Source: Acetobacter syzygii
Lineage (GTDB): Bacteria > Pseudomonadota > Alphaproteobacteria > Acetobacterales > Acetobacteraceae
Direction: 5' to 3'
Assembly: GCF_000964225.1 (NCBI RefSeq)
Contig: NZ_BAMZ01000003.1
Span: 62,001-126,000, forward strand
DNA: 64,000 nt
Within the stretch, counting starts at the first letter, position 1. Each line of letters begins with the position of its first letter. The notes beneath the pieces were generated by a model that ran no database searches, had not been told where the DNA came from, and was given only the letters and a program-made list of their open reading frames with translations. The position numbers and the translations under genes were made by a program. Positions 1 through 64,000 of this stretch are shown here, piece after piece.

Positions 1-1527
1 CTGGCCGGAACCACCAGACTGCTTCTTGTGGGTATAGGTTTCGGTATGCGGTTTGGAGATGGTTTCGCGGTATGCAACCTGCGGCGCACCCACGTTTGCA
101 TCCACACCATATTCACGACGCAGACGGTCGATAATGATGTCCAGATGCAGTTCACCCATACCGGACAGAATGGTCTGGCCTGTTTCCTGGTCAGTCTTGA
201 GCTGCAGGGAGGGATCTTCACCAGCCAGCTTCTGCAGGGCCAGTGTCATCTTTTCCACGGCGTCTTTGGTTTTCGGCTCAACAGAAATGTCGATAACCGG
301 AACCGGGAAGGACATACGTTCCAGCACAACCGGATCGGATGCATCAGCCAGCGTGTCACCCGTCTGGGAGTCTTTCAGACCAACGAACGCAGCAATATCA
401 CCAGCGTGAACTTCGCTCAGTTCAACGCGCTTGTCAGCGTGCATCTGGTAAATACGGCCAATACGTTCCTTGTGGCCTTTGGTGGTGTTCAGAACGGTAT
501 CACCGGTCTTGAGAACGCCACGATAGACGCGCACGAAGGTCAGCGTACCGTATTTGTCGTTGATGATCTTGAACGCCAGACCAGCAAACTTGCCGTTGGG
601 GTCAACCGGCAGGATGGGCTGGGATGCTTCGTCTTCGTCCTCACCTTCGGGCGGAGCGCAACGGATGCCTTCAACGTCGTTCGGAGCGGGCAGATAGTCA
701 ATGATCCCATCGAGCAGCGGCTGCACACCCTTGTTCTTGAAGGCGGTGCCGCACAGAACCGGACGGAACTCGCCGGAAATCGCACCTTTTTTGATGCAGC
801 GCTTCAGGGTTTCTACGGAAACGTCGCCGTTTTCGAAGTATTCTTCCATGGCGGCTTCATCAACAGCCAGTGCCGTGTCCAGCAGGTTCTGGCGTGCTTC
901 TGCAGCCTTTTCCTTCAGGTCAGCCGGAATTTCTTCGTCATGGAACTTGGCGCCCAGTTCACCACCTTCCCAGATGATGGCCTTCATTTCCACCAGATCA
1001 ACAACGCCAAGGAACTGGTCTTCCGCCCCGATGGGCAGCTGCAGCGGAATGGCAACGATGTCCAGCTTTTCCTTCAGCGTGTCGAATGCACGGTAGAAGT
1101 CTGCGCCGGTACGGTCGAGCTTGTTGATGAAGATGATACGCGGAACGTTGTAGCGATCAGCCAGACGCCAGTTGGTTTCGGACTGCGGCTGAACACCGGC
1201 AACACCTTCGATAATGAACACAGCACCATCGAGCACGCGCAGCGAACGGTTCACTTCGATGTTGAAGTCGATGTGTCCGGGGGTGTCGATAATGTTGATC
1301 CGGTGATCTTTCCAGTCACAGGTCACGGCGGCGGAGGTGATGGTAATACCACGCTCACGTTCCTGCGCCATGTAGTCCGTGGTGGTGTTGCCTTCGTGCA
1401 CTTCACCGATTTTGTGGGACACGCCGGTGTAATACAGAATGCGTTCGGTCGTGGTTGTCTTACCAGCGTCAATGTGCGCGGTGATACCGATATTACGGAT
1501 CTTGGACAGATCAGTTGTGGCGGACAC
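1..1527 (-). CDS. fusA: Elongation factor G, 3' end outside the window
   Basis: Ribosomal translocase GTPase. About 509 N-terminal residues are visible of the roughly 700 usual, and the C-terminal domains lie beyond base 1. GTPase motifs are clear: AHIDAGKT (residues 17-24), DTPGH (81-85) and NKLD (135-138), followed by the G' insert and domain II. The start is GTG at 1527, preceded by a TGGAGG Shine-Dalgarno about five bases away. The region around switch I reads [18 protein letters not shown], where many bacterial EF-Gs have a MDWMEQEQERGITI-like segment. The gene follows rpmB rather than rpsL/rpsG, so it is not in the classical str order here. I take it as the housekeeping EF-G, but a paralogue cannot be excluded from this window. 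Confidence 0.95.
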
Positions 1528-1758
1528 GAAAACCTCCAGAAAACAGGTAAGGCGCGACAGGAAAACCCTCGCGCCTGTGGCCGCCGAACGCCGTAAGTGC
1601 CACCTGAAAAACAGTTTTCTCAGGAAGCCGGCTGCCGGACACCGGCCGATAGACAAAAGCGCCTGACAAGGAGTGGCAGACGCCTGAACCGCAGAAACCG
1701 GAGCCTGTCGCCCAATGCGGCAGACCCCGGCTTATACGGTATAGAACAAAGCCCTGAA

Positions 1759-2064
1759 TCAGGCGCCTGTAGCGGCCTGCTTCTTGGCCTGCACGCGCTG
1801 TACACGGCGCTTGATGACCTGCGCTTCCGTGGGGAGCTTGCGGTTAGGCGTGCTCAGCAGGAACGCATCAAGGCCACCATTGTGTTCAATGGTGCGCAGG
1901 CCGCGTGCGCTTACACGCATACGGACAGCAGAGCCCAGAATTTCGGACGTCAGGGAAGCTTCCTGCAGGTTAGGCAGAAAGCGACGACGGGACTTGTTAT
2001 TGGCATGACTGACGTTATTTCCGGTCAGCACGCCTTTGCCGGTGATCTGGCAACGACGGGACAT
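1759..2064 (-). CDS. rpmB: 50S ribosomal protein L28
   Basis: Component of the large ribosomal subunit, 101 aa, as expected for alphaproteobacterial L28. It opens [11 protein letters not shown] and keeps the [14 protein letters not shown] segment and basic C-terminal half that identify the family. An AAGGATGAG Shine-Dalgarno precedes the ATG, and a good sigma70-like promoter lies about 80 bases upstream. It runs in the same direction as fusA with a gap of about 230 bases that holds no other gene. Confidence 0.97.
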
Positions 2065-2143
2065 TGTCTCATCCTTGTCTTAAACAAAAAGGAACTAGAG
2101 GGCCGAGACAAACGCCCGGCGACCACATTCAGGATTGGCGCGG

Positions 2144-2172
2144 CTTATGACTTAGCCAACGCTTGCAGTCAA
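2144..2172 (-). promoter_or_regulatory. Probable sigma70 promoter of rpmB
   Basis: On the minus strand TTGACT (2172-2167) and CATAAG (2149-2144) are separated by 17 bases, close to a housekeeping promoter. It sits in the gap between the small unknown gene and rpmB and faces rpmB. This is a pattern match only. Confidence 0.5.
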
Positions 2173-2182
2173 GGGTTTGTGC

Positions 2183-2497
2183 TTAGGCTTTCTCGCTTTC
2201 GTTGCCACCATCAGCCATGACGGAGGCATGAACATCGCCCGAACGCACGCTTTGCGCGGCAGAGTCGAGAATGCGCAAAATGGTTTCTTTGTCCATGCTG
2301 CGCGCCATCACACCCAGCGATCCACCAAGCAATGCCGAGGCCACAGCCAAAGGCGGGAACTTTTCGTTCCGCAGGTGGTCAATGGCATGTTCGATCACCA
2401 TTGCGCAACGTGCCAGGTCTTCGGGCACTTCCGTACGGGCACCTGCCCCTGCTGCATTTTGTGCCTCTGTTGTGGCGTGTGCGTGCGTATCCGCCAT
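2183..2497 (-). CDS. Small uncharacterised protein downstream of Atm1 exporter
   Basis: A 104-aa soluble protein that I do not recognise. The N-terminal 25 residues are Ala/Thr-rich and probably disordered. The middle (about residues 25-85) looks like a compact helical domain containing PEDLARCAMVIEHAIDHLRN and a glycine/alanine-rich helix LAVASALLGGSLGVMARSM, and the end is acidic. The start is revised to ATG 2497, with AAGGAG seven bases upstream, rather than the longer open frame from 2593. It begins 65 bases after the stop of the Atm1-type exporter on the same strand, so the two may be co-transcribed. No signal peptide or obvious membrane segment is seen. Confidence 0.75.
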   Translation of the reverse strand: MADTHAHATTEAQNAAGAGARTEVPEDLARCAMVIEHAIDHLRNEKFPPLAVASALLGGSLGVMARSMDKETILRILDSAAQSVRSGDVHASVMADGGNESEKA

Positions 2498-2562
2498 GTT
2501 TTTACTCCTTGCGTTTTGTGCAACATCCGCCGGATTCGGCGTAATGGCAACGTCCTGTGCGT

Positions 2563-4368
2563 TCAGGCCTCCCCCGTGGCCTGTGCAGCCCACATGGCTG
2601 CATACTGCCCCTGTGCCGCCAGAAGGTCGGTGTGTGTGCCACGCTCCACAATCCGCCCCTGCCCCATAACCAGAATTTCGTCCGCGTCCACAATGGTGGA
2701 AAGCCGGTGGGCAATGACAAGGGTTGTGCGGCGCGCCGAGACGGTTTTCAGGGCTGCCTGAATTTCTTTTTCCGTATGTGTGTCCAACGCACTTGTGGCC
2801 TCGTCAAGCACAAGAACGCGTGGGTCTTTTAAAATCGTGCGGGCAATGGCCACACGCTGTTTTTCTCCACCAGAAAGCTTAAGCCCCCGCTCACCGACCT
2901 GTGTTTCGTACCCTTCTGGCAATGTCATGATAAAATCATGGATCTGCGCCAGACGGGCAGCCTCCTCCACCTGCGCCGGAGATGCCCCCAAACGGCCGTA
3001 GGCTATGTTGTAGCCTACGCTGTCGTTGAACAGCACCGTATCCTGCGGGACAACGCCTATGGCCGCCCTGAGGTCCTTCTGCCGGTAAGCGCGCACATCC
3101 TGCCCATCCACCAGCACCGCACCAGACCATGTATCGTAAAATCGGAACAGAAGGCGGCTTATGGTCGATTTACCAGCCCCGGTACTGCCTACAATCGCAA
3201 TTTTATGCCCCGGTCGCACATCAAAACTGATGCCGTGCAGAATTTCCCGGTCCGGCCGATAGCCAAAATATACATCGCGGAAAGCAACATGCGCCGGAGC
3301 TGAATCCGCCAGTCGTGTGGCAATGGGCTGCGGATTTGGGGGGTCTGCAACTTCCACATCCTCTTCCGTCAGGCTCAGCATGTGTTCCAGATCCACCAGA
3401 GCGGTGCGGATGCCCGAATATACCGAACCCAGAAAATTCAATGGACCGTAAAGCTGGAGCAGGTAGGTGTTCACCATCACAAACTCCCCAACCGTAATGC
3501 GCCCTGCCTCCACATCGTGCCCGCCAAGCAGCATGACCGCCGCGAGCGAGATGGCAATAATGGCGGCCTGACCAAAGTTGAGCAGCCCCAGAGAATACTG
3601 GGTCTTCATGGCCGCTTTTTCGTACCGGGCCTGCGCATTGTCGTAGCGTTTGGCCTCGTGCTCCTCATTGCCAAAATATTTCACGGTTTCGTAATTCAGC
3701 AGACTGTCCAGCGCCCGGCCAGATGCTTCGCTATTGGTTTCGTTCATGCGGCGGCGAATACCCAGCCGCCATGACGTAAACCGAACCGTGAACACAATGT
3801 ACGTCACGATCATAAGCGCGATCATGCCAACATAGGACCAGTTGAACAGCCGCCAGATCACCACCATCACCAATAGCGCCTGCAAAATGGTGGGCGAGAT
3901 GGACATGAGCATCCGCAGCAGGGTCTCGACCGCTTCTGTCCCGCGCTCTATGGCCCGTGTAACGCCACCCGTGCGCCTGTCCAGATGAAAACGCAGGGAA
4001 AGGCGGTGCATATGCTGGAAGCTACGATAGGCCGCCTGCCGTGCAACCCGGAACCGCACGGGAGCAAACAGGGAATCCCTCAGATTGGTCAGCGCCCCCG
4101 ATAGCAGGCGCACCAGCCCGTACCCCACAATAAGCAAGGCAGGAGCCATGCCCAGACTGTGCGGATGCACATACCGGTCCACGACCTGACTATACACAAT
4201 AGGCACAGCCAGCGTGGCAAGCTCGCCCGCCACAAGGACCAGCAGCACCAGCACAACACGCCAGCGCAGGCCTTTGTTTTCCTGCGGCCATAAATAGGGC
4301 AACAGACGGGCAAAAGTATAGGAAACCGGCCTATTAAGTGGGCCAGACACTGCTCTACGGGGGGACAT
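2563..4368 (-). CDS. Atm1-type ABC exporter (fused permease/ATPase)
   Basis: 601-aa half-transporter of the Atm1/ABCB7 class, which exports glutathione-linked sulfur or metal species across the inner membrane in relation to Fe-S biogenesis and metal detoxification. The N-terminal half carries six membrane segments (about residues 38-330), including a YLLQLYGPLNFLG segment typical of Atm1 proteins and their glutathione site. The ATPase half has Walker A GSTGAGKST (394-402), signature LSGGEKQR and Walker B VLVLDEATSALD. Glutathione synthesis genes gshA and gshB are elsewhere in the window, consistent with a glutathione-dependent substrate. The family call is firm; the exact substrate is inferred. 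Confidence 0.92.
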   Translation of the reverse strand: MSPRRAVSGPLNRPVSYTFARLLPYLWPQENKGLRWRVVLVLLVLVAGELATLAVPIVYSQVVDRYVHPHSLGMAPALLIVGYGLVRLLSGALTNLRDSLFAPVRFRVARQAAYRSFQHMHRLSLRFHLDRRTGGVTRAIERGTEAVETLLRMLMSISPTILQALLVMVVIWRLFNWSYVGMIALMIVTYIVFTVRFTSWRLGIRRRMNETNSEASGRALDSLLNYETVKYFGNEEHEAKRYDNAQARYEKAAMKTQYSLGLLNFGQAAIIAISLAAVMLLGGHDVEAGRITVGEFVMVNTYLLQLYGPLNFLGSVYSGIRTALVDLEHMLSLTEEDVEVADPPNPQPIATRLADSAPAHVAFRDVYFGYRPDREILHGISFDVRPGHKIAIVGSTGAGKSTISRLLFRFYDTWSGAVLVDGQDVRAYRQKDLRAAIGVVPQDTVLFNDSVGYNIAYGRLGASPAQVEEAARLAQIHDFIMTLPEGYETQVGERGLKLSGGEKQRVAIARTILKDPRVLVLDEATSALDTHTEKEIQAALKTVSARRTTLVIAHRLSTIVDADEILVMGQGRIVERGTHTDLLAAQGQYAAMWAAQATGEA

Positions 4369-4486
4369 GCCCCCGGATGTGGCACGTCAGGCAGTTTTTG
4401 CAACCCCTTACTGCCTTGCCATGCCCGTTTTATGCCCCGATAACAACACTCGTGTTATGGCGCAGCAAAACAGGACCATTGCCCTT

Positions 4487-5359
4487 ATGCCCTCCAATGC
4501 AAACCCGTTCCTCCGGCACCTGAACAACTGCAATACCGCCACGCTCCCCGGCAAGCGCGCACCGCTCAGCCTTGGCGGCACTCCCTCCGGCTGGCTTACA
4601 CCCGAACTGTTCGCCCGTATGGAACAGGCCGGATTTGGTACGGCAGAAAAAGGGTTTAACATCCCCCATCCCACCGGACTGGAAGCATTGGGAGAAGCCC
4701 TGAACAAGGAGGGGTTTTACAAATCCCACCATGAACTGTTTGACGTCTGTGCAGACATGGACCAGCCCGTTGTTGGGCGTATTGACCGCGGAGCGCTGCC
4801 ATTGTTCGGGTTTGTGGCAACAGGCGTGCATATGAACGGACTGGTACGCAAAAGCGATGGTCTGTACCTATGGACGGGCCGACGTGCGGCCAACAAGCGG
4901 CTGGACCCGTCCAAACTGGACCATCTGGTCGCAGGGGGAATGCCCGCAGGCCACACCCCGCGGGAAGCCCTGATCAAGGAAGCTGCGGAAGAAGCCTCCA
5001 TCCCCGAAGAGCTGGCAGAACAGGCCGTGCAGGCCGGGAGACTTGTTTATGCCCTGAACAGGCCAGAAGGGCTGCGCCGGGACATACTCTACTGCTACGA
5101 TCTGTACCTCCCCGAAAGCTTTGAACCCAAAGCCGCCGATGGTGAGGTTGAATCCTTTGCCCTACTCCCTCTGGCGGAAGCCTACCGCATTGTCCGCGAT
5201 ACGGATGAGTTCAAATTTAACGTCAATCTGGTGCTGATTGACCTCTTCCTCCGCACAGGGCTGATCGACCCGGGCAGTGAGGAAGGCATAACCCTGCGGA
5301 CCGGACTGGACAAAGGGCTCTCCCCTGCCAGCCCGGGCCATAGCTCCGTATCAGGCTGA
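4487..5359 (+). CDS. Nudix hydrolase with N-terminal DUF4743-type domain
   Basis: 290-aa hydrolase, probably acting on a nucleoside-diphosphate-like or thiamine-phosphate-like compound. After an N-terminal domain of about 120 residues (FLRHLNNCNTATLPGKR) comes a Nudix box GGMPAGHTPREALIKEAAEE. The usual RE is KE and the first Glu is His, which resembles the fungal Tnr3-like/NUDT24 branch rather than MutT; the EE pair needed for metal binding is kept. The start is uncertain: the frame is open from 4367, with ATGs at 4457 and 4487. I chose 4487 from family length. The 3' end overlaps convergent glnD by nine bases. The substrate is not known. Confidence 0.85.
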   Translation: MPSNANPFLRHLNNCNTATLPGKRAPLSLGGTPSGWLTPELFARMEQAGFGTAEKGFNIPHPTGLEALGEALNKEGFYKSHHELFDVCADMDQPVVGRIDRGALPLFGFVATGVHMNGLVRKSDGLYLWTGRRAANKRLDPSKLDHLVAGGMPAGHTPREALIKEAAEEASIPEELAEQAVQAGRLVYALNRPEGLRRDILYCYDLYLPESFEPKAADGEVESFALLPLAEAYRIVRDTDEFKFNVNLVLIDLFLRTGLIDPGSEEGITLRTGLDKGLSPASPGHSSVSG

Positions 5360-8296
5360 ATAACGGGCGTCTGCACAGGCGCTGGCTTCGGCCTCTGCCT
5401 CCTTCAGCCCTGCCAGCAGACGTTCGCGGATTTCCTCCAGCCGTTTTTTATCAGTGATTTTCAGACCAAACAGATCCTTGACGTAGAACACGTCCACCGC
5501 CCGCACCCCATAGGTTGTAATATGGGCCGAAGCGATCTGAAGGTTCTCGCGGCTCATGGCTGCAGTAACATCATGCAGCAGCCCCGGACGGTCGCGGCCA
5601 TTGATTTCGATAACCGTGTAGGTGTTGGACACCCCGTTATCCACCACAACACGGGGGGGAACATGAATTGCACGCATACGCAATGGCATGTGGCCAAAGC
5701 CAGCCCGTGCAATTTCCACCCCTATATCCAACTGTCCGCTCAAACCCTGCTCGATCAGGGATGTCAGACGGGCCAGACGGTGTGTTTCCTCATACGCCTG
5801 CCCCGATGTGTCCTGAATCCAGAACGTATCCAGCGCCATGCCATGTGTCATGGTGTGGATGCGCGCATCCACAATGGATGCACCTGCCAGGGCAAGCGCG
5901 CCAGCAATTTTGGAGAACAGACCCGGCACGTCCACGGTATAAACCGTAACTTCGGTCACGCCTCGGGCCGGGAGTGGCAGCACTTCAACCGTAAGCGGAG
6001 CCTCCCGTGCATCCGCATCACGAATCAGGCGGGCATGGCGGCTGTGCGTTTCATAATCGAAGGATAGCCAGTACCCGGCATAACCCAGCGCCAGAAAACG
6101 CTCGATATCGCGGGGCGGTACACCTTCCTCACCCAGAATTTCGGCCGTAACATCCTTGGCATGGCGCACTCGTACGTCCCGCTCCGTGGTGGACAGACCA
6201 CCGGCCAGAACCTCGGCCACCCGCAGATACAGCTCCCGCAGCAACGTGGCCTTCCATGCGTTCCACACGCGCGAGCTAACAGCGCGCATGTCCACAATGG
6301 TCAGCAGAAGCAAAAGGCGCAGCCGTTCGGGGGACTGCACAATATCCGCCACGTCCAGAATGGTTTTGGGGTCGTCAATATCACGCTGGAATGCGGTATG
6401 GCTGAGCAGCAGATGATGCAGGACCAGCCACGAGACCGTTTCGGTCTCTTCCCCCGACATACCAAGGCGTGGGCAGAGTTCTGCCGCTATTTCCGCCCCG
6501 ATTTCAGAATGATCACCGCCACGCCCCTTGGCCACATCGTGCAAAAGAACGGCCATATAAAGTGCCCGGCGCGAATGCAGCCCCTTGATCAGCTCATAGG
6601 CAATCGGAATTTCATCCGCCATGCGCCCCGCTGCCACTTCATCCAGAATACGAATGGCTTCTACCGTGTGCTCATCCACCGTGAACACATGGTAGGTATC
6701 AAACTGCATCTGCCCGACAATACGGGCCCAATCGGGAATAAGGCGGCCAAATATGCCGGTCTCGTTCAAAATATGCAGCCAATAGGAATGGCCTGATGGG
6801 GGGTGACTGCCATATGCAGCGGAGTAAACTGGCGTGTTCTCCTCCGAACTGGCGGAGACCGCACTCCCCGGACGCCTGCGGGGGCGCTCGTCCTCGGCTG
6901 TGTCCCCACAGAGCAGGTCCAGAAATATCCGTGCGGCTTCCGGATTATCGCGCAGTGTAATGGCCCGGCGCTCCCAGCGGATAAGCTGGTGCCGCGCCAG
7001 AGGGTGCAGCGGACGGCGGCGAACGCGCGCCCAGTCCAGAATCTGCATCATTTTAATGGGGTCCTGATCGAAGGATACACCCCGATCAGGCAGGATTTGC
7101 CCATCCAGCAGCGTAAACCCGGCCTCGCGCATTGCCTCGTCCGGCTTTGCAGCGTTGGCAACCGGACCTTGCGCCTGCCGCAGGACGGCGGGTTCGAGCA
7201 CATGGGTCAACCGCATGACTTCCCGCGCGGTCAGGAAGTAGTGGCGCATAAACCGCTCCACCCCGTTCTGGCGACCATGGCGGGTATAGCCCATTCGCGC
7301 GCCAATAACCGGCTGCATATCAAACGTCAGCCGTTCTTCCGCCCGCCCAGCCACGTAATGCAGGTGCAGGCGCACGGTCCACAGGAAATCCCATGAGCGG
7401 CGGGCACGGGCAGCCTCCTGCTCGGTCAGCAGTCCCATCCATATAAATTCGGGAGCAAGCAGGTCGCGCACATGGCGGGTGCCAAAAGTATTGCGGCACA
7501 TCCAGTATAGGGTTTGCAGGTCCCGCAGGCCGCCACGCCCTTCTTTTATATTGGGTTCGACCAGATACGGACTATCCCCAAACCTGCGGTGCCGCTCCAG
7601 CCGCTCACGCCGTTTGTCATGGATAAAGCCCGCAGCCCCGGCCTCGACACAGGAGAGGATGTACCGGGCCTCGAACATGGCGAACAGCGCCGTGTCCCCT
7701 TCCAGCAGGCGGGCATCCAGCAGGGCCGTACGGACCGTTGTATCCTTGGATGCCTCAGCAATACATTCCTCAATCGTGCGGGTGGCGTGGCCAACCTTGA
7801 CCCCCAGATCCCATAAAAAATACAGAACGTACTCAACCACCGGATGAGCGCGCTCGCCTGCGCCTTCGGCAATCAGGAACAACAGGTCAATATCGCTGAA
7901 CGGTGCCAAAAGGCCCCGCCCGTACCCGCCAGTTGCCGCAACGGCAAAACCCGAGCGCCCAAGCATGGCGGCCGGTTCATCCGGTGTTGTTGCCCGTACG
8001 GCCAGATCCACAATGGCGCGCAGCATGACATCCGCAAAAGAAGCAAGGGTTTTGGCTGCGGCAGCCCCCTTGAGTTCGTATTGTTCAAATCTTTTGCGTA
8101 TATCCGCCTGATACCGCCCCAGATGCCGCCGGAAAATCGCCACAGCCTCATCACGCGCCGGAATCGCCGCATCATCAGGTGTGGCGTCTCTCAACTCCCG
8201 CGTCAGGCACGCGGCAAGGGCTTCTGGCGTCAGGGTCGCCAGAACGGACATGTCGGTATGCTGCCCAGCGGCAGCCTGTGCGGAAGAGGTGGGCAT
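5351..8296 (-). CDS. glnD: Bifunctional PII uridylyltransferase/uridylyl-removing enzyme
   Basis: 981-aa nitrogen sensor that uridylylates PII when glutamine is low and removes UMP when it is high. The nucleotidyltransferase motif GGYGRG (123-128) with D135 and D137 is intact. A central HD phosphohydrolase domain shows LLHDVAKGRGGDHSEIG, and two ACT domains at the C-terminus (about 800-870 and 905-970) would bind glutamine. The length is slightly above the family norm of about 900-950. It starts 46 bases after the mutS stop on the same strand, an arrangement also found in other alphaproteobacteria. Confidence 0.95.
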   Translation of the reverse strand: MPTSSAQAAAGQHTDMSVLATLTPEALAACLTRELRDATPDDAAIPARDEAVAIFRRHLGRYQADIRKRFEQYELKGAAAAKTLASFADVMLRAIVDLAVRATTPDEPAAMLGRSGFAVAATGGYGRGLLAPFSDIDLLFLIAEGAGERAHPVVEYVLYFLWDLGVKVGHATRTIEECIAEASKDTTVRTALLDARLLEGDTALFAMFEARYILSCVEAGAAGFIHDKRRERLERHRRFGDSPYLVEPNIKEGRGGLRDLQTLYWMCRNTFGTRHVRDLLAPEFIWMGLLTEQEAARARRSWDFLWTVRLHLHYVAGRAEERLTFDMQPVIGARMGYTRHGRQNGVERFMRHYFLTAREVMRLTHVLEPAVLRQAQGPVANAAKPDEAMREAGFTLLDGQILPDRGVSFDQDPIKMMQILDWARVRRRPLHPLARHQLIRWERRAITLRDNPEAARIFLDLLCGDTAEDERPRRRPGSAVSASSEENTPVYSAAYGSHPPSGHSYWLHILNETGIFGRLIPDWARIVGQMQFDTYHVFTVDEHTVEAIRILDEVAAGRMADEIPIAYELIKGLHSRRALYMAVLLHDVAKGRGGDHSEIGAEIAAELCPRLGMSGEETETVSWLVLHHLLLSHTAFQRDIDDPKTILDVADIVQSPERLRLLLLLTIVDMRAVSSRVWNAWKATLLRELYLRVAEVLAGGLSTTERDVRVRHAKDVTAEILGEEGVPPRDIERFLALGYAGYWLSFDYETHSRHARLIRDADAREAPLTVEVLPLPARGVTEVTVYTVDVPGLFSKIAGALALAGASIVDARIHTMTHGMALDTFWIQDTSGQAYEETHRLARLTSLIEQGLSGQLDIGVEIARAGFGHMPLRMRAIHVPPRVVVDNGVSNTYTVIEINGRDRPGLLHDVTAAMSRENLQIASAHITTYGVRAVDVFYVKDLFGLKITDKKRLEEIRERLLAGLKEAEAEASACADARYSA

Positions 8297-8341
8297 AGGG
8301 GTACGGGTTCAGCTCCTGAGGATGATTGGGATTGGGCGGTG

Positions 8342-11032
8342 TTACCCATTGGTGGGGCTGTCCGGCTCCTGCCCGGCCTGCTTGCGCAGGTCGTACAGAA
8401 TATCCAGCGCGGCCCTTGGGGTCAGACTATCCGGGTCAATCTCCATCAACCGTTTCTTTAACGTATTTTCGTATGGTGGGGGTAATGTCTTCTGTGTGTC
8501 AAAAAGCGGTAGTGGTTCGGGTATGGTATTTTCAGCACGTTCAAGTTCCCGCAACAGCCGCCCGGCCCGTTCCACCACACTTACGGGCACGCCTGCCAGA
8601 CGCGCCACATGCACACCCCAGCTTTTTTTTGCTGATCCTGCAAGCACTTCGTGCAAAAAAACGATCTGCCCGCGCCACTCGCGCACAGCCATGGTATGCA
8701 GGCACAAACGGGGCAGCGTGTCCACCAAACGCGACAGTTCGTGAAAATGGGTTGCAAAAATTGCACGACAGCGCACCGTTGAATGCAAAGCCTCCAGCAC
8801 GGACCATGCAATGGCCAACCCATCCAGTGTGGCGGTCCCGCGCCCTATTTCATCCACCACCACAAGCGAGCGCGGCCCTGCCTGGTTGAGAATGGCGGCG
8901 GTTTCGGTCATTTCCACCATAAAGGTGGAACGCCCGCGCGCCAGATCGTCCGATGCGCCCACGCGGGAGAAAAGCTGGTCCACAATACCAATCCGCGCCT
9001 GATCGGCCGCTATGGGAAAGCCCCCCTGCGCCAGAATAACGGCCAGAGCCGTCTGCCGCAGAAAGGTGGATTTACCAGCCATATTGGGCCCGGTCAGCAG
9101 CATAATCCGCCGCTCGGGGGCCAGCACACAACCATTGGGGGTAAAGCGTGCACCGGGCGGCAATGCCGCTTCCACCACAGGGTGGCGGCACCCTTCCAGA
9201 TGGAAGGATGTATCCTCGCACACATCCGGCCTGCACCACGTTCCCCCCGTGGCCAGCAGCGCACAGGACTGCAGCACATCCAGCACGGCCAGAGCCTGCG
9301 CCAGTTCCGGCAGTTCGCGCTCGGCCAGCACTTTGGCGGTCAGCGCCGCAAATACTATTTTTTCCCGCTGGGCAGCTTTTTCCGCTGCTTCGGTAATCCG
9401 CACATTCAGGCTGGCCAGTTCCTCCGTGGCAAACCGCGCCATACTGGCTGTGCCCTGACGCAGAATAAGGTCCGGATGATCTTTTAGCCGTGCACTTGCG
9501 GCCACCGGCACTTCCATGACGTAACCAAGCTGCGCATGGTGACGGATCTTCAGATTGGAAACTTCAAAACGGGTTGCATAATCACTTTGCAGGGCAGCAA
9601 TCAGGCGGCGGGAATTATCCCGCAATGTGCGGTGTTCATCCAGTTCCGCATCGTAGCCTGTAGCAATAACGCCGCCATCATCCAGCCGGGCGGGCAGGTC
9701 TTCCGCCAGTGCCGTGTGCAGCTCCGCCTCCAGATCACGGGCCGCACCCAAGCACCCTATGGCCTGCACCAGAATTGCCGGGAGCTGTGCTTCCGGCTGG
9801 CCCGGAACCGGCTGCGCCAGACTATGGGCCGCCTCCCGCGCAGCTACCAGCCCGTCGCGTATGCCAGCCATATCGCGCGGCAAGCCACGCCCGAGGGAAA
9901 GCCTGCCCAGCGCACGTGCAATATCCGGGGCTTTTTTGAGCGATTCACGCAAGGCGGTTGCGCGGGCCGTGTGCTCCTTAAGCCACCACCATCCATCCTG
10001 CCGTGCCCTTATGGCCTCCACCTGCGTCAGGGGGGATGCCAGCCATTCCGCCAGCATCCGGGCTCCTGCGGCGCTGACTGTCCGGTTCATGGCAGTAAAC
10101 AGAGTGTGCTCCACCCCTCCATCCCGCGCACGCAGAATGTCCAGACTGGCGCGGGTTGCCGGGTCTATGCCCAGCACACCGCTCTGACTTTGCGGAACAG
10201 GGTGCGCCAGACGCGGCAGCTTGCCAGCCTGACTACGGCGCACGTAGTCAACCGCCATGGCTGCGGCAATACTCTCCTCATCCGAGAAGGTGCCAAACGC
10301 TTCAATGCTAGCCACATCAAAGGCCTGCGCCAGACGCTGCCTGGCACTCTGTGGCGCAGGTAATGTGGCCTCCGGTGCACGCCGGGCCTCGTAATCCCCC
10401 AGTTCGGTATCGGCCATGGTCAGAATTTCCGCAGGGTCCAGCCGCCCGAGCAGGGCTGGCAACGCCTTGGCGGGAAGAGATGCCGTTTCGAACAGACCTG
10501 TGGACACATCAATCCACGCCGCACCCAACACGCTCCCGGCATCGGGCTGCGCCTCTTTTTTGCGCTTGCCTTTTGTTGCGTCCGGCGAACAGACCAAGGC
10601 TAAAAGCAGGTTGGAACGCCCCGGTTCCAGCAACTCATCCTCGGTTAATGTGCCCGGGGTCACAACCCGCACAATGCCACGTGCCAATGGCCCTTTGCTG
10701 GCAGGTCGCCCCTTGCGGGGGACCTCGGTCTGTTCTGCCACGGCCACCCGGAACCCCCGGCGAATCAGACGTGAGAGGTACGCAGGGGCCGCAGCAACCG
10801 GCACACCGCACATGGCTATGGGCTCCCCCCCATGGTTGCCACGGGCAGTCAGGGCAATATCCAGCGCGGCGGCGGCCGCTACGGCATCATCAAAAAATAG
10901 TTCATAAAAATCACCCATCCGAAAAAACAGAAGGGCTTCAGGATTTTCCGCCTTAAGCGTGAACCATTGCGCCATAGCGGGCGTGGCGCCATCGGGAGAG
11001 ATACGTGTCATACCTGCATCATAAAGCGACAT
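8342..11032 (-). CDS. mutS: DNA mismatch repair protein MutS
   Basis: 896-aa mismatch-recognition ATPase. The mismatch-binding loop FFRMGDFYELFF is at about residues 36-47, and the C-terminal ATPase has Walker A GPNMAGKST, an ST..VEM segment and Walker B VVVDEIGRGTATLDG. The size matches MutS1 (about 850-900 aa). The next in-frame ATG at 11011 is an alternative start; neither has a strong Shine-Dalgarno. It is followed by glnD on the same strand. Confidence 0.96.
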   Translation of the reverse strand: MSLYDAGMTRISPDGATPAMAQWFTLKAENPEALLFFRMGDFYELFFDDAVAAAAALDIALTARGNHGGEPIAMCGVPVAAAPAYLSRLIRRGFRVAVAEQTEVPRKGRPASKGPLARGIVRVVTPGTLTEDELLEPGRSNLLLALVCSPDATKGKRKKEAQPDAGSVLGAAWIDVSTGLFETASLPAKALPALLGRLDPAEILTMADTELGDYEARRAPEATLPAPQSARQRLAQAFDVASIEAFGTFSDEESIAAAMAVDYVRRSQAGKLPRLAHPVPQSQSGVLGIDPATRASLDILRARDGGVEHTLFTAMNRTVSAAGARMLAEWLASPLTQVEAIRARQDGWWWLKEHTARATALRESLKKAPDIARALGRLSLGRGLPRDMAGIRDGLVAAREAAHSLAQPVPGQPEAQLPAILVQAIGCLGAARDLEAELHTALAEDLPARLDDGGVIATGYDAELDEHRTLRDNSRRLIAALQSDYATRFEVSNLKIRHHAQLGYVMEVPVAASARLKDHPDLILRQGTASMARFATEELASLNVRITEAAEKAAQREKIVFAALTAKVLAERELPELAQALAVLDVLQSCALLATGGTWCRPDVCEDTSFHLEGCRHPVVEAALPPGARFTPNGCVLAPERRIMLLTGPNMAGKSTFLRQTALAVILAQGGFPIAADQARIGIVDQLFSRVGASDDLARGRSTFMVEMTETAAILNQAGPRSLVVVDEIGRGTATLDGLAIAWSVLEALHSTVRCRAIFATHFHELSRLVDTLPRLCLHTMAVREWRGQIVFLHEVLAGSAKKSWGVHVARLAGVPVSVVERAGRLLRELERAENTIPEPLPLFDTQKTLPPPYENTLKKRLMEIDPDSLTPRAALDILYDLRKQAGQEPDSPTNG

Positions 11033-11045
11033 TGTGTGGGAGCAA

Positions 11046-12962
11046 CTACCCGGATGACTTTGCCTGCACAGCCTGCTCCAGCCATTGTGCTGCGGCTGCG
11101 AGCGGCTGGAGCCAACTGGCTTTTCCCCCTACCGGAGCCGGCTGCCGGGCAATCTGCACGGAGGGATACCATACACTGCGCTCCAGCGCACCGGGGGGCG
11201 TGCCAGCCACCACAGACCCGCCCCCCCAGCGCCAGTCCCCGCCATAACGGTTCAAAAGCAATGCGGGCTTACCCATAAGGCCAGCCAGATGGATGACCAT
11301 GGTATCCACACTGACCACCACATCCAGACTGGCCATAACGCGCGCCATGGCCAGCAGGTCACCCTCTGGCAGGGGCAATACCGGTATGGGAACAGTCAAA
11401 AAATCAGCGCACGGTTGCAGGGCCTGAAAGCGAACACCCCTCACCCCTGCCAAATGCCTGAGCAAACCCGGAGCGATGGAACGCCGCAGATCAAACTGGT
11501 AGCGGGGATTGCCTGCCCAGCATAACCCCACCAGCACACTTTTGGACCTGACGGGTTTTGTCGGGTTTGCACCCCATGCCCCCTCCACCTGCCAAGCCCA
11601 TGGCCCGGCCATGTCCAGCACATAAGGCAGACTTAACAAGCTACACCGCACATCGGCCATGGCGGCCTGCTCGGGCGTACACAGGCTTACACGCCCGTGC
11701 CACCGGGGCAGCAGGCATTGCACCAGACGCTGCATGGTTTGTGGCACCAGCAGGTTAATGGGGGCTTTTTGGACCGCAGCATCCACATACCGCAGGAATT
11801 GCAGACTGTCCCCCAACCCCTGCTCCGCATAGAGCAGCACCGTTTTTGCCGTGGTCGTACCATCCCATTCCGGCAAGGATGCTACGCGTAAGGGCGGCGC
11901 AAGCAGGGTCTTGCGTGCTTCAAACAGAGCCCACCCCTGCGCAAATCTGCCCGTCGCAAGGCAAAGGGTTGCAAGGTTCAGCGTAGCACGTGCCTTATCC
12001 TGCGTAGTGGCGGCATAGTGCATGGCCTGCACAAACAGTGCCTCGGCCTCCTCCCTCCGCCCCAAGTCCATCAGCACCGTGCCGTAATTCAGGGCCAGAC
12101 GGGCATCAGATGGCTGCAACCTGTAAGCAGTTGCCAGTTCGGCCTCCGCCATATGCAAGTCGCCCTGCGCCAAACACACCAGCCCAAGGTTTGCACGCGT
12201 CTGCACCACAGCCGGTGCCAATGCTGCGGAGGAGCGCAAGGCAGATTCTGCCTCCCCATAGCGCTGCTGGGCAAACAGGGCGGCACCATGGTTGGCCAAA
12301 GCCTGTGCATTATCGGGCATGGCCTGCGCCACAATGGCAAAATGCGGCTCGGCCTGCGCAAGACGCCCGGCCTGTTCCAGCACCATGCCGTGCAGGTTAT
12401 GCGCAGCTACAGCCTCTCCCCCCAGCGCAAGTGCTCTGGCGGACACGACGGCAGCATCCTCCGCACGGCCATGCCGGGCCAAAAACGCGGCAAGGGTCAT
12501 ATGCCGCACCTGCTCCAGCGGGCGCAGGGCCAGAGCTTTTTTTAATGCCTGCTCGGCTTCATCCAGACGGCCCATTTTCTCCATAATCTGGGCCATGGCA
12601 TCCTGCGCACGGGGGTCCTGCGCACGGGGGTCCTGCGGTGTGCTCAGAACAACCACATTCACTGCGGCACGCGCTTCCTCCACATGCCCCAGTTCCAGCA
12701 GGGCCAAACCTAATGTGAGATAGAAAAAAGGTTCCGCGCCAAGGCCAACAGCCTTGCTTGCAAGTGCGACTGCAACGGCCGCTTTTCCACCCGCCCGCGC
12801 AACACAGGCCATGGCGTGCCATGCCTGTGCATCCTCAGGATTATGGCGCAAATGCGTGCGCAAAAGGGATTCGGCCTGCTCGGCATCCCCCCTTGCAAGG
12901 CAGGACAATGCCAGATCGGCCGTGGGGGATGGCTGGGTATATTCCGCTTTTTTGTCGCCCAT
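11046..12962 (-). CDS. TPR-repeat protein with C-terminal glycosyltransferase-like domain
   Basis: 638-aa protein built from about ten tetratricopeptide repeats (roughly residues 15-360, recurring A..N.G..L...GR..EAE pattern) and a C-terminal domain (about 370-630) that resembles GT9/SPINDLY-type domains attached to TPR arrays, with LLYAEQGLGDSLQFLRYV and VVSVDTMVIHLAGLMGKP. By analogy it may glycosylate proteins or surface glycans, but this is inference. The start is revised from 13046 to ATG 12962: a GGGG stretch precedes it, and the longer form would leave only about ten bases to the divergent carboxypeptidase gene. A 15-base tandem duplication adds a DPRAQ repeat in the TPR region. Confidence 0.8.
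   Translation of the reverse strand: MGDKKAEYTQPSPTADLALSCLARGDAEQAESLLRTHLRHNPEDAQAWHAMACVARAGGKAAVAVALASKAVGLGAEPFFYLTLGLALLELGHVEEARAAVNVVVLSTPQDPRAQDPRAQDAMAQIMEKMGRLDEAEQALKKALALRPLEQVRHMTLAAFLARHGRAEDAAVVSARALALGGEAVAAHNLHGMVLEQAGRLAQAEPHFAIVAQAMPDNAQALANHGAALFAQQRYGEAESALRSSAALAPAVVQTRANLGLVCLAQGDLHMAEAELATAYRLQPSDARLALNYGTVLMDLGRREEAEALFVQAMHYAATTQDKARATLNLATLCLATGRFAQGWALFEARKTLLAPPLRVASLPEWDGTTTAKTVLLYAEQGLGDSLQFLRYVDAAVQKAPINLLVPQTMQRLVQCLLPRWHGRVSLCTPEQAAMADVRCSLLSLPYVLDMAGPWAWQVEGAWGANPTKPVRSKSVLVGLCWAGNPRYQFDLRRSIAPGLLRHLAGVRGVRFQALQPCADFLTVPIPVLPLPEGDLLAMARVMASLDVVVSVDTMVIHLAGLMGKPALLLNRYGGDWRWGGGSVVAGTPPGALERSVWYPSVQIARQPAPVGGKASWLQPLAAAAQWLEQAVQAKSSG
12601..12637. repeat. 15-bp tandem repeat inside the TPR gene
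   Basis: The unit TCCTGCGCACGGGGG occurs twice without change (12601-12615 and 12616-12630), followed by a 7-base partial copy. The unit is five codons long, so the frame is kept and gain or loss of a unit would only alter one inter-helix linker by five residues. Confidence 0.9.
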
Positions 12963-13066
12963 ACTGCCCCAAGCACCCCTGTTTTGCGGCTCAACCCTGT
13001 TTTGCAGGCGCGTTTGCACGAACAGAGACTTTTCGTGCGCCTGCATGATGCTGTACCATGTGGGTT

Positions 13067-14572
13067 ATGAATAAAGCCTATCTTTCCCTCGAACGCCACT
13101 TTGCGCGCCTGTCCTCCCTCAATGATGCCCTTGGCATTTTAGGGTGGGACAAGGAAGTTATGATGCCCTCTGGCGCAGCCGAGCGCAGGGCGGAAAATCT
13201 GGCCATGCTGGAAGGGCTGCGGCACGAAATTCTGACAGCCCCCGTTATGGCAGATCTGCTGGCCGAGGCCGATGCTGGCAATGACCTCTGGCGCGCTGCC
13301 AATCTGGAGCAGATGCGCAGGCAACACCGGCAGGCCACCGCCCTGCCCGGTGATCTGGTGGAAGCCTCCGCACAGGCGACCTCCCGCTGCGAAATGGCAT
13401 GGCGTACCGCACGGGAAGAAAGTGATTTTAAAAGCCTTGAACCCCATCTGGCCGAAGTTCTGCGCCTGACGCGTGAGACAGCCATAGCCACCGGGCAGGC
13501 CATGGGCCTGACCCCGTATGATGCCCTGCTGGACAGTTTTGACCCCGGCACACGGCAGACAGACATTGACCCCATATTTACGTCTCTGGCCTCCAGCCTG
13601 CCAGAATTGATTGGAACGGTTCTGGAGCGGCAGAACAACCTGCCCGCAGCAGACCAGCCCATTGGTCCGTTCCCCATTGCACGGCAGGAGGCACTTGGCC
13701 GCCGCCTGATGCAGCATATGGGGTTTGATGTAACCCGTGGCAGGCTGGACGTGAGCACCCACCCATTCTGCGGCGGAGCCACACACGATGTACGCCTGAC
13801 CACCCGCTATGTGGAGGCCGACTTTATTCCCGCCATGATGGGGGTACTGCACGAAACGGGACATGCCCTATACGAAATGGGACTCCCTGCCGAATGGGCC
13901 AGCCAGCCCGTTGGCCAGTCTGGCGGCATGACACTGCACGAAAGCCAGTCCCTTCTGATGGAAATGCAGTTCTGCCGCTCCCGCACTTTTGCAAACTGGC
14001 TGGCTCCGCAGGTCCGCACAGCTTTTGACATAGCGGATGGCACCCAGGGGTGGGATGCCACAAGCCTGCACCGACACCTGACCCATGTTGAACCCGGCTT
14101 TATTCGTGTTGATGCGGATGAGGTCACATACCCCGCCCATATTCTGGTACGTTACGAACTGGAAAAAGCCCTTATCTCCGGCGATCTGCCCCTGTCCGAC
14201 CTGCCTGCGGCCTTTAACAACCGCCTCCACGCCCTGCTGGGGCTGCACGTACCGGACGACAGACGCGGCTGCCTGCAGGATATTCACTGGCCTGCGGGCC
14301 TGTTCGGTTACTTCCCCTGCTATGCGCTTGGCGCCATGACAGCCGCACAGTTGCGCACGGCTGCCTGCGCTGCAGACCCAACCATTCTGCCCGCTATTGG
14401 GCAGGGCAACTTTACCCCCCTGCTGGCATGGTTACGCCAGAATGTACATGGCCGCGCACGCAGCGCCACCATGCCGCAGATTGTGCGCGATGCAACCGGC
14501 AAACCACTGGATGCCACGGCCTACCTGACCCACATCCACCGCCGTTACATTGACTGCGCGCCCGATGCCTGA
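13067..14572 (+). CDS. M32 family carboxypeptidase (Taq-like)
   Basis: 501-aa cytoplasmic zinc carboxypeptidase that removes C-terminal residues from peptides. The zinc motif HETGH is at residues 262-266, in GVLHETGHALYEMGLP, followed by the family segment MTLHESQSLLMEMQ. The length is normal for the family (about 490-510). Start ATG 13067 follows GTGGGTT; an in-frame ATG nine bases earlier is possible. It is divergent from the TPR gene, so the stretch 12963-13066 should hold both promoters. Confidence 0.93.
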   Translation: MNKAYLSLERHFARLSSLNDALGILGWDKEVMMPSGAAERRAENLAMLEGLRHEILTAPVMADLLAEADAGNDLWRAANLEQMRRQHRQATALPGDLVEASAQATSRCEMAWRTAREESDFKSLEPHLAEVLRLTRETAIATGQAMGLTPYDALLDSFDPGTRQTDIDPIFTSLASSLPELIGTVLERQNNLPAADQPIGPFPIARQEALGRRLMQHMGFDVTRGRLDVSTHPFCGGATHDVRLTTRYVEADFIPAMMGVLHETGHALYEMGLPAEWASQPVGQSGGMTLHESQSLLMEMQFCRSRTFANWLAPQVRTAFDIADGTQGWDATSLHRHLTHVEPGFIRVDADEVTYPAHILVRYELEKALISGDLPLSDLPAAFNNRLHALLGLHVPDDRRGCLQDIHWPAGLFGYFPCYALGAMTAAQLRTAACAADPTILPAIGQGNFTPLLAWLRQNVHGRARSATMPQIVRDATGKPLDATAYLTHIHRRYIDCAPDA

Positions 14573-14732
14573 TGCCCCTGCCGCCATGCTGCTGGCCTGC
14601 TCCGGCCAGCCCCTGCGCAGTTCTACGGCACAGCCGCCCTGCGCAGAAGGCGTTTGCACGACCGCTCCATCGGGCAGAAACTCAGGCACTCATTCTTCTG
14701 CCTTTGCGTTATCAACCGGGTCTCTTCCGCGC

Positions 14733-15881
14733 ATGACTGTTCCCAAACTCCGCCCATTCTCCCTCCGCCATGCAACTTTTGGTCTGCTGGCGGGCCTGTT
14801 GGCACTCCCGCTTGGCAGTAGCCCTTCATGGGCGTTGCATATGCCCAAGGTTGCGGAACTCCCTGCCAGTGCGCTCCAGCCTTTTATGCAATCCAACACC
14901 CAGATCTGGGATGCCGTTCTTGTGCTGCCAGATGGCCGGATGCTGCTTGAAGCCCCGGCATGGCTTGGCAACACTGGGCCTCAGCTTTTTGTGCGCAGCA
15001 CCAGCGGAGAGCTGGCACCATGGCCGGACGCTCAGTGGAACGCCCCCCAAGGCGATGCGGACAAACGCTTTATTGCCCTTGGAGGCCTGACCCGAACAGC
15101 GGACGGGCACATATGGGTGCTGGACAGCGGCGTACCAAACCGCAAAAAGCCCGCTACCGCTGCCCCCAAACTGGTTGAAATTGATCCGACTGACAACAAG
15201 GTGCTCCGGGTTGTACCGGTGGCTCCGCAAGCCCTGCGCCCCACCAGCATCCTGTCCGGCATTGCGGTACATGGCAGCACAGCCTATGTGCCGGATTCAG
15301 GCGTTGCGGGCCTTTTGGTCATCGATATTCCTTCCGCCACGGCAAAGCGCTTTCTGGACCACCACCCGGACCTGATTGCCAGCCGCCCGATTGTGACACC
15401 CGAAGGCCCGGTACGCGACAGCACGGGCCATTATGCCGCAGTGGATGCCAGCATGGTTGCCGTAAGCCCCGATGGATCGTGGCTGGTGCTACAGGCTCCG
15501 GGGCAGTACCTGTCCCGCGTGTCCACCGCCATATTTACGGACCCGGACATAACACCCGCAGCTTTTGAGGAAAGTGTGACGCAATGGTTCAAAACCCCAT
15601 CGCTGGGCGGTATGACCATTGATAATGATGGCACCCTGTACTGGTCGGACATCACAACATCGAGCATTCTCAGCTACACAACAGGGCGTGTTCCGCGCAG
15701 GCTCATTACCGACCCGCGCCTGCAATGGCCAACCACACCGGGGCTGGATGGGCATGGCCATCTGTTTGTTTCCGCCAGCCAGATCAACCACAGCACGGCT
15801 TTTGGCGCGCCTGCCCCTTCCATCAGATGGCCGATCACAATTTACGAGCTAACCCTGCCGACCACACCACCACAGCACTAG
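14733..15881 (+). CDS. Exported Yellow/major-royal-jelly-family beta-propeller protein
   Basis: 382-aa protein with a clear signal peptide (FGLLAGLLALPLGSSPSWA, about residues 13-31) and a predicted beta-propeller body of the MRJP/Yellow family. Family-like parts include IDIPSATAKRFLDHHP, APGQYLSRVST, and WFKTPSLGGMTIDNDGTLYWSD. It probably acts in the periplasm; its ligand or reaction is unknown, although related propellers include lactonases and amine binders. The frame is open from 14550, but ATG 14733 is chosen because it places the signal peptide at the N-terminus. The 160 bases after the carboxypeptidase stop hold no other recognisable gene. Confidence 0.82.
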   Translation: MTVPKLRPFSLRHATFGLLAGLLALPLGSSPSWALHMPKVAELPASALQPFMQSNTQIWDAVLVLPDGRMLLEAPAWLGNTGPQLFVRSTSGELAPWPDAQWNAPQGDADKRFIALGGLTRTADGHIWVLDSGVPNRKKPATAAPKLVEIDPTDNKVLRVVPVAPQALRPTSILSGIAVHGSTAYVPDSGVAGLLVIDIPSATAKRFLDHHPDLIASRPIVTPEGPVRDSTGHYAAVDASMVAVSPDGSWLVLQAPGQYLSRVSTAIFTDPDITPAAFEESVTQWFKTPSLGGMTIDNDGTLYWSDITTSSILSYTTGRVPRRLITDPRLQWPTTPGLDGHGHLFVSASQINHSTAFGAPAPSIRWPITIYELTLPTTPPQH

Positions 15882-15947
15882 GCAGTGCCTTAATTTATCG
15901 CACAAGGCCACTTCGCGGCATTCGTCATTCAGGATATAAACGCCCTC

Positions 15948-17348
15948 ATGCACTACATTTCCACACGCGGGAATGCTCCCGTCCTTTCTTTTTCCGATGT
16001 TCTGCTGACAGGCCTTGCCGAAGATGGCGGACTGTACCTGCCACAAACATGGCCCGAGTTCTCGCTGGCTGACTGGCAGGCCATGCGCGGCTTGCCCTAC
16101 CCGGAACTGGCCGCGCGTATTCTGGCCCGCTTTACCGCTCCGGACATTGACGAGGACACGCTTAAAACCCTGTGCGCCAAAGCCTATGCGGGTTTTGACC
16201 ATCCGGCCATTGTGCCGCTGACACAGGTTGAAGACGGGCTGTTTGTGCAGGAACTGTTCCACGGACCTACCCTTGCCTTCAAGGATATGGCCATGCAGGT
16301 TCTTGGCCAGCTTTTTGAACATGTATTGACCCAGCGTGACGACCACGTGACCATCGTAGGTGCCACATCGGGAGATACCGGTTCTGCTGCCATCGAGGCC
16401 TGCCGTGGTCGCAAACGCCTGTCCGTTATCATTCTGCACCCCAAGGGTCGCACATCCGAAGTGCAGCGCAGGCAGATGACCACCGTGCGTGAACCCAACG
16501 TGACCAATCTGGCCGTGGAAGGCACGTTTGATGATTGCCAGGATCTGGTCAAAAGCCTGTTTGCGGATATTCCCTTCCGGCGGGAAATGCACCTTTCTGC
16601 GGTCAACTCCATCAACTGGGCACGTATTGCTGCACAGATCCCCTACTACGTTCATGCAGCCCTTGCTCTGGGTGCGCCTGAGCGCGAGGTCTCGTTTGCT
16701 GTTCCCACGGGTAATTTTGGCAACATTCTGGCTGCATGGGCTGCACGCAAAATGGGGCTGCCTATCCGCCAGCTCTGCGTCGGTTCCAACCGTAACGATA
16801 TTCTGACCCGGTTCCTCAACGCCAATGACATGACGATTAAAGGCGTAGTGCCTAGCCTGTCCCCTTCCATGGACATTCAGGTTTCCTCCAACTTTGAACG
16901 TCTGCTGTTTGAACTGCTTGGGCGCGATGCCGCTGCCTGCGCACGGACCATGACCGGCTTCCGCAGCACCGGGCACATGGATGTACCGGCAGAAGTCTGG
17001 CAGAATGCGCGCACCCTATTCTCCGGTCTGGCACTGGATGATACCCAGACCGAGGCCGAAATCCGCACCCTGCACCAGCGCTCCAACTATATGGCCGACC
17101 CCCATACGGCCATTGGCATTGCCGCAGGCCGTCGCTTCCGCCAGCCGGGCATTCCCATGGTCGCTGAGGCCACGGCCCACCCTGCCAAATTCCCCGATGC
17201 CATGGTCGCGGCTACGGGTATTCACCCCGCATTGCCCGTGCATCTGGCTGACCTGTTTGAACGTGAAGAGCGTTACCGCACCGTACCCGCAACCGAAAAC
17301 GCCATTAAGGATGCGGTCCGCGCAGCGGTCCTGTCCAACGCAGGCTGA
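15948..17348 (+). CDS. thrC: Threonine synthase
   Basis: 466-aa PLP enzyme that converts O-phosphohomoserine to threonine. The N-terminus MHYISTRGNAP and the PLP-lysine region FHGPTLAFKDMAMQ are diagnostic, with the phosphate-binding segment GATSGDTGSAA following. The length is typical for the proteobacterial long form. A rho-independent terminator lies about 20 bases downstream, before the M16 peptidase gene. Confidence 0.97.
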   Translation: MHYISTRGNAPVLSFSDVLLTGLAEDGGLYLPQTWPEFSLADWQAMRGLPYPELAARILARFTAPDIDEDTLKTLCAKAYAGFDHPAIVPLTQVEDGLFVQELFHGPTLAFKDMAMQVLGQLFEHVLTQRDDHVTIVGATSGDTGSAAIEACRGRKRLSVIILHPKGRTSEVQRRQMTTVREPNVTNLAVEGTFDDCQDLVKSLFADIPFRREMHLSAVNSINWARIAAQIPYYVHAALALGAPEREVSFAVPTGNFGNILAAWAARKMGLPIRQLCVGSNRNDILTRFLNANDMTIKGVVPSLSPSMDIQVSSNFERLLFELLGRDAAACARTMTGFRSTGHMDVPAEVWQNARTLFSGLALDDTQTEAEIRTLHQRSNYMADPHTAIGIAAGRRFRQPGIPMVAEATAHPAKFPDAMVAATGIHPALPVHLADLFEREERYRTVPATENAIKDAVRAAVLSNAG

Positions 17349-17369
17349 TTACAGACCCTCCCCAATCGC

Positions 17370-17399
17370 AGGGCCGCCCGGTTGGCGGCCCTGATGTTT
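17370..17399 (+). terminator. Rho-independent terminator after thrC
   Basis: A perfect 9-bp stem, AGGGCCGCC (17370-17378) with GGCGGCCCT (17384-17392), has a five-base loop and is followed by GATGTTTTT. It sits only about 20 bases before the next start codon, so it would attenuate rather than fully separate the two genes. Confidence 0.75.
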
Positions 17400-17411
17400 T
17401 TCAGGACGAGA

Positions 17412-18677
17412 ATGACAGACCCCATCAAGCTGACCCGCCTGCCCTCTGGCCTGACTGTTGTGACAGAACGCATGGACCGCGTGGAAACTGTTTCCTTCGG
17501 TGCCTATGTTTCGGCCGGAACCCGTAACGAGACAGCTGCCGAAAATGGTGTTTCCCATTTTCTTGAACACATGGCGTTCAAAGGCACCACCAGCCGCTCC
17601 GCCCTGCGCATTGCGGAAGAAATTGAGAACGTGGGGGGGCATATCAATGCTTACACAGCCCGCGAACAGACGGTGTTTTACGTTAAGCTTCTCAAGGAAA
17701 ATCTTGGGCTGGGGATCGACATTATTGGCGATATTCTGACCCATTCCACCTTTGACGCAGCCGAACTGGAACGCGAACGTGGCGTGATTTTGCAAGAAAT
17801 CGGCCAGGCGAACGACACCCCGGATGATGTGGTGTTTGACCATTTTCAGGAAACCGCTTTTCCCAACCAGCCAATGGGTCGCCCCATTCTGGGCACGGAA
17901 GGTCTGATCCGGGATATGCGGCGCGATACGCTCATGTCCTACATGGGTACGCATTACACTCCATCCAACATGATTATCGCCGCGGCTGGCAATCTGGAGC
18001 ATAACGCCGTTGTGCAGCAGGTTGAGCAGCATTTTGCCGACCTGCCAACCGCGACAGCCCCCACCATGGAACGTGCCGTGTACGCCGGAGGCGAGTTCCG
18101 CCAGATCAAGGAACTGGATCAGGCACATATTGTGCTGGGCTTTCCCTCCACTGGCTACCACGACCCGGATTATTACGCGGCCTTACTCCTTTCCACCCTG
18201 CTGGGTGGAGGAATGTCCTCCCGCCTGTTTCAGGAAATTCGGGAAAAGCGCGGGCTGGTCTATTCTGTCTATTCCTTCAACGCTCCGTTTGAAGGCGGCG
18301 GCGTGTTCGGCATTTATGCTGGCACGGGAGAAAAGGAATGCGCCGAGCTTATTCCTGTTACTCTGGAGGAACTTCGCAAGGTTCAGCTATCCGTTAGTGC
18401 GGATGAACTGGTCCGTGCGCGCGCCCAGCTCAAATCCTCCCTGCTGATGTCCCTCGAAAGCACAGGCAGCCGATGCGAGCAGATTGCCCGGCAGCTACAG
18501 ATTTTTGGCCGCGTTATTCCCACGCAGGAAACGGTTGATAAGATCGAAGCCGTTACGCAGGAAGATATCTGCCGTGCAGCAGCCCGCATTTTTGCTGGCG
18601 CACCCACGCTTGCAGCCCTTGGCCCCATAGGCCACATTCCTTCCCTGCAAAGCATCAAGGAGACACTGGCAGCATGA
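17412..18677 (+). CDS. M16 zinc peptidase, mitochondrial-processing-peptidase-like
   Basis: 421-aa metallopeptidase of the M16B group, close to the beta subunit of mitochondrial processing peptidase. The inverted zinc motif HFLEH is at residues 49-53 (H49, E52, H53), with the distal glutamate region ELERERGVILQEI about 75 residues later. The C-terminal domain has REKRGLVYSVYSF. Start ATG 17412 follows AGGACGAG. Its stop overlaps the pmbA start by four bases (ATGA), so the two are translationally coupled. Physiological substrates are not known. Confidence 0.93.
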   Translation: MTDPIKLTRLPSGLTVVTERMDRVETVSFGAYVSAGTRNETAAENGVSHFLEHMAFKGTTSRSALRIAEEIENVGGHINAYTAREQTVFYVKLLKENLGLGIDIIGDILTHSTFDAAELERERGVILQEIGQANDTPDDVVFDHFQETAFPNQPMGRPILGTEGLIRDMRRDTLMSYMGTHYTPSNMIIAAAGNLEHNAVVQQVEQHFADLPTATAPTMERAVYAGGEFRQIKELDQAHIVLGFPSTGYHDPDYYAALLLSTLLGGGMSSRLFQEIREKRGLVYSVYSFNAPFEGGGVFGIYAGTGEKECAELIPVTLEELRKVQLSVSADELVRARAQLKSSLLMSLESTGSRCEQIARQLQIFGRVIPTQETVDKIEAVTQEDICRAAARIFAGAPTLAALGPIGHIPSLQSIKETLAA

Positions 18678-20014
18678 CGCAACAGCCCCTCGACCTTATT
18701 GCCGATCTGGTTAACCGCGCCCGCTCCGCCGGAGCCGATGCCGCAGATGCTGTTTTTGTCAGCAGCACAGCCGTGGGTGCAGGTGTACGCAATGGCGTTA
18801 CAGAAGAACTGGAACGCTCGGAAACAACCGATCTGGGGTTGAGGGTTTTTGTGGGACGCAAAAACGCCATTGTTTCCACCACCACACCAGACCCGGCCAA
18901 ATTTGATGCGTTGGTCGATCAGGCGCTGGCCATGGCGCGCGTTCTGCCAGATGACCAGTATGCAGGGCTGGCACCGGACGCACTGGTCGGGACATTCCAG
19001 ACCAACACACTGGAACTGGCTGACCCCAGCGAGCCAGATACTGCGGCCCTGCTTGAACGCGCCAGAACTGGGGAAGAAGCCGCATTGGCCATAAACGGTG
19101 TGACCAACAGCGCGGGCAGCAGTGCCTCCTGGGGGCGGACCGATATTACACTGGCAACATCTACCGGGTTTGCTGGCACCTACAGCCGCACCAGCCACTC
19201 CAATTCGGTCTGCGTTCTGGCCGGAACCGGAGATGGTATGCAGCGCGACTACGACTACCACGGCACGGTCTGGCTTCAGGACCTTAAGGATGCGGCAACA
19301 CTCGGCCACAGTGCGGGGGAAAAAGCCGTAGCCCGCCTCAACCCTAGCCGCCCCAAAACAGGCCGTTACCCCGTTGTGTTTGACCCACGGGTTGCTGGCA
19401 GTTTTCTGGGCCATTTTGTGGGCGCCATTACAGGCACAGCTATTGCGCGGGGAACATCGTTCCTTAAAGACAAAATGGGGCAGGCTGTTTTTGCCAGTAA
19501 CATTGGCATTACAGACGACCCAACCCGCGTAAAAGGTTTGCGTTCCCGGCCGTTTGATGGTGAGGGCATGGCAGTTGCTCCCCTCTCTCTGGTGCAAAAT
19601 GGCGTGCTGCAAAGCTGGGTGCTGGACAGCCGCAGCGCCCGCCAGCTTGGCTTGCAAAGCAATGCCCGTGCCGCCCGTGGCACAGCAAGCCCGCCCGGCC
19701 CTTCCGCCAGCAATCTGTTTTTTGAACCCGGAGCCCTCTCCCCTTCCGCGTTGATGGCGGACATAAAGGAAGGGCTCTACATTACAGAAATGATGGGCTC
19801 CTCCATTAACGGCCTGACGGGTGATTACAGCCGTGGTGCTTCCGGCTTTATGATCCGTGATGGACAGATTGCCGAGCCTGTGGCGGGCTTTACGCTGGCT
19901 GGCAATCTGCTGGAAATTTTTGCTTCCATCACATTGGCGGACGATCTGGTATTCCGTTTTGGCACCGATGCCCCCACATTACGTACAGACGCCCTGAATA
20001 CCGCCGGGGCTTAA
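18674..20014 (+). CDS. pmbA: TldE/PmbA-family metalloprotease subunit
   Basis: 446-aa protein of the TldD/PmbA family, which with TldD forms a heterodimeric protease that degrades unstructured peptides and matures some modified peptides. It shows the PmbA N-terminal pattern GADAADAVF, ETTDLGLRVFVG, and a C-terminal domain with GDYSRGASGFMIRDGQI. PmbA itself lacks the zinc site carried by TldD. No tldD is present in this window. It is coupled to the M16 peptidase gene by a four-base overlap. Confidence 0.92.
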   Translation: MTQQPLDLIADLVNRARSAGADAADAVFVSSTAVGAGVRNGVTEELERSETTDLGLRVFVGRKNAIVSTTTPDPAKFDALVDQALAMARVLPDDQYAGLAPDALVGTFQTNTLELADPSEPDTAALLERARTGEEAALAINGVTNSAGSSASWGRTDITLATSTGFAGTYSRTSHSNSVCVLAGTGDGMQRDYDYHGTVWLQDLKDAATLGHSAGEKAVARLNPSRPKTGRYPVVFDPRVAGSFLGHFVGAITGTAIARGTSFLKDKMGQAVFASNIGITDDPTRVKGLRSRPFDGEGMAVAPLSLVQNGVLQSWVLDSRSARQLGLQSNARAARGTASPPGPSASNLFFEPGALSPSALMADIKEGLYITEMMGSSINGLTGDYSRGASGFMIRDGQIAEPVAGFTLAGNLLEIFASITLADDLVFRFGTDAPTLRTDALNTAGA

Positions 20015-20038
20015 CTGTTAGCCGGAGACCAAAAACCA

Positions 20039-20989
20039 GTGAAACCACGTCTGCTACGTTCTACCCTCAGCACGTTTCTGGGTATCAGTCTGCTTGTCGG
20101 GCCGTTGGCCTTACAGGCCGATGCCCGGCCCGGTCAGGGTGGGTCCATGGGAAGCCGTGGTAGCCACACATGGAGTGCGCCACCTGTTACGCGAACAACG
20201 CCTTACAGCACAGCCCCCATGGAACGCTCCATCACCCCCCGCACGGCACCAACAACTCCCGGCTATGGCGCACCACAGATGGGAGCCCCCTTTGCCCGGC
20301 CCATGGGCTACCCGAACCGCCACCCATTCCTGACCGGTCTGGCTGGCGGCTTTTTGGGAGCCGGACTGTTTGGTATGCTCAGCGGCCACGGCTTTATGGG
20401 TGGAATGCACGGATTTTTCAGCTTTCTGGGACTTCTGGTCCAGATTGGTCTGGTGGTCATGGTTATTATGTGGCTGGTACGCCGCTTTGGCCGTGGCAAT
20501 GCTGGCGGCAGCAGCTTTGGCATGGCACCGCAGCGCAGTGCAACTGGTCCTACGTCTGCCGCTCCGGCGGCGGGTGGCGCACCCATCCAGATTACAACGG
20601 CTGATTATCAGGCATTCCAGCAAACGCTTATGGATATTCAGGCGGCATGGAACCAGCAGAACATTCCGGCTTTGCAGCAGATGGCAACAGCCGAAATGGT
20701 CTCCTACTTCAACGAACAGCTGGCAACACTTGCCAGTCAGGGCGCGCGCAACGTTGTGTCCGACGTACGCTTCCTGCAAGGGGATCTGGCTGAAGCATGG
20801 CGTGAAAACAACATGGACTACGCCAGCGTTGCCATGCGTTACAGCCTGATTGACCTGACGACCAACGCCACCGGGCAGGTGATTGATGGCAGTTCAACCA
20901 ACCCTGTGACCATTACCGAAGTCTGGACGTTTGTCCGTCCTTCTCGCGGTGGACGCTGGCTGCTTTCAGCCATTCAGCAGGCGCGGTAA
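20039..20989 (+). CDS. Tim44-like domain membrane protein
   Basis: 316-aa protein starting at GTG 20039. A signal-like N-terminal segment (about residues 8-28) is followed by a Pro/Thr/Gly-rich stretch (30-95), a glycine-rich hydrophobic region and a membrane span (FSFLGLLVQIGLVVMVIMWLV, about 127-147). The C-terminal soluble domain (about 185-316) is of the Tim44-like class seen in the mitochondrial import motor: ADYQAFQQTLMDIQAAWNQQ and WTFVRPSRGGRWLLSAIQQA. The bacterial role is unclear; envelope transport or assembly is possible. It is 24 bases after pmbA and is followed by a strong terminator. Confidence 0.85.
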   Translation: MKPRLLRSTLSTFLGISLLVGPLALQADARPGQGGSMGSRGSHTWSAPPVTRTTPYSTAPMERSITPRTAPTTPGYGAPQMGAPFARPMGYPNRHPFLTGLAGGFLGAGLFGMLSGHGFMGGMHGFFSFLGLLVQIGLVVMVIMWLVRRFGRGNAGGSSFGMAPQRSATGPTSAAPAAGGAPIQITTADYQAFQQTLMDIQAAWNQQNIPALQQMATAEMVSYFNEQLATLASQGARNVVSDVRFLQGDLAEAWRENNMDYASVAMRYSLIDLTTNATGQVIDGSSTNPVTITEVWTFVRPSRGGRWLLSAIQQAR

Positions 20990-21020
20990 GATATTTTTTA
21001 CAGCCCGGTTAATTAAAAAA

Positions 21021-21053
21021 ACCGCCATTCCAGATCGGAATGGCGGGTTTTTT
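21021..21053. terminator. Bidirectional rho-independent terminator
   Basis: A perfect 10-bp stem, CCGCCATTCC (21022-21031) and GGAATGGCGG (21037-21046), has T-runs on both sides. It lies between the convergent Tim44-like gene and the cta genes and should stop transcription from both directions. Confidence 0.92.
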
Positions 21054-21115
21054 ATTCTATTCACCGCAAGACCAATATCCACTCGGCTATCGCCGCCCAA
21101 TGGCACTCAGTCCCG

Positions 21116-21253
21116 TTAGGGGTGGAAAAGCGTTAGCCCAAACATGATCACAGCCAATAGCAACATGAACACAACCATGCCGCGCACACGCTGGGACTGA
21201 CGTTTCTGCCGTTCCAGTTGCTCTGGGGTCTGATCCATGGGAACTGCCGTCAT
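21116..21253 (-). CDS. 45-residue single-span membrane protein after ctaB (CoxF-position)
   Basis: The small frame starts ATG 21253 and ends TAA at 21116. About 24 polar residues rich in Q and R (DQTPEQLERQKRQSQRVRG) precede one hydrophobic span (MVVFMLLLAVIMFGLTLF). The start is one base after the ctaB stop, so it is almost certainly co-translated with ctaB. In many alphaproteobacteria a small CoxF-like protein sits at exactly this place, before ctaG. The similarity is positional, and I cannot assign function from sequence. Confidence 0.75.
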   Translation of the reverse strand: MTAVPMDQTPEQLERQKRQSQRVRGMVVFMLLLAVIMFGLTLFHP

Positions 21254-21254
21254 A

Positions 21255-22214
21255 TCAGTGCATCCATATCTGAAAGAAGTGGTCGCCTAGCAGGCCACAG
21301 AACAGAAAAAACAGATAAGCCAGTGAAAAGCGGAAGGATACACGCGCCGCTTTATCTCCCTTCTGGCTAACCCCATTTGCGTCTTGCGGTTCCAGCAGTA
21401 CGCGCACCGCGCAAGCTACAAACCCAAGACCGAGGACAATGGCTGTGACTGTATAAATCCACCCGCTTGCACCAACAAACGACGGGATAAGAGACACAGC
21501 CAGCAGAACCAGTGTGTAAATAAAAATCTGCCAGCGTGTATGCCGCACGCCACGCACCACAGGGAGCATGGGAATACCGGCGCGGCCATAATCCTTGCAG
21601 GCATACAGCGCCAATGACCAGAAATGCGGTGGCGTCCAGAAGAACACAATGCCAAACATAACAACAGGCATAAGCGCCATATGGCCGGTGGCCGCGGCCC
21701 ACCCGATCATGGGGGGGAATGCCCCAGCGGCACCCCCAATAACAATATTCTGTGGCGTAGAGCGCTTGAGCCACATGGTGTAGATGACAGAATAGAAGAA
21801 AATGGAAAACGCCAGAATGGCAGCTGCCAAAGTGTTGGTCGCAATCCACATAAGACAAACAGACAGGCAGGAAAGCCCAACTCCGTAAGCCAGAGCCTCG
21901 TTCTGCGGAATACGGCCAGAAGGCACCGGACGTGTAATGGTCCGCTGCATGACCGCATCTATATCCCGGTCGTACCACATGTTAATGGCCCCGGCAGCGC
22001 CCGATGCCAAACAGATGCAGAATATGGTAACCATGGCTACAAACGGGTTCATATGCCCCGGTGCCATAAACATGCCAGCAGCACCCGTAAACACCACCAG
22101 CGAGATCACCCGCGGTTTAAGCAGAGCCAGCCAGTCCCGCGCCTGCGTACCAACCTGCTCTGTTTTAAAACGTGGCCTTCTGGCCTGGGGAGCGGAAAGG
22201 CTTGCCTCGCTCAT
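21255..22214 (-). CDS. ctaB: Protoheme IX farnesyltransferase (heme O synthase)
   Basis: 319-aa UbiA-superfamily membrane enzyme that adds a farnesyl group to heme B to give heme O for heme-copper oxidases. The first Asp-rich motif NMWYDRDIDAVMQRT, VFFWTPPHFW and the second motif YGRAGIPMLPVV are intact, across about nine membrane spans. It overlaps the upstream subunit-I-like gene by four bases. In an acetic acid bacterium the heme O would serve a bo3-type ubiquinol oxidase. No oxidase structural genes other than the ligand-less homologue are nearby. Confidence 0.95.
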   Translation of the reverse strand: MSEASLSAPQARRPRFKTEQVGTQARDWLALLKPRVISLVVFTGAAGMFMAPGHMNPFVAMVTIFCICLASGAAGAINMWYDRDIDAVMQRTITRPVPSGRIPQNEALAYGVGLSCLSVCLMWIATNTLAAAILAFSIFFYSVIYTMWLKRSTPQNIVIGGAAGAFPPMIGWAAATGHMALMPVVMFGIVFFWTPPHFWSLALYACKDYGRAGIPMLPVVRGVRHTRWQIFIYTLVLLAVSLIPSFVGASGWIYTVTAIVLGLGFVACAVRVLLEPQDANGVSQKGDKAARVSFRFSLAYLFFLFCGLLGDHFFQIWMH

Positions 22215-23479
22215 GCGGATGTTCCCCTCACAGTCTGCAATACGGCAGCCCCGTTGCGGGTGCTGTGTACAGGAATGTCACGCTGGAAGCTTATAAACGC
22301 TGCCAGCACAAACGCCAGAGCCGCCACACCAAACAGTGCACAGCCCATAACCTGCATGGCTGGAACAAAAAGGCAGAGTGTAGCCGCCGCCGTAAGCACA
22401 AAATGCAGCCGGGCAAGTTTTTGCGGGTACCAGAAGCCGCAGGCTTCCCCCCGCCAGAGATAAAACCCACCGCACACGGCATAAAGCGCACCAAGCTGCA
22501 ACGCAGGGTGCAACCCTGCCCCCTGCACAAGTTGCACAACCCAGCCGCCTGCAACCACAGCCAGAAAACCCATACCCCACAGTAATGGCGTACGCAGGGC
22601 GACCCGCGCCTTCCATGTTCCTGCAAGCCACAGGCCAGCCAGACAAACGGCGGAAAGGGAGCATACACCCAGCAGCACATTCCCAACCATTTGCGCGGTT
22701 TGGCTATCAGCACCATGGGCAAGACTGCTTTTTGCCCATGCCACAACCCCGGAGGCTGCGGTTGCGGCCATAATATAGGCAACAGGGGCTGTTTTAACCT
22801 GCCCGATCCGGGTGGCCATTTCAAACACAATCCCAAACCCTGCCAGCAACACAATCAGACCAACAGGTGCGGCAAAATACTCGGCACCGACAACTGGATT
22901 ATAAGCTGACCACAGCCAGCTCCGCACGGTTGCTGCGGCAAAAACCGGTACCGTCAGCAGCAGCACAATAGCGGAGAGCATTTCCCCCCAGACAAAAGGG
23001 GAAAACGTTGTTTGTTCGCGGCTATCTGCGCAGCTATCAAAAATAGTCGTCAGCAGCACCATTGCCGAGGTCAGCGCGCCCAGCGACCAGAGCATATTAG
23101 CCAATCGGGCATCTGCCAGTGTGCAGGTCAGCACGGCGGCAACAACCAATATAGCAATAGATGCCAGATTAAGCCGCCCCAGCAGCATATGCTCACGCCC
23201 CAAAGCGCGGGGCAGCCAGAGTGTACCAAAACCGCCAACCAGTGCGGGCACCACAACATAAAGCAGCATCAGAGCCGGATGCGCCTGCGCCAGACGCCCC
23301 CACACCCCAGAAGCCGGTAACATGCCCAATCCGGCCAGAACCGAGGCACCACCCCCAACAAGAGCCGCAGTAGCAGCAAGCAGCAGATAGGCTGTTCCCG
23401 CGGCAGAATCCTGCCGCTGATGAACAGTTTTATGCTCTGTTACCAAAGGGGCGTTAAGCTGGCTGTGAGCGGAGATCAT
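22211..23479 (-). CDS. Heme-copper oxidase subunit I-like protein lacking catalytic ligands
   Basis: 422-aa polytopic membrane protein (about 12 spans) that lines up with cytochrome c oxidase subunit I along most of its length: GTAYLLLAATAALVGGGASVL (span 1), HPALMLLYVVVPALVGGFG (span 2), RTPLLWGMGFLAVVAGG and GFWYPQKLARLHFVLT. The first heme ligand position is still His (H67). The GHPEVY motif is replaced by APVGLI around 204-210, the CuB His pair by KS around 250-251, and the segment with the final two His ligands is deleted after about H324. The frame is complete and overlaps ctaB by four bases. It cannot be an active oxidase; a scaffold, heme-handling role or slow decay are possibilities. 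Confidence 0.8.
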   Translation of the reverse strand: MISAHSQLNAPLVTEHKTVHQRQDSAAGTAYLLLAATAALVGGGASVLAGLGMLPASGVWGRLAQAHPALMLLYVVVPALVGGFGTLWLPRALGREHMLLGRLNLASIAILVVAAVLTCTLADARLANMLWSLGALTSAMVLLTTIFDSCADSREQTTFSPFVWGEMLSAIVLLLTVPVFAAATVRSWLWSAYNPVVGAEYFAAPVGLIVLLAGFGIVFEMATRIGQVKTAPVAYIMAATAASGVVAWAKSSLAHGADSQTAQMVGNVLLGVCSLSAVCLAGLWLAGTWKARVALRTPLLWGMGFLAVVAGGWVVQLVQGAGLHPALQLGALYAVCGGFYLWRGEACGFWYPQKLARLHFVLTAAATLCLFVPAMQVMGCALFGVAALAFVLAAFISFQRDIPVHSTRNGAAVLQTVRGTSA

Positions 23480-23633
23480 GCTCCATGTTCCATATTCTGT
23501 GCGGGAGAGCGGTTACAAGCACCTCAACCCGCTAGACAAAAAACGACCATATTTTGGCGCTTTATTGCACAAAAACGCGTTAGCAAGCCACGCATGTCTA
23601 GCGCCCCTGCCAAAACAGGAGCGCACATGTTTA

Positions 23634-24329
23634 TTATTCTGGCAGATTTTCCAGCGTAACCAGTGTAAAAAGGCCAAAAGGCTGAACCGGCTGAATATAG
23701 GCGCGTGCAATATCTTCCCGCGGAAGAAGCGATTCCATGGCAAAATCAGGGTGCCAGCCGAGCGAGTGAGAAGCGCGCGCCATGGCGTGCTCCACAGCCC
23801 CACGAATGCCGCCAGGTGCCAGAAAGTGATTAACAAACAGAATATACCCACCCGGACGCACAACGCGCTTGAGTTCGCGCAGCAGTTTACGCGGATGGGG
23901 CACAACTGACGCCACAAACATGGCGACTGCAATATCAAAAGAATTATCTTCGAACGTGGTTTCTTCCGCGTCCATTTCCAGCAGGGCTGTTACATTCGCC
24001 AGACTGTCGCGCTTGGCGCGTTCGCGGGCTTTGGCCAGCATGTCTGTTGAAAGGTCAATGCCGGTAATGGCTTTGGCCTGAGTGTAATGTGGGAGCGCAA
24101 GACCTGTGCCCACTCCGACTTCCAGCACGTCCCTGCCGGGCAGCCCATTGACCGCGTCCACCGCCCGCAGGCGACCAAAACGGGAAATACCGCCAAAGGC
24201 CACGTCATAAACATTGGCCCAACGCCGATAGGCCACCTTGACGGCCTCCGCATCCAGCGCAGAACGCGAGGGAGGAGGTACCGGGCTTTCCCCTCCGCCG
24301 GAGGGGTATTCTTGGAGAACGTCACTCAT
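23634..24329 (-). CDS. pmtA: PmtA-type phosphatidylethanolamine N-methyltransferase
   Basis: 231-aa class I SAM methyltransferase. The region YRRWANVYDVAFGGISRFGR and SAM motif VLEVGVGTGLALPHY match the Rhodobacter-type PmtA group, which methylates phosphatidylethanolamine stepwise to phosphatidylcholine; such an enzyme has been described in Acetobacter aceti. A UbiE-like quinone methyltransferase is the main alternative. The frame is open from 24431; ATG 24329 is chosen, and ATG 24356 is also possible. The gap of about 150 bases to the subunit-I-like gene shows no gene. Confidence 0.78.
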   Translation of the reverse strand: MSDVLQEYPSGGGESPVPPPSRSALDAEAVKVAYRRWANVYDVAFGGISRFGRLRAVDAVNGLPGRDVLEVGVGTGLALPHYTQAKAITGIDLSTDMLAKARERAKRDSLANVTALLEMDAEETTFEDNSFDIAVAMFVASVVPHPRKLLRELKRVVRPGGYILFVNHFLAPGGIRGAVEHAMARASHSLGWHPDFAMESLLPREDIARAYIQPVQPFGLFTLVTLENLPE

Positions 24330-24473
24330 GTTCTCTCTCTGCCCGCTGACGGACATTTCTTCAAGAGCCACTATACTCTCTTCCTTCCTGCTTGCCGCAC
24401 ATGCCACAAAAGCGTCCTTGTGTGGCAGCATACTTTTCCCGGCATGGTACCGCCCAACAGACCCGGACCGCGC

Positions 24474-25469
24474 TTATTGGACAGATAACTTACGTTCAAT
24501 ACAATCCCATATGCTGGCGGCACCATTAATGCCATCAAACCGTTCCAGTTCCTGCAAACCAGTCGGGGATGTCACGTTGATTTCCGTCAGATACTGCCCA
24601 ATAACATCAATACCCACAAAAATCAGGCCATGTTCTTTCAGAAAAGGACCAATCGCCGCACAAATTTCGCGGTCGCGTTCGGTTAACTCCACTTTGCGCG
24701 CAACGCCACCCACATGCATGTTGGACCGGTGGTCTTCCCCCGATGGCACGCGGTTGATTGCACCAATGGGGTCGCCATCTACCAGAATCACCCGTTTGTC
24801 GCCCGCCGTCACCGCAGGTTCATAACGCTGGATCATTAGCGGTTCGCGCGAGCGGGCAAAATGCATTTCCAGCAGGGCGTTCAGGTTCTGGTCATCAGCC
24901 TTGATCCGGAACACACCACTACCGCCATTACCAAACAGAGGTTTGACAATAATATCCTTCCATTTAGCTCGGAAGGCGCGAATCTGCTCAATATCCCACG
25001 TAACAAGGGTCGGCGGCATAAGCTGGGGAAAATGCGTAACCAGCAGTTTTTCCGGGCAATCGCGCACCCAGCGGGGATCGTTGACAACCAGCGCCTGATC
25101 TGGCCCCGTGCCGTGGATATGGTCGAGCATATGCGTGGCTGTAATGTAAGCCATGTCAAACGGTGGGTCCTGGCGCATAAGCACCACATCCATGCTCCGC
25201 AGGGACCGGCGTGATGCCGCGCCAAATGTGGCGTGCCGCCCTTTTTCCCGCTGTACGGTAACCGGGCGCACCAGAGCCGTTACATCGGTACGGGTTGCGC
25301 CACCAGCTTCAACCGTTCCTTCATCAAGCGCCAAGGACGCCACTTCATAAACAAACAGGCTATGCCCGCGGGCCTGTGCCTCCAGCATGAGCGCGAAGGT
25401 TGAATCCCCATCAATATTAACATGCTCAAGTGGGTCCATCTGGACCGCCACAAGCCGTGGAGAAGCCAT
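24474..25469 (-). CDS. gshB: Glutathione synthetase
   Basis: 331-aa ATP-grasp enzyme that joins glycine to gamma-glutamylcysteine in the cytoplasm. The N-terminal MDPLEHVNIDGDSTFALMLEA, MRQDPPFDMAYITATHMLD, and ATP-grasp segments KPLFGNGGSGVFRI and INVTSPTGLQEL are diagnostic. The length is slightly above E. coli GshB (316). The first enzyme of the pathway, gshA, is at about 62 kb in this window. Confidence 0.96.
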   Translation of the reverse strand: MASPRLVAVQMDPLEHVNIDGDSTFALMLEAQARGHSLFVYEVASLALDEGTVEAGGATRTDVTALVRPVTVQREKGRHATFGAASRRSLRSMDVVLMRQDPPFDMAYITATHMLDHIHGTGPDQALVVNDPRWVRDCPEKLLVTHFPQLMPPTLVTWDIEQIRAFRAKWKDIIVKPLFGNGGSGVFRIKADDQNLNALLEMHFARSREPLMIQRYEPAVTAGDKRVILVDGDPIGAINRVPSGEDHRSNMHVGGVARKVELTERDREICAAIGPFLKEHGLIFVGIDVIGQYLTEINVTSPTGLQELERFDGINGAASIWDCIERKLSVQ

Positions 25470-25549
25470 AAACTGGGATTCCTGTTTCTACTAACAGCGT
25501 GATTGTGCGCTATCCTGCCCTGTTTCCGGGCAACACGCAAACACCGGAA

Positions 25550-27019
25550 TTACCGATGCCCTGCGGGAAGGTAAACAGCATCGTCCATCTGCCCCACTAC
25601 CGGGCAACGCAGCCTGACACGGAAGAGGGAATAACTGTCGGCCACAATGCCGCCACGACTACGTGACTGGTCGGGCAATGTGCCAAGCACATCAAAAAAA
25701 CGCACATCCGGCTGTCCCTGCCGCCTATGGCTGAGTACCAGATATGCCTCCCCACCACAGGCTGGGTGGGGCAGATTAAACAACTTCCAGCGTGGCTCCA
25801 CCCCCACCACGGTGCGCCCGGGCGCATAAAACGCCAGTTCGGATGCCAGACCATATTCATCCGCCACAAGCGGCACACCTTGAGGCACCACTGTTGCAAT
25901 GACATGGGCAAATTCCGGCCAGCCGCCCATCTGCCGCAATGTTATATCCATGTGTGGAGAGAGACGAAACGGCGTAAACGCGGCCTGCACACACACAATA
26001 CCCGCCAGCCCCACGCCAAAAAAGCTGGCTCCTTTCCACCACGGCCACGTTACACGGGCCGCAGCAAGTGCTGCGGTGGGGTACAGCACAACCGGCCAGT
26101 TAGCCTGTACTCTGGCCCCCAGAGCATGTTGCACAAACACAGCCATAGGCAATGCAACCATGCAGAGCAGCAGCAGGGAAAAACTATCCCGCTTTTTCCA
26201 AAGCAGACCAATGCCGGCAACAAAAAACACAAAAACCAGAGGAGAGGCCAACCCGACCTGCCCACCAAGCAGTTCCCCCATAAAGGTCAACACCCGTGCA
26301 GGCTGCCAGTCGCCTACACGCCCACCCTGCTTGAGAAAACTGGCCCAGGCATGGTGGGCATTCCACCAGATAACCGGGCTAACACAAATGGCAGCCACAC
26401 ACCCTGCAAGCCATGGCCAAGGTGTTATCAGCCATTTGCGCCCATCTTTTGTAACAAGCAGCCACACCACAAGACCAGCCACAGGCAGCAAAGCCGTATA
26501 TTTACTATCAAACCCCAGCCCGGCCGCCAGCCCGACGACCAGCCACATGGAACGCTGCTGCCCAACACAGGCGCGCACCAGTGCCCACAGCATAAGCGCC
26601 ATAAACAGCAGCAAAGGCGTGTCGGGGGTCATAACCAATGTGCCCAGCCCGATAGCCAGAGTACCATTCAGTAATGCCCCTGCCCGTATGGCTCCTTTAT
26701 AAGCCTGTTCCTGCGTGCCCTGCTGCTGCAACCAACAGTAGGCGGCATGAACAACCAGCAGCGTGCCCAACAGAGCCGAAAGTGGCCCCATAAGGCGCAC
26801 ACCCTCAGCCGTATCGCCCGCCAGAGCCATGCCGAGCCGGACCCACACTGCAACCATGGGGGGATGGTCAAAATACCCCGCGGCAGGAGCCAGTGCCCAT
26901 ATGCGGTAGTAGGCCTCGTCCGGTGCGAGTGGAATAAACGCGGCCAGCACAAGACGGAACAGGGTAAGGGCGATCAGCCCGCCCCCCCAATAAACCGACG
27001 CCAGGGAATGCCTTTGCAA
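25550..27019 (-). CDS. GT39/PMT-family membrane glycosyltransferase (ArnT-like)
   Basis: 489-aa integral membrane GT-C glycosyltransferase with about 11 spans. The acidic first loop APDEAYYRIW (D34, E35) and YFDHPP (D51, H52) are typical of PMT_2/ArnT proteins, which use polyprenyl-phosphate sugars on the periplasmic side. The frame is open to 27199, but that extension lies inside the GT2 gene in another frame and is cysteine-rich nonsense; a TTG at 27019, two bases after the GT2 stop and 12 bases after GGAG, is the likely start. It is translationally linked to the GT2–GtrA gene. The sugar and acceptor are unknown. Confidence 0.83.
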   Translation of the reverse strand: MQRHSLASVYWGGGLIALTLFRLVLAAFIPLAPDEAYYRIWALAPAAGYFDHPPMVAVWVRLGMALAGDTAEGVRLMGPLSALLGTLLVVHAAYCWLQQQGTQEQAYKGAIRAGALLNGTLAIGLGTLVMTPDTPLLLFMALMLWALVRACVGQQRSMWLVVGLAAGLGFDSKYTALLPVAGLVVWLLVTKDGRKWLITPWPWLAGCVAAICVSPVIWWNAHHAWASFLKQGGRVGDWQPARVLTFMGELLGGQVGLASPLVFVFFVAGIGLLWKKRDSFSLLLLCMVALPMAVFVQHALGARVQANWPVVLYPTAALAAARVTWPWWKGASFFGVGLAGIVCVQAAFTPFRLSPHMDITLRQMGGWPEFAHVIATVVPQGVPLVADEYGLASELAFYAPGRTVVGVEPRWKLFNLPHPACGGEAYLVLSHRRQGQPDVRFFDVLGTLPDQSRSRGGIVADSYSLFRVRLRCPVVGQMDDAVYLPAGHR

Positions 27020-27021
27020 AA

Positions 27022-28146
27022 TTACCGGGCTCTCCAGATAATTGTTGCGGACATGGCGTAGTTCCAAACCACAGCCAGTACAGCACCCGCCAGACTGGCC
27101 TCGTTCAGCTTGTAGCTCTGCGCATACATCATATGGGCAACACCCACATCGGCCACAGCCCCCACCGAACAGACCAGCATAAACAAGACCAGCCCCCACA
27201 GGCAGCGCCGCCCACGCAGGCGGCGGTCCCGGTATGTAAAGCTGTTATCCAGAAAAAAATTCACAATCATGGCGGCAACACTGCCAATGCCCTGAGCCGT
27301 GGAAAACTCCACGCCAAGGAGGCGGGTCATTTGCATAACCCCCAGATTAACGCCAACGCCAACCAAACCCACAAGGCAAAAGGCAACAAACCGCAACGGC
27401 ACCATCCCGCGGGAAAATTTTTCCAGCAAAAGTGCTGCAAACTGGAGCATAACCACAGCATCCAGCTTGCTCTCGCCTGCCACACGGGGGCGAAAACCGC
27501 AGGCAACTTCCTGCACGGTCAACGGTTTTTCGGATGATAGCAGCAGGTCCAGCAGAATTTTAAAACCTGCACCAGACAGACGTGGTGCAATGGCGGCAAA
27601 TGTTTCCTGCCGTAAGGCAAAAAAACCACTCATGGGGTCTGTCAGTTTGACAGGTAGAAAACACTGCGCCAGCCATATTCCGCCATCGGACAACGCACGA
27701 CGCCACGCATTGGCCAGCCCGGCATTGCTACCACCCTCCACATGGCGGCTGCCAACGGCAATGTCGCAGGTGCCGCTGGTTACGGCCTCTATCAATGCGA
27801 CAATCCGGCTTTCATCATGCTGCAAGTCACCATCCATAACCACCACAACCTGCGCGGAGGAGGACAGGACTCCCTCAATCACTGCGGAGGATAATCCTCT
27901 GCGGCCAATGCGGCAGATGCCGCGCACATAGGGTTTTTGCCGTGCCTGTTCGCGCACGGCCCCTGTTGTGCCATCGGGCGAATGATCATCAACAAAAATA
28001 ACTTCCCACGACCGACCCGCCAGCACTTTTTCCAGCATGGTCACCAGCGGGGCTACGTTGGCAACTTCATTATAACATGGAACAACAATGCTGATCTGTG
28101 GGCTACCCCCGCAAACCGTACCCTCCAACGCATGTCCGGCGGACAT
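27022..28146 (-). CDS. GT2 polyprenyl-phosphate glycosyltransferase fused to GtrA domain
   Basis: 374-aa protein. Residues about 17-240 form a dolichol-phosphate-mannose-synthase-like GT2 domain (VVPCYNEVANV, FVDDHSPDGT, DGDLQHD at 105-111, SRHVEGGS). Residues about 250-372 carry four membrane spans of the GtrA type (MVPLRFVAFCLVGLVGVGVN, VNFFLDNSFTYRDRR). Such fusions load a sugar onto a polyprenyl phosphate and may flip it. The start ATG overlaps the Lrp stop by one base (TAATG), and the GT39 gene follows at once, so synthesis, flipping and transfer are encoded together. Confidence 0.9.
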   Translation of the reverse strand: MSAGHALEGTVCGGSPQISIVVPCYNEVANVAPLVTMLEKVLAGRSWEVIFVDDHSPDGTTGAVREQARQKPYVRGICRIGRRGLSSAVIEGVLSSSAQVVVVMDGDLQHDESRIVALIEAVTSGTCDIAVGSRHVEGGSNAGLANAWRRALSDGGIWLAQCFLPVKLTDPMSGFFALRQETFAAIAPRLSGAGFKILLDLLLSSEKPLTVQEVACGFRPRVAGESKLDAVVMLQFAALLLEKFSRGMVPLRFVAFCLVGLVGVGVNLGVMQMTRLLGVEFSTAQGIGSVAAMIVNFFLDNSFTYRDRRLRGRRCLWGLVLFMLVCSVGAVADVGVAHMMYAQSYKLNEASLAGAVLAVVWNYAMSATIIWRAR

Positions 28147-28631
28147 TATGCGGACGTTCCTTCCCGCGCATCCGGCAGGGGCACTCCCTTGCGTTCCAGA
28201 CTTGTCCGTATGGTCTGCAATGTCTGCACCCGGATAACATGGGGCGCTTCGGTCAACTGGCGGGTCAACACATTCTCATGCGCGGCATCCCGCGCGATTA
28301 ACCGAACCAGAAAATCCCCACCACCGCGAATCATGTGGCATTCGCGGACTTCCGGCCAGGCGGCAAGCTGCTGCTCAAACGCGGAGAGTACTGTTTCCTT
28401 CTGACTATCCAGCCCGATGAGCGCAAAAAAGATAATTGGCCAGCCAAGGGCCGTGGCATCCGGCTGGGCATGATAACCGCGAATAACCCCCTCCTCCTCC
28501 AGACGGCGCACACGCCGCAGGCATGGAGGGGCTGAAATGCCAACACGCCGTGCAAGTTCGACATTGGTCATACGACCATCATCCTGCAGCTCAGCTACGA
28601 TACGAAGATCAACAGCGTCCAGATCCGTCAC
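28146..28631 (-). CDS. Lrp/AsnC-family transcriptional regulator
   Basis: 161-aa regulator with an N-terminal helix-turn-helix ([30 protein letters not shown]) and a C-terminal RAM/ligand domain ([17 protein letters not shown]). The start is chosen at GTG 28631 by family length; TTG 28655 (after GGGAG) and ATG 28724 (after AAGGG) are also open. It is divergent from trxB, so the 28632-28836 stretch holds both promoters. Its stop overlaps the GT2–GtrA start by one base, so it may regulate that unit as well as itself. The effector is not known. Confidence 0.85.
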
Positions 28632-28836
28632 CTTATCCGACCCAATCCTGTGCAAGATGGAACTCCCAGAAAGAGCGGCGAGTATATGCCATGCTACCCG
28701 CCATGCCGCAAACTCATCTCTCAACCCTTGCTCAACGCCAAGTCACCCGTCATATCCTTTTTTCCAAATTCACTTTGAACCACGCTTGCGCGGCATAACA
28801 GCACCCGCACTTCCTACTTTGGGGGATTCTTCTGGC

Positions 28837-29790
28837 ATGACCGAGACCATTACGACTGACCTGCTTGTTATTGGCGCAGGCCCGGCTGGCTATACCGCAG
28901 CCATTTATGCCGCACGCGCCAACCTGTCCCCCGTTCTGGTCGCAGGGCTACAGCCCGGTGGCCAGCTGACCATTACAACAGACGTGGAAAACTACCCCGG
29001 TTTTGCCAAGGCCGTGCAAGGCCCATGGCTTATGGAACAGATGGCCGAGCAGGCCCAGAATGTTGGCACCCGGATTGAATACGATATTATTACATCCGTG
29101 GACTTCAGCGCTGGCTCCCCCTTCCGGCTGACTGGGGATTCCGGAACTGTTTATGTTGCCAGGGCTGTTATTGTTGCAACTGGCGCGCAGGCACGCTGGC
29201 TGGGCCTGCCCAGCGAAAAGCGGCTGCAGGGTGGCGGGGTTTCCGCCTGTGCAACATGCGATGGCTTTTTCTACCGCGGCAAAAAAGTTGCCGTGGTCGG
29301 TGGCGGCAACACCGCAGTTGAAGAGGCTCTTTACCTGACCCACCATGCGTCGCACGTAACGCTCATCCACCGCCGCGACTCTTTGCGTGCCGAAAAAATT
29401 CTTCAAGACCGCCTACTCAACCATCCCAAAATTTCGGTCATATGGAATAGTGCCGTGGAGGATATTCTTTCCACCGGCACGCCGGAAGTGGTTTGTGGCG
29501 TGCGCCTGCGCAACCTTGTGGACCAGAGCGAAACAACGCTCGAAACCGATGGCCTGTTCATTGCCATTGGCCATGCCCCAACGACTGGAATCTTCAAGGG
29601 GCAACTCGCTCTTGACCACGAAGGGTACATTGAAACCACCCCCGGAACGACCCGCACATCTGTCCCCGGTGTATTTGCCGCAGGCGATGTACAGGACAAA
29701 ATATACCGGCAGGCCGTAACCGCGGCAGGCACTGGATGCATGGCTGCACTGGATGCAGAGCGGTATCTGGCAGAATTACCCAAAACGTAA
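28837..29790 (+). CDS. trxB: Thioredoxin reductase
   Basis: 317-aa NADPH-dependent flavoprotein that reduces thioredoxin. It has the FAD motif [15 protein letters not shown] (about 13-27), the redox-active CATC (138-141), the NADPH motif [14 protein letters not shown] and the C-terminal FAD segment [14 protein letters not shown]. The frame is open from 28537, but ATG 28837 gives the standard length. It is divergent from the Lrp gene and followed after about 100 bases by a LysR gene. Confidence 0.96.
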
Positions 29791-29893
29791 AGCTGCCCAT
29801 ACCTTGACCACATGCAGTAATTACTGCACGTAGTAGCTTCGAAAGCATGGTATTGTGCTTTTGTAATTTCAGTCAATTTAGCAGGAGGCGTGC

Positions 29894-30775
29894 GTGGACT
29901 GGGACAAACTCCGGGTTTTCCATGCCGTAGCGGAAGCCGGTTCCTTTACCCACGCGGGGGATGTGCTTAACCTAAGCCAGTCTGCCGTATCCAGACAGAT
30001 TTCTGCTCTGGAAGATGTTCTTCAGGTGCCCCTATTCCACCGCCATGCGCGTGGATTGATCCTGACTGAGCAAGGGGAAACCTTGCACAAAACGGTGCGG
30101 GAAGTGTTCTCCAAACTGGAGATGACACAGACCTTGCTGACAGAAAGCAAGGAAAAAGCCGCAGGCCGCCTACGGGTTACAACCACAACAGGATTTGGCA
30201 ACTGCTGGCTTATGCCACGACTCCATAAATTTATGGAAGCAAACCCTGAAATTGATATCTGCCTTATTCTGGAAGACAATGATCTGGATCTGGGGATGCG
30301 TGAGGCCGATGTGGCAGTGCGGATGCACGCACCACGCCAGCCAGACCTGATCCAGCGCCATCTGGCAGACTTTAATTTACCAATTTTTGCAGCACCACAC
30401 TACATTGAACGCCATGGGATGCCCGCCTCCCTGGAAGATGTAAAGAACCATCAACTGGTTCTGTTTGGTGAGCACCACCCCCCTGTAGCACACATTAACT
30501 GGCTGGCTGATGCCGGACAGGTCAGCAGCCACACCCGCCCTGCCCGCCTGGAAGTCAACAGCATGGCCGCCATGGCATCCGCCATCGCAGCCGGTTTGGG
30601 TATTGGCTCCATTCCATCTTATGCAGCCAGCAAATTCCCGGATCTGATCCAGATTTTACCGGAAATTACGACCCCAACAGTTGATGCCTACTTTGTTTAC
30701 CCTGAAGAATTGCGGAGCTCCAAGCGTGTTGCTGTGTTCCGCGACTTCCTTATGAGCGAACTCGGTATTCGCTAA
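29894..30775 (+). CDS. LysR-family transcriptional regulator
   Basis: 293-aa regulator starting at GTG 29894, with GCAGGAGG eight bases upstream. The N-terminal helix-turn-helix is AGDVLNLSQSAVSRQISALE. The co-inducer domain includes RLRVTTTTGFGNCWL and VNSMAAMASAIAAGLGIGSIP. Adjacency to trxB suggests a possible link to thiol or redox control, but target and ligand cannot be read from sequence. A long hairpin follows its stop codon. Confidence 0.9.
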   Translation: MDWDKLRVFHAVAEAGSFTHAGDVLNLSQSAVSRQISALEDVLQVPLFHRHARGLILTEQGETLHKTVREVFSKLEMTQTLLTESKEKAAGRLRVTTTTGFGNCWLMPRLHKFMEANPEIDICLILEDNDLDLGMREADVAVRMHAPRQPDLIQRHLADFNLPIFAAPHYIERHGMPASLEDVKNHQLVLFGEHHPPVAHINWLADAGQVSSHTRPARLEVNSMAAMASAIAAGLGIGSIPSYAASKFPDLIQILPEITTPTVDAYFVYPEELRSSKRVAVFRDFLMSELGIR

Positions 30776-30794
30776 GACTACCAAAAACGTTTTT

Positions 30795-30839
30795 CCAGAT
30801 CCCGATTAACGCTCCCACAGGGGAGGCATCGGGATCTGG
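30795..30839 (+). terminator. Long hairpin after the LysR gene
   Basis: A perfect 12-bp outer stem, CCAGATCCCGAT (30795-30806) and ATCGGGATCTGG (30828-30839), encloses a smaller CTCCC/GGGAG hairpin. The U-run is poor, so it may be a terminator with an RNA-stability function. Confidence 0.65.
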
Positions 30840-31263
30840 ATTATTCCGGTTTTGTACCGTATCAATATTACACCCCCAAAATCATTCAAACAGCCAAATC
30901 AGGCTCTGGAAGCATCGCTTTTCGAACACCGATACGCGCTCCATCTGCCCTGCAAATGCGCTTTAATATTTCTGACACAATAGAATATTATCAAGTCAAC
31001 TTTATAAATTTCCAGACTATTCATAAAATATTGATAAGAGACCCATCTTTGCCAGAGCAGCATTGCGCCACAGGTATTACTGAATAGAAATATTACAGAT
31101 AGTTTATGTAAATCCATTCAAATACTGAAATTTCGACACCACATTGTAACACTTTATATCGTTCTATCCATATTTTTTGTTTTTTTGTTTATTGCTAGTT
31201 CACAAACACACAATAATTGATTATGGTTCTCATTATTCACACTGAATTTTAATTAGGCCTGTC
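30840..31263. other. AT-rich non-coding stretch upstream of mucR
   Basis: About 420 bases that are visibly poorer in G+C than the rest of the window, with many TA steps and a T-tract near 31180-31192. Only a doubtful 72-codon minus-strand frame is present. TTGTAA near 31144 and TTCACA near 31199 could be -35 elements for mucR. MucR-type regulators prefer AT-rich DNA, so autoregulation here is plausible but inferred. Confidence 0.6.
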
Positions 31264-31728
31264 ATGAGTGAGATCCAGAACTATTCGCCTCTCCTAGATC
31301 TTGTATCCGAGATCGTGTCTGCGCACGTCTCCAACAACCAGACGGACCCTGCTGCCATTCCGGTTCTGATCAAGGAAGTTTTCCAAGCCCTCAAAACGGC
31401 TGACCAGCCGCAGAGCGAGCCTGAAAAACTGCAGCCAGCTGTTCCAGTCAAACGTTCGGTCTTCCCGGACTATATCGTCTGCCTTGAAGACGGTAAAAAA
31501 CTGAAAATGCTCAAGCGCCACCTACAGAGCGCTTATGGCATGTCCCCCGAGCAGTACCGCGAACGCTGGAACCTGCCCGCAGACTACCCCATGGTTGCTC
31601 CCAACTATGCTGAACGTCGCTCCACTCTGGCACGTGAGATCGGTCTGGGCCGCAAGATCCACGCTGCAGGGGATGAAGACGAAACGTCCGGTCGGGCAAA
31701 GCGCGGCAAAAAGGCAACGACGGCCTAA
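31264..31728 (+). CDS. MucR/Ros-family zinc-finger transcriptional regulator
   Basis: 154-aa regulator with the single prokaryotic zinc finger of the family: CLEDGKKLKMLKRHLQSAYG, followed by MSPEQYRERWNLPADYPMVAPNYAERRS. The CxxD start of the finger, in place of CxxC, is common in MucR proteins. The C-terminal tail is basic (AKRGKKATTA). In related alphaproteobacteria these proteins silence AT-rich genes for envelope polysaccharide, motility and virulence. Its own 5' region is AT-rich. Confidence 0.93.
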   Translation: MSEIQNYSPLLDLVSEIVSAHVSNNQTDPAAIPVLIKEVFQALKTADQPQSEPEKLQPAVPVKRSVFPDYIVCLEDGKKLKMLKRHLQSAYGMSPEQYRERWNLPADYPMVAPNYAERRSTLAREIGLGRKIHAAGDEDETSGRAKRGKKATTA

Positions 31729-31817
31729 AATAACAAATGTGGTCTGGCGGTCTGGCACTCTTGGTCGATCGCCACACATTTTTATCTTGACGCTCAGCCA
31801 TACAGGGCGGAATGCTG

Positions 31818-31847
31818 CCATCTGTCTGACACAGATGGACGTCAGAC
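31818..31847 (+). promoter_or_regulatory. Two overlapping hairpins in the ihfB leader
   Basis: CCATCTGT (31818-31825) pairs perfectly with ACAGATGG (31831-31838). GTCTGAC (31824-31830) can instead pair with GTCAGAC (31841-31847). The two structures exclude each other, and the ATG of ihfB is 33 bases further on. This could be an RNA switch or a protein-binding dyad. The pairing is visible; a function is not shown. Confidence 0.5.
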
Positions 31848-31879
31848 CTTCTACTCCACCCTAACCGGCAGGGGGCTCC

Positions 31880-32170
31880 ATGACGCGGTCTGAACTTATT
31901 GCCATTCTTATAGAAAAAAACCCCCACTTGCAGCTTAGAGAGGCTACGCTGCTGGTAAATACGGTTTTTGGCGGCATAACAAGCAGTCTGGCAGCAGGTA
32001 ACCGCGTTGAGTTGCGTGGGTTTGGTGCTTTTTCCGTTAAGGAAAGGGAACCACGCCTGGGTCGCAACCCCAAAACGGGGGAGCAGGTCAAGGTCAGCAA
32101 AAAGCTGGTTCCTTTTTTCAAAACAGGTAAAGAACTGCATCAACGCCTTAACAAGGCGGATGAGGCATAA
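31880..32170 (+). CDS. ihfB: Integration host factor subunit beta
   Basis: 96-aa DNA-bending protein that pairs with IhfA. The beta-arm motif [27 protein letters not shown] is that of the IHF/HU superfamily, and the N-terminus [15 protein letters not shown] is typical of the beta chain. The alpha chain is encoded at 37.2-37.5 kb. A short Shine-Dalgarno (AGGGGG) lies about five bases before the ATG. Confidence 0.93.
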
Positions 32171-32225
32171 CGTTCTTTCCGAGCCATGCTGCATGGCCCA
32201 TTGTGGTCCAGTATGGATGGCTGCC

Positions 32226-33485
32226 TTACTGCGCCACGTAACTGGCGGCCATACGCAAATCTTCTACAAATCGTGCATATTCGCGCTGCTTGCTGGCTTC
32301 ATCTGGTAAACGCAGCAGATAAGAAGGGTGCACTGTCACCAATCCTTGCGTTCCGTCTTCCAGTGGAAAAATACGGGAACGGGTGCGCGATATTGTTGTG
32401 GGTTTTTGCAAAATACTGTGTGCTGCCGTTGCGCCCAGCATAACAAGCAGCTTTGGTTTAACGGCTGTCCGCTCTGCCTCCAACCATACCCGACATGCAG
32501 CTATATGCTCTGCCTCGGGCTTTTGGTGCAACCTGCGCGTTCCATTCCATATAAAATGAAAATGCTTAACAGCATTGGTAATGTAAAGCTGGTCACGGTG
32601 TAATCCGGCTTCCTGCAAGGCATCATCCAAGACCTGCCCGGCTGGCCCCACAAAAGGCCGACCTTGCCGGTCTTCCTGGTCACCCGGTTGTTCACCAACC
32701 AGCATAATACTGGCCTGCGCCGCCCCTTCCCCAAAAACCGTACGGGATGCGGCGTGCCATAAGCCACAAGCCCGGCAATCCATTGCCAAAGCACCAAGTC
32801 TGGTCAGAGAAGATGCTGAGGTTACATCCCCAAGGTGGGGCGGCCACACGCTGCGCACGTAACCACGCCAGACCCCAACGCCATCTGCCTGCCATACGAC
32901 AGAATCATCCTCAGCCGCTCTATCTGTTCCTACGGCAAACCGTATGCCATGCCCTGTCCACTCCATGCGCCTGTATGGCGTAACAACGCGCCATGGTCGG
33001 GCATTGCGCTGCATACAGTAATGCGCATTCGCTTCGAGAATATAATGCTCGGGAACATCATGCAGCAGATGCTCCGAGCGCTGCGCACAAAACGCCGAAA
33101 AAATATCTCTAAACCGGAACGTATCTGCTTTGACCTGACCAATACTGCACCGAAGCCACTGCAAATCGGGGTCATGGATATTGGTTAGATCAAGCGCTTC
33201 ATGCTCAAGACGATACAGAATACGATAAAGCACGGCAAAACGCTGTGGATCGCAGACCTGTAGGGCCTGCCCCAGAGCACCAACAAACCGACGGGATAGA
33301 TTAAAAGCGGGCTGGGCTGGCTCCAAACCTTGCGGCAACGCACGCGGAGTCCATGGCTGGTCCTGTTCTGTTGCTGCTACACGCCAGACCACGGACTCTG
33401 GCACAACACCGGCCTGCACATAATGCCTTGCAGCGTTGCGCCATGTCTCAAAATCGACCTGATGCGCCAGAACGACCTCATACAT
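32226..33485 (-). CDS. DUF4130 domain fused to UdgX-type uracil-DNA glycosylase
   Basis: 419-aa two-domain protein. Residues about 1-215 form a DUF4130 domain. Residues 225-419 form a UDG-superfamily domain with GEQPGDQEDRQGRPFVGPAG (264-283), TRRLHQKP (H320) and HPSYLLR (386-392). The RRxH loop is the hallmark of UdgX, which binds uracil in DNA covalently through this histidine. Cys237, Cys240 and Cys331 can ligate an Fe-S cluster, and a VKHF segment (H308) stands where family-4 enzymes have another Cys. No radical-SAM partner, often seen with DUF4130, is adjacent. It is 27 bases downstream of murJ. Confidence 0.88.
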   Translation of the reverse strand: MYEVVLAHQVDFETWRNAARHYVQAGVVPESVVWRVAATEQDQPWTPRALPQGLEPAQPAFNLSRRFVGALGQALQVCDPQRFAVLYRILYRLEHEALDLTNIHDPDLQWLRCSIGQVKADTFRFRDIFSAFCAQRSEHLLHDVPEHYILEANAHYCMQRNARPWRVVTPYRRMEWTGHGIRFAVGTDRAAEDDSVVWQADGVGVWRGYVRSVWPPHLGDVTSASSLTRLGALAMDCRACGLWHAASRTVFGEGAAQASIMLVGEQPGDQEDRQGRPFVGPAGQVLDDALQEAGLHRDQLYITNAVKHFHFIWNGTRRLHQKPEAEHIAACRVWLEAERTAVKPKLLVMLGATAAHSILQKPTTISRTRSRIFPLEDGTQGLVTVHPSYLLRLPDEASKQREYARFVEDLRMAASYVAQ

Positions 33486-33512
33486 GACCTGCCATTACCT
33501 TCCCTGTTTTAT

Positions 33513-35063
33513 TTATTGTGCCTTACGCAACAACCGTCGCTGAATACGCGCAGCCATAGCAGCCAAATCAGCCACCCCAAGGCCATGCAGAAGAACAGCG
33601 TACAAAGCGCCGCCACCGCACACCATGCCCGCCAGCCAAAGAGCTCTGGTAACAAACAGGGTCGGCAGCTCCACCACATGCTCAATACCCCAAAGCCCCA
33701 ACCCCATAAGAAGCGCACCAATACTGACGCGGCCCATATGGAATAGTGTTGCACCAGACAGACGCAGCGCATTCTTGCGTTGCAGCAGCACTGCCAAGAA
33801 TACAACATTCACACAGGCCGTAACACTACTGGCCAAAGGTGGACCCATATGTGCCAGAGGCTTCATGAACAACAGGTTCAGAACAAAGTTCAGCAGCAGC
33901 ACACCAATGCCAACATAAACAGGTGTGCGGGTATCTCCCCTTGCAAAAAAGGCTGGAGAGAGCACTTTAACCAGAATAAAAGCAGGCAGCCCAATGGCAT
34001 AGGCCCGCAAAGATTGCGCTGACAGCAGAGCATCATGCTCGGTAAAAGAACCATGACCGAACAGCACAATCATAATAGGCCCGGCCAGCACCAGCAGCCC
34101 GGCCACAGCAGGCAGGGTCAACAGCACCACATATTCCATAGACCGGCTCTGAGCCGCATGTGCGCCCTCAATATCTCCAGCGCTTAAATGCCGCGTGAGC
34201 ACTGGCAAAAGTGTGGTGCCTGCGGCTGCCCCCAGCACACCTAGCGGTAACTGGTTAATCCGGTCTGCAAAATACATGAGCGACACGCTCCCCGCAGGGA
34301 GCAAGGTGCCAATTATTGTATCAACAGTCAGATTGATCTGGCCAACTCCGCTCCCGATCAGCCCCGGCACCATACGGCGCAGCAACAATCGAATGCGTGG
34401 TGTTAACATGGGCCAAAGTGGCATCAGACCAAACTGAGCCTTTTCGCAGGCCCATGCCAGCAACCCCAACTGGACCACGCCAGAGACCGTTACCCCCCAC
34501 GCCGCAGCGTAAGCAACACTTGGGAAAAACGGTGAAGCACCAATAATGGCAATAATACCCACCACATTAAAAGCCAGATAAGCAGCAGAAGCCATGCCAA
34601 AACGATGTAAACCGTTAAGCACCCCGGCAAATAAAGCCGCAGCGCAGATCATGACCAGATAGGGAAAAGTAATGCGGCTCAGACTGACCGCCAGAGCGTA
34701 GCGGTCACCACTTTGCAAAAAGCCCGGAGCTATAACCCGCAACACCTGCGGCATAAACACTTCGCCCAGCACGCACAGAAAAATCAGCCATGCCAGCATG
34801 ACCCCAAGCGTACGACGGGCAAACAGACGGGCCTCATCCCTGCCATCCTGCACCATAACGGTGGAAAACATGGGAACAAAGGCCGCGTTAAAAGCCCCTT
34901 CCCCAAACAGGCGACGGAACATGTTAGGCAGACGGAATGCAACCTGATACGCATCCTGCAAAGGACCCGCCCCCATAAAGGCGGCCAGAAGCTGGTCACG
35001 TATCAATCCGAGAATGCGGCTGAGCATGGTCCAGCCACCAACGGTCAGAAAATTTCTGAGCAT
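33513..35063 (-). CDS. murJ: Lipid II flippase MurJ
   Basis: 516-aa inner-membrane protein of the MOP exporter superfamily with about 14 spans, moving lipid II to the periplasm for peptidoglycan synthesis. The N-terminal segment MLSRILGLIRDQLLAAFMGAG and LPNMFRRLFGEGAFNAAFVP are diagnostic. The length is normal. It is followed by the UdgX fusion on the same strand, and its promoter region (35064-35269) is shared with the AI-2E-family gene. Confidence 0.96.
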   Translation of the reverse strand: MLRNFLTVGGWTMLSRILGLIRDQLLAAFMGAGPLQDAYQVAFRLPNMFRRLFGEGAFNAAFVPMFSTVMVQDGRDEARLFARRTLGVMLAWLIFLCVLGEVFMPQVLRVIAPGFLQSGDRYALAVSLSRITFPYLVMICAAALFAGVLNGLHRFGMASAAYLAFNVVGIIAIIGASPFFPSVAYAAAWGVTVSGVVQLGLLAWACEKAQFGLMPLWPMLTPRIRLLLRRMVPGLIGSGVGQINLTVDTIIGTLLPAGSVSLMYFADRINQLPLGVLGAAAGTTLLPVLTRHLSAGDIEGAHAAQSRSMEYVVLLTLPAVAGLLVLAGPIMIVLFGHGSFTEHDALLSAQSLRAYAIGLPAFILVKVLSPAFFARGDTRTPVYVGIGVLLLNFVLNLLFMKPLAHMGPPLASSVTACVNVVFLAVLLQRKNALRLSGATLFHMGRVSIGALLMGLGLWGIEHVVELPTLFVTRALWLAGMVCGGGALYAVLLHGLGVADLAAMAARIQRRLLRKAQ

Positions 35064-35188
35064 GGAATATCCGCTTCAATAGGCAGGCAAGAAGCGGAAC
35101 ACTAGAGATATATTTGAAAAAAGATACAGCCAATCCATGCCCAGACCGGGCAGAACAAACCCGGACGCACCACATGTGCTATATTATT

Positions 35189-35220
35189 CGTGCACAACAC
35201 AGTATGCTGTGTACAGCACG
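35189..35220. promoter_or_regulatory. 32-bp near-perfect dyad between murJ and the AI-2E-family gene
   Basis: Outer arms CGTGC and GCACG and inner arms ACACAG and CTGTGT are arranged symmetrically around TATG, with a central unpaired ACA on each side. The dyad overlaps plausible -10/-35 space of the divergent promoters, about 50 bases before the downstream ATG. It looks like an operator for a dimeric regulator, but the regulator is unknown. Confidence 0.55.
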
Positions 35221-35269
35221 ATAAAGAGCGGTCTGTGCAAAACAGGATCATTGGAAAGACACATCACGC

Positions 35270-36382
35270 ATGCCCAATACGCCTCCATCTTCGTTAGTGC
35301 CCGCGCACCAGCGCTGTAGCCTGATCAAGGCCAGCCAGCGCTCCAAGCGGGGACAGGAAATGGCACGCAGTCTTCTCGCGCTTTTTATTGTGACAGTTGC
35401 TCTTTACACCATACAGGGCTTTTTGCCTGCTCTTGCATGGGGGGGGGTTTTTGCCATTGCCACATGGCCGCTCTACACATGGGCGTGCCGCATGTGGCCA
35501 CACGCAGCACGCGGCACACTGCTGCCGCTCCTGTTTACTGCGGCTATGGCATTATTATTTGTTATTCCCCTAACACTCCTCACGCTTGAAGCCATTGGCG
35601 AGGCACAAAACGCTCTGGAATGGGTGGATCATGCCCGTAAATTTGGTGTTCCCGTACCCGATGTTATTCAGGAACTTCCATTTGGTGCAGCCACCATTAC
35701 TCATTTGTGGGAAACACACTTGGCTAACCCGCGCGATGTTTCCGGCCTGCTGGGCGCGCTGGACAACAAGGGGGTTACAGTTACCCGTGCATTAGGGAGC
35801 CAGATTGCTCACCGTGGCACGTTGTTCTGCTTTTCCATTCTAACACTGTTTTTTCTGTATAAGGACGGTGTTTCCGTTATCCGCCAGTGTCGTGTGGCGT
35901 CCTGCCGGGCTTTTGGCCGCAGGGGGGAAAGCATTGCCCGCCAGATTGTTGCATCCATCCATGGCTCTGTTCAGGGCCTTGTGCTGGTCGGCATTGGCGA
36001 AGGGGTTTTAATGGGCATTGTGTATCTTTTCGCCCACGCTCCCCATCCTGCTTTGTTTGGCGTCATTACGGCTGTTGCAGCCATGATCCCGTTTTGCGCA
36101 ATGATAGCGATTAGTTTGGTCTCGTTGCTGATTCTGGTCTCTGGCGCATCTGTTGCCGCTATTGTGACCTTCTGCATTGGCGCAACCGTTATTTTTGTAG
36201 CCGACCACTTTGTCCGCCCAACCCTGATTGGCGGCACAACAAAACTGCCATTCCTGTGGGTTCTGCTCGGCATTTTGGGTGGTGCGGAAATGTGGGGGTT
36301 GATTGGCCTGTTTATTGGCCCGGCAGCCATGGCCGCACTCAACCTGATCTGGCGGCGCTGGGCATACGGCAATAATGCATAA
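35270..36382 (+). CDS. AI-2E family (PerM-like) membrane transporter
   Basis: 370-aa polytopic protein of the AI-2E/PerM/YdiK family with about eight spans. Typical parts are the N-terminal pair of spans, a soluble segment (about 110-180), SIHGSVQGLVLVGIGEGVLMG, and the C-terminal VLLGILGGAEMWGLIGLFIGP. Substrates in this family vary and are rarely known. A later ATG at 35360 could be the true start, just before the first span. It faces away from murJ. Confidence 0.85.
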   Translation: MPNTPPSSLVPAHQRCSLIKASQRSKRGQEMARSLLALFIVTVALYTIQGFLPALAWGGVFAIATWPLYTWACRMWPHAARGTLLPLLFTAAMALLFVIPLTLLTLEAIGEAQNALEWVDHARKFGVPVPDVIQELPFGAATITHLWETHLANPRDVSGLLGALDNKGVTVTRALGSQIAHRGTLFCFSILTLFFLYKDGVSVIRQCRVASCRAFGRRGESIARQIVASIHGSVQGLVLVGIGEGVLMGIVYLFAHAPHPALFGVITAVAAMIPFCAMIAISLVSLLILVSGASVAAIVTFCIGATVIFVADHFVRPTLIGGTTKLPFLWVLLGILGGAEMWGLIGLFIGPAAMAALNLIWRRWAYGNNA

Positions 36383-36447
36383 GCCGTAAAGGCTTTTGCA
36401 TTTCCCCCCAAGGGTGGGGTTATTAAGCATTTTATTTTGGAAAAATA

Positions 36448-36521
36448 TCGGGCAGGCGGGATTCGAACCCACGACCCCCAGTCCCCCAGACTGATGCGCT
36501 ACCAGACTGCGCTACTGCCCG
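36448..36521 (-). tRNA. tRNA-Pro (anticodon GGG)
   Basis: The minus strand reads CGGGCAGTAGCGCAGTCTGG at the 5' end, with a 7-bp acceptor stem closed by CTGCCCG, an anticodon loop CTGGGGG giving anticodon GGG, a T-arm GGGTTCGAATCCC, and discriminator A. CCA is not encoded. It lies between the convergent AI-2E-family gene and the merR gene. Confidence 0.95.
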
Positions 36522-36599
36522 TTAAGTGTGAAGGCTGTTTAGCAGCCCTCTATAAAGGGCACAAGCCCATAACCACCTTTATTCTTATCTTTTTTATAA

Positions 36600-37199
36600 T
36601 CAGGCCAAAATCTTGCGCCGTATGGCTTCCAGCTCCACAAGCACATCGCTCAGGTCAGACCGTAAACGAACATTCTGCCCCATTATCTGCACAAGCGCTT
36701 GCTCCAGACCTGCTTCCACTGCCGCTGGCAACTGCGCTGCTACGGTCTCAATCTGCTGGTAATCCGCCACAACAGGAACGTCCTGCTCAGATTCAATCAC
36801 CGCCATTTCGGCAGCAACAGGCGCTTCTTCCACACCATTGGCGGCAGAGGTCTGCATATCCGGTTGTGGTGCCAAAGGCCGTTCCTGTAACAGGCGCTGA
36901 ACACCTTTTACCGTATAACCCTGAGTGTAAATCAGATCTGCAATCTGGCTTAAAAGCGCCACATCATCAGGCCTGTAATAGCGTCGGCCTCCCCCTCTTT
37001 TTAAGGGGCGGACCTGATGGAACTGGGTTTCCCACAAGCGCAGGGTATGCTGGGGAACATGCAGTTCATCTGCAACTTCGCTAATGGTACGAAAAGCCTG
37101 CGGACCTTTTTCCGCATCCAGAGACTCTGCCTCTGCGGGCAGGGAATCCAGCGTATCGTGCTCAACATCATGCATGGATGGCGTGCCATTAATCGTCAT
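36600..37199 (-). CDS. MerR-family transcriptional regulator
   Basis: 199-aa regulator. The N-terminal MerR DNA-binding domain (about 35-105) reads [22 protein letters not shown] and [24 protein letters not shown]. The C-terminal part is Ala/Glu-rich with a possible coiled coil at the end ([20 protein letters not shown]). The frame is open from 37418, but ATG 37199 is used, overlapping the ihfA stop by 11 bases. A MerR gene at this place after ihfA is common in alphaproteobacteria. Target and effector are unknown. Confidence 0.88.
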
Positions 37200-37506
37200 A
37201 TTCGACTCCCGGCTCTGTCTCCTCATGGTTGACCTCGGCCCTGAGCAGCTGACTGGACCGGAACACCAAAACGGAGCGGGGAAGAATCGGTACCTCTTCC
37301 CCTGTTTTGGGGTTACGCCCGCAGCGCTGCCCCTTTTTACGGACTGAGAACGTGCCAAAACCGCTGATTTTGACACTTTCGCCTCGCTCGAGCGCCTGCA
37401 TAACTGTCTCCAGAACATCTTCTAGGAGCACAGACGACTCTTTACGAGACAACCCTACCTGCTGATAGATCTGCTCTATCAAAGATGCACGCGTGACAGT
37501 TTCCAT
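37189..37506 (-). CDS. ihfA: Integration host factor subunit alpha
   Basis: 105-aa alpha chain of IHF. The N-terminus [21 protein letters not shown], and the arm region [20 protein letters not shown], followed by [10 protein letters not shown], match IhfA. It is 73 bases downstream of fabH and overlaps merR, so it probably belongs to the plsX–fabH–ihfA–merR transcript. The partner ihfB is at 31.9 kb. Confidence 0.95.
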
Positions 37507-37579
37507 GTGACGAAAGGTAACACGCCTGTGCGGCGCGTCAATTCATTCACAATGATGTCACTTGTCTGTTATCAATAAT

Positions 37580-38545
37580 TCACAGGCGAACGAGCACGGA
37601 GCCCCAGGTCAAACCGCCCCCCAGTGCCTCCATAAGCACCAGCTCACCTTTTTGAATCCGCCCATCCCTGACAGCTTCATCCAGTGCCAGAGGTATGGAC
37701 GCGGCAGACGTATTGGCGTGCCGGTCAACCGTTACAACCACACGTTCGGCAGGAAGGCTCAGCTTTTTAGCCACCCCTTCAATAATCCGGATGTTGGCCT
37801 GATGAGGAACAAGCCAGTCCACATCCGCATAGGTCAAGCCTTCTGCGTTCAGCGCTTCATCAACCGAAGAGGATAATTTGGCAACGGCATGGCGGAATAC
37901 GTCCCGCCCGCTCATTTTCAGGTGCCCACTTTTTTCAGGCTGCCCAACTGCGCCATCAACATACAAAAGGTCACCCGTTGTGCCGTCCGAATGCAGATGC
38001 GTGGACAAAATGCCATGACTATCGGATTCGTCAGTGGCTGAAACCACAACGGCCCCTGCTCCATCACCAAACAGAACGCAGGTTCCTCTGTCTTCCCAGT
38101 CCACAATGCGGGAATACACTTCGCTTCCGATCACAAGTGCATTACGCACCTGACCAGACCGAATAAAGGAATCCGCTGTGGCCAAAGCAAAAATAAAGCC
38201 AGAGCAGGCCGCAGCAATATCAAAGCCAAAACCATGGGTCATACCCAAAGCAGCCTGAATCCGCACTGCCGTGGCCGGAAACGCCTGATCCGGGGTAGAG
38301 GTCGCAACCAGAACAACATCGATGTCCTGAGCACTTAAACCCGCATACTCCAGAGCACGCTGCGCGGCCCTGGTTCCCATACTTGTTGCGGTATCTTCCG
38401 GTCCGGCTACATGCCGCTGCGTAATACCGGTACGGGTCCTGATCCATTCATCCGAAGTTGCAAGGCGGGTTGCCAGCTCTTCGTTCGTGACAACTCTTTC
38501 TGGCAGAAATCCGCCAAAACCCACCAGACGCGAACGTTTTGCCAT
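37580..38545 (-). CDS. fabH: 3-oxoacyl-ACP synthase III
   Basis: 321-aa condensing enzyme that starts fatty-acid synthesis from acetyl-CoA and malonyl-ACP. The catalytic Cys114 lies in AAACSGFIFA, His in VPHQANIRI and Asn in HANTSAASIP. The start is revised to ATG 38545 (MAKRSRLVGFGG) from a TTG-led frame at 38599. It follows plsX by about 70 bases on the same strand. Confidence 0.96.
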   Translation of the reverse strand: MAKRSRLVGFGGFLPERVVTNEELATRLATSDEWIRTRTGITQRHVAGPEDTATSMGTRAAQRALEYAGLSAQDIDVVLVATSTPDQAFPATAVRIQAALGMTHGFGFDIAAACSGFIFALATADSFIRSGQVRNALVIGSEVYSRIVDWEDRGTCVLFGDGAGAVVVSATDESDSHGILSTHLHSDGTTGDLLYVDGAVGQPEKSGHLKMSGRDVFRHAVAKLSSSVDEALNAEGLTYADVDWLVPHQANIRIIEGVAKKLSLPAERVVVTVDRHANTSAASIPLALDEAVRDGRIQKGELVLMEALGGGLTWGSVLVRL

Positions 38546-38617
38546 GACCGTTCTTTCATTATCCGCCAGCGCACGCCACTCCGGGCGTTGCGCACGCAAT
38601 ACATTCGCCCCGTTTAT

Positions 38618-39724
38618 TCAGGAAACCGGGAGGGCTGGTTCACATTCTTCCTCAACCTGTGGGCGCATCAGCAATGCTCCCATATGAGAAAGGCGCTCAC
38701 GAATGCTCTCATTAAAACCATGCGTGACCATATCCATGGCCACATCGACTGCAGCGGCAAACCCCTCGGCATCCGTGCCACCATGGGATTTGACCACCAC
38801 ACCATTAAGCCCCACAAAAACCGCGCCATTGTAACGACGGGGGTCCAGCCACTCCTTCATCCGCTCAAGTCCGGGACGGACAAGCAGATACCCAAGGCGG
38901 GAAATAATCCCACGCTGGAAAACACGGCGCAGAAGGGTCGTGGCCATTTTCAGCACGCCTTCGCCGGTTTTAAGGGCAACATTTCCCGTAAATCCGTCAG
39001 TTACAACCACGTCTGTGGTGCCTGCGGTAATATCATGCCCTTCCACAAAACCGTGGAACTGGGCAGCAAGAGGACTCTCGCGCAGCGTTTCTGCCGCCAC
39101 GCGCAGTTTTTCGTCCCCTTTAAGTTCTTCCGCCCCGATATTGAGCAAGCCAATCGTTGGTGCGGGCAGCCCCAGAACAGACTTGGCAAAGGCCTCACCC
39201 ATTACGGCAAACTCTACCAGATTACGCCAGTCACACACCACGTTGGCACCCAGATCAAGCATGACAACATCGCCCTTGATGGTTGGGCTGATGGCCGCCA
39301 TGGCGGGCCGGGAAATACCGGGAAGTGTTTTAACAACAATCTTGGCCAGAGCCAGCATGGCGCCACTGTTACCGGCAGACACAACCCCTTGGGCGCGCCC
39401 ACTGGCTACGGCGTCCATGGCAAGTCGCATGGAGGACTGACGCATCCGCAGGGCGGATGTTGGCTTCATGTCCATGGAGATGGACACATCCGTATGCCAC
39501 ACCGTGCATATGGACGCAGCCTTGGGATACTTCGCCAGCAAAGGCAGCAGGCGCGCTTCATCCCCGATCAGAAGCACCTTGATGTTTCGGTGCCGCTCGG
39601 CGGCAAGGGCAAGCCCGGCAACAACCACTTCTGGAGCCCCATCGCCCCCCATTCCATCCACGGCAAGGTTGAACACCTCATCTGGATCGGAAGGAAAACT
39701 TTCTGGAATCTCGGTCTTGCTCAT
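38618..39724 (-). CDS. plsX: Phosphate acyltransferase PlsX
   Basis: 368-aa enzyme that makes acyl-phosphate from acyl-ACP for phospholipid synthesis. The N-terminal AVDGMGGDGAPEVVV, GVVSAGNSGAMLALA and TDGFTGNVALKTGEG segments are diagnostic. The start is revised to ATG 39724. It lies between rpmF and fabH in the conserved DUF177–rpmF–plsX–fabH order. Confidence 0.96.
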   Translation of the reverse strand: MSKTEIPESFPSDPDEVFNLAVDGMGGDGAPEVVVAGLALAAERHRNIKVLLIGDEARLLPLLAKYPKAASICTVWHTDVSISMDMKPTSALRMRQSSMRLAMDAVASGRAQGVVSAGNSGAMLALAKIVVKTLPGISRPAMAAISPTIKGDVVMLDLGANVVCDWRNLVEFAVMGEAFAKSVLGLPAPTIGLLNIGAEELKGDEKLRVAAETLRESPLAAQFHGFVEGHDITAGTTDVVVTDGFTGNVALKTGEGVLKMATTLLRRVFQRGIISRLGYLLVRPGLERMKEWLDPRRYNGAVFVGLNGVVVKSHGGTDAEGFAAAVDVAMDMVTHGFNESIRERLSHMGALLMRPQVEEECEPALPVS

Positions 39725-39809
39725 GCCTGCTTCTCTGCCATGCCGCAGATGCCTTACCCCCATTATCCCGCGTGCTACGGATGCAACACGCGTTTACGCG
39801 CCTGAATAA

Positions 39810-40013
39810 TCAGGCGCGAACGGCGACCTTGAGTGCCTTGCCTGCTGCAATCACTTCACGGCCATCGTAATGACCGCAGTGGCTGCAGACATTGTGAGGA
39901 CGCTTCAGTTCGCCACAGTTGGAGCATTCAGCATGAGCTTCTGCGCGCAGAGCTTCATGGCTGCGACGCATGCCACGACGTGAAGGCGAGGTTTTCTTTT
40001 TGGGTACAGCCAT
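39810..40013 (-). CDS. rpmF: 50S ribosomal protein L32
   Basis: 67-aa large-subunit protein. It begins [22 protein letters not shown] and has four zinc-type cysteines or cysteine/histidine positions in [19 protein letters not shown]. The stop is about 85 bases before plsX. The 170 bases upstream, to the DUF177 gene, hold no recognisable gene. Confidence 0.97.
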
Positions 40014-40185
40014 AAGCCCAGCCCCTTCTCATAAAAATGGTTAAGAACAACACACCTGGTCACGCGCGAACGCAGCCAGACGACATAACAGGTTTATCAC
40101 CAGCACTGAGCCGCGGCCTCTAGCAGACAGCCAGCGTTTTCGCAAGCAATCCTAAAAGAAAACCCAACACGCACACCTTGAATGG

Positions 40186-40740
40186 TTACGCGTTTCCACC
40201 CCGCCAGCGCGCCAGACCGGCAAAAGGACTGGCTTTTTTTTCAGACTCTTCCTCAACCCCGCGCCGTTCCACCTCGTCCTCATCCATGATCAGACCGGGA
40301 GGGAGAATAACATCAGGCGCATGGGGGTAGGGTTCCAGATCCAGAGCAAACTGCTCAACCACAGCCTCGCCCAGATCAACGTCCTGCCCTTCATACGGAA
40401 TTTCATCAATCGCGTCCATATCCGGGGCATCGGCTTCCACAAACTGGGATGCGGGCACAAAGCGGACAACAAAGGAACCCGCCATCACATCCTCAAACGC
40501 CTCCATGCTCACAACGCAGGTTTGCGTAAAGCGCGCAGCCAACGCGCCTTCGGCCGTAACAGTGCCCCGTCCATCATCTTTCAGGCGGTAGCGGCAGCGC
40601 AGCATGGCCACATCCTGCAAACCCAGCCTTTTGGCAACTTTCTGGCATTCATCCGGTGTGGCTTCCACCGTCATATCCGTTCCCAGTGTTCCGATTCGGC
40701 GCACGGCCAGAGGGCGAGAAAATTCTGGCTTTTCGGTCAT
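40186..40740 (-). CDS. DUF177 (YceD-like) protein linked to 23S rRNA/L32
   Basis: 184-aa protein of the DUF177/YceD family, which is almost always encoded next to rpmF and is tied to 23S rRNA accumulation. It shows the family segments FTQTCVVSMEAFEDVM and DLGEAVVEQFALDLEPYPHAP. The start is ATG 40740, with AGGAG upstream. The 254 bases to bamE hold only a doubtful 47-codon frame. Confidence 0.88.
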   Translation of the reverse strand: MTEKPEFSRPLAVRRIGTLGTDMTVEATPDECQKVAKRLGLQDVAMLRCRYRLKDDGRGTVTAEGALAARFTQTCVVSMEAFEDVMAGSFVVRFVPASQFVEADAPDMDAIDEIPYEGQDVDLGEAVVEQFALDLEPYPHAPDVILPPGLIMDEDEVERRGVEEESEKKASPFAGLARWRGGNA

Positions 40741-40994
40741 GGAAGTCTCCTGAAATGACGCTAAAACAAGCGGGCGGAACATGCTCGGGGCAAAGCTTCG
40801 GCCACCGTGCGCACAATCTACCACACAAGCAGAGTTTTATGGAGTAATGACAAAGGCAGAAGCGCATAAAGCGTGTGCTTTTTGCCATTCAGCGATTGAC
40901 GCACCGCGAGTGTTGGGGCATCGGACAGGAATGGCCGTTGCCAGTTGGATGACGATCATGGATCACAATCTTACGTTTGGGACACCCTGACCAG

Positions 40995-41555
40995 ATGACG
41001 CCGCCACGCAAGAACAAGATGATGCGCCTTAAAAGTGCCTGTGGAGCACTTGCCACTGTTCTTGTGCTCTCTGGCTGTCAGGTTTTTGGCCCCACGCCGA
41101 CCCCCAGAGGTTCACTGCTCGAACCGGAAGAATACAGCCAGCTTGTTCCCGGCTCCAGCACACGGGCCGATGCCATTGACCTGATGGGCTCCCCCACCAC
41201 CAAGGGGGCGTTTGATGATAACATCTGGATTTATATTTCCATGACCACCCATCTGGTGCCCATGGATTTTCCCGGTGTGATCAAACAGGACCTTGTTGTG
41301 CTCAAGTTCAACAATGCCGGAACACTGGAAAGTATGCGCACGCTGAATGCCAAGGACGGCATACACGTAGCCATGATTAACGAAGTGACCCCAACACCGG
41401 GTACCAAAATTAACGCCCTCCAGCAGATTTTGGGCAATGTCGGCCGCTACAACCCCATGCAGAACATGATGGGCTCTGGCGCAGCAGGCGGTCAGGGCGG
41501 CATGTTCAACAACAATTCGGGGCCTGGGCACTTCGGTTCGGGTAACTCCCTCTAA
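40995..41555 (+). CDS. bamE: Outer membrane assembly lipoprotein BamE (SmpA/OmlA)
   Basis: 186-aa lipoprotein of the BAM complex, which inserts outer-membrane proteins. A basic N-terminus and hydrophobic core end in the lipobox LVLSGC, so Cys would be lipidated at about residue 28. The BamE domain (about 40-120) has PGSSTRADAIDLMGSPT and IWIYISM. The last 45 residues are Gly/Asn/Met-rich, an addition not found in E. coli BamE. ATG 40995 is used; 41019 and 41022 are other possible starts. Confidence 0.88.
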   Translation: MTPPRKNKMMRLKSACGALATVLVLSGCQVFGPTPTPRGSLLEPEEYSQLVPGSSTRADAIDLMGSPTTKGAFDDNIWIYISMTTHLVPMDFPGVIKQDLVVLKFNNAGTLESMRTLNAKDGIHVAMINEVTPTPGTKINALQQILGNVGRYNPMQNMMGSGAAGGQGGMFNNNSGPGHFGSGNSL

Positions 41556-41595
41556 ACGGTCGCTCCGCTCAACCTGCTGCAGAAGTGGCAAGCCC

Positions 41596-42981
41596 CTAGT
41601 TTGGCAGGTATAGCCTGACCCGCAAGCCACCCTCTGGCGCGGCATCCAGTTCCATTTCCCCCCCATGTGCGCGAATAATATCCCGCGCTATGGTCAGCCC
41701 CAGACCAGTGCCCCCACCGTGCCCGCTCTCAAACGCACGCAGCACCTGTGCACGCCGGTCTGGTGGAATGCCCGGTCCATCATCGTCCACCAGAATACGC
41801 ACACCTCCAGCAACCCTGCGTGCGCTCAGCACCACACTGGCATCATGCCTGCGGGCATTATCAAACAGGTTACCCAGAGCGCGCCGCATGGCATCCGGCC
41901 GCATGTGGGCACGTAAACCCGGCTCCACCACAAGCGCTCTAACATGCACATTGGCACGCCGGGCTGCACCAACCACATCTTCCAAAAAAGGAACCATCTC
42001 AACCAGTTGGACGCTCTCAGAACCTTCCCCCCGGGCAAAGGAAAGGTAGCTGTCGATCATATGCTCCATTTCGGCAATATCGCCGATCATCTCATCCAGA
42101 TCTTCGGTCATGCGCGCAGCACAAATGGTGCCCTCACGCGGCATCATGGCCAAGGAGAGCCGCAGACGTGTCAGAGGTGTACGCAGATCGTGCGAAACAC
42201 CCGCCAGAACCCCCGTACGTTGGGCAACAAAGCGGGTAATCCGATCCTGCATCCGGTTGAAGGCCACAGCAGCCTTACGCACTTCCTGCGCGCCTGCCGG
42301 GCGTATGGGGCCAATATCCCGCCCCATGCCAAACTGTTCCGCCGCCTGTGCAAGCTGGCGAATGGCACGGACCTGATTACGCATGAACAGGCCCGCAATA
42401 ATGAACAGCAGCAGGGTGCTCCCCACCGTCCATGCTACAAAAAGCCATATCTGCCCCATGTCCAGCCGCTTTCTGGGGGCATCAATTTCCAGCACACCAT
42501 CTGGCAACTGGATGTAAATACGGACTGTATGGTGGAAATGCCGCCAGCTAATAAAAAATGGGTAGGTAATGGCCTCGTGCAATGCCCGCACAAGGTCATC
42601 ATCCATTGGTCCCAGCACATGGGTTGACCCAACGCGAGACAGTTTTCCACCCGGTCGCCAAATTTCTATCAGCTGGAGCTGCTCGCGGGCCTGCTCAATA
42701 AACCACTGCTTGTCCGCCGGATTTTTAAGCCGTTCCAGCGCATTGAGCGACAATACAATTTCTGCTGCAACCGAAGTGGTAAGCCGCCGGGACACAACCT
42801 TGAGAAAATTGCCGTAATAAAGCTCAAGCGCGATTCCCTGCGTGATAAGCAGAGGGAACAGAACAATCAGCAGCGAGCGCCCCAAAAGAGAGCGGGGCAA
42901 CACGCGCCTGACGGATTTTTCCATCGTGCTCGCATTCCACCCTCCCCGTGGGAAAAGACGAAAACCCCTTCGGCCTGCCAT
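41596..42981 (-). CDS. EnvZ-like sensor histidine kinase
   Basis: 461-aa membrane kinase. Two spans (about 33-53 and 177-199) flank a periplasmic sensor of about 120 residues, then a HAMP linker, a HisKA domain with GVSHDLRTPLTRLRL (His264) and an ATPase domain with NLFDNARRH, DDGPGIP and GTGLGLTIARDI. It starts five bases after the response regulator stop, with AAGG before the ATG, so the pair is co-expressed. The signal is unknown. Confidence 0.92.
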   Translation of the reverse strand: MAGRRGFRLFPRGGWNASTMEKSVRRVLPRSLLGRSLLIVLFPLLITQGIALELYYGNFLKVVSRRLTTSVAAEIVLSLNALERLKNPADKQWFIEQAREQLQLIEIWRPGGKLSRVGSTHVLGPMDDDLVRALHEAITYPFFISWRHFHHTVRIYIQLPDGVLEIDAPRKRLDMGQIWLFVAWTVGSTLLLFIIAGLFMRNQVRAIRQLAQAAEQFGMGRDIGPIRPAGAQEVRKAAVAFNRMQDRITRFVAQRTGVLAGVSHDLRTPLTRLRLSLAMMPREGTICAARMTEDLDEMIGDIAEMEHMIDSYLSFARGEGSESVQLVEMVPFLEDVVGAARRANVHVRALVVEPGLRAHMRPDAMRRALGNLFDNARRHDASVVLSARRVAGGVRILVDDDGPGIPPDRRAQVLRAFESGHGGGTGLGLTIARDIIRAHGGEMELDAAPEGGLRVRLYLPN

Positions 42982-42986
42982 ACGCC

Positions 42987-43709
42987 TTAAAGCCCCGGTT
43001 TAAGCACGTACCCCCGCCCACGGACCGTATGCAAAAAGCGCGGCTCACGCGGGTCGGGCTCTATGCAACGGCGCAGACGAGTGACCTGCACATCCACCGC
43101 ACGCTCGCCGATCTCGGTCATATCCATGGCCTTGGCGATTTCCTCGCGGGTAAAAATTTCGTTGGGTTTGCGTGCCAGAACACAGAGCAGGGCAGCCTCC
43201 CCCCCTGTCATATGGATATTGCCTTCAGGACCACTGAGCAGCAGTCTGACCGGGTCAAATTCCTTATCCCCCAGCCGCACAATACGCAGGTTATCGGTTG
43301 GCGGTGGGGGCTGGTGGCGACGCAGATGTGCCTTGAGCCGCAACAGAAGTTCTCGCGGTTCAAACGGTTTGCCCAGATAGTCATCCGCTCCGGCTTCCAG
43401 CCCTGTTATGCGGTCTTCCGGCTCCCCTCGTGCGGTCAGGAGCAGGATTGGCAGGTCCTGCCCGGACTCGCGGAGCGCACGGGTCAGTTCCAGCCCGTTT
43501 TCGCCCGGCATGGTCACATCCAGCACAAGTGCATCCGGCTGTATGCCCTCCAGCGTATGGCGGGCTTCTGCCGCATTGGCCGCAACACTGACCCGGAACC
43601 CGTGCTCAAACAAATAGCGTTGCAACAGACGCCGCAGGCGTGGGTCATCGTCCACCACCATAACATGCGATGCAACATCACTTTCCGTGGCCGTTATCTG
43701 ATCAGACAC
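42987..43709 (-). CDS. OmpR-family response regulator
   Basis: 240-aa regulator with a receiver domain (VMVVDDDPRLRRLL, phospho-acceptor Asp64 in LVLDVTMPGENG, K in LGKPFEPRELLLR) and a winged-helix DNA-binding domain (about 140-240: TGGEAALLCVLARKPNEIFT, HTVRGRGYVLKPG). It is the partner of the downstream kinase. Only one base separates it from the MarR-family stop upstream. Confidence 0.95.
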   Translation of the reverse strand: MSDQITATESDVASHVMVVDDDPRLRRLLQRYLFEHGFRVSVAANAAEARHTLEGIQPDALVLDVTMPGENGLELTRALRESGQDLPILLLTARGEPEDRITGLEAGADDYLGKPFEPRELLLRLKAHLRRHQPPPPTDNLRIVRLGDKEFDPVRLLLSGPEGNIHMTGGEAALLCVLARKPNEIFTREEIAKAMDMTEIGERAVDVQVTRLRRCIEPDPREPRFLHTVRGRGYVLKPGL

Positions 43710-43710
43710 G

Positions 43711-44232
43711 TTATCGCCCTTCCCTGCGTCCTGCGCTCTCTTCGGTTAGCAAAGCACGGCTGTGCTCGGACAACATGCCGTTTATAACACGGCGAAAACC
43801 CTCTACCGCAGCTCCCCCGGCCTCCCGGTATGCGGCAACCAGCCTCTGCCGGATAACTGCAAACAGTCGGGCTTCCGCCTCCTTACCTGTCGGGCTTAAA
43901 AACAGCAGCTTCTGCCGCCTGTCCTGCCGCCCTGCCCGGCTTTCCAGATAGGCCCGGGCATCCAGTTCCTGCAACGTGCGGCCCAGACTCTGCTTGGTTA
44001 CGCCCAGAATGTCCTGCAAACGACTGACCGGAATACCGGGGCTAAAAGCCAGAACCTGCAAAACCCTGTAGTGCGCACGCCCCAGACCATCTTCCTCCAG
44101 CACGGGTGCTACAGCCTCGGCCATATCCCGTGCAGCAAGGAACATAAGCGTTTGGGCCAGCCGCAGACTCTCCTCTCGCAAAAAGAGCAGGTCAGAACCC
44201 GCGCGCTCATGGGGGGCTGGCATCATGGCCAC
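43711..44232 (-). CDS. MarR-family transcriptional regulator
   Basis: 173-aa winged-helix protein. The DNA-binding core is GRAHYRVLQVLAFSPGIPVS, LQDILGVTKQSLGRTLQELDA and the wing LESRAGRQDRRQKLLFLSPTG, characteristic of MarR proteins. It lies nine bases after coq9 and one base before the OmpR-type regulator, placing two regulatory systems in one run. The ligand is unknown. Confidence 0.9.
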   Translation of the reverse strand: MAMMPAPHERAGSDLLFLREESLRLAQTLMFLAARDMAEAVAPVLEEDGLGRAHYRVLQVLAFSPGIPVSRLQDILGVTKQSLGRTLQELDARAYLESRAGRQDRRQKLLFLSPTGKEAEARLFAVIRQRLVAAYREAGGAAVEGFRRVINGMLSEHSRALLTEESAGRREGR

Positions 44233-44241
44233 ATAAAACTC

Positions 44242-44907
44242 TTACTGGGCCGGAGCGGATGATGGAGGGGCCGACACACCAAAACGGGCCTTTATGCGGC
44301 CAATACGCAGTACATCTGCCAAACGGCGATCAACAAAGGCTTCAAACCCTGCGGCATCGCTACCGCGCGCCAGCCAGTACAGAAAAACCGAGGCATAAAG
44401 CCCACCAAGGCTTAACCTTTTGCTCACGTAGGTCAGACCTGTCGCATCATCCTGCGCAGCCTGCCATATAGCATTGACCGTACGCAGCCATGCGCGCCTG
44501 AAGGCTTTTTGCCCTTTGATGGATAAAAAGACCGTCATTGCCTTTGCAGCCGCTGCACGCCGCTGCTCATCTGGCGGCAGGCGGAGCAAAATGGCCTGCC
44601 GGACCCGCTGGCTCAACCGTGGCTCTTCCGTATCCAGCATGGCGTCCACCATGGCGCGGTCACACAGGTCGGACCATGCCTCCACCATTTCCACCACACC
44701 TGCGGGGAAAAGCAGATCGGCATCCGGCCCTGCAGCAGCACGCAGTGTAGCCATGCTCCACCCTTTATCCCCTGCAACGGCTGCCAGCTTGCGCAAAGCC
44801 TGATCCCGGTCCGCATCCCGCTCCATAGGGGCAGGCATAACCCCCGCCGCCAGCGTTGCCACCGCGAGAGAAAGAGCCTGTTCCAATTTTCCCGGCAGTA
44901 TGCTCAT
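44242..44907 (-). CDS. COQ9-family ubiquinone biosynthesis protein
   Basis: 221-aa protein of the COQ9 family, which in mitochondria binds isoprenoid lipids and presents intermediates to the hydroxylase COQ7. The core GWSMATLRAAAGPDADLLFPAG and VEMVEAWSDLCDRAMVDAM is typical. It overlaps def by four bases. The ubiA gene for the prenylation step is at about 60 kb. COQ9 next to rpsU is common in alphaproteobacteria, and here rpsU is just beyond def. Confidence 0.88.
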   Translation of the reverse strand: MSILPGKLEQALSLAVATLAAGVMPAPMERDADRDQALRKLAAVAGDKGWSMATLRAAAGPDADLLFPAGVVEMVEAWSDLCDRAMVDAMLDTEEPRLSQRVRQAILLRLPPDEQRRAAAAKAMTVFLSIKGQKAFRRAWLRTVNAIWQAAQDDATGLTYVSKRLSLGGLYASVFLYWLARGSDAAGFEAFVDRRLADVLRIGRIKARFGVSAPPSSAPAQ

Positions 44908-45434
44908 GCCTTTACCCCGTACCGTCCTATTTCCGCCTCAAAACCAAAGCGGGCCATGTCTGTCATACGCATGGGATAGAGGATTCCGTCCAGATGATCC
45001 ATTTCGTGCTGCATAACATTGGCGCAAAAACCTGATGCCACACCCTCCACCCATACGCCATGCTCGTTCCAGCCCTTATACCGCACCTGCCGGTAACGCG
45101 GCACCTCCCCCCTTAAACCGGGAATGGACAGGCACCCCTCCAGCCGCGGCACCGTATCCGAACCCACAGGTTCCAGCACAGGGTTGATCAACGCCTGCAC
45201 GGAGCGCGGAGGATCTTCCTCCCCTTCACTCCTGGCAGGTGGCACCGAATAAAGGAACATCCGGAGCGAAACATACACCTGTGGCGCAGCAAGCCCAACG
45301 CCCCCACTCTCGGTCAGGGTTTCGCGCATGTTTTGCAGCAGGAGCCTGATTTGTGGAGCATTCACATCCTCCACTTCAACGGCGCGTTGCAGCAGAATGG
45401 GGTGCCCCATGCGGGCAATGGCAAGAACCGACAT
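44904..45434 (-). CDS. def: Peptide deformylase
   Basis: 176-aa metalloenzyme that removes the N-formyl group from new proteins. All three motifs are present: GVGLAAPQ (45-52), EGCLSIPG with Cys101, and QHEMDHLDG with His143, Glu144 and His147. The start is revised to ATG 45434 from 45479. An acidic insertion ARSEGEEDPPRS between motifs one and two is a little longer than usual. It is the first gene of the def–coq9–marR–ompR–envZ run. Confidence 0.94.
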   Translation of the reverse strand: MSVLAIARMGHPILLQRAVEVEDVNAPQIRLLLQNMRETLTESGGVGLAAPQVYVSLRMFLYSVPPARSEGEEDPPRSVQALINPVLEPVGSDTVPRLEGCLSIPGLRGEVPRYRQVRYKGWNEHGVWVEGVASGFCANVMQHEMDHLDGILYPMRMTDMARFGFEAEIGRYGVKA

Positions 45435-45509
45435 GCTTTTTATTTTCCTGTTTTTGTGCACATCCACAATAAAACACACGGAAGTGCGGTTCTGATACGC
45501 AAGAACGAA

Positions 45510-45539
45510 TTGTATCTTGTCTTAAGGCCGTGTTATAGA
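45510..45539 (+). promoter_or_regulatory. Probable promoter of rpsU
   Basis: TTGTAT (45510-45515) and TATAGA (45534-45539) are 18 bases apart, and TG one base before the -10 makes it an extended element. It lies about 110 bases before rpsU and points towards it. This is a pattern match only. Confidence 0.5.
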
Positions 45540-45649
45540 GACCGCCAACAGTGGAATCGGCAGCCCGGAAGGGTAACGCAGATCTCCTTCCATAATGGCT
45601 TCCCAAAAACCGGTTTGCCGGATTTTTTTGAACAGGGGTTAGTGACCAA

Positions 45650-45853
45650 GTGCACGTTCTAGTCCGTGACAACAATGTCGATCAGGCTCTTAAAGCGCTC
45701 AAGAAAAAAATGCAGCGCGAAGGCATCTTCCGTGAAATGAAACTGCGTCGGCACTTTGAAAAGCCGTCCGAGCGCAAAGCCCGTGAAGCGGCAGAAGCCG
45801 TACGCCGCGCGCGCAAAATGGAACGGAAGCGTCTGGAACGCGAAGGCTTCTAA
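45650..45853 (+). CDS. rpsU: 30S ribosomal protein S21
   Basis: 67-aa small-subunit protein starting at GTG 45650. [20 protein letters not shown] and the very basic tail ([18 protein letters not shown]) are those of S21. It is transcribed alone, divergently from def, and is followed by a clear terminator. Confidence 0.96.
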
Positions 45854-45881
45854 ACCAGCCTCCTCCTGTTTTGCAGGCATT

Positions 45882-45916
45882 AAAGGTCGGTTGCCATATG
45901 GTGCCGGCCTTTTTGT
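45882..45916 (+). terminator. Rho-independent terminator of rpsU
   Basis: AAAGGTCGG (45882-45890) pairs with CCGGCCTTT (45904-45912) with one G·U pair, and a TTTTTG run follows. Confidence 0.85.
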
Positions 45917-45960
45917 TTGCCTGTTTTTTGTGATTGCGTGATTTTATTGGCAATGCCCAT

Positions 45961-45998
45961 AAAAAAAGCCGCCACACAGTCGTGAGCGGCTTTTTTTT
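45961..45998. terminator. Bidirectional terminator after leuB
   Basis: AAAAAAGCCGC pairs with GCGGCTTTTTT over 11 positions around a 13-base loop. T-runs occur on both strands. It ends the leu operon about 20 bases after the leuB stop and backs up the rpsU terminator. Confidence 0.88.
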
Positions 45999-46017
45999 AT
46001 GGAATGATTAAGAGCTT

Positions 46018-47142
46018 TTAGTTGCTCTGAAGTTTGTCCAGTTCGCGCACAATGGCTTCGCCCATAACAGACGTACCTACGCGTGCCATACCATCAGCCA
46101 TAATGTCTGCCGTACGCAGACCGCTGGCCAGAACATTGGAAACGGCCTGCTCAATCATATCCGCCTCTGTTTGCAGGTTGAGCGAATAGCGCAACAGCAT
46201 GGCAAAGGAGAGGATCTGCGCAATCGGGTTAGCAATACCCTGCCCAGCAATATCGGGCGCACTACCATGGATTGGTTCGTACAGCGCCGGGCGACGGCCA
46301 TCGGCCTGTTCTGCTCCCAGCGTCGCGGATGGCAGCATACCAAGGCTGCCCGTCAGCATGGATGCCAGATCAGACAGAATATCGCCAAACAGATTCCCCG
46401 TGACCAACACATCAAACTGGCGTGGGTTGCGCACCAGCTGCATGGCGCAGTTGTCTGCCAGCATGTGGGAAAGCGCGACATCGGGGAACTCACGGGCGTG
46501 CACATCGGTCACGACCTCTTTCCACAGCAGGCCGCTTTCCATCACGTTACATTTTTCAACCGAGCAGACACGGTTGTCACGCTTACGGGCCAGATCAAAG
46601 GCAACACGGGCAACGCGCTGGATTTCCGATGTGGTGTAAACCTCGGTGTTAATGCCACGTTTGGAACCATCGGGCAGGGTTTCAATCCCGCGTGGATCAC
46701 CAAAGTAGATACCCCCTACCGTCTCACGCACGATCATAATGTCCAGACCGCGTACAACATCGGGTTTGAGTGTGCTGGAGTCTACCAGGGCATCAAACAC
46801 TTTGGCAGGGCGCAGGTTGGCAAACAGCCCCAGTTCCTGACGCAGCTTGAGAATGGCAACTTCCGGTCGCTTGTCAAAGCTGACGTGCCCCCATTTGGGG
46901 TCCCCCACCGAACCAAACAGAACCGCATCTGCCGCCCATGCTTTTTCAATAACCTCATCCCGGATTGGCACGCCATATTCGGCCAAGGAGGCACCACCAA
47001 CCAGATCTTCGGTCAGCTCAAACGTCAGGCCACGTTTTTTTTCCAGCCACGCTATAATGCGGCCGACTTCGCGCACGACTTCTGGTCCAATACCATCGCC
47101 GGGCAGGACAAGGAGTTTAACGGGCTGCTTGGGTTCGGTCAT
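46018..47142 (-). CDS. leuB: 3-isopropylmalate dehydrogenase
   Basis: 374-aa NAD-dependent enzyme of leucine synthesis, oxidising 3-isopropylmalate. [11 protein letters not shown], the NAD region [12 protein letters not shown], and [18 protein letters not shown] are diagnostic. It is the last gene of leuCDB, 23 bases after leuD, and is followed by a strong terminator. Confidence 0.97.
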
Positions 47143-47165
47143 GGCAATGCTCCGTAAAGGTCTGT

Positions 47166-47789
47166 TCAGTCAAAATGAATGGTAGGCAACCAGGATTTAG
47201 CCTGATCCTGCCGTTGTTCATAAGTTGCAATACTGCCTTCGTGGTGCAGGGTCTGCCCAATATCATCCAGCCCCTCAAGCAGCAGGTGCTTGCGAAAAGC
47301 ATCAATCTCAAACGGCACTTCTTCGCCATTAGGGCGAATAACCACCTGACGCGGCAAATCAACCGTAAGCCGGGCGTTGCTGCCCATCTGGGCATCACCC
47401 ATCAGCTCATCACAGATCTCACGCGGGAGGCGGATGGGCAGAATGCCGTTCTTGAAACAGTTGTTAAAGAAAATATCAGCAAAAGACGGGGCGATAACGC
47501 AGCGGATACCAAAGTCCAGCAACGCCCAGGGCGCATGTTCGCGCGAGGAACCACACCCAAGATTATCATACGTCACCAGAATTTCGGCTTTGCGCCAAGG
47601 CTGCCTGTTCAGCACAAAATCCGGGTTTTCCGTACCATCTGGCAGGTAGCGCATGGCATCAAACGCATGTTTGCCAAGCCCCGTGCGCTGCGTGGTTTTA
47701 AGGAACCGGGCAGGAATGATCTTGTCTGTATCAATATTGGCTTCCGGCAAAGCCGCAGCAATGGCCGATAACGTGACGAACTTTTCCAT
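47166..47789 (-). CDS. leuD: 3-isopropylmalate dehydratase small subunit
   Basis: 207-aa small subunit of isopropylmalate isomerase, carrying the swivel domain. [20 protein letters not shown] and [17 protein letters not shown] are diagnostic. Start ATG 47789 overlaps the leuC stop by one base (TAATG), which ensures equal synthesis of the two subunits. The open frame up to 47819 is not used. Confidence 0.97.
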
Positions 47790-49192
47790 TATGCCAGCTC
47801 CCTCACATCGGTCAGGCAACCCGTGACCGCTGCAGCGGCCGCCATGGCGGGGGAAAGCAGATGCGTACGACCGCCCGGCCCCTGCCGTCCTTCAAAGTTA
47901 CGGTTGGAAGTGGAGGCGCAACGCTGGCCGGGGGTCAGCCGGTCGGGGTTCATGCCAAGGCACATGGAGCACCCGGCCTCCCGCCACTCAAACCCGGCAT
48001 CCAGAAAAATACGGTCCAGCCCTTCTTCTTCCGCCTGACGTTTGACGTTGCCCGAACCCGGTACAATCATCGCCCGCACACCCGGAGCCACCTTGCGCCC
48101 GGCTGCAATCTGGGCCGCCATGCGCAGGTCTTCAATCCGGCTGTTAGTGCAGGAGCCAATAAACACCACATCCACTGGGGTGCCTGCAATTTTCTGCCCG
48201 GCCTGTAGCCCCATATAGTCCAGCATCCGCTGCATCTGGGTTTTTACGGCTTCGTCCTCGATCTGTGCCGGGTCAGGCACGGTATCGGTAATGGCCAGCA
48301 CGGTCTCGGGGCTGGTGCCCCATGTCAGCGTTGGACCAATATCCTCCGCACGCAAAGTGACTTCACGGTCAAAATGCGCGCCTTCGTCGGAGGAGAGGGT
48401 TTTCCAGTACGCAACAGCCTGCTCAAATGCTTCTCCCTTGGGAGCAAAGGGGCGGTTGCGCACATATTCAAAAGTTGTCTCATCCGGTGCGACCAGACCA
48501 GCCCGGGCACCAGCCTCGATAGCCATGTTGCAGATGGTCATGCGGCCAGCCATATCCAGCCCACGGATGGCAGAGCCAGCAAATTCAATAACATGGCCCG
48601 TACCGCCCGCAGTACCAATATGGCCAATAATTGCGAGCATGATGTCCTTGGCGGAAACACCAGCACCCGGCGTACCCTCCACATTCACACGCATGTTTTT
48701 GGCAGGGCGCTGCAAAATGGTCTGCGTTGCCATAACATGTTCAACTTCGGACGTGCCGATGCCAAACGCCAGCGACCCCAACGCACCGTGGGTAGAGGTA
48801 TGGGAGTCACCGCACACAATGGTCATACCCGGCAGGGAAATCCCCTGTTCCGGCCCAACCACATGCACAATTCCCTGATTGGCCGAGAGAAGCGGAAAGT
48901 AAGGAACACCAAATTCCTTAACGTTGCGTTCCAGCGTTTCAATCTGGTTACGGCTATCCTCTTCCTCAATCGGCTGACTGCGGTCGGATGTGGGCACGTT
49001 ATGGTCCACAACAGCCACTGTCCGCTCCGGATGGCGCAGTTTGCGGCCAGCCAGACGCAGGCCCTCAAACGCCTGTGGGCTGGTTACCTCGTGCACCAGA
49101 TGGCGGTCGATATAAAGAATGGAGGTGCCGTCCGGAAGGGTTTCCACGACATGATCGTCCCAGATCTTGTCGAACAACGTACGCGCAGCCAT
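47789..49192 (-). CDS. leuC: 3-isopropylmalate dehydratase large subunit
   Basis: 467-aa catalytic subunit with a 4Fe-4S cluster, isomerising 2- to 3-isopropylmalate. The cluster cysteines lie in [13 protein letters not shown] and [12 protein letters not shown], and [13 protein letters not shown] is a family marker. Two ATGs lie in frame after AAGGAGG; the second (49192), with six-base spacing, is chosen over 49198. It follows the rplS terminator. Confidence 0.97.
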
Positions 49193-49268
49193 GCGCATCC
49201 TCCTTAACTTTATATCCGTGCAAACAGCCTCTTGCTATCCGCTGCTTACACCCTGTTTTATCAGAAAG

Positions 49269-49295
49269 ACCCGACTGACCATAGGCCAGTCGGGT
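49269..49295 (-). terminator. Terminator between rplS and leuC
   Basis: ACCCGACTG (49269-49277) pairs with CAGTCGGGT (49287-49295) around a nine-base loop, and on the minus strand a CTTTCT tract follows. The T-run is short, so read-through into leuCDB is possible. Confidence 0.7.
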
Positions 49296-49340
49296 TCACA
49301 CAAGCCATGTCTGGCATCGTGCCCAAAAGCCTTGCGGCTT

Positions 49341-49727
49341 TTAGCCTGCTGCTGCCGGGGCAGCAACTTCACGCGGGCGTTCTGCAATACGGGCAGACTT
49401 ACCGCTACGGCCACGCAGGTAATACAGTTTTGCACGACGCACTTTACCACGACGCACAACCTTGATTTCGGCCACGGTCGGCGCATACAGCGGGAACACA
49501 CGTTCCACACCTTCACCATTGGAAATCTTGCGCACGGTAAAGTTGCTGTTCAGGCCCTTGTTGGAGCGGGCAATCACAACACCTTCGAATGCCTGAAGAC
49601 GAACGCGCTCGCCTTCCTTGACCTGCACGGAAACACGCACCGTGTCACCTGCATCAAAAACTGGCACTGCGCGTGCGGCTGTCAGACGTTCAATTTCTGC
49701 AGCTTCGTACTGCTGGATAATGTTCAT
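49341..49727 (-). CDS. rplS: 50S ribosomal protein L19
   Basis: 128-aa large-subunit protein at the 30S–50S interface. [20 protein letters not shown], and [20 protein letters not shown] followed by TVRKISNG, are diagnostic. It is 13 bases after trmD and ends the ffh–rpsP–rimM–trmD–rplS group. The tail is Ala/Pro-rich. Confidence 0.97.
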
Positions 49728-49740
49728 GTCGGTATCCTTC

Positions 49741-50490
49741 TCAAACCCCTAGGTCTGCCTGTGCGGCCCCGCCCACAGCTGCATCCCTGTTTTCATTCTT
49801 GCGAGCAAGCCAGGCAGACCACAGATCCGGCCTTCTTTCCCGCGTTATTTCTTCCGCCTGTGCCTGACGCCACCGCGCTATGGCAGCATGATTCCCCGAA
49901 AGCAGAACCTCGGGAACCTCACGCTCCTCCCATACAGCCGGACGGGTATAATGCGGATATTCAAGCAGCCCATCGGAAAAACTTTCCTCAACACCACTCT
50001 GATCACTGCCCATTACACCGGGGAGCAGACGCACACACGCATCCAGCAGAACCAGAGCCGCAGTCTCTCCACCAGACAGGACATAATCCCCGACGGAAAC
50101 CTGCTCGACACCCCGCGCCTGCAAAAAGCGCTCATCCACCCCTTCAAACCGGCCACATAGCAGCATAACACCCGGCCCTGCCGCATAACGCCGCACATCG
50201 GCCTGTGCCAGAGGACGCCCCCGTGGTGTTAAGTACACACACGGCAGATCGGTTGTGGTCTGTGCTGCGGCCAAGGCCGCATCGGCCACATCCGGGCGGA
50301 TAACCATGCCAGCGCCCCCACCAAACGGTGTATCATCAACAGCACGATGACGACCCAGACCGTGCTGACGCAGGTCTTCGGTCCGGCAGGTCCACACCCC
50401 ATTCTCCAGTGCTCGCCCGGCAAGGGACAGCCCCAAAGGCCCCGGAAACATTTCCGGGAAGAGTGTAATAACGGTGGCCTGCCAGCTCAT
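49741..50490 (-). CDS. trmD: tRNA (guanine-N1-)-methyltransferase
   Basis: 249-aa SPOUT-class enzyme making m1G37 in tRNAs, which prevents frameshifting. The knot motifs [15 protein letters not shown] and [21 protein letters not shown] and the N-terminal [15 protein letters not shown] are present. Its ATG overlaps the rimM stop by four bases. The tRNA-Pro(GGG) in this window is of the type normally methylated by TrmD. Confidence 0.96.
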
Positions 50491-51026
50491 GCCAGCGCCC
50501 CCGCCTGCCGTTTGCCAACACCACGCCCTTCCTCCCCCGAGACTTCCTCGGGGCGAACCACCACAATGGTCCGCTCATCCAGTTTTACTTCGGGCACACA
50601 TGCCTTGGTAAAAGGAACAAGGGAGCCATCGCCCAGTTCAAGGCTGGCACCAGCGCCGTAATCATGCACCATGATGACACGCCCCAGAGAAAGACCTTTT
50701 TCGAATGCTTCCATACCAATCAGATCGGCATGGTAGAATTCTTCTTCCTCTGTTTCTGGCAGGCAGGAGCGCGGCACAAACAGGCGGGTATTCACCAGCG
50801 CCTGAGCCGCAGTCCGATCTGCCAGAGGTTTGCCATTGGCATCTTTTATCTCGGCAACGCCATCCGCACCGCACCAACGCAGGGACCATTTACGGCCCTG
50901 CCCGTCCAGCAGAACCCCATACTCCTCCAGCATCGCGGGGTCTGCCGCATAGGAATGCACACGCACAAGGCCGCGCACTCCATGCGGTTTACCCACAACA
51001 CCAATCAGAATGAGGTCAGGCTGCAT
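50487..51026 (-). CDS. rimM: 16S rRNA processing protein RimM
   Basis: 179-aa 30S maturation factor with an N-terminal RimM domain ([20 protein letters not shown]) and a C-terminal PRC barrel (about 95-170: [20 protein letters not shown]). It binds S19 during assembly of the 30S head. It lies between rpsP and trmD, as in most proteobacteria. Confidence 0.94.
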
Positions 51027-51043
51027 GGCTAGCTCGGTTCAGT

Positions 51044-51394
51044 TCAGGCTGCGGCTTCTGCTGCTTTGGCGGCAGCGGCTGCACGTTCCTGAGCCTTCTT
51101 CTTGGGAGCAGACTGCTTGGGCTGCTCGTTGAAGCTCGGCTTGGCGATCAGACCGGCGTTACCAAGGAATCGGGCAACACGATCGGTCGGCTGCGCACCC
51201 TGGGAGAGCCAGTGGGTAATGCGTTCGTTAACCAGACGCACGCGCTCTGCATGGTCAGATGGCAGCATTGGGTTGTACGCACCCACTTTTTCAATAAAAC
51301 GGCCATCGCGCGGGCTGCGGCTGTCTGCCACAACGATGTGGTAGTAAGGACGCTTCTTGGCACCAGCGCGGGCAAGACGAATTTTAACACTCAT
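51044..51394 (-). CDS. rpsP: 30S ribosomal protein S16
   Basis: 116-aa small-subunit protein. [20 protein letters not shown] and [18 protein letters not shown] are diagnostic. The C-terminus is Lys/Ala-rich ([19 protein letters not shown]), an extension frequent in alphaproteobacteria. The start is revised to ATG 51394. Confidence 0.96.
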
Positions 51395-51454
51395 TCGGAA
51401 TACTCCAGACCGAAAAAACAAAACCCGAAAAACTTAGGCAGAAACAGGCCGCAC

Positions 51455-52855
51455 TTAGCGGAAGGGAGAGCCACCGGGACCACCCGGCGGGCCTCCACCC
51501 ATTCCTTTAGGCATGAGCGCAGACATTCCCTGGCGCATGAGACCTTTCACGCCCAGTTTGTTAAAACGCTTCATCATGGTGGACATCATATCAAACTGCT
51601 TGAGCAGTTTATTGACGTCCTGAACTGTTGTCCCCGACCCGGCAGCAATACGCTTTTTGCGTGATGCCTTGATGATCCCCGGCGCACGACGTTCGCCACG
51701 GGTCATGGAACCGATAATGGCAAGGTGCTTTTTAAGGACGGACGTATCAAGATCCTTGTCCCCCAGCGCTTCCTTGACCTTACCCATACCCGGCAACATT
51801 CCCAGAATACCGGAAATGGAGCCAAGCTTGTTGATCTGGCGGATCTGGGACGCATAGTCATCCAGATCAAACTTGCCAGCCATCATCCGCTGGGCCAGAC
51901 GCTCGCCTTCCTCGTGGTCAAGCGTATCAGCCGCTTTTTCCACCAGACCCGCAATATCGCCCAGACCCAGAATACGGCCTGCAACACGCTCGGGATGGAA
52001 CTCATCCAGCGCATCCAGCTTTTCGCCCGAGCCTGTCAGCTTAATGGGCGCGCCGGTAATGGCCTTCATGGACAGGGCAGCACCACCGCGCGCATCACCA
52101 TCCATACGGGTCATGACAACACCGGTCACACCCACGGCCTCGTTAAACGCCTTGGCGGTGTTCACCGCGTCCTGCCCGGTCATGGCATCCACAACCAGCA
52201 GAGTTTCCGCCGGATGGGTGACATCCCGGATCTGGCGGACTTCCTCCATCAACGCTTCATCGATGGAAAGACGTCCCGCCGTATCGAGGATAACGACATC
52301 GTACCCTTCGCGGCGACCCACATCGAGCGCGCGCTGGGCAATTTCCACCGGCGTCTGACCAGCAATGATTGGCAGGGACGTAACCCCGGCCTGCTGGGCG
52401 AGCTGCGCCAACTGCAACTGGGCAGCCGGGCGCTGCGTATCGAGCGAAGCCAGCAGCACTTTCTTGCGCTCACGCGTTGCAAGGCGCAGCGCGAGCTTAC
52501 CGGACGTGGTGGTTTTACCAGACCCCTGAAGCCCCACCATAAGAACCGGCACTGGCGGTATGGCATTCAGGTTAAGCGGAACAACACCTGCGCCACCAAG
52601 CGCATCAATCAACGCATCGTTAACAATTTTAGCAACGGCCTGACCGGGAGAGATGCTTTCCAGCACCTCATGCCCTACGGCACGTTCCTTAACCTTGTTA
52701 ACAAAGTCCTTCACAACGGGGAGCGCGACGTCCGCATCCAGCATGGCCAGACGCACTTCGCGCATGGCCTCCATCACATCGGCTTCGGACAGTGCGCCAC
52801 GTTTGGCGAGACCATCAAAAACCCCGGAAAGCTTGCCTGAAAGAGCTTCGAACAA
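51455..52855 (-). CDS. ffh: Signal recognition particle protein Ffh
   Basis: 466-aa SRP54 GTPase that delivers nascent membrane proteins to FtsY. The N domain is followed by the G domain (VGLQGSGKTTTSGKLA, DTAGRLSID, TRMDGDARGGA), and a Met-rich M domain ends in MMSTMMKRFNKLGVKGLMRQ. The only start fitting family length is TTG 52855 (MFEALSGKL). A 30-base hairpin lies just upstream. Ffh is first in the ffh–rpsP–rimM–trmD–rplS group. Confidence 0.95.
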   Translation of the reverse strand: MFEALSGKLSGVFDGLAKRGALSEADVMEAMREVRLAMLDADVALPVVKDFVNKVKERAVGHEVLESISPGQAVAKIVNDALIDALGGAGVVPLNLNAIPPVPVLMVGLQGSGKTTTSGKLALRLATRERKKVLLASLDTQRPAAQLQLAQLAQQAGVTSLPIIAGQTPVEIAQRALDVGRREGYDVVILDTAGRLSIDEALMEEVRQIRDVTHPAETLLVVDAMTGQDAVNTAKAFNEAVGVTGVVMTRMDGDARGGAALSMKAITGAPIKLTGSGEKLDALDEFHPERVAGRILGLGDIAGLVEKAADTLDHEEGERLAQRMMAGKFDLDDYASQIRQINKLGSISGILGMLPGMGKVKEALGDKDLDTSVLKKHLAIIGSMTRGERRAPGIIKASRKKRIAAGSGTTVQDVNKLLKQFDMMSTMMKRFNKLGVKGLMRQGMSALMPKGMGGGPPGGPGGSPFR

Positions 52856-52880
52856 GTGCTACATACCCCATAACGAGACG

Positions 52881-52910
52881 CGCCACTGCGCGAACACTCG
52901 CGGAGTGGCG
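52881..52910. other. Hairpin upstream of ffh
   Basis: CGCCACT (52881-52887) pairs with AGTGGCG (52904-52910), and CGCG with CGCG inside, around AACACT with one G–G mismatch. It is about 25 bases before the TTG start of ffh and 60 bases after the Spy-like stop. The lack of a T-run argues against a simple terminator. Confidence 0.6.
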
Positions 52911-52971
52911 GTCCTGATTTGTTGCAGGGCTTACGGTATGACCGGGCCCTGAGTCAAGGAACTTCTTGGTT

Positions 52972-53490
52972 TTACTTCTTTGAGCTGTCAGAAGAAATCT
53001 GCTGGGCAGGGTGCTGCAACGCGTTAAGCTGTGCCAGCAGGTCATGAATGCGCTTCTGCCGGTCCCGCATCTGGGCAAGCTGCTCGGGGGTCAGCACATC
53101 ATGAATCCGACTGGCAGTCTGGAGGTGCCTTGCCTCGCGCTCCGCGCGCAGGGCTGCCATTTTCTGCTGCACCTGTGCAATTTTATCCTGATCAAGCGGA
53201 CCGGGTACACTCAGCAGATCCTGAATCTGCTCATGCAGGTTTTCAAACTCCTCCTGCGTGTCCTGAGCCTGATCCTGATCGTGCGCTTCTTTGAGGATCG
53301 TCGTAATCTGGTTGCGCTGTTTGCGGCTCAGATCCAGCCCATCCAGCGCATTACCGCCCGGCCCACCAAATGTGGACCCCATGCCCATGCCGCCACCCCA
53401 GCCACCCGGACCTGCCGCATGTGCCGACACACCAGAGAGAGAAAGCCCTACGGCCATTGCCGCAGCCAGTACACCATTGCTGATTTTCAT
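52972..53490 (-). CDS. Periplasmic Spy/CpxP-like protein
   Basis: 172-aa exported protein. The signal peptide (about 1-26) ends in SAHA-A. A glycine-rich segment (GGWGGGMGMGSTFGGPGG) precedes an all-helical Spy/CpxP-type region (50-160) with LDLSRKQRNQITTIL and the LTxxQ motif LTPEQLAQMRDRQ. Members act as periplasmic chaperones or metal/envelope-stress sensors. The role here is inferred. Confidence 0.82.
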   Translation of the reverse strand: MKISNGVLAAAMAVGLSLSGVSAHAAGPGGWGGGMGMGSTFGGPGGNALDGLDLSRKQRNQITTILKEAHDQDQAQDTQEEFENLHEQIQDLLSVPGPLDQDKIAQVQQKMAALRAEREARHLQTASRIHDVLTPEQLAQMRDRQKRIHDLLAQLNALQHPAQQISSDSSKK

Positions 53491-53613
53491 GACCTGATTA
53501 CTCTCCTGTAAAAACAGATACCGTTATTGGATGTGACCAGAAAAAACCCAAAACTCCAAGCCCCCAATCACCCCTACCACCATTGCGCACGGGGTATTGG
53601 AGGCAATGAATGC

Positions 53614-54372
53614 TCAGGCCTGCTGCGTTAACGCCTTAAAGCGGGCTGCTGTTTCCAGCTCCTGCTGCATCCGGGCTATGCGGTCCGTTATCTCAATATC
53701 CTGCCCCCATATTGCCATCTGCTGGCGCTCGTCCACTGTGGCGCAGGCGACCAGTTCTTCCACCGTAGCTGCACCACCAAGCAGCACCAGCCCAAGCACC
53801 AGACTCCCCAGTGCAGGAACCGCCACTCCCAGCACAGCCAGTTGGGCGTTAGTCAATTCACCCAGTGCAGCCTTTAGCCCGCCTAACGCCTGCGTGGACT
53901 GGCAGATGGGCATAACTCCATGCGTTGTGTGGAACATTGCGCCATAGGTGGCCTCCAGCCAGACCAGCCACGGGTCCCACACTGCGGCCTGCTCCGCTGC
54001 CAGCCTGCTGCCAGCACCATCCCTGTAGCAGACCAGATCACTATTGGCGTACGCCAGCAGGCTCTCCAGCACACCCGCCCGCGCCTGAGGAATACGCTCC
54101 AGCATGGAGCCAGCAATACCCGTAAGCGGCAGGTCATCTGGGGTAAAATATCCATCCGCGCTTTGCCCTGCCGCCTGCCATTCAGCCACAAGTGCCTCGG
54201 CCAACGCGCGGGAGCGGACACACAGTTCCGTTTTACCCGGCAGGCGCACGCTGCGCCCATCAAGCTGAACGGCAAACCCCTTATCGCCCTGCGGTACAAG
54301 CGCGACCTGTTTCCAAAACCGTTTGCGCCCCGCAGGTGTGCGGCCGGGCAGCCCTGTAGCGCTACCGCTCAT
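53614..54372 (-). CDS. ATP12-family F1-ATPase assembly chaperone
   Basis: 252-aa protein of the ATP12 family, a chaperone for the alpha subunit of F1 in mitochondria and alphaproteobacteria. KRFWKQVALVPQGDKGFAVQLDGR (start of the family domain), ALAEALVAEWQAAG and YANSDLVCYR are characteristic. It overlaps the AsmA gene by four bases. No F1Fo genes are in the window. Confidence 0.92.
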   Translation of the reverse strand: MSGSATGLPGRTPAGRKRFWKQVALVPQGDKGFAVQLDGRSVRLPGKTELCVRSRALAEALVAEWQAAGQSADGYFTPDDLPLTGIAGSMLERIPQARAGVLESLLAYANSDLVCYRDGAGSRLAAEQAAVWDPWLVWLEATYGAMFHTTHGVMPICQSTQALGGLKAALGELTNAQLAVLGVAVPALGSLVLGLVLLGGAATVEELVACATVDERQQMAIWGQDIEITDRIARMQQELETAARFKALTQQA

Positions 54373-56531
54373 CGGAAAAGACCCAGACCATGCAGCATGT
54401 TCATAATTTTTTCCTCCTTGCTGGCCTTTTTACGCACGATTGTCGGAGCCGGTCCCTCCGCCCCTTCACGCGCAGTGGCAAGGAGCCCTGTGCAGGACGT
54501 GCCATCATCCGAGCCACCACCGCCACCAATGGTTATGCCAAACCGACCATCGCCTGCGGGTGCCATGCTCACCTGCGGATTGGTCCATGTACCGGAAACA
54601 TGCAGCGTGGAAGAAGCCGATGCACCACCCAGAAGAACCTGCGGAGCAAGTTGCAGGTTTAAAGCGTGCGTTTCCAGCGTAACGCTGCCATGGCCGCGCA
54701 GGTGCAGGATGTCGCTCTCCAGCCCCACCTGATCAATATGGGCAACGCCCTCCGCAAACTGGGTGTGCACACCAAAGCAGCGAATGGGCATCTGCCCTTT
54801 GACCGGCACCTGCGGCCCGAGCAGACTACGCAGGAGCGTGCTGCCAATACTGCCATCCACCACGGAGGCACCAACATGACCAACCAGATTATGGGTCCGG
54901 GCTGATGGCGTATCTCCCTGCGTGCTCAGAGCCCCTACAAGCTGAACGGTTCCGTGTATGTCCGGCGCAACATTCATCCAGCTCTGGACCACGGCCAACG
55001 GCAGAAATACGGAACGGGCGGATGCCTCGATCTGCGCCTGTGGGCCAGAAAGATCATACACCACGCGCGCAACCTGCTGCTGGCCATTGCCTACGGCATG
55101 GATGGGGTCCAAGGCGAGGCGACCATTGCCCAGAGCCACATGGGTTTGCACCTGCGTCCAGGCGACGCCCTGCCAGTTCATGGCCTGAGCCTGCACATCG
55201 CCTGACAGAGCCAGACCATGCAGGATATTTGCAAAGGTATGATTTTTATAAAGCTGCTGGGTTTGAGCGCTCTCAACATGCCCTGCCACATGCAGCCCTG
55301 TGGCCTCTGGCCATTGTGTACCAAATGCCAGATGGTCCAGTTGCCCCTGCACATCCAGCGCAGAATGGGCCGCACCAAGCGTTCCCTTGACCTGCACGGA
55401 CGCACTCCCCTGCGTGAGTGCCAGATCGACCGGGGCTTCAGCCTGCGACTGCATCTGCCCAAGCTGTTGCAGGGTGCCTGCGGACCCATTGATGGCAACG
55501 GGCTGCCCCCCCATCTGGCCATCCACATGCAGGCTTAGCGGCGCAACTGGTGTGGCCGCGTCCACTACCATGCGTGCAAGAACGACCTGAGGCAGCCACT
55601 GGCCCAGATCAATACGGCCCGTCCGCACATGCAGGCTTTGCATCTGCGGTGCATCCCCACTCCCTCCAACGCTCAGATCGACCGACAGATTCTGTGCATC
55701 GGGCAAATTCGCGTGGGGGAAAAAGACGTTCAGATCCCTGAGTTGGCCTACTGAGCCCCCCATGTGCAGATTATAGGCGCGTTCTGCCCTTGGAGCAGTG
55801 ATCACCCCGTCCAGATGGGCAAGACCTATGGAATGGCCACCGTTGCTCAGGCTCATACGGAGCTGGACGGGAAGCTGCGCATCCATGGGCCAGAGCGGGC
55901 CTGTCTGCCCGGTCAGACTGAAGCGCCCTGCCCCTTTTTCCCCCTGTATATCCACGTCTGGCGCAGTACTATCCAGCCCGCGGATGTGCGCTCGACCAAG
56001 GCCAAATTGGCCCGAATAACGGGTTATCGCATCATCCCACTGCACAGTAGCCTGCAAAATGGTCAGGTCCGATACACTGATATTCCAGTGCATCCGCACC
56101 GCACCCGACGGCGTAGCAGACCCACTCTGCGGTGCTGGTGGTGGAGGCGTAAGCAGCCAGTCAGCCCGACCATCGCTCAGGCGGCGCAAGGTTATGCCGG
56201 GATTGATAATACTGACATCACGCAGGGCAATACGGTGGGAAAACAGCGGCATAATGGAAAGCCGTGCCCGCACCTGTTTGACGGCCAGCACATCGGCCCC
56301 ACCCGGCGCCACACCGGACAGGCGTACATCCTGCGCCTCCACCCAAGGGAAAGGCAGCACCCACACATGGAGTGCGCCAATGCTCAGGTGCCGTCCGGTG
56401 TTCTGCTCCACCGCATCGCTCAGGCGGGTTTTAAGCCATGTTGCATCCTGCGTTGCGGAAAAAATCGTCCCGCCTCCTGCTGCCAGAACCACAACACCCG
56501 CAAACAGGCCGATTTTCCACTTTAAACGCAT
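54369..56531 (-). CDS. AsmA-family envelope protein
   Basis: 720-aa protein with one N-terminal span (IGLFAGVVVLAAGGGTIFSA) and a long periplasmic beta-rich body of the AsmA type, with the C-terminal region GSIGSTLLRSLLGPQVPVKG, QMPIRCFGVHTQFAEGVAHI. Family members are thought to bridge the membranes and help phospholipid or outer-membrane-protein transport. Start ATG 56531 is chosen over GTG 56549 because GGGAG is well placed. It lies 35 bases after rluC and overlaps atp12. Confidence 0.88.
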   Translation of the reverse strand: MRLKWKIGLFAGVVVLAAGGGTIFSATQDATWLKTRLSDAVEQNTGRHLSIGALHVWVLPFPWVEAQDVRLSGVAPGGADVLAVKQVRARLSIMPLFSHRIALRDVSIINPGITLRRLSDGRADWLLTPPPPAPQSGSATPSGAVRMHWNISVSDLTILQATVQWDDAITRYSGQFGLGRAHIRGLDSTAPDVDIQGEKGAGRFSLTGQTGPLWPMDAQLPVQLRMSLSNGGHSIGLAHLDGVITAPRAERAYNLHMGGSVGQLRDLNVFFPHANLPDAQNLSVDLSVGGSGDAPQMQSLHVRTGRIDLGQWLPQVVLARMVVDAATPVAPLSLHVDGQMGGQPVAINGSAGTLQQLGQMQSQAEAPVDLALTQGSASVQVKGTLGAAHSALDVQGQLDHLAFGTQWPEATGLHVAGHVESAQTQQLYKNHTFANILHGLALSGDVQAQAMNWQGVAWTQVQTHVALGNGRLALDPIHAVGNGQQQVARVVYDLSGPQAQIEASARSVFLPLAVVQSWMNVAPDIHGTVQLVGALSTQGDTPSARTHNLVGHVGASVVDGSIGSTLLRSLLGPQVPVKGQMPIRCFGVHTQFAEGVAHIDQVGLESDILHLRGHGSVTLETHALNLQLAPQVLLGGASASSTLHVSGTWTNPQVSMAPAGDGRFGITIGGGGGSDDGTSCTGLLATAREGAEGPAPTIVRKKASKEEKIMNMLHGLGLFR

Positions 56532-56566
56532 TGCTATTTTTTCTCCCACGCAAGGTGTGTTGTCGC

Positions 56567-57550
56567 TCAGCCGCCTTTGCGCACGGGGGGTGGCGTTGTA
56601 CCGGGGGTAAAGCCCAGCGCCCGAAAGGTCTCCCGCATATGGGGGGGCAGTTCCGCGCTCACAACCAGACGGCCACCGGCAGGGTGGGGCATATCCAGCT
56701 CGCGCGCATGGAGGTGCAACTGGTCAGTAAAGCCAGATGGATGGGCAATGGCCCCTCCATATTTGGGGTCCCCCAGAATGGGGGTTCCCAAAGACTCGCA
56801 ATGTACACGCAACTGATGGGTGCGCCCCGTTAAGGGAGACAACCCGAGCCAGGAGAACTTGCGGGCCGCCGAATCGAGGACCTCGTACACCGTGCGGGCG
56901 GACTGGGCATCTTCATCCTTGCGGTCAGCGGCGACTGTAATGGCTCCCGGCCCGGCTCCCAGGCGGGCAAGCGGCTGGTCAATCTCGCCCGAGAGTGGGT
57001 CAGGCCGACCAACGACCACCGCCCAATATGTTTTTTTGACATCCCGACCCCTAAAGGATGCGGCAAGTTTGGCGGCAACACCCGGTGTTCTGGCCAGCAG
57101 CAGCAGGCCGGACGTATCGCGGTCAATCCGGTGGACCAGCCTTGGCCGTGGGTCATCCGGGTTTTCCCGCAGGCCATCAAGCATCATGTCCACATGCCGG
57201 GTAATACCCGGACCACCCTGCACGGCAAGGCCGGACGGCTTGTTAAGCACGATCAGGTGCTTGTCCTGATAAACGACCATACGCTGGATTTCGCGCACCA
57301 GCTTGTCGTCCAGCGGGCGCGGCACATCGCGCGCGGGTTTGGCGGCCATGGGAATGGGGGGAACACGCACACTCTGCCCCGGCTCAAGCCGGGTGGAGGC
57401 TTCCACCCGTTTGCCCTCAACGCGAATCTGGCCTGTGCGGCACAGCTTCTGCAATGCGCCCTGGGTCAGGTGCGGGTAATGGCGACGGAAATAACGGTCG
57501 AGGCGGATACCGGCCTCGTCCTCGCTCACGGTAAGATTGACAACACTCAT
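56567..57550 (-). CDS. rluC: 23S rRNA pseudouridine synthase RluC
   Basis: 327-aa RluA-family enzyme. An N-terminal S4 domain (about 5-70: GIRLDRYFRRHYPHLTQGAL) is followed by the catalytic domain with HRIDRDTSGLLLLAR, where the Asp is catalytic, and LSPLTGRTHQLRVH. The start is revised to ATG 57550, ten bases after the rarA stop. RluC modifies uridines 955, 2504 and 2580 in E. coli numbering. Confidence 0.9.
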   Translation of the reverse strand: MSVVNLTVSEDEAGIRLDRYFRRHYPHLTQGALQKLCRTGQIRVEGKRVEASTRLEPGQSVRVPPIPMAAKPARDVPRPLDDKLVREIQRMVVYQDKHLIVLNKPSGLAVQGGPGITRHVDMMLDGLRENPDDPRPRLVHRIDRDTSGLLLLARTPGVAAKLAASFRGRDVKKTYWAVVVGRPDPLSGEIDQPLARLGAGPGAITVAADRKDEDAQSARTVYEVLDSAARKFSWLGLSPLTGRTHQLRVHCESLGTPILGDPKYGGAIAHPSGFTDQLHLHARELDMPHPAGGRLVVSAELPPHMRETFRALGFTPGTTPPPVRKGG

Positions 57551-57560
57551 GCGCTGATAT

Positions 57561-58904
57561 TCACGACTGGCGCCGTTCCCGCAAGCGGGACCATGTATCC
57601 AGCCTGTGTTTGACCTCCCGTTCGTAGCCTCTACCCGTTGGATTATAAAAGGTCTGGCGGCGCATACCATCAGGGAAATAATTTTGCCCTGAAAAGCCTT
57701 CTTCCGCATCGTGGTCGTATTCGTACCCTTTGCCGTAGCCAATATCCTGCATCAACCGCGTAGGGGCATTCAGAATATGAGCCGGGGGCATAAGGCTGCC
57801 TGTTGCCTTTGCCGCACGGCGCGCGGCACCATAAGCTTTGTAGGCGGCATTGGATTTGGGAGCCGTGGCCAGATGAACCACAAGCTGTGCCAGAGCCAGC
57901 TCCCCTTCCGGCGAGCCCAAACGTTCGTACGTCTCCCACGCAGCCACGGCCAGTGGCAGGGCATTGGGGTCTGCCATGCCCACATCCTCAGTGGCAAAGC
58001 GGGTCAAGCGGCGCGCGAGATAACGGGGATCCTCCCCCCCTTCAAGCATACGCGCAAACCAGTAAAGCGCTGCATCCGGGTCCGACCCACGGAGCGATTT
58101 ATGCAACGCGGAAATCAGATTGTAATGTTCCTCGCGATCCCGGTCGTACAGGACGGCTCTTTTAGCCAGCAACCGGGCCAATGCCTGCGCATCCAGCGGT
58201 TGCGTGTTTTTCAGGCTCAGAACCTGTTCCACCATATTCAGCAGGTAGCGCCCATCCCCATCGGCCATGGCGCGCAGGGTGGCCCGTCCATCCTCCGTTA
58301 ACGGCAGGGGGTGCCCGGTTTCCTCTTCCGCCCGTACCAGAAGGGACTCTAGCGCCGGGTCATCCAGACGGTTGAGCACCATGACCTGACAGCGTGAAAG
58401 CAGCGCTGAGTTAAGGGCAAAAGAAGGATTTTCGGTCGTAGCACCCACAAGTACAACAGTGCCATTTTCCACCACGGGCAGAAAACCATCCTGCTGGGCG
58501 CGGTTGAAACGATGAATTTCGTCCACGAACAGCAGCGTACCCGTGCCGCTCTGCGCAAGCTTACGCGCCGTATCAAACGCTTTTTTCAGATCTGCCACAC
58601 CGGAAAATACTGCGGAAATCTGCATGAACTGCAAACCCGCAGCCTGCGCCAGCAAACGGGCAATTGTTGTTTTACCAACCCCCGGACCACCCCACAGAAT
58701 AAGGCTGGGCAACGTACCACGCTCCAGCATAAGCGTAAGCGTACCCTCCGGCCCAAGCAGATGCCCCTGCCCCACCACATCGGCCAGGCATGTCGGGCGC
58801 AAACGGTCTGCCAATGGCTGGGTCGGGGCTGGCTTGCCACCAGATCGCACAGGCGCTGCCCCGGAAGCTGGGGATGCAGCACCAAACAGGTCATCGCCCG
58901 TCAT
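57561..58904 (-). CDS. rarA: Replication-associated recombination protein A
   Basis: 447-aa AAA+ ATPase of the RarA/MgsA/WRNIP1 family, which acts at stalled replication forks. Walker [10 protein letters not shown], Walker [21 protein letters not shown] and sensor [12 protein letters not shown] are present, with the C-terminal tetramerisation region [20 protein letters not shown]. It begins the rarA–rluC–asmA–atp12 unit. Confidence 0.95.
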
Positions 58905-59030
58905 GGCGTATCATGCCGTGTGGTCATGGGGGGTCATACCTTTTGGTCTCAAAATCAGTTCCGTATGGCTTATATCGTCCTGCACCATGGTTTTTTCCAG
59001 TAGGCTGAACACCCCGGCTACGGTCCGGGC

Positions 59031-59687
59031 CTATTCATCCGGCTGGGCGGGCAGGTCAAACAGGCTTGCAGGAACATCCGCCCCCGGATGGACGTCAAAC
59101 AGGGTTACCCGTGTCTCCCGCCCCTGTGCGTCCAGCACACTCCATGACCGCAAAGCCAGAGGATTGTCGTAAAAAACCAGCGTCAGACTTCCATCACCCG
59201 GTGCACTGGTCCGTACCAGTTTGACCGCAACCAACCCGGCCTCGTGGCGGAATGCCGTCACAGTAACGCCATCGGACAGGCTTATGTGCTGGGCCAGCAA
59301 AAGCCCCAGCGGTGTACGGTCCATGGGAATAACCGTTGTCTGGTCCAGCTGGCTATCCCGGAACACCACTTTGCCTTGATTGGCCACCAGCAGCAGGGGA
59401 GAGGGGGGGTCATATGCAAGGCGCATCTGGCCGGGGCGCTTCATCCACACCCTGCCAGTTGTCCGCTTTCCATCCGCATCAATCTGCTGAATACGGGCCT
59501 CAAACGTAAGCGCGTGGTTGAGGGTTTGCTCAATCCTGGCAACCCAGACCTGATCTGCGGCAGAGAGGTGCGCGGGCACCACGGCGGCAGATGCCGCATC
59601 CCCACCTGTATCCTGCGCGTACGCAACGCCTGCAAACAGGGCCAGACCAACACACATTGGTGCAACAGCACGCAAAACACTCTTCAT
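59031..59687 (-). CDS. lolA: Outer-membrane lipoprotein carrier LolA-like protein
   Basis: 218-aa exported protein with a signal peptide (VLRAVAPMCVGLALFAGVAYA). The body resembles LolA: TFEARIQQIDADGKRTTGRV, MKRPGQMRLAYDPPSP and LLVANQGKVVFRDSQLDQTT. LolA moves lipoproteins such as BamE across the periplasm. The start is revised to ATG 59687. A short GC hairpin follows the stop. Confidence 0.88.
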   Translation of the reverse strand: MKSVLRAVAPMCVGLALFAGVAYAQDTGGDAASAAVVPAHLSAADQVWVARIEQTLNHALTFEARIQQIDADGKRTTGRVWMKRPGQMRLAYDPPSPLLLVANQGKVVFRDSQLDQTTVIPMDRTPLGLLLAQHISLSDGVTVTAFRHEAGLVAVKLVRTSAPGDGSLTLVFYDNPLALRSWSVLDAQGRETRVTLFDVHPGADVPASLFDLPAQPDE

Positions 59688-59734
59688 GGACGTGGCATCC
59701 CACTTTTCAGCCAGACAAATACACACAAATAACT

Positions 59735-60661
59735 TCAGATCACCAGCAGCCCCAGCGCCAGTGCCAGCGCTATGGTCAACCCAATTTCCCTGTTGCTACG
59801 GAACTGTGCAAGGCAAAGGGCTGGCCGCGCCGGGTTGACCGCCACCGCCTGCCGCCAGAACAGTACAGCAGGCAACAGCAACGCGGGCCAGAACAGCCAG
59901 CCCGCCCCCGCCAGTATGCCTGCAATTCCCAAAAACCCAACCGTAAGCCCGTAGCAAACGCCAATAAAGAACTGCGCCCGCCCGGCCATAAGCCGCGAGG
60001 TGGATTTGACCCCTATCCGGGCATCATCTTCCATGTCCTGAAAGCCGTAGATCGTATCAAATCCAAGCTGCCAGACAATCGTGGCAGCATAAAGGGCAGC
60101 CTGCGCCCATGCCAGATGCCCGGCTGCGGCGGCATAGCCCATGGGGGCGCCAAAGCCAAACGTAAACCCCATGACCAACTGCGGCCACCACGTAAACCGC
60201 TTGGCCAGCGGGTAAAGGGCCACCAGCACCAAAGAGGACACCCCAAGCCCCCAGGACAGGCTATTGAGCTGCACCAGAACCCCAAGCCCAAGCGCCAGCA
60301 GGAGCAGCAGAAAGCCAGTGGCCTGCCCCATGCTCAAAGCCCCGCAGGCCAGAGGCCGCCCGGCGGTGCGCACAACCTGCCGGTCAATATCGCGGTCCCA
60401 CATGTCATTAACCACGCAGCCTGCGGCCCGCATGACCAGACTGCCAATACCAAACAGCACGATCAGCCGCACACGCTCCATGGGGGCAACCCCCTGGGGC
60501 AACAGAATGCCCCATACACCAGGCAGCCACAAAAGCCATGTGCCAACTGGCCGATCAAGCCGTGCCAGTAAGGCATAAGCCTGCAAGGAAGGGGGCAGAC
60601 GGGCAATCCATCCGGTAACCCGGATGTCAGTATGGCTGGGGGAAGCAGACACGATTCTCAT
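59735..60661 (-). CDS. ubiA: 4-hydroxybenzoate polyprenyltransferase
   Basis: 308-aa membrane enzyme that attaches the isoprenoid tail to 4-hydroxybenzoate in ubiquinone synthesis. The two Asp motifs are NDMWDRDIDRQV and YGFQDMEDDARIGVKS, in a nine-span fold. It is divergent from rsmE, so 60662-60819 should hold both promoters. It works upstream of the COQ9-assisted step. Confidence 0.94.
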   Translation of the reverse strand: MRIVSASPSHTDIRVTGWIARLPPSLQAYALLARLDRPVGTWLLWLPGVWGILLPQGVAPMERVRLIVLFGIGSLVMRAAGCVVNDMWDRDIDRQVVRTAGRPLACGALSMGQATGFLLLLLALGLGVLVQLNSLSWGLGVSSLVLVALYPLAKRFTWWPQLVMGFTFGFGAPMGYAAAAGHLAWAQAALYAATIVWQLGFDTIYGFQDMEDDARIGVKSTSRLMAGRAQFFIGVCYGLTVGFLGIAGILAGAGWLFWPALLLPAVLFWRQAVAVNPARPALCLAQFRSNREIGLTIALALALGLLVI

Positions 60662-60819
60662 ATGGCCTTTGGTCAGGAATACGCACGCGGTTAAGCGTTC
60701 CCCCTATGCCACAAACTGGCGCAAACCCATAACCACCCGACGGCCCCTGCTTTGCAAAACAGGGTGTTTCATGCCTAAACCGGCGTTTTCCTTCCGTTAT
60801 GTGCGCAACCGCAGGATAT

Positions 60820-61593
60820 ATGATCGGCATGAATGGCCTCTCCCGCCTCCCCCGCCTGTATGTTGACCCCACTCTTTTACCCGAGGCACAGCCAGCCGCG
60901 CCCTGCCCGGTTGCACCGGAACAGGCCCGCTACCTTGGAACTGTCTTGCGTAAAAAAACGGGGGATCAGCTCCGCATTTTTCATGCAGGCATAGGTGAGT
61001 GGCTGGCCAGCATTGCCGACATTCGCAAGGATCGCGGCAGCTTGACCCTTGAGCGCCAGATCCGCCCGCCACAACCATGCCCCCCCTTGCGACTGGCCTT
61101 TGCCCTGCTCAAGCGCGATGCCACCGATCTGGTGCTGCGTATGGGAACAGAACTGGGCGTGACAGAATTTTTGCCGTTAATTACCGAACGCACGAATACG
61201 CACCGTATTAACCCCGAGCGGCTCCACGCCATAGCCACCGAAGCTGCCGAGCAATGCGAACGGCTGGATATTCCGACCATAACCCCGGTGCAAACGCTCC
61301 CTGCCCTGCTGGGAGAGTGGCCACAGCAGGCCACCCTGTTTGCCGCCATTGAACGGCTGGATGACCGCGCACCGACAAACCCGCACACGCCCCCCAAGGT
61401 CAAAGCCGGAGACGGACTCCTGATTGGCCCGGAAGGGGGCTTGAGCGATGCAGAGTGCCAGACCCTGCTTAAACGCCCTTTTATTGCCCCAATTTCCCTT
61501 GGTTCGCTGGTGTTGCGGGCCGATACGGCGGTGGTGGCGGGGCTGGCGCTGCTGGGCAATGGCTTGCGCTCAACCCCTGTTTCATCACAATAA
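60820..61593 (+). CDS. rsmE: 16S rRNA m3U1498 methyltransferase RsmE
   Basis: 257-aa SPOUT enzyme. The N-terminal PUA-like part (PRLYVDPTLL, RYLGTVLRKKTGDQLRIF) is followed by the knot motifs LLIGPEGGLSDAE and ISLGSLVLRADTAVVAGLAL. Start ATG 60820 follows AGGA; ATG 60829 is an alternative. It is 60 bases before gshA. Confidence 0.93.
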   Translation: MIGMNGLSRLPRLYVDPTLLPEAQPAAPCPVAPEQARYLGTVLRKKTGDQLRIFHAGIGEWLASIADIRKDRGSLTLERQIRPPQPCPPLRLAFALLKRDATDLVLRMGTELGVTEFLPLITERTNTHRINPERLHAIATEAAEQCERLDIPTITPVQTLPALLGEWPQQATLFAAIERLDDRAPTNPHTPPKVKAGDGLLIGPEGGLSDAECQTLLKRPFIAPISLGSLVLRADTAVVAGLALLGNGLRSTPVSSQ

Positions 61594-61654
61594 GGGATTG
61601 CTCCTGCCCTGCTGCGCTGCCGCAAGGCTGTTTTTTTGGGATACAGAAAACCTC

Positions 61655-63085
61655 ATGTCCAACCCCGGTGCTTCAGACGCAACGCCTGTTCGTTCCATTT
61701 CGCAACTTGCCGAACTGCTCGCTCAGGGCTGCAAACCGCGTGATGCGTGGCGCATCGGCACCGAACATGAAAAATTCGGTTTTGTCCGCCCAGAAGCCAT
61801 TGTGGGCGAGAACGCCCCACAGGCAGGCAGCACCGCCTACGCAACGCCACCCTACACCCCACAGGGGATAGAAAGCCTGCTCAAAGGTCTGCACAAGTCC
61901 GAACCGGATGACTGGACCTCCGTGCTTGATGATGGCCACATTATTGGCCTTAAAGGTCAGGGCGAAGCGGCTGGGGCTGCCATTTCGCTGGAACCGGCCG
62001 GGCAGTTCGAACTCTCTGGTGCGCCTGTACGCACCCTGCACGACACGGCAGAAGAACTCAGCAACCATTTTGATGCCGTGCGCCCGCTGGCCCGCAAGCT
62101 GGGGCTGGGTTTTGCGCCTCTGGGGTTCCACCCCACAGCAACCCGCGCCAGCCAGCCATGGATGCCCAAAACCCGCTACGGCATTATGCGTGAATACATG
62201 CCCAAGGTTGGCACCATGGGGCTGGACATGATGCAACGCACCTGTACGGTTCAGGTTAATCTGGACTTTGGCTCCGAACAGGACATGGTGCGCAAAATGC
62301 AAGTTTCCATGGCCCTGCAACCCGTGGCGACCGCCCTGTTTGCCAACTCTCCTTTTGTGGAGGGCAAGCCCAACAACTTCCTCTCCAACCGGGCACGGGT
62401 CTGGACAGATACGGACAATGCCCGGTCCGGTATGCCCGCCTGCGTGTTTGAAAAAGACTTTGGCTTTGAACGTTATGTGGAATGGGCGCTGGACGTGCCC
62501 ATGTACTTCATCATGCGTGAGGGGAAGATGCGGAATGTGGCTGGCCGCTCCTTCCGTGCATGGATGCAGGGCGACCGGCAGGACGGGTTGGAAGATGTAA
62601 CCCCTACACTTGGGGATTTTGAAGACCATCTGACAACCGCTTTCCCCGATGTGCGGCTTAAACAGTTCCTTGAAATGCGTGGGGCCGATGCTGGCTCGCC
62701 CGAAATGATGATGGCCCTGCCCGCATTGTGGACCGGTCTTCTGTATGATGATGCGGCACTGGAAGCCGCATGGGAACTGGTCCGCACCCGCCCATGGGAA
62801 GATTACGTCAAGCTCCGTGACCTTGTTCCCATGATGGGGCTGGATACACCATGGGGCGAAGGCACAGTGCGCGATCTGGCGGCCCACATGCTCTCCATTT
62901 CCATGGATGGCCTGCAAAACCGCGATAAAGTGGACGAGCAGAGCCAGACGAGCGAATGGGTGTATCTGGCACCCCTTACAGCCCTTGCCGCAGGAGCGCC
63001 CACACAGGCCGAACACTGGCTGGAACGCTATTATGGCCCGTGGATGGGGGATGCCTCGCGGATTTTCCTGGAAAGCGAAATCTGA
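61655..63085 (+). CDS. gshA: Glutamate–cysteine ligase (plant/alphaproteobacterial type)
   Basis: 476-aa enzyme for the first step of glutathione synthesis. The family segments WRIGTEHEKFGFV, TRYGIMREYMPKVGTMGLDM, MQRTCTVQVNLDFGSE and FANSPFVEGKPNNFLSNRAR are diagnostic of the plant-like GCL group. The frame is open from 61448, but ATG 61655 gives the family length. Its stop abuts that of the convergent glycosyltransferase without a gap. gshB is at about 25 kb. Confidence 0.95.
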   Translation: MSNPGASDATPVRSISQLAELLAQGCKPRDAWRIGTEHEKFGFVRPEAIVGENAPQAGSTAYATPPYTPQGIESLLKGLHKSEPDDWTSVLDDGHIIGLKGQGEAAGAAISLEPAGQFELSGAPVRTLHDTAEELSNHFDAVRPLARKLGLGFAPLGFHPTATRASQPWMPKTRYGIMREYMPKVGTMGLDMMQRTCTVQVNLDFGSEQDMVRKMQVSMALQPVATALFANSPFVEGKPNNFLSNRARVWTDTDNARSGMPACVFEKDFGFERYVEWALDVPMYFIMREGKMRNVAGRSFRAWMQGDRQDGLEDVTPTLGDFEDHLTTAFPDVRLKQFLEMRGADAGSPEMMMALPALWTGLLYDDAALEAAWELVRTRPWEDYVKLRDLVPMMGLDTPWGEGTVRDLAAHMLSISMDGLQNRDKVDEQSQTSEWVYLAPLTALAAGAPTQAEHWLERYYGPWMGDASRIFLESEI

Positions 63086-64000
63086 TCAGATCAGGGACAG
63101 CAGACGTTGCTCCAGTCTGGCAGACTGGACTGACGCCCTGAGCTGATCCCTTGCTGCCTGCCGGGCCGCCTGCCCCATGGCCGAGCGTTCGCTACCACGC
63201 AGCACATGCACCAACGCCTGTGCCAAAGCCTGCGGGTCCCCCGCTGGCACAAGCAGGCCGCCACCGCCCAATGTGGCCTCATCCAACCCGGCCTGGGTGG
63301 AGGCCACAACAGGCACACCACACATCATTGCTTCTGCGGCAACACTCGGCAGGCCCTCGTGGTCTCCGCCTGCGGCACGCACACTGGGCACAACCAGCGC
63401 CACTGCCTGTTCAAACTGCTGGCGGAGTTGTTGAGCCGATAACCACCCCGCAAACACAACATGCTCCAGCCCCTGTGCCTGCTGTTCCATGGCGGCCCGC
63501 AATGGACCATCCCCCGCCAGCACAACAGAAGGCGTTAAGCCCTGCTGGGCCAGAATGCGCAAAGCCTGTAGCAGAATGGGCAAGCCTTTTTTTTCTACAA
63601 ACCTGCCAGCAAATACCAAACGGTCAAAAGGCCCGCGCACAGGGGCCGTATCCTCCGTACCTATGGCCAGCACTTCCAGTTTTTGCTCTGGCACACCGCG
63701 TTCGAGCAGTTTGCTACGCACCCCTTCGGACACACAGATGAACACGGCAGCATAGTCCACCAGTGCCCGCCAGCGACGCTGAAAAATGGGGGGCGGAAAT
63801 GTATGGCTATAATGTCTGTCCTTAAAAGCATCCCCGCCATGGAAGGTCACTGCCAGCGGAAGCCCCAGTTGCATGGCAATAGGCAGCGCCAGTGCTCCCC
63901 CTCGGCCAAACTGGGCATGGACCACAACAGGGGCAAGATCTGCTACCGCCTGCCCTGCCCTCCACCCGATCTGCCGGAACGCCAGCCGCCGCATGGCCCC
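63086..64000 (-). CDS. GT4-family glycosyltransferase, N-terminus outside the window
   Basis: About 304 C-terminal residues of a GT-B glycosyltransferase. HAQFGRGGALALPIAMQLGL belongs to the N-terminal domain; LVFAGRFVEKKGLPILLQAL, VVFAGWLSAQQLRQQFE, and VPSVRAAGGDHEGLPSVAAE lie in the nucleotide-sugar-binding half with its E-x7-E-like motif. A full-length GT4 is about 380-400 aa, so roughly 80-100 residues are missing beyond base 64000; the ATG at 63994 is probably internal. Sugar and acceptor are unknown. Confidence 0.88.
   Translation of the reverse strand, partial: GAMRRLAFRQIGWRAGQAVADLAPVVVHAQFGRGGALALPIAMQLGLPLAVTFHGGDAFKDRHYSHTFPPPIFQRRWRALVDYAAVFICVSEGVRSKLLERGVPEQKLEVLAIGTEDTAPVRGPFDRLVFAGRFVEKKGLPILLQALRILAQQGLTPSVVLAGDGPLRAAMEQQAQGLEHVVFAGWLSAQQLRQQFEQAVALVVPSVRAAGGDHEGLPSVAAEAMMCGVPVVASTQAGLDEATLGGGGLLVPAGDPQALAQALVHVLRGSERSAMGQAARQAARDQLRASVQSARLEQRLLSLI

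Follow-up and report, generated by a model that had tools for sequence, protein, structure and literature searches.

A former oxidase gene upstream of ctaB in acetic acid bacteria has lost the oxygen-reducing centre while keeping both low-spin heme ligands

The window, a stretch of 64,000 nucleotides from Acetobacter syzygii, carries on its minus strand a gene of the cytochrome c oxidase subunit I (COX1) family directly upstream of ctaB. Around the junction of the two genes lie the following features.

21022..21046, minus strand: terminator-like hairpin 3' of ctaB, a consensus match only; the plus strand is also terminator-like here, for the convergent Tim44-domain gene
21255..22214, minus strand: ctaB, heme O synthase (TIGR01473, 329.8 bits against a cutoff of 210.3), the sole CtaB match in this genome
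22211..22214, minus strand: ATGA, where the ctaB start overlaps the stop of the COX1-like gene; the same overlap is found in 65 of 77 loci
22211..23479, minus strand: ligandless COX1-like gene, a ctaD descendant, with an uninterrupted frame of 422 aa and 12 predicted transmembrane helices

The original prediction had placed an intact COX1-family gene here and described its four-base overlap with ctaB, and both are present: the frame is uninterrupted, and Pfam COX1 (PF00115) matches residues 27-381 of the product (E 5e-15, 55.7 bits against a cutoff of 34.8). This match and the conservation of the gene exclude a chance open reading frame. The COX1 score falls under the cutoff in some relatives (G068, G030, G190 and G019), and with the NCBIfam CtaD_CoxA equivalog (TIGR02891) the protein reaches 54.9 bits against a curated cutoff of 670.75, which leaves it outside that group. 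The best match among solved structures is a plant COX1 chain (E 7.7e-20). AlphaFold2, supplied with 50 sequences of which 12 were canonical CtaD, gave a model with 12 transmembrane helices (pLDDT 84.5, pTM 0.85), and the 50 Foldseek matches listed for it are oxidase subunits, for example Rhodobacter 2gsm_C (E 6.6e-11, TMq 0.78); the product of 22211-23479 is predicted in this way to have the 12-helix COX1 fold. A promoter scan returned 4 sites where 2.2 were expected, none of which was accepted as a promoter. At the other 12 ctaB junctions, 10 loci have an in-frame start before the stop, not at ATGA, so that the overlap is unsure, and 2 have a gap.

We aligned 34 homologues of the window's genus code and one canonical CtaD with MAFFT L-INS-i, and the alignment was grown to 78 and then 97 homologues by adding other genera. 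Residue roles follow the Paracoccus numbering (H94, H413, H411, H276, H325 and H326), in which H67 corresponds to H94 and H324 to H413; in the Paracoccus copy compared here the HPEVY His is residue 273, the HH pair 322/323 and the His of HFH 408/410. The positions that matter below are these.

23279..23281, minus strand: codon of H67 in helix II, at the place of the first low-spin heme ligand; His in 97/97
22988..22990, minus strand: codon of W164, invariant Trp; 97/97
22736..22738, minus strand: codon of W248, invariant Trp, two positions N-terminal to the lost CuB His pair; 97/97
22511..22522, minus strand: helix IX-X junction, residues 320-323, from the alignment and the predicted helix limits
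22508..22510, minus strand: codon of H324, the second His of HFH in helix X, at the place of the second low-spin heme ligand; His in 96/96 complete sequences

The oxygen-reducing centre is gone. In the 422-aa protein HPEVY has become APVGL and the CuB pair HH has become KS, replacements already noted in the original prediction. Among the 34 homologues, His occupies the three CuB positions in 0, 2 and 0 sequences and the heme a3 position in 0, and the cross-link Tyr is found in none. The wider set of 78 retains the first CuB His in 0, the second in 28, the third in 0, the cross-link Tyr in 0 and the heme a3 (high-spin) His in 1; among the 96 complete sequences the first CuB His and the cross-link Tyr are again at 0, the second CuB His is at 31%, the third at 5% and the heme a3 His, in a gappy stretch of the alignment, at 2%. 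The second CuB His is thus kept in some members, and the full CuB set in none. At the helix IX-X junction canonical CtaD has 15 extra alignment columns, including the HNTYY segment and the heme a3 His. The segment holding the last heme and CuB His had been described as missing, which is right for these 15 columns, HNTYY and the heme a3 His but not for the second His of HFH, which survives as H324. Likewise, the description of the gene as devoid of its catalytic ligands applies to the oxygen-reducing centre and not to the low-spin site. Compared with a catalytic subunit I, the protein has the low-spin His pair and lacks the high-spin heme His, the CuB His trio and the cross-link Tyr.

Both low-spin axial His survive, which is the main point and was absent from the original prediction. 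The H67 and H324 columns are His in 34/34 homologues, and each of the remaining seven His of the 422-aa protein occurs in 1 to 24 of the 34, so that relocation of ligands to other positions, for which an alignment check had been proposed, is excluded; the two low-spin ligands stand at their usual places. The 97 distinct sequences, which come from 21 genus codes of the Acetobacteraceae plus records named Acetobacter, Gluconacetobacter and Komagataeibacter (a named genus can also stand under a code), form 79 clusters at 90% identity and 31 at 50%, and both His are present in all 79. The least similar pair among the 96 is 15% identical. Of 253 columns that are invariant in 14 canonical CtaD, a mean of 26% is retained in the 96 complete ligandless sequences and only 4 stay invariant, namely the two low-spin His, W164 and W248; the chance of two named columns both falling within 4 of 253 is 1.9e-4. 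Canonical CtaD has 13 invariant His columns, and the two low-spin His are the only ones kept. Since the ligands of the other heme of the same protein have been lost, this retention comes with an internal control. Against a heme at this site, the two Arg that pair with the heme propionates in canonical CtaD are lost, with Arg in 0/34 and 0/96.

Of the sequences in these counts, 30 loci (19 ligandless, 8 canonical and 3 without a COX1 ORF) were added by mafft --add --keeplength. L173, cut at a contig end, was left out of the helix X counts, which gives 96 rather than 97; three of the 8 canonical loci, L207, L209 and L213, cut short, were left out of the W164/W248 and invariant-column counts; and a split copy (L053/L088) was left out of the count alignments, the longest L088 piece entering only a recount, in which its helix II column is a gap. 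A further 30 named loci without HPEVY stand outside the 97. Of these, 27 match an aligned copy exactly over the last 380 aa, L068 adds one more copy with both His, L088 is the split copy, and L143, a 559-aa frame, belongs to another phylum.

Given these ligands, the COX1-like protein probably binds one low-spin bis-His heme. The heme would be of type B or O, because heme A synthase is missing from about half of the carriers checked. With the oxygen-reducing centre removed and the low-spin site kept, the product would be a one-heme membrane protein, and the kept bis-His site speaks for a protein that handles heme or is stabilised by it rather than for an empty scaffold. A heme or O2 sensor that controls expression of CtaB or the oxidase through the membrane would suit a single heme beside heme O synthase, but in the predicted model helix XII (373-400) is followed by a short tail only and there is no soluble output domain, so we consider this the most improbable reading of all.

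The gene has been met before in Acetobacter. It appears as a "deranged COX1-like protein" in PMC10715153, which cites Matsutani 2014, states that all metal-binding residues are lost and reads the protein as inactive or as a structural stabiliser of CtaB. That published "all" does not hold: judging from the alignment, two heme ligands are invariant across the group, and both are also present in A. pasteurianus LMG 1262 (L073). APT_01775 of strain SKU1108 and the subunit I gene APA386B_609 of strain 386B adjoin ctaB (APT_01774 and APA386B_608) and go under the names ctaD, incomplete or deranged; we take them to be the same gene. Elsewhere the gene is called an incomplete cytochrome c oxidase (PMC3751514) and listed as ctaD (PMC5158111), ctaB and ctaA are described as functional remnants, A. 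pasteurianus CtaB being functional (PMC6915089), and Bombella intestini is said to have no cytochrome c oxidase genes (PMC5112900). The gene goes unmentioned in the passages covered of PMC6431628 and PMC4013037. In the literature listings and passages covered, we found no report of the kept low-spin heme ligands and no expression or deletion study of the gene.

The original prediction held that the gene is kept rather than decayed, with neutral dN/dS and frequent frameshifts in relatives as the signs to the contrary, and neither sign was found. For 25 of 26 close pairs, which share sequences, have many dS values near or above 1 and use frames trimmed to the last 405 aa, the NG86 dN/dS of the COX1-like gene has a median of 0.101 (range 0.057-0.222); the pair dropped by the dS filter has a dS of 2.03 and a ratio of 0.110. 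The medians of neighbouring genes are 0.026 (CtaB), 0.049 (the UbiE-like gene) and 0.044 (GshB), two to four times lower, and the COX1-like gene has a mean distance of 1.67, where seven neighbours have 0.34-0.62. The gene evolves fast yet under purifying selection, and the constraint is clear. The frame is open in 97 of 98 copies, one of the 97 being cut by a contig end. The exception, from A. papayae (L053/L088), is split over three frames; at 8.8-16.7 kb of the same contig the PmbA and ThrC frames are split too, so draft errors are the likely cause, not real decay. The profile matches of G019 and G145 carry one and two TGA, at or after the ends of frames of 419 and 430 aa. Neither relaxed selection nor broken frames mark the gene as a pseudogene.

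These data bear on the reading of the gene as a decaying ctaD leftover, retained only because its 3' end overlaps ctaB and may couple its translation. The fast evolution, the raised dN/dS and the one split copy speak for it, and the abstract of Matsutani 2014 reportedly puts the loss of function of ctaD down to accumulated mutations, with ctaB and ctaA working in E. coli. A dN/dS of 0.06-0.22 is nevertheless far from 1, nearly all copies are open, both heme ligands are retained non-randomly, and coupling would require the 3' end alone, not 12 helices. We regard a decaying leftover as very unlikely.

The locus and the tree indicate descent from ctaD, which excludes a horizontal origin. In a tree of 43 ligandless and 17 canonical sequences with one CyoB as outgroup, built by a quick method without bootstrap and with four long end branches, the ligandless form is one clade (SH-aLRT 99). 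Among the 78 ligandless loci long enough to annotate, the UbiE-like gene is present in 78, GshB in 77 and CtaB in 77; the Tim44-PmbA-M16-ThrC block is found in 50, and the other 28 are without all or part of it within the stretch. The family member L180, the clearest of nine canonical loci (the rest share fewer flanks), has at the same place Tim44, with PmbA, M16 and ThrC, facing ctaB-coxA-coxB-UbiE-like, and its ctaB, coxA and coxB each exceed their NCBIfam cutoffs; coxB has therefore been lost and coxA altered in place. The old aa3-oxidase ctaD of acetic acid bacteria would have stayed at its site and been remodelled, the simplest course being a single change in their ancestor.

The gene shares with CtaD of the alphaproteobacterial aa3 oxidase, a family A heme-copper oxidase, the predicted 12-helix fold, both low-spin His and the site upstream of ctaB, with the same neighbours on both sides in L180. 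Unlike CtaD, it lacks the heme a3 and CuB ligands, the cross-link Tyr and the K-channel Lys; the Glu of HPEVY is lost in 34/34 sequences of the window's genus code, while in the wider set roughly one sequence in three still has Glu there; it has no COX2 or COX3 of its own in the window genome; and it has 422 aa against 538 for the canonical CtaD of L180. CyoB, subunit I of the bo3/ba3 quinol oxidase, belongs to the same superfamily and is encoded in the same genome, but in a separate gene cluster.

The window genome (2.68 Mb in 94 contigs, with an estimated completeness of 100%) contains one CtaB match, one CtaA match, no match to CtaG/Cox11 and, in the COX1 family, two matches: the COX1-like gene and a CyoB-like one. 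Its one COX2-family and one COX3-family match both lie at the cyo locus on contig C68. Among the aa3 genes looked for, therefore, only the COX1-like gene, ctaB and ctaA remain. We also considered a free-standing b-type protein, with no relation to CtaB, that carries electrons between quinol and an assembly step or an acceptor in the periplasm. Electrons enter COX1 at its low-spin heme, and the bis-His site with the invariant W164 and W248 would serve such a carrier; against it, there is no COX2 partner other than that of the cyo locus, and the gene is always beside CtaB where the contig allows. We judge it improbable.

In 41 genomes chosen by hand, many for a profile match or its absence and so not a random sample, the ligandless gene is present in 23. 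All 23 carriers have a CtaB match of at least 425 bits and a CyoB-like COX1-family frame of 662-711 aa, and CtaG/Cox11, the CuB chaperone, is found in 0/23. CtaA is missing in 11/23, so heme A is not the link. Six genomes (G012, G016, G089, G126, G130 and G176), in which matches to the CtaB model are weak and UbiA-like (36 bits or less), lack CtaB, the CyoB-like match and the ligandless gene altogether, although joint loss within the group is clear only for G012 and G016, the only two that bear the window's genus code. G062, G094, G136 and G257 have neither CtaB nor the ligandless gene, G141 has a CyoB-like frame with no CtaB match above 32 bits, and canonical CtaD occurs in G160, G070, G122 and G066. 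CtaB is also found without a ligandless-profile match in G238, G091 (at a contig end) and G110, and ctaB without an upstream COX1 ORF at L212 and L214 (L211 ends at CtaB), so that CtaB is not generally dependent on the ligandless gene. The CtaB of A. pasteurianus, reported as functional (PMC6915089) and reportedly shown to be so in E. coli, likewise counts against a need for the ligandless gene. The sole COX1-family match of G089, G126 and G176 is a frame of 785-833 aa (E about 1e-41 to 1e-42), which we take to be the length of a quinol NO reductase.

The main rival to a heme-handling role is that the fold only holds CtaB in the membrane, any heme being a folding aid. Such a stabiliser, already suggested in PMC10715153, agrees with the adjacency to ctaB in 96 of 97 aligned copies (the remaining one is cut by a contig end), the ATGA overlap, the predicted 12-helix fold and the joint absence with CtaB in six genomes. 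Adjacency is nonetheless weak evidence of partnership, because it is inherited from the old operon, and rate covariation of the COX1-like gene with CtaB beyond the genomic background was null (partial r -0.125, 47 loci), where COX1-GshB gave 0.35 and other pairs up to 0.62. A plain scaffold also leaves unexplained why the sole invariant His are the two low-spin ligands while the rest drifts (median identity 26%). We think it rather unlikely.

Our preferred reading, at a probability of about 0.5, is that the gene encodes a COX1-derived one-heme membrane protein that works with CtaB in the supply of heme to the bo3/ba3 quinol oxidase. The operon and the presence/absence pattern suggest, at even odds, that it works with the CtaB made alongside it. 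It would take or hold heme B or heme O at CtaB or, alternatively, heme would help it to fold as the membrane partner of CtaB; in the outcome, CyoB would receive heme O, or heme A through CtaA. The role of the heme is the least certain part of this mechanism. The low-spin heme of COX1 can be inserted with no CuB chaperone, in keeping with the lack of CtaG in the carriers. The earlier proposals of a scaffold, heme O carrier, CtaB partner or regulator may still apply. That the proteins form a new class of one-heme cytochromes that dock on heme O synthase and pass heme B in or heme O out is a tentative and doubtful extension, and the same holds for its other part, a dedicated heme transfer for quinol-oxidase assembly across acetic acid bacteria. 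To our knowledge no dedicated heme-transfer protein is known for the step from heme O synthase to the oxidase. CtaA-CtaB complexes are reported in PMC9145763, which describes E. coli bo3 as having no known assembly protein except heme O synthase.

Because the oxygen-reducing centre is gone and the two anchors of the other heme are kept, the data suggest an oxidase gene turned into a one-heme helper, perhaps of heme O synthase, rather than left to decay. The claim of complete metal-ligand loss is corrected, and a supposed fossil becomes a candidate heme protein. If one heme is bound, the protein would be a natural "half oxidase" in which, for the most studied respiratory fold, the function of the low-spin heme could be told apart from that of the oxygen-reducing centre. 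Should it serve CtaB, it would offer an entry to a poorly known step, the passage of heme O to the oxidase.

Some further observations concern the locus and its relatives. The upstream gene at 23634-24431 (minus strand) is a Pfam methyltransferase with a UbiE match, and its L180 counterpart matches best, below the cutoff, a phospholipid N-methyltransferase (PmtA) model. The Tim44-domain gene at 20039-20986 (plus strand) converges on ctaB and occurs close to the ligandless gene in 52 of 78 loci. A plasmid search gave 19 matching records, none of which reached 80% query coverage; among the 10 listed, 2 are without annotation and the annotation of the other 8 reads cytochrome c oxidase subunit I. 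The five earliest-branching ligandless sequences (L200, L197, L202, L165 and L169, one with an end branch of 2.3) keep both His and would be well suited to reconstructing in which order the ligands were lost.
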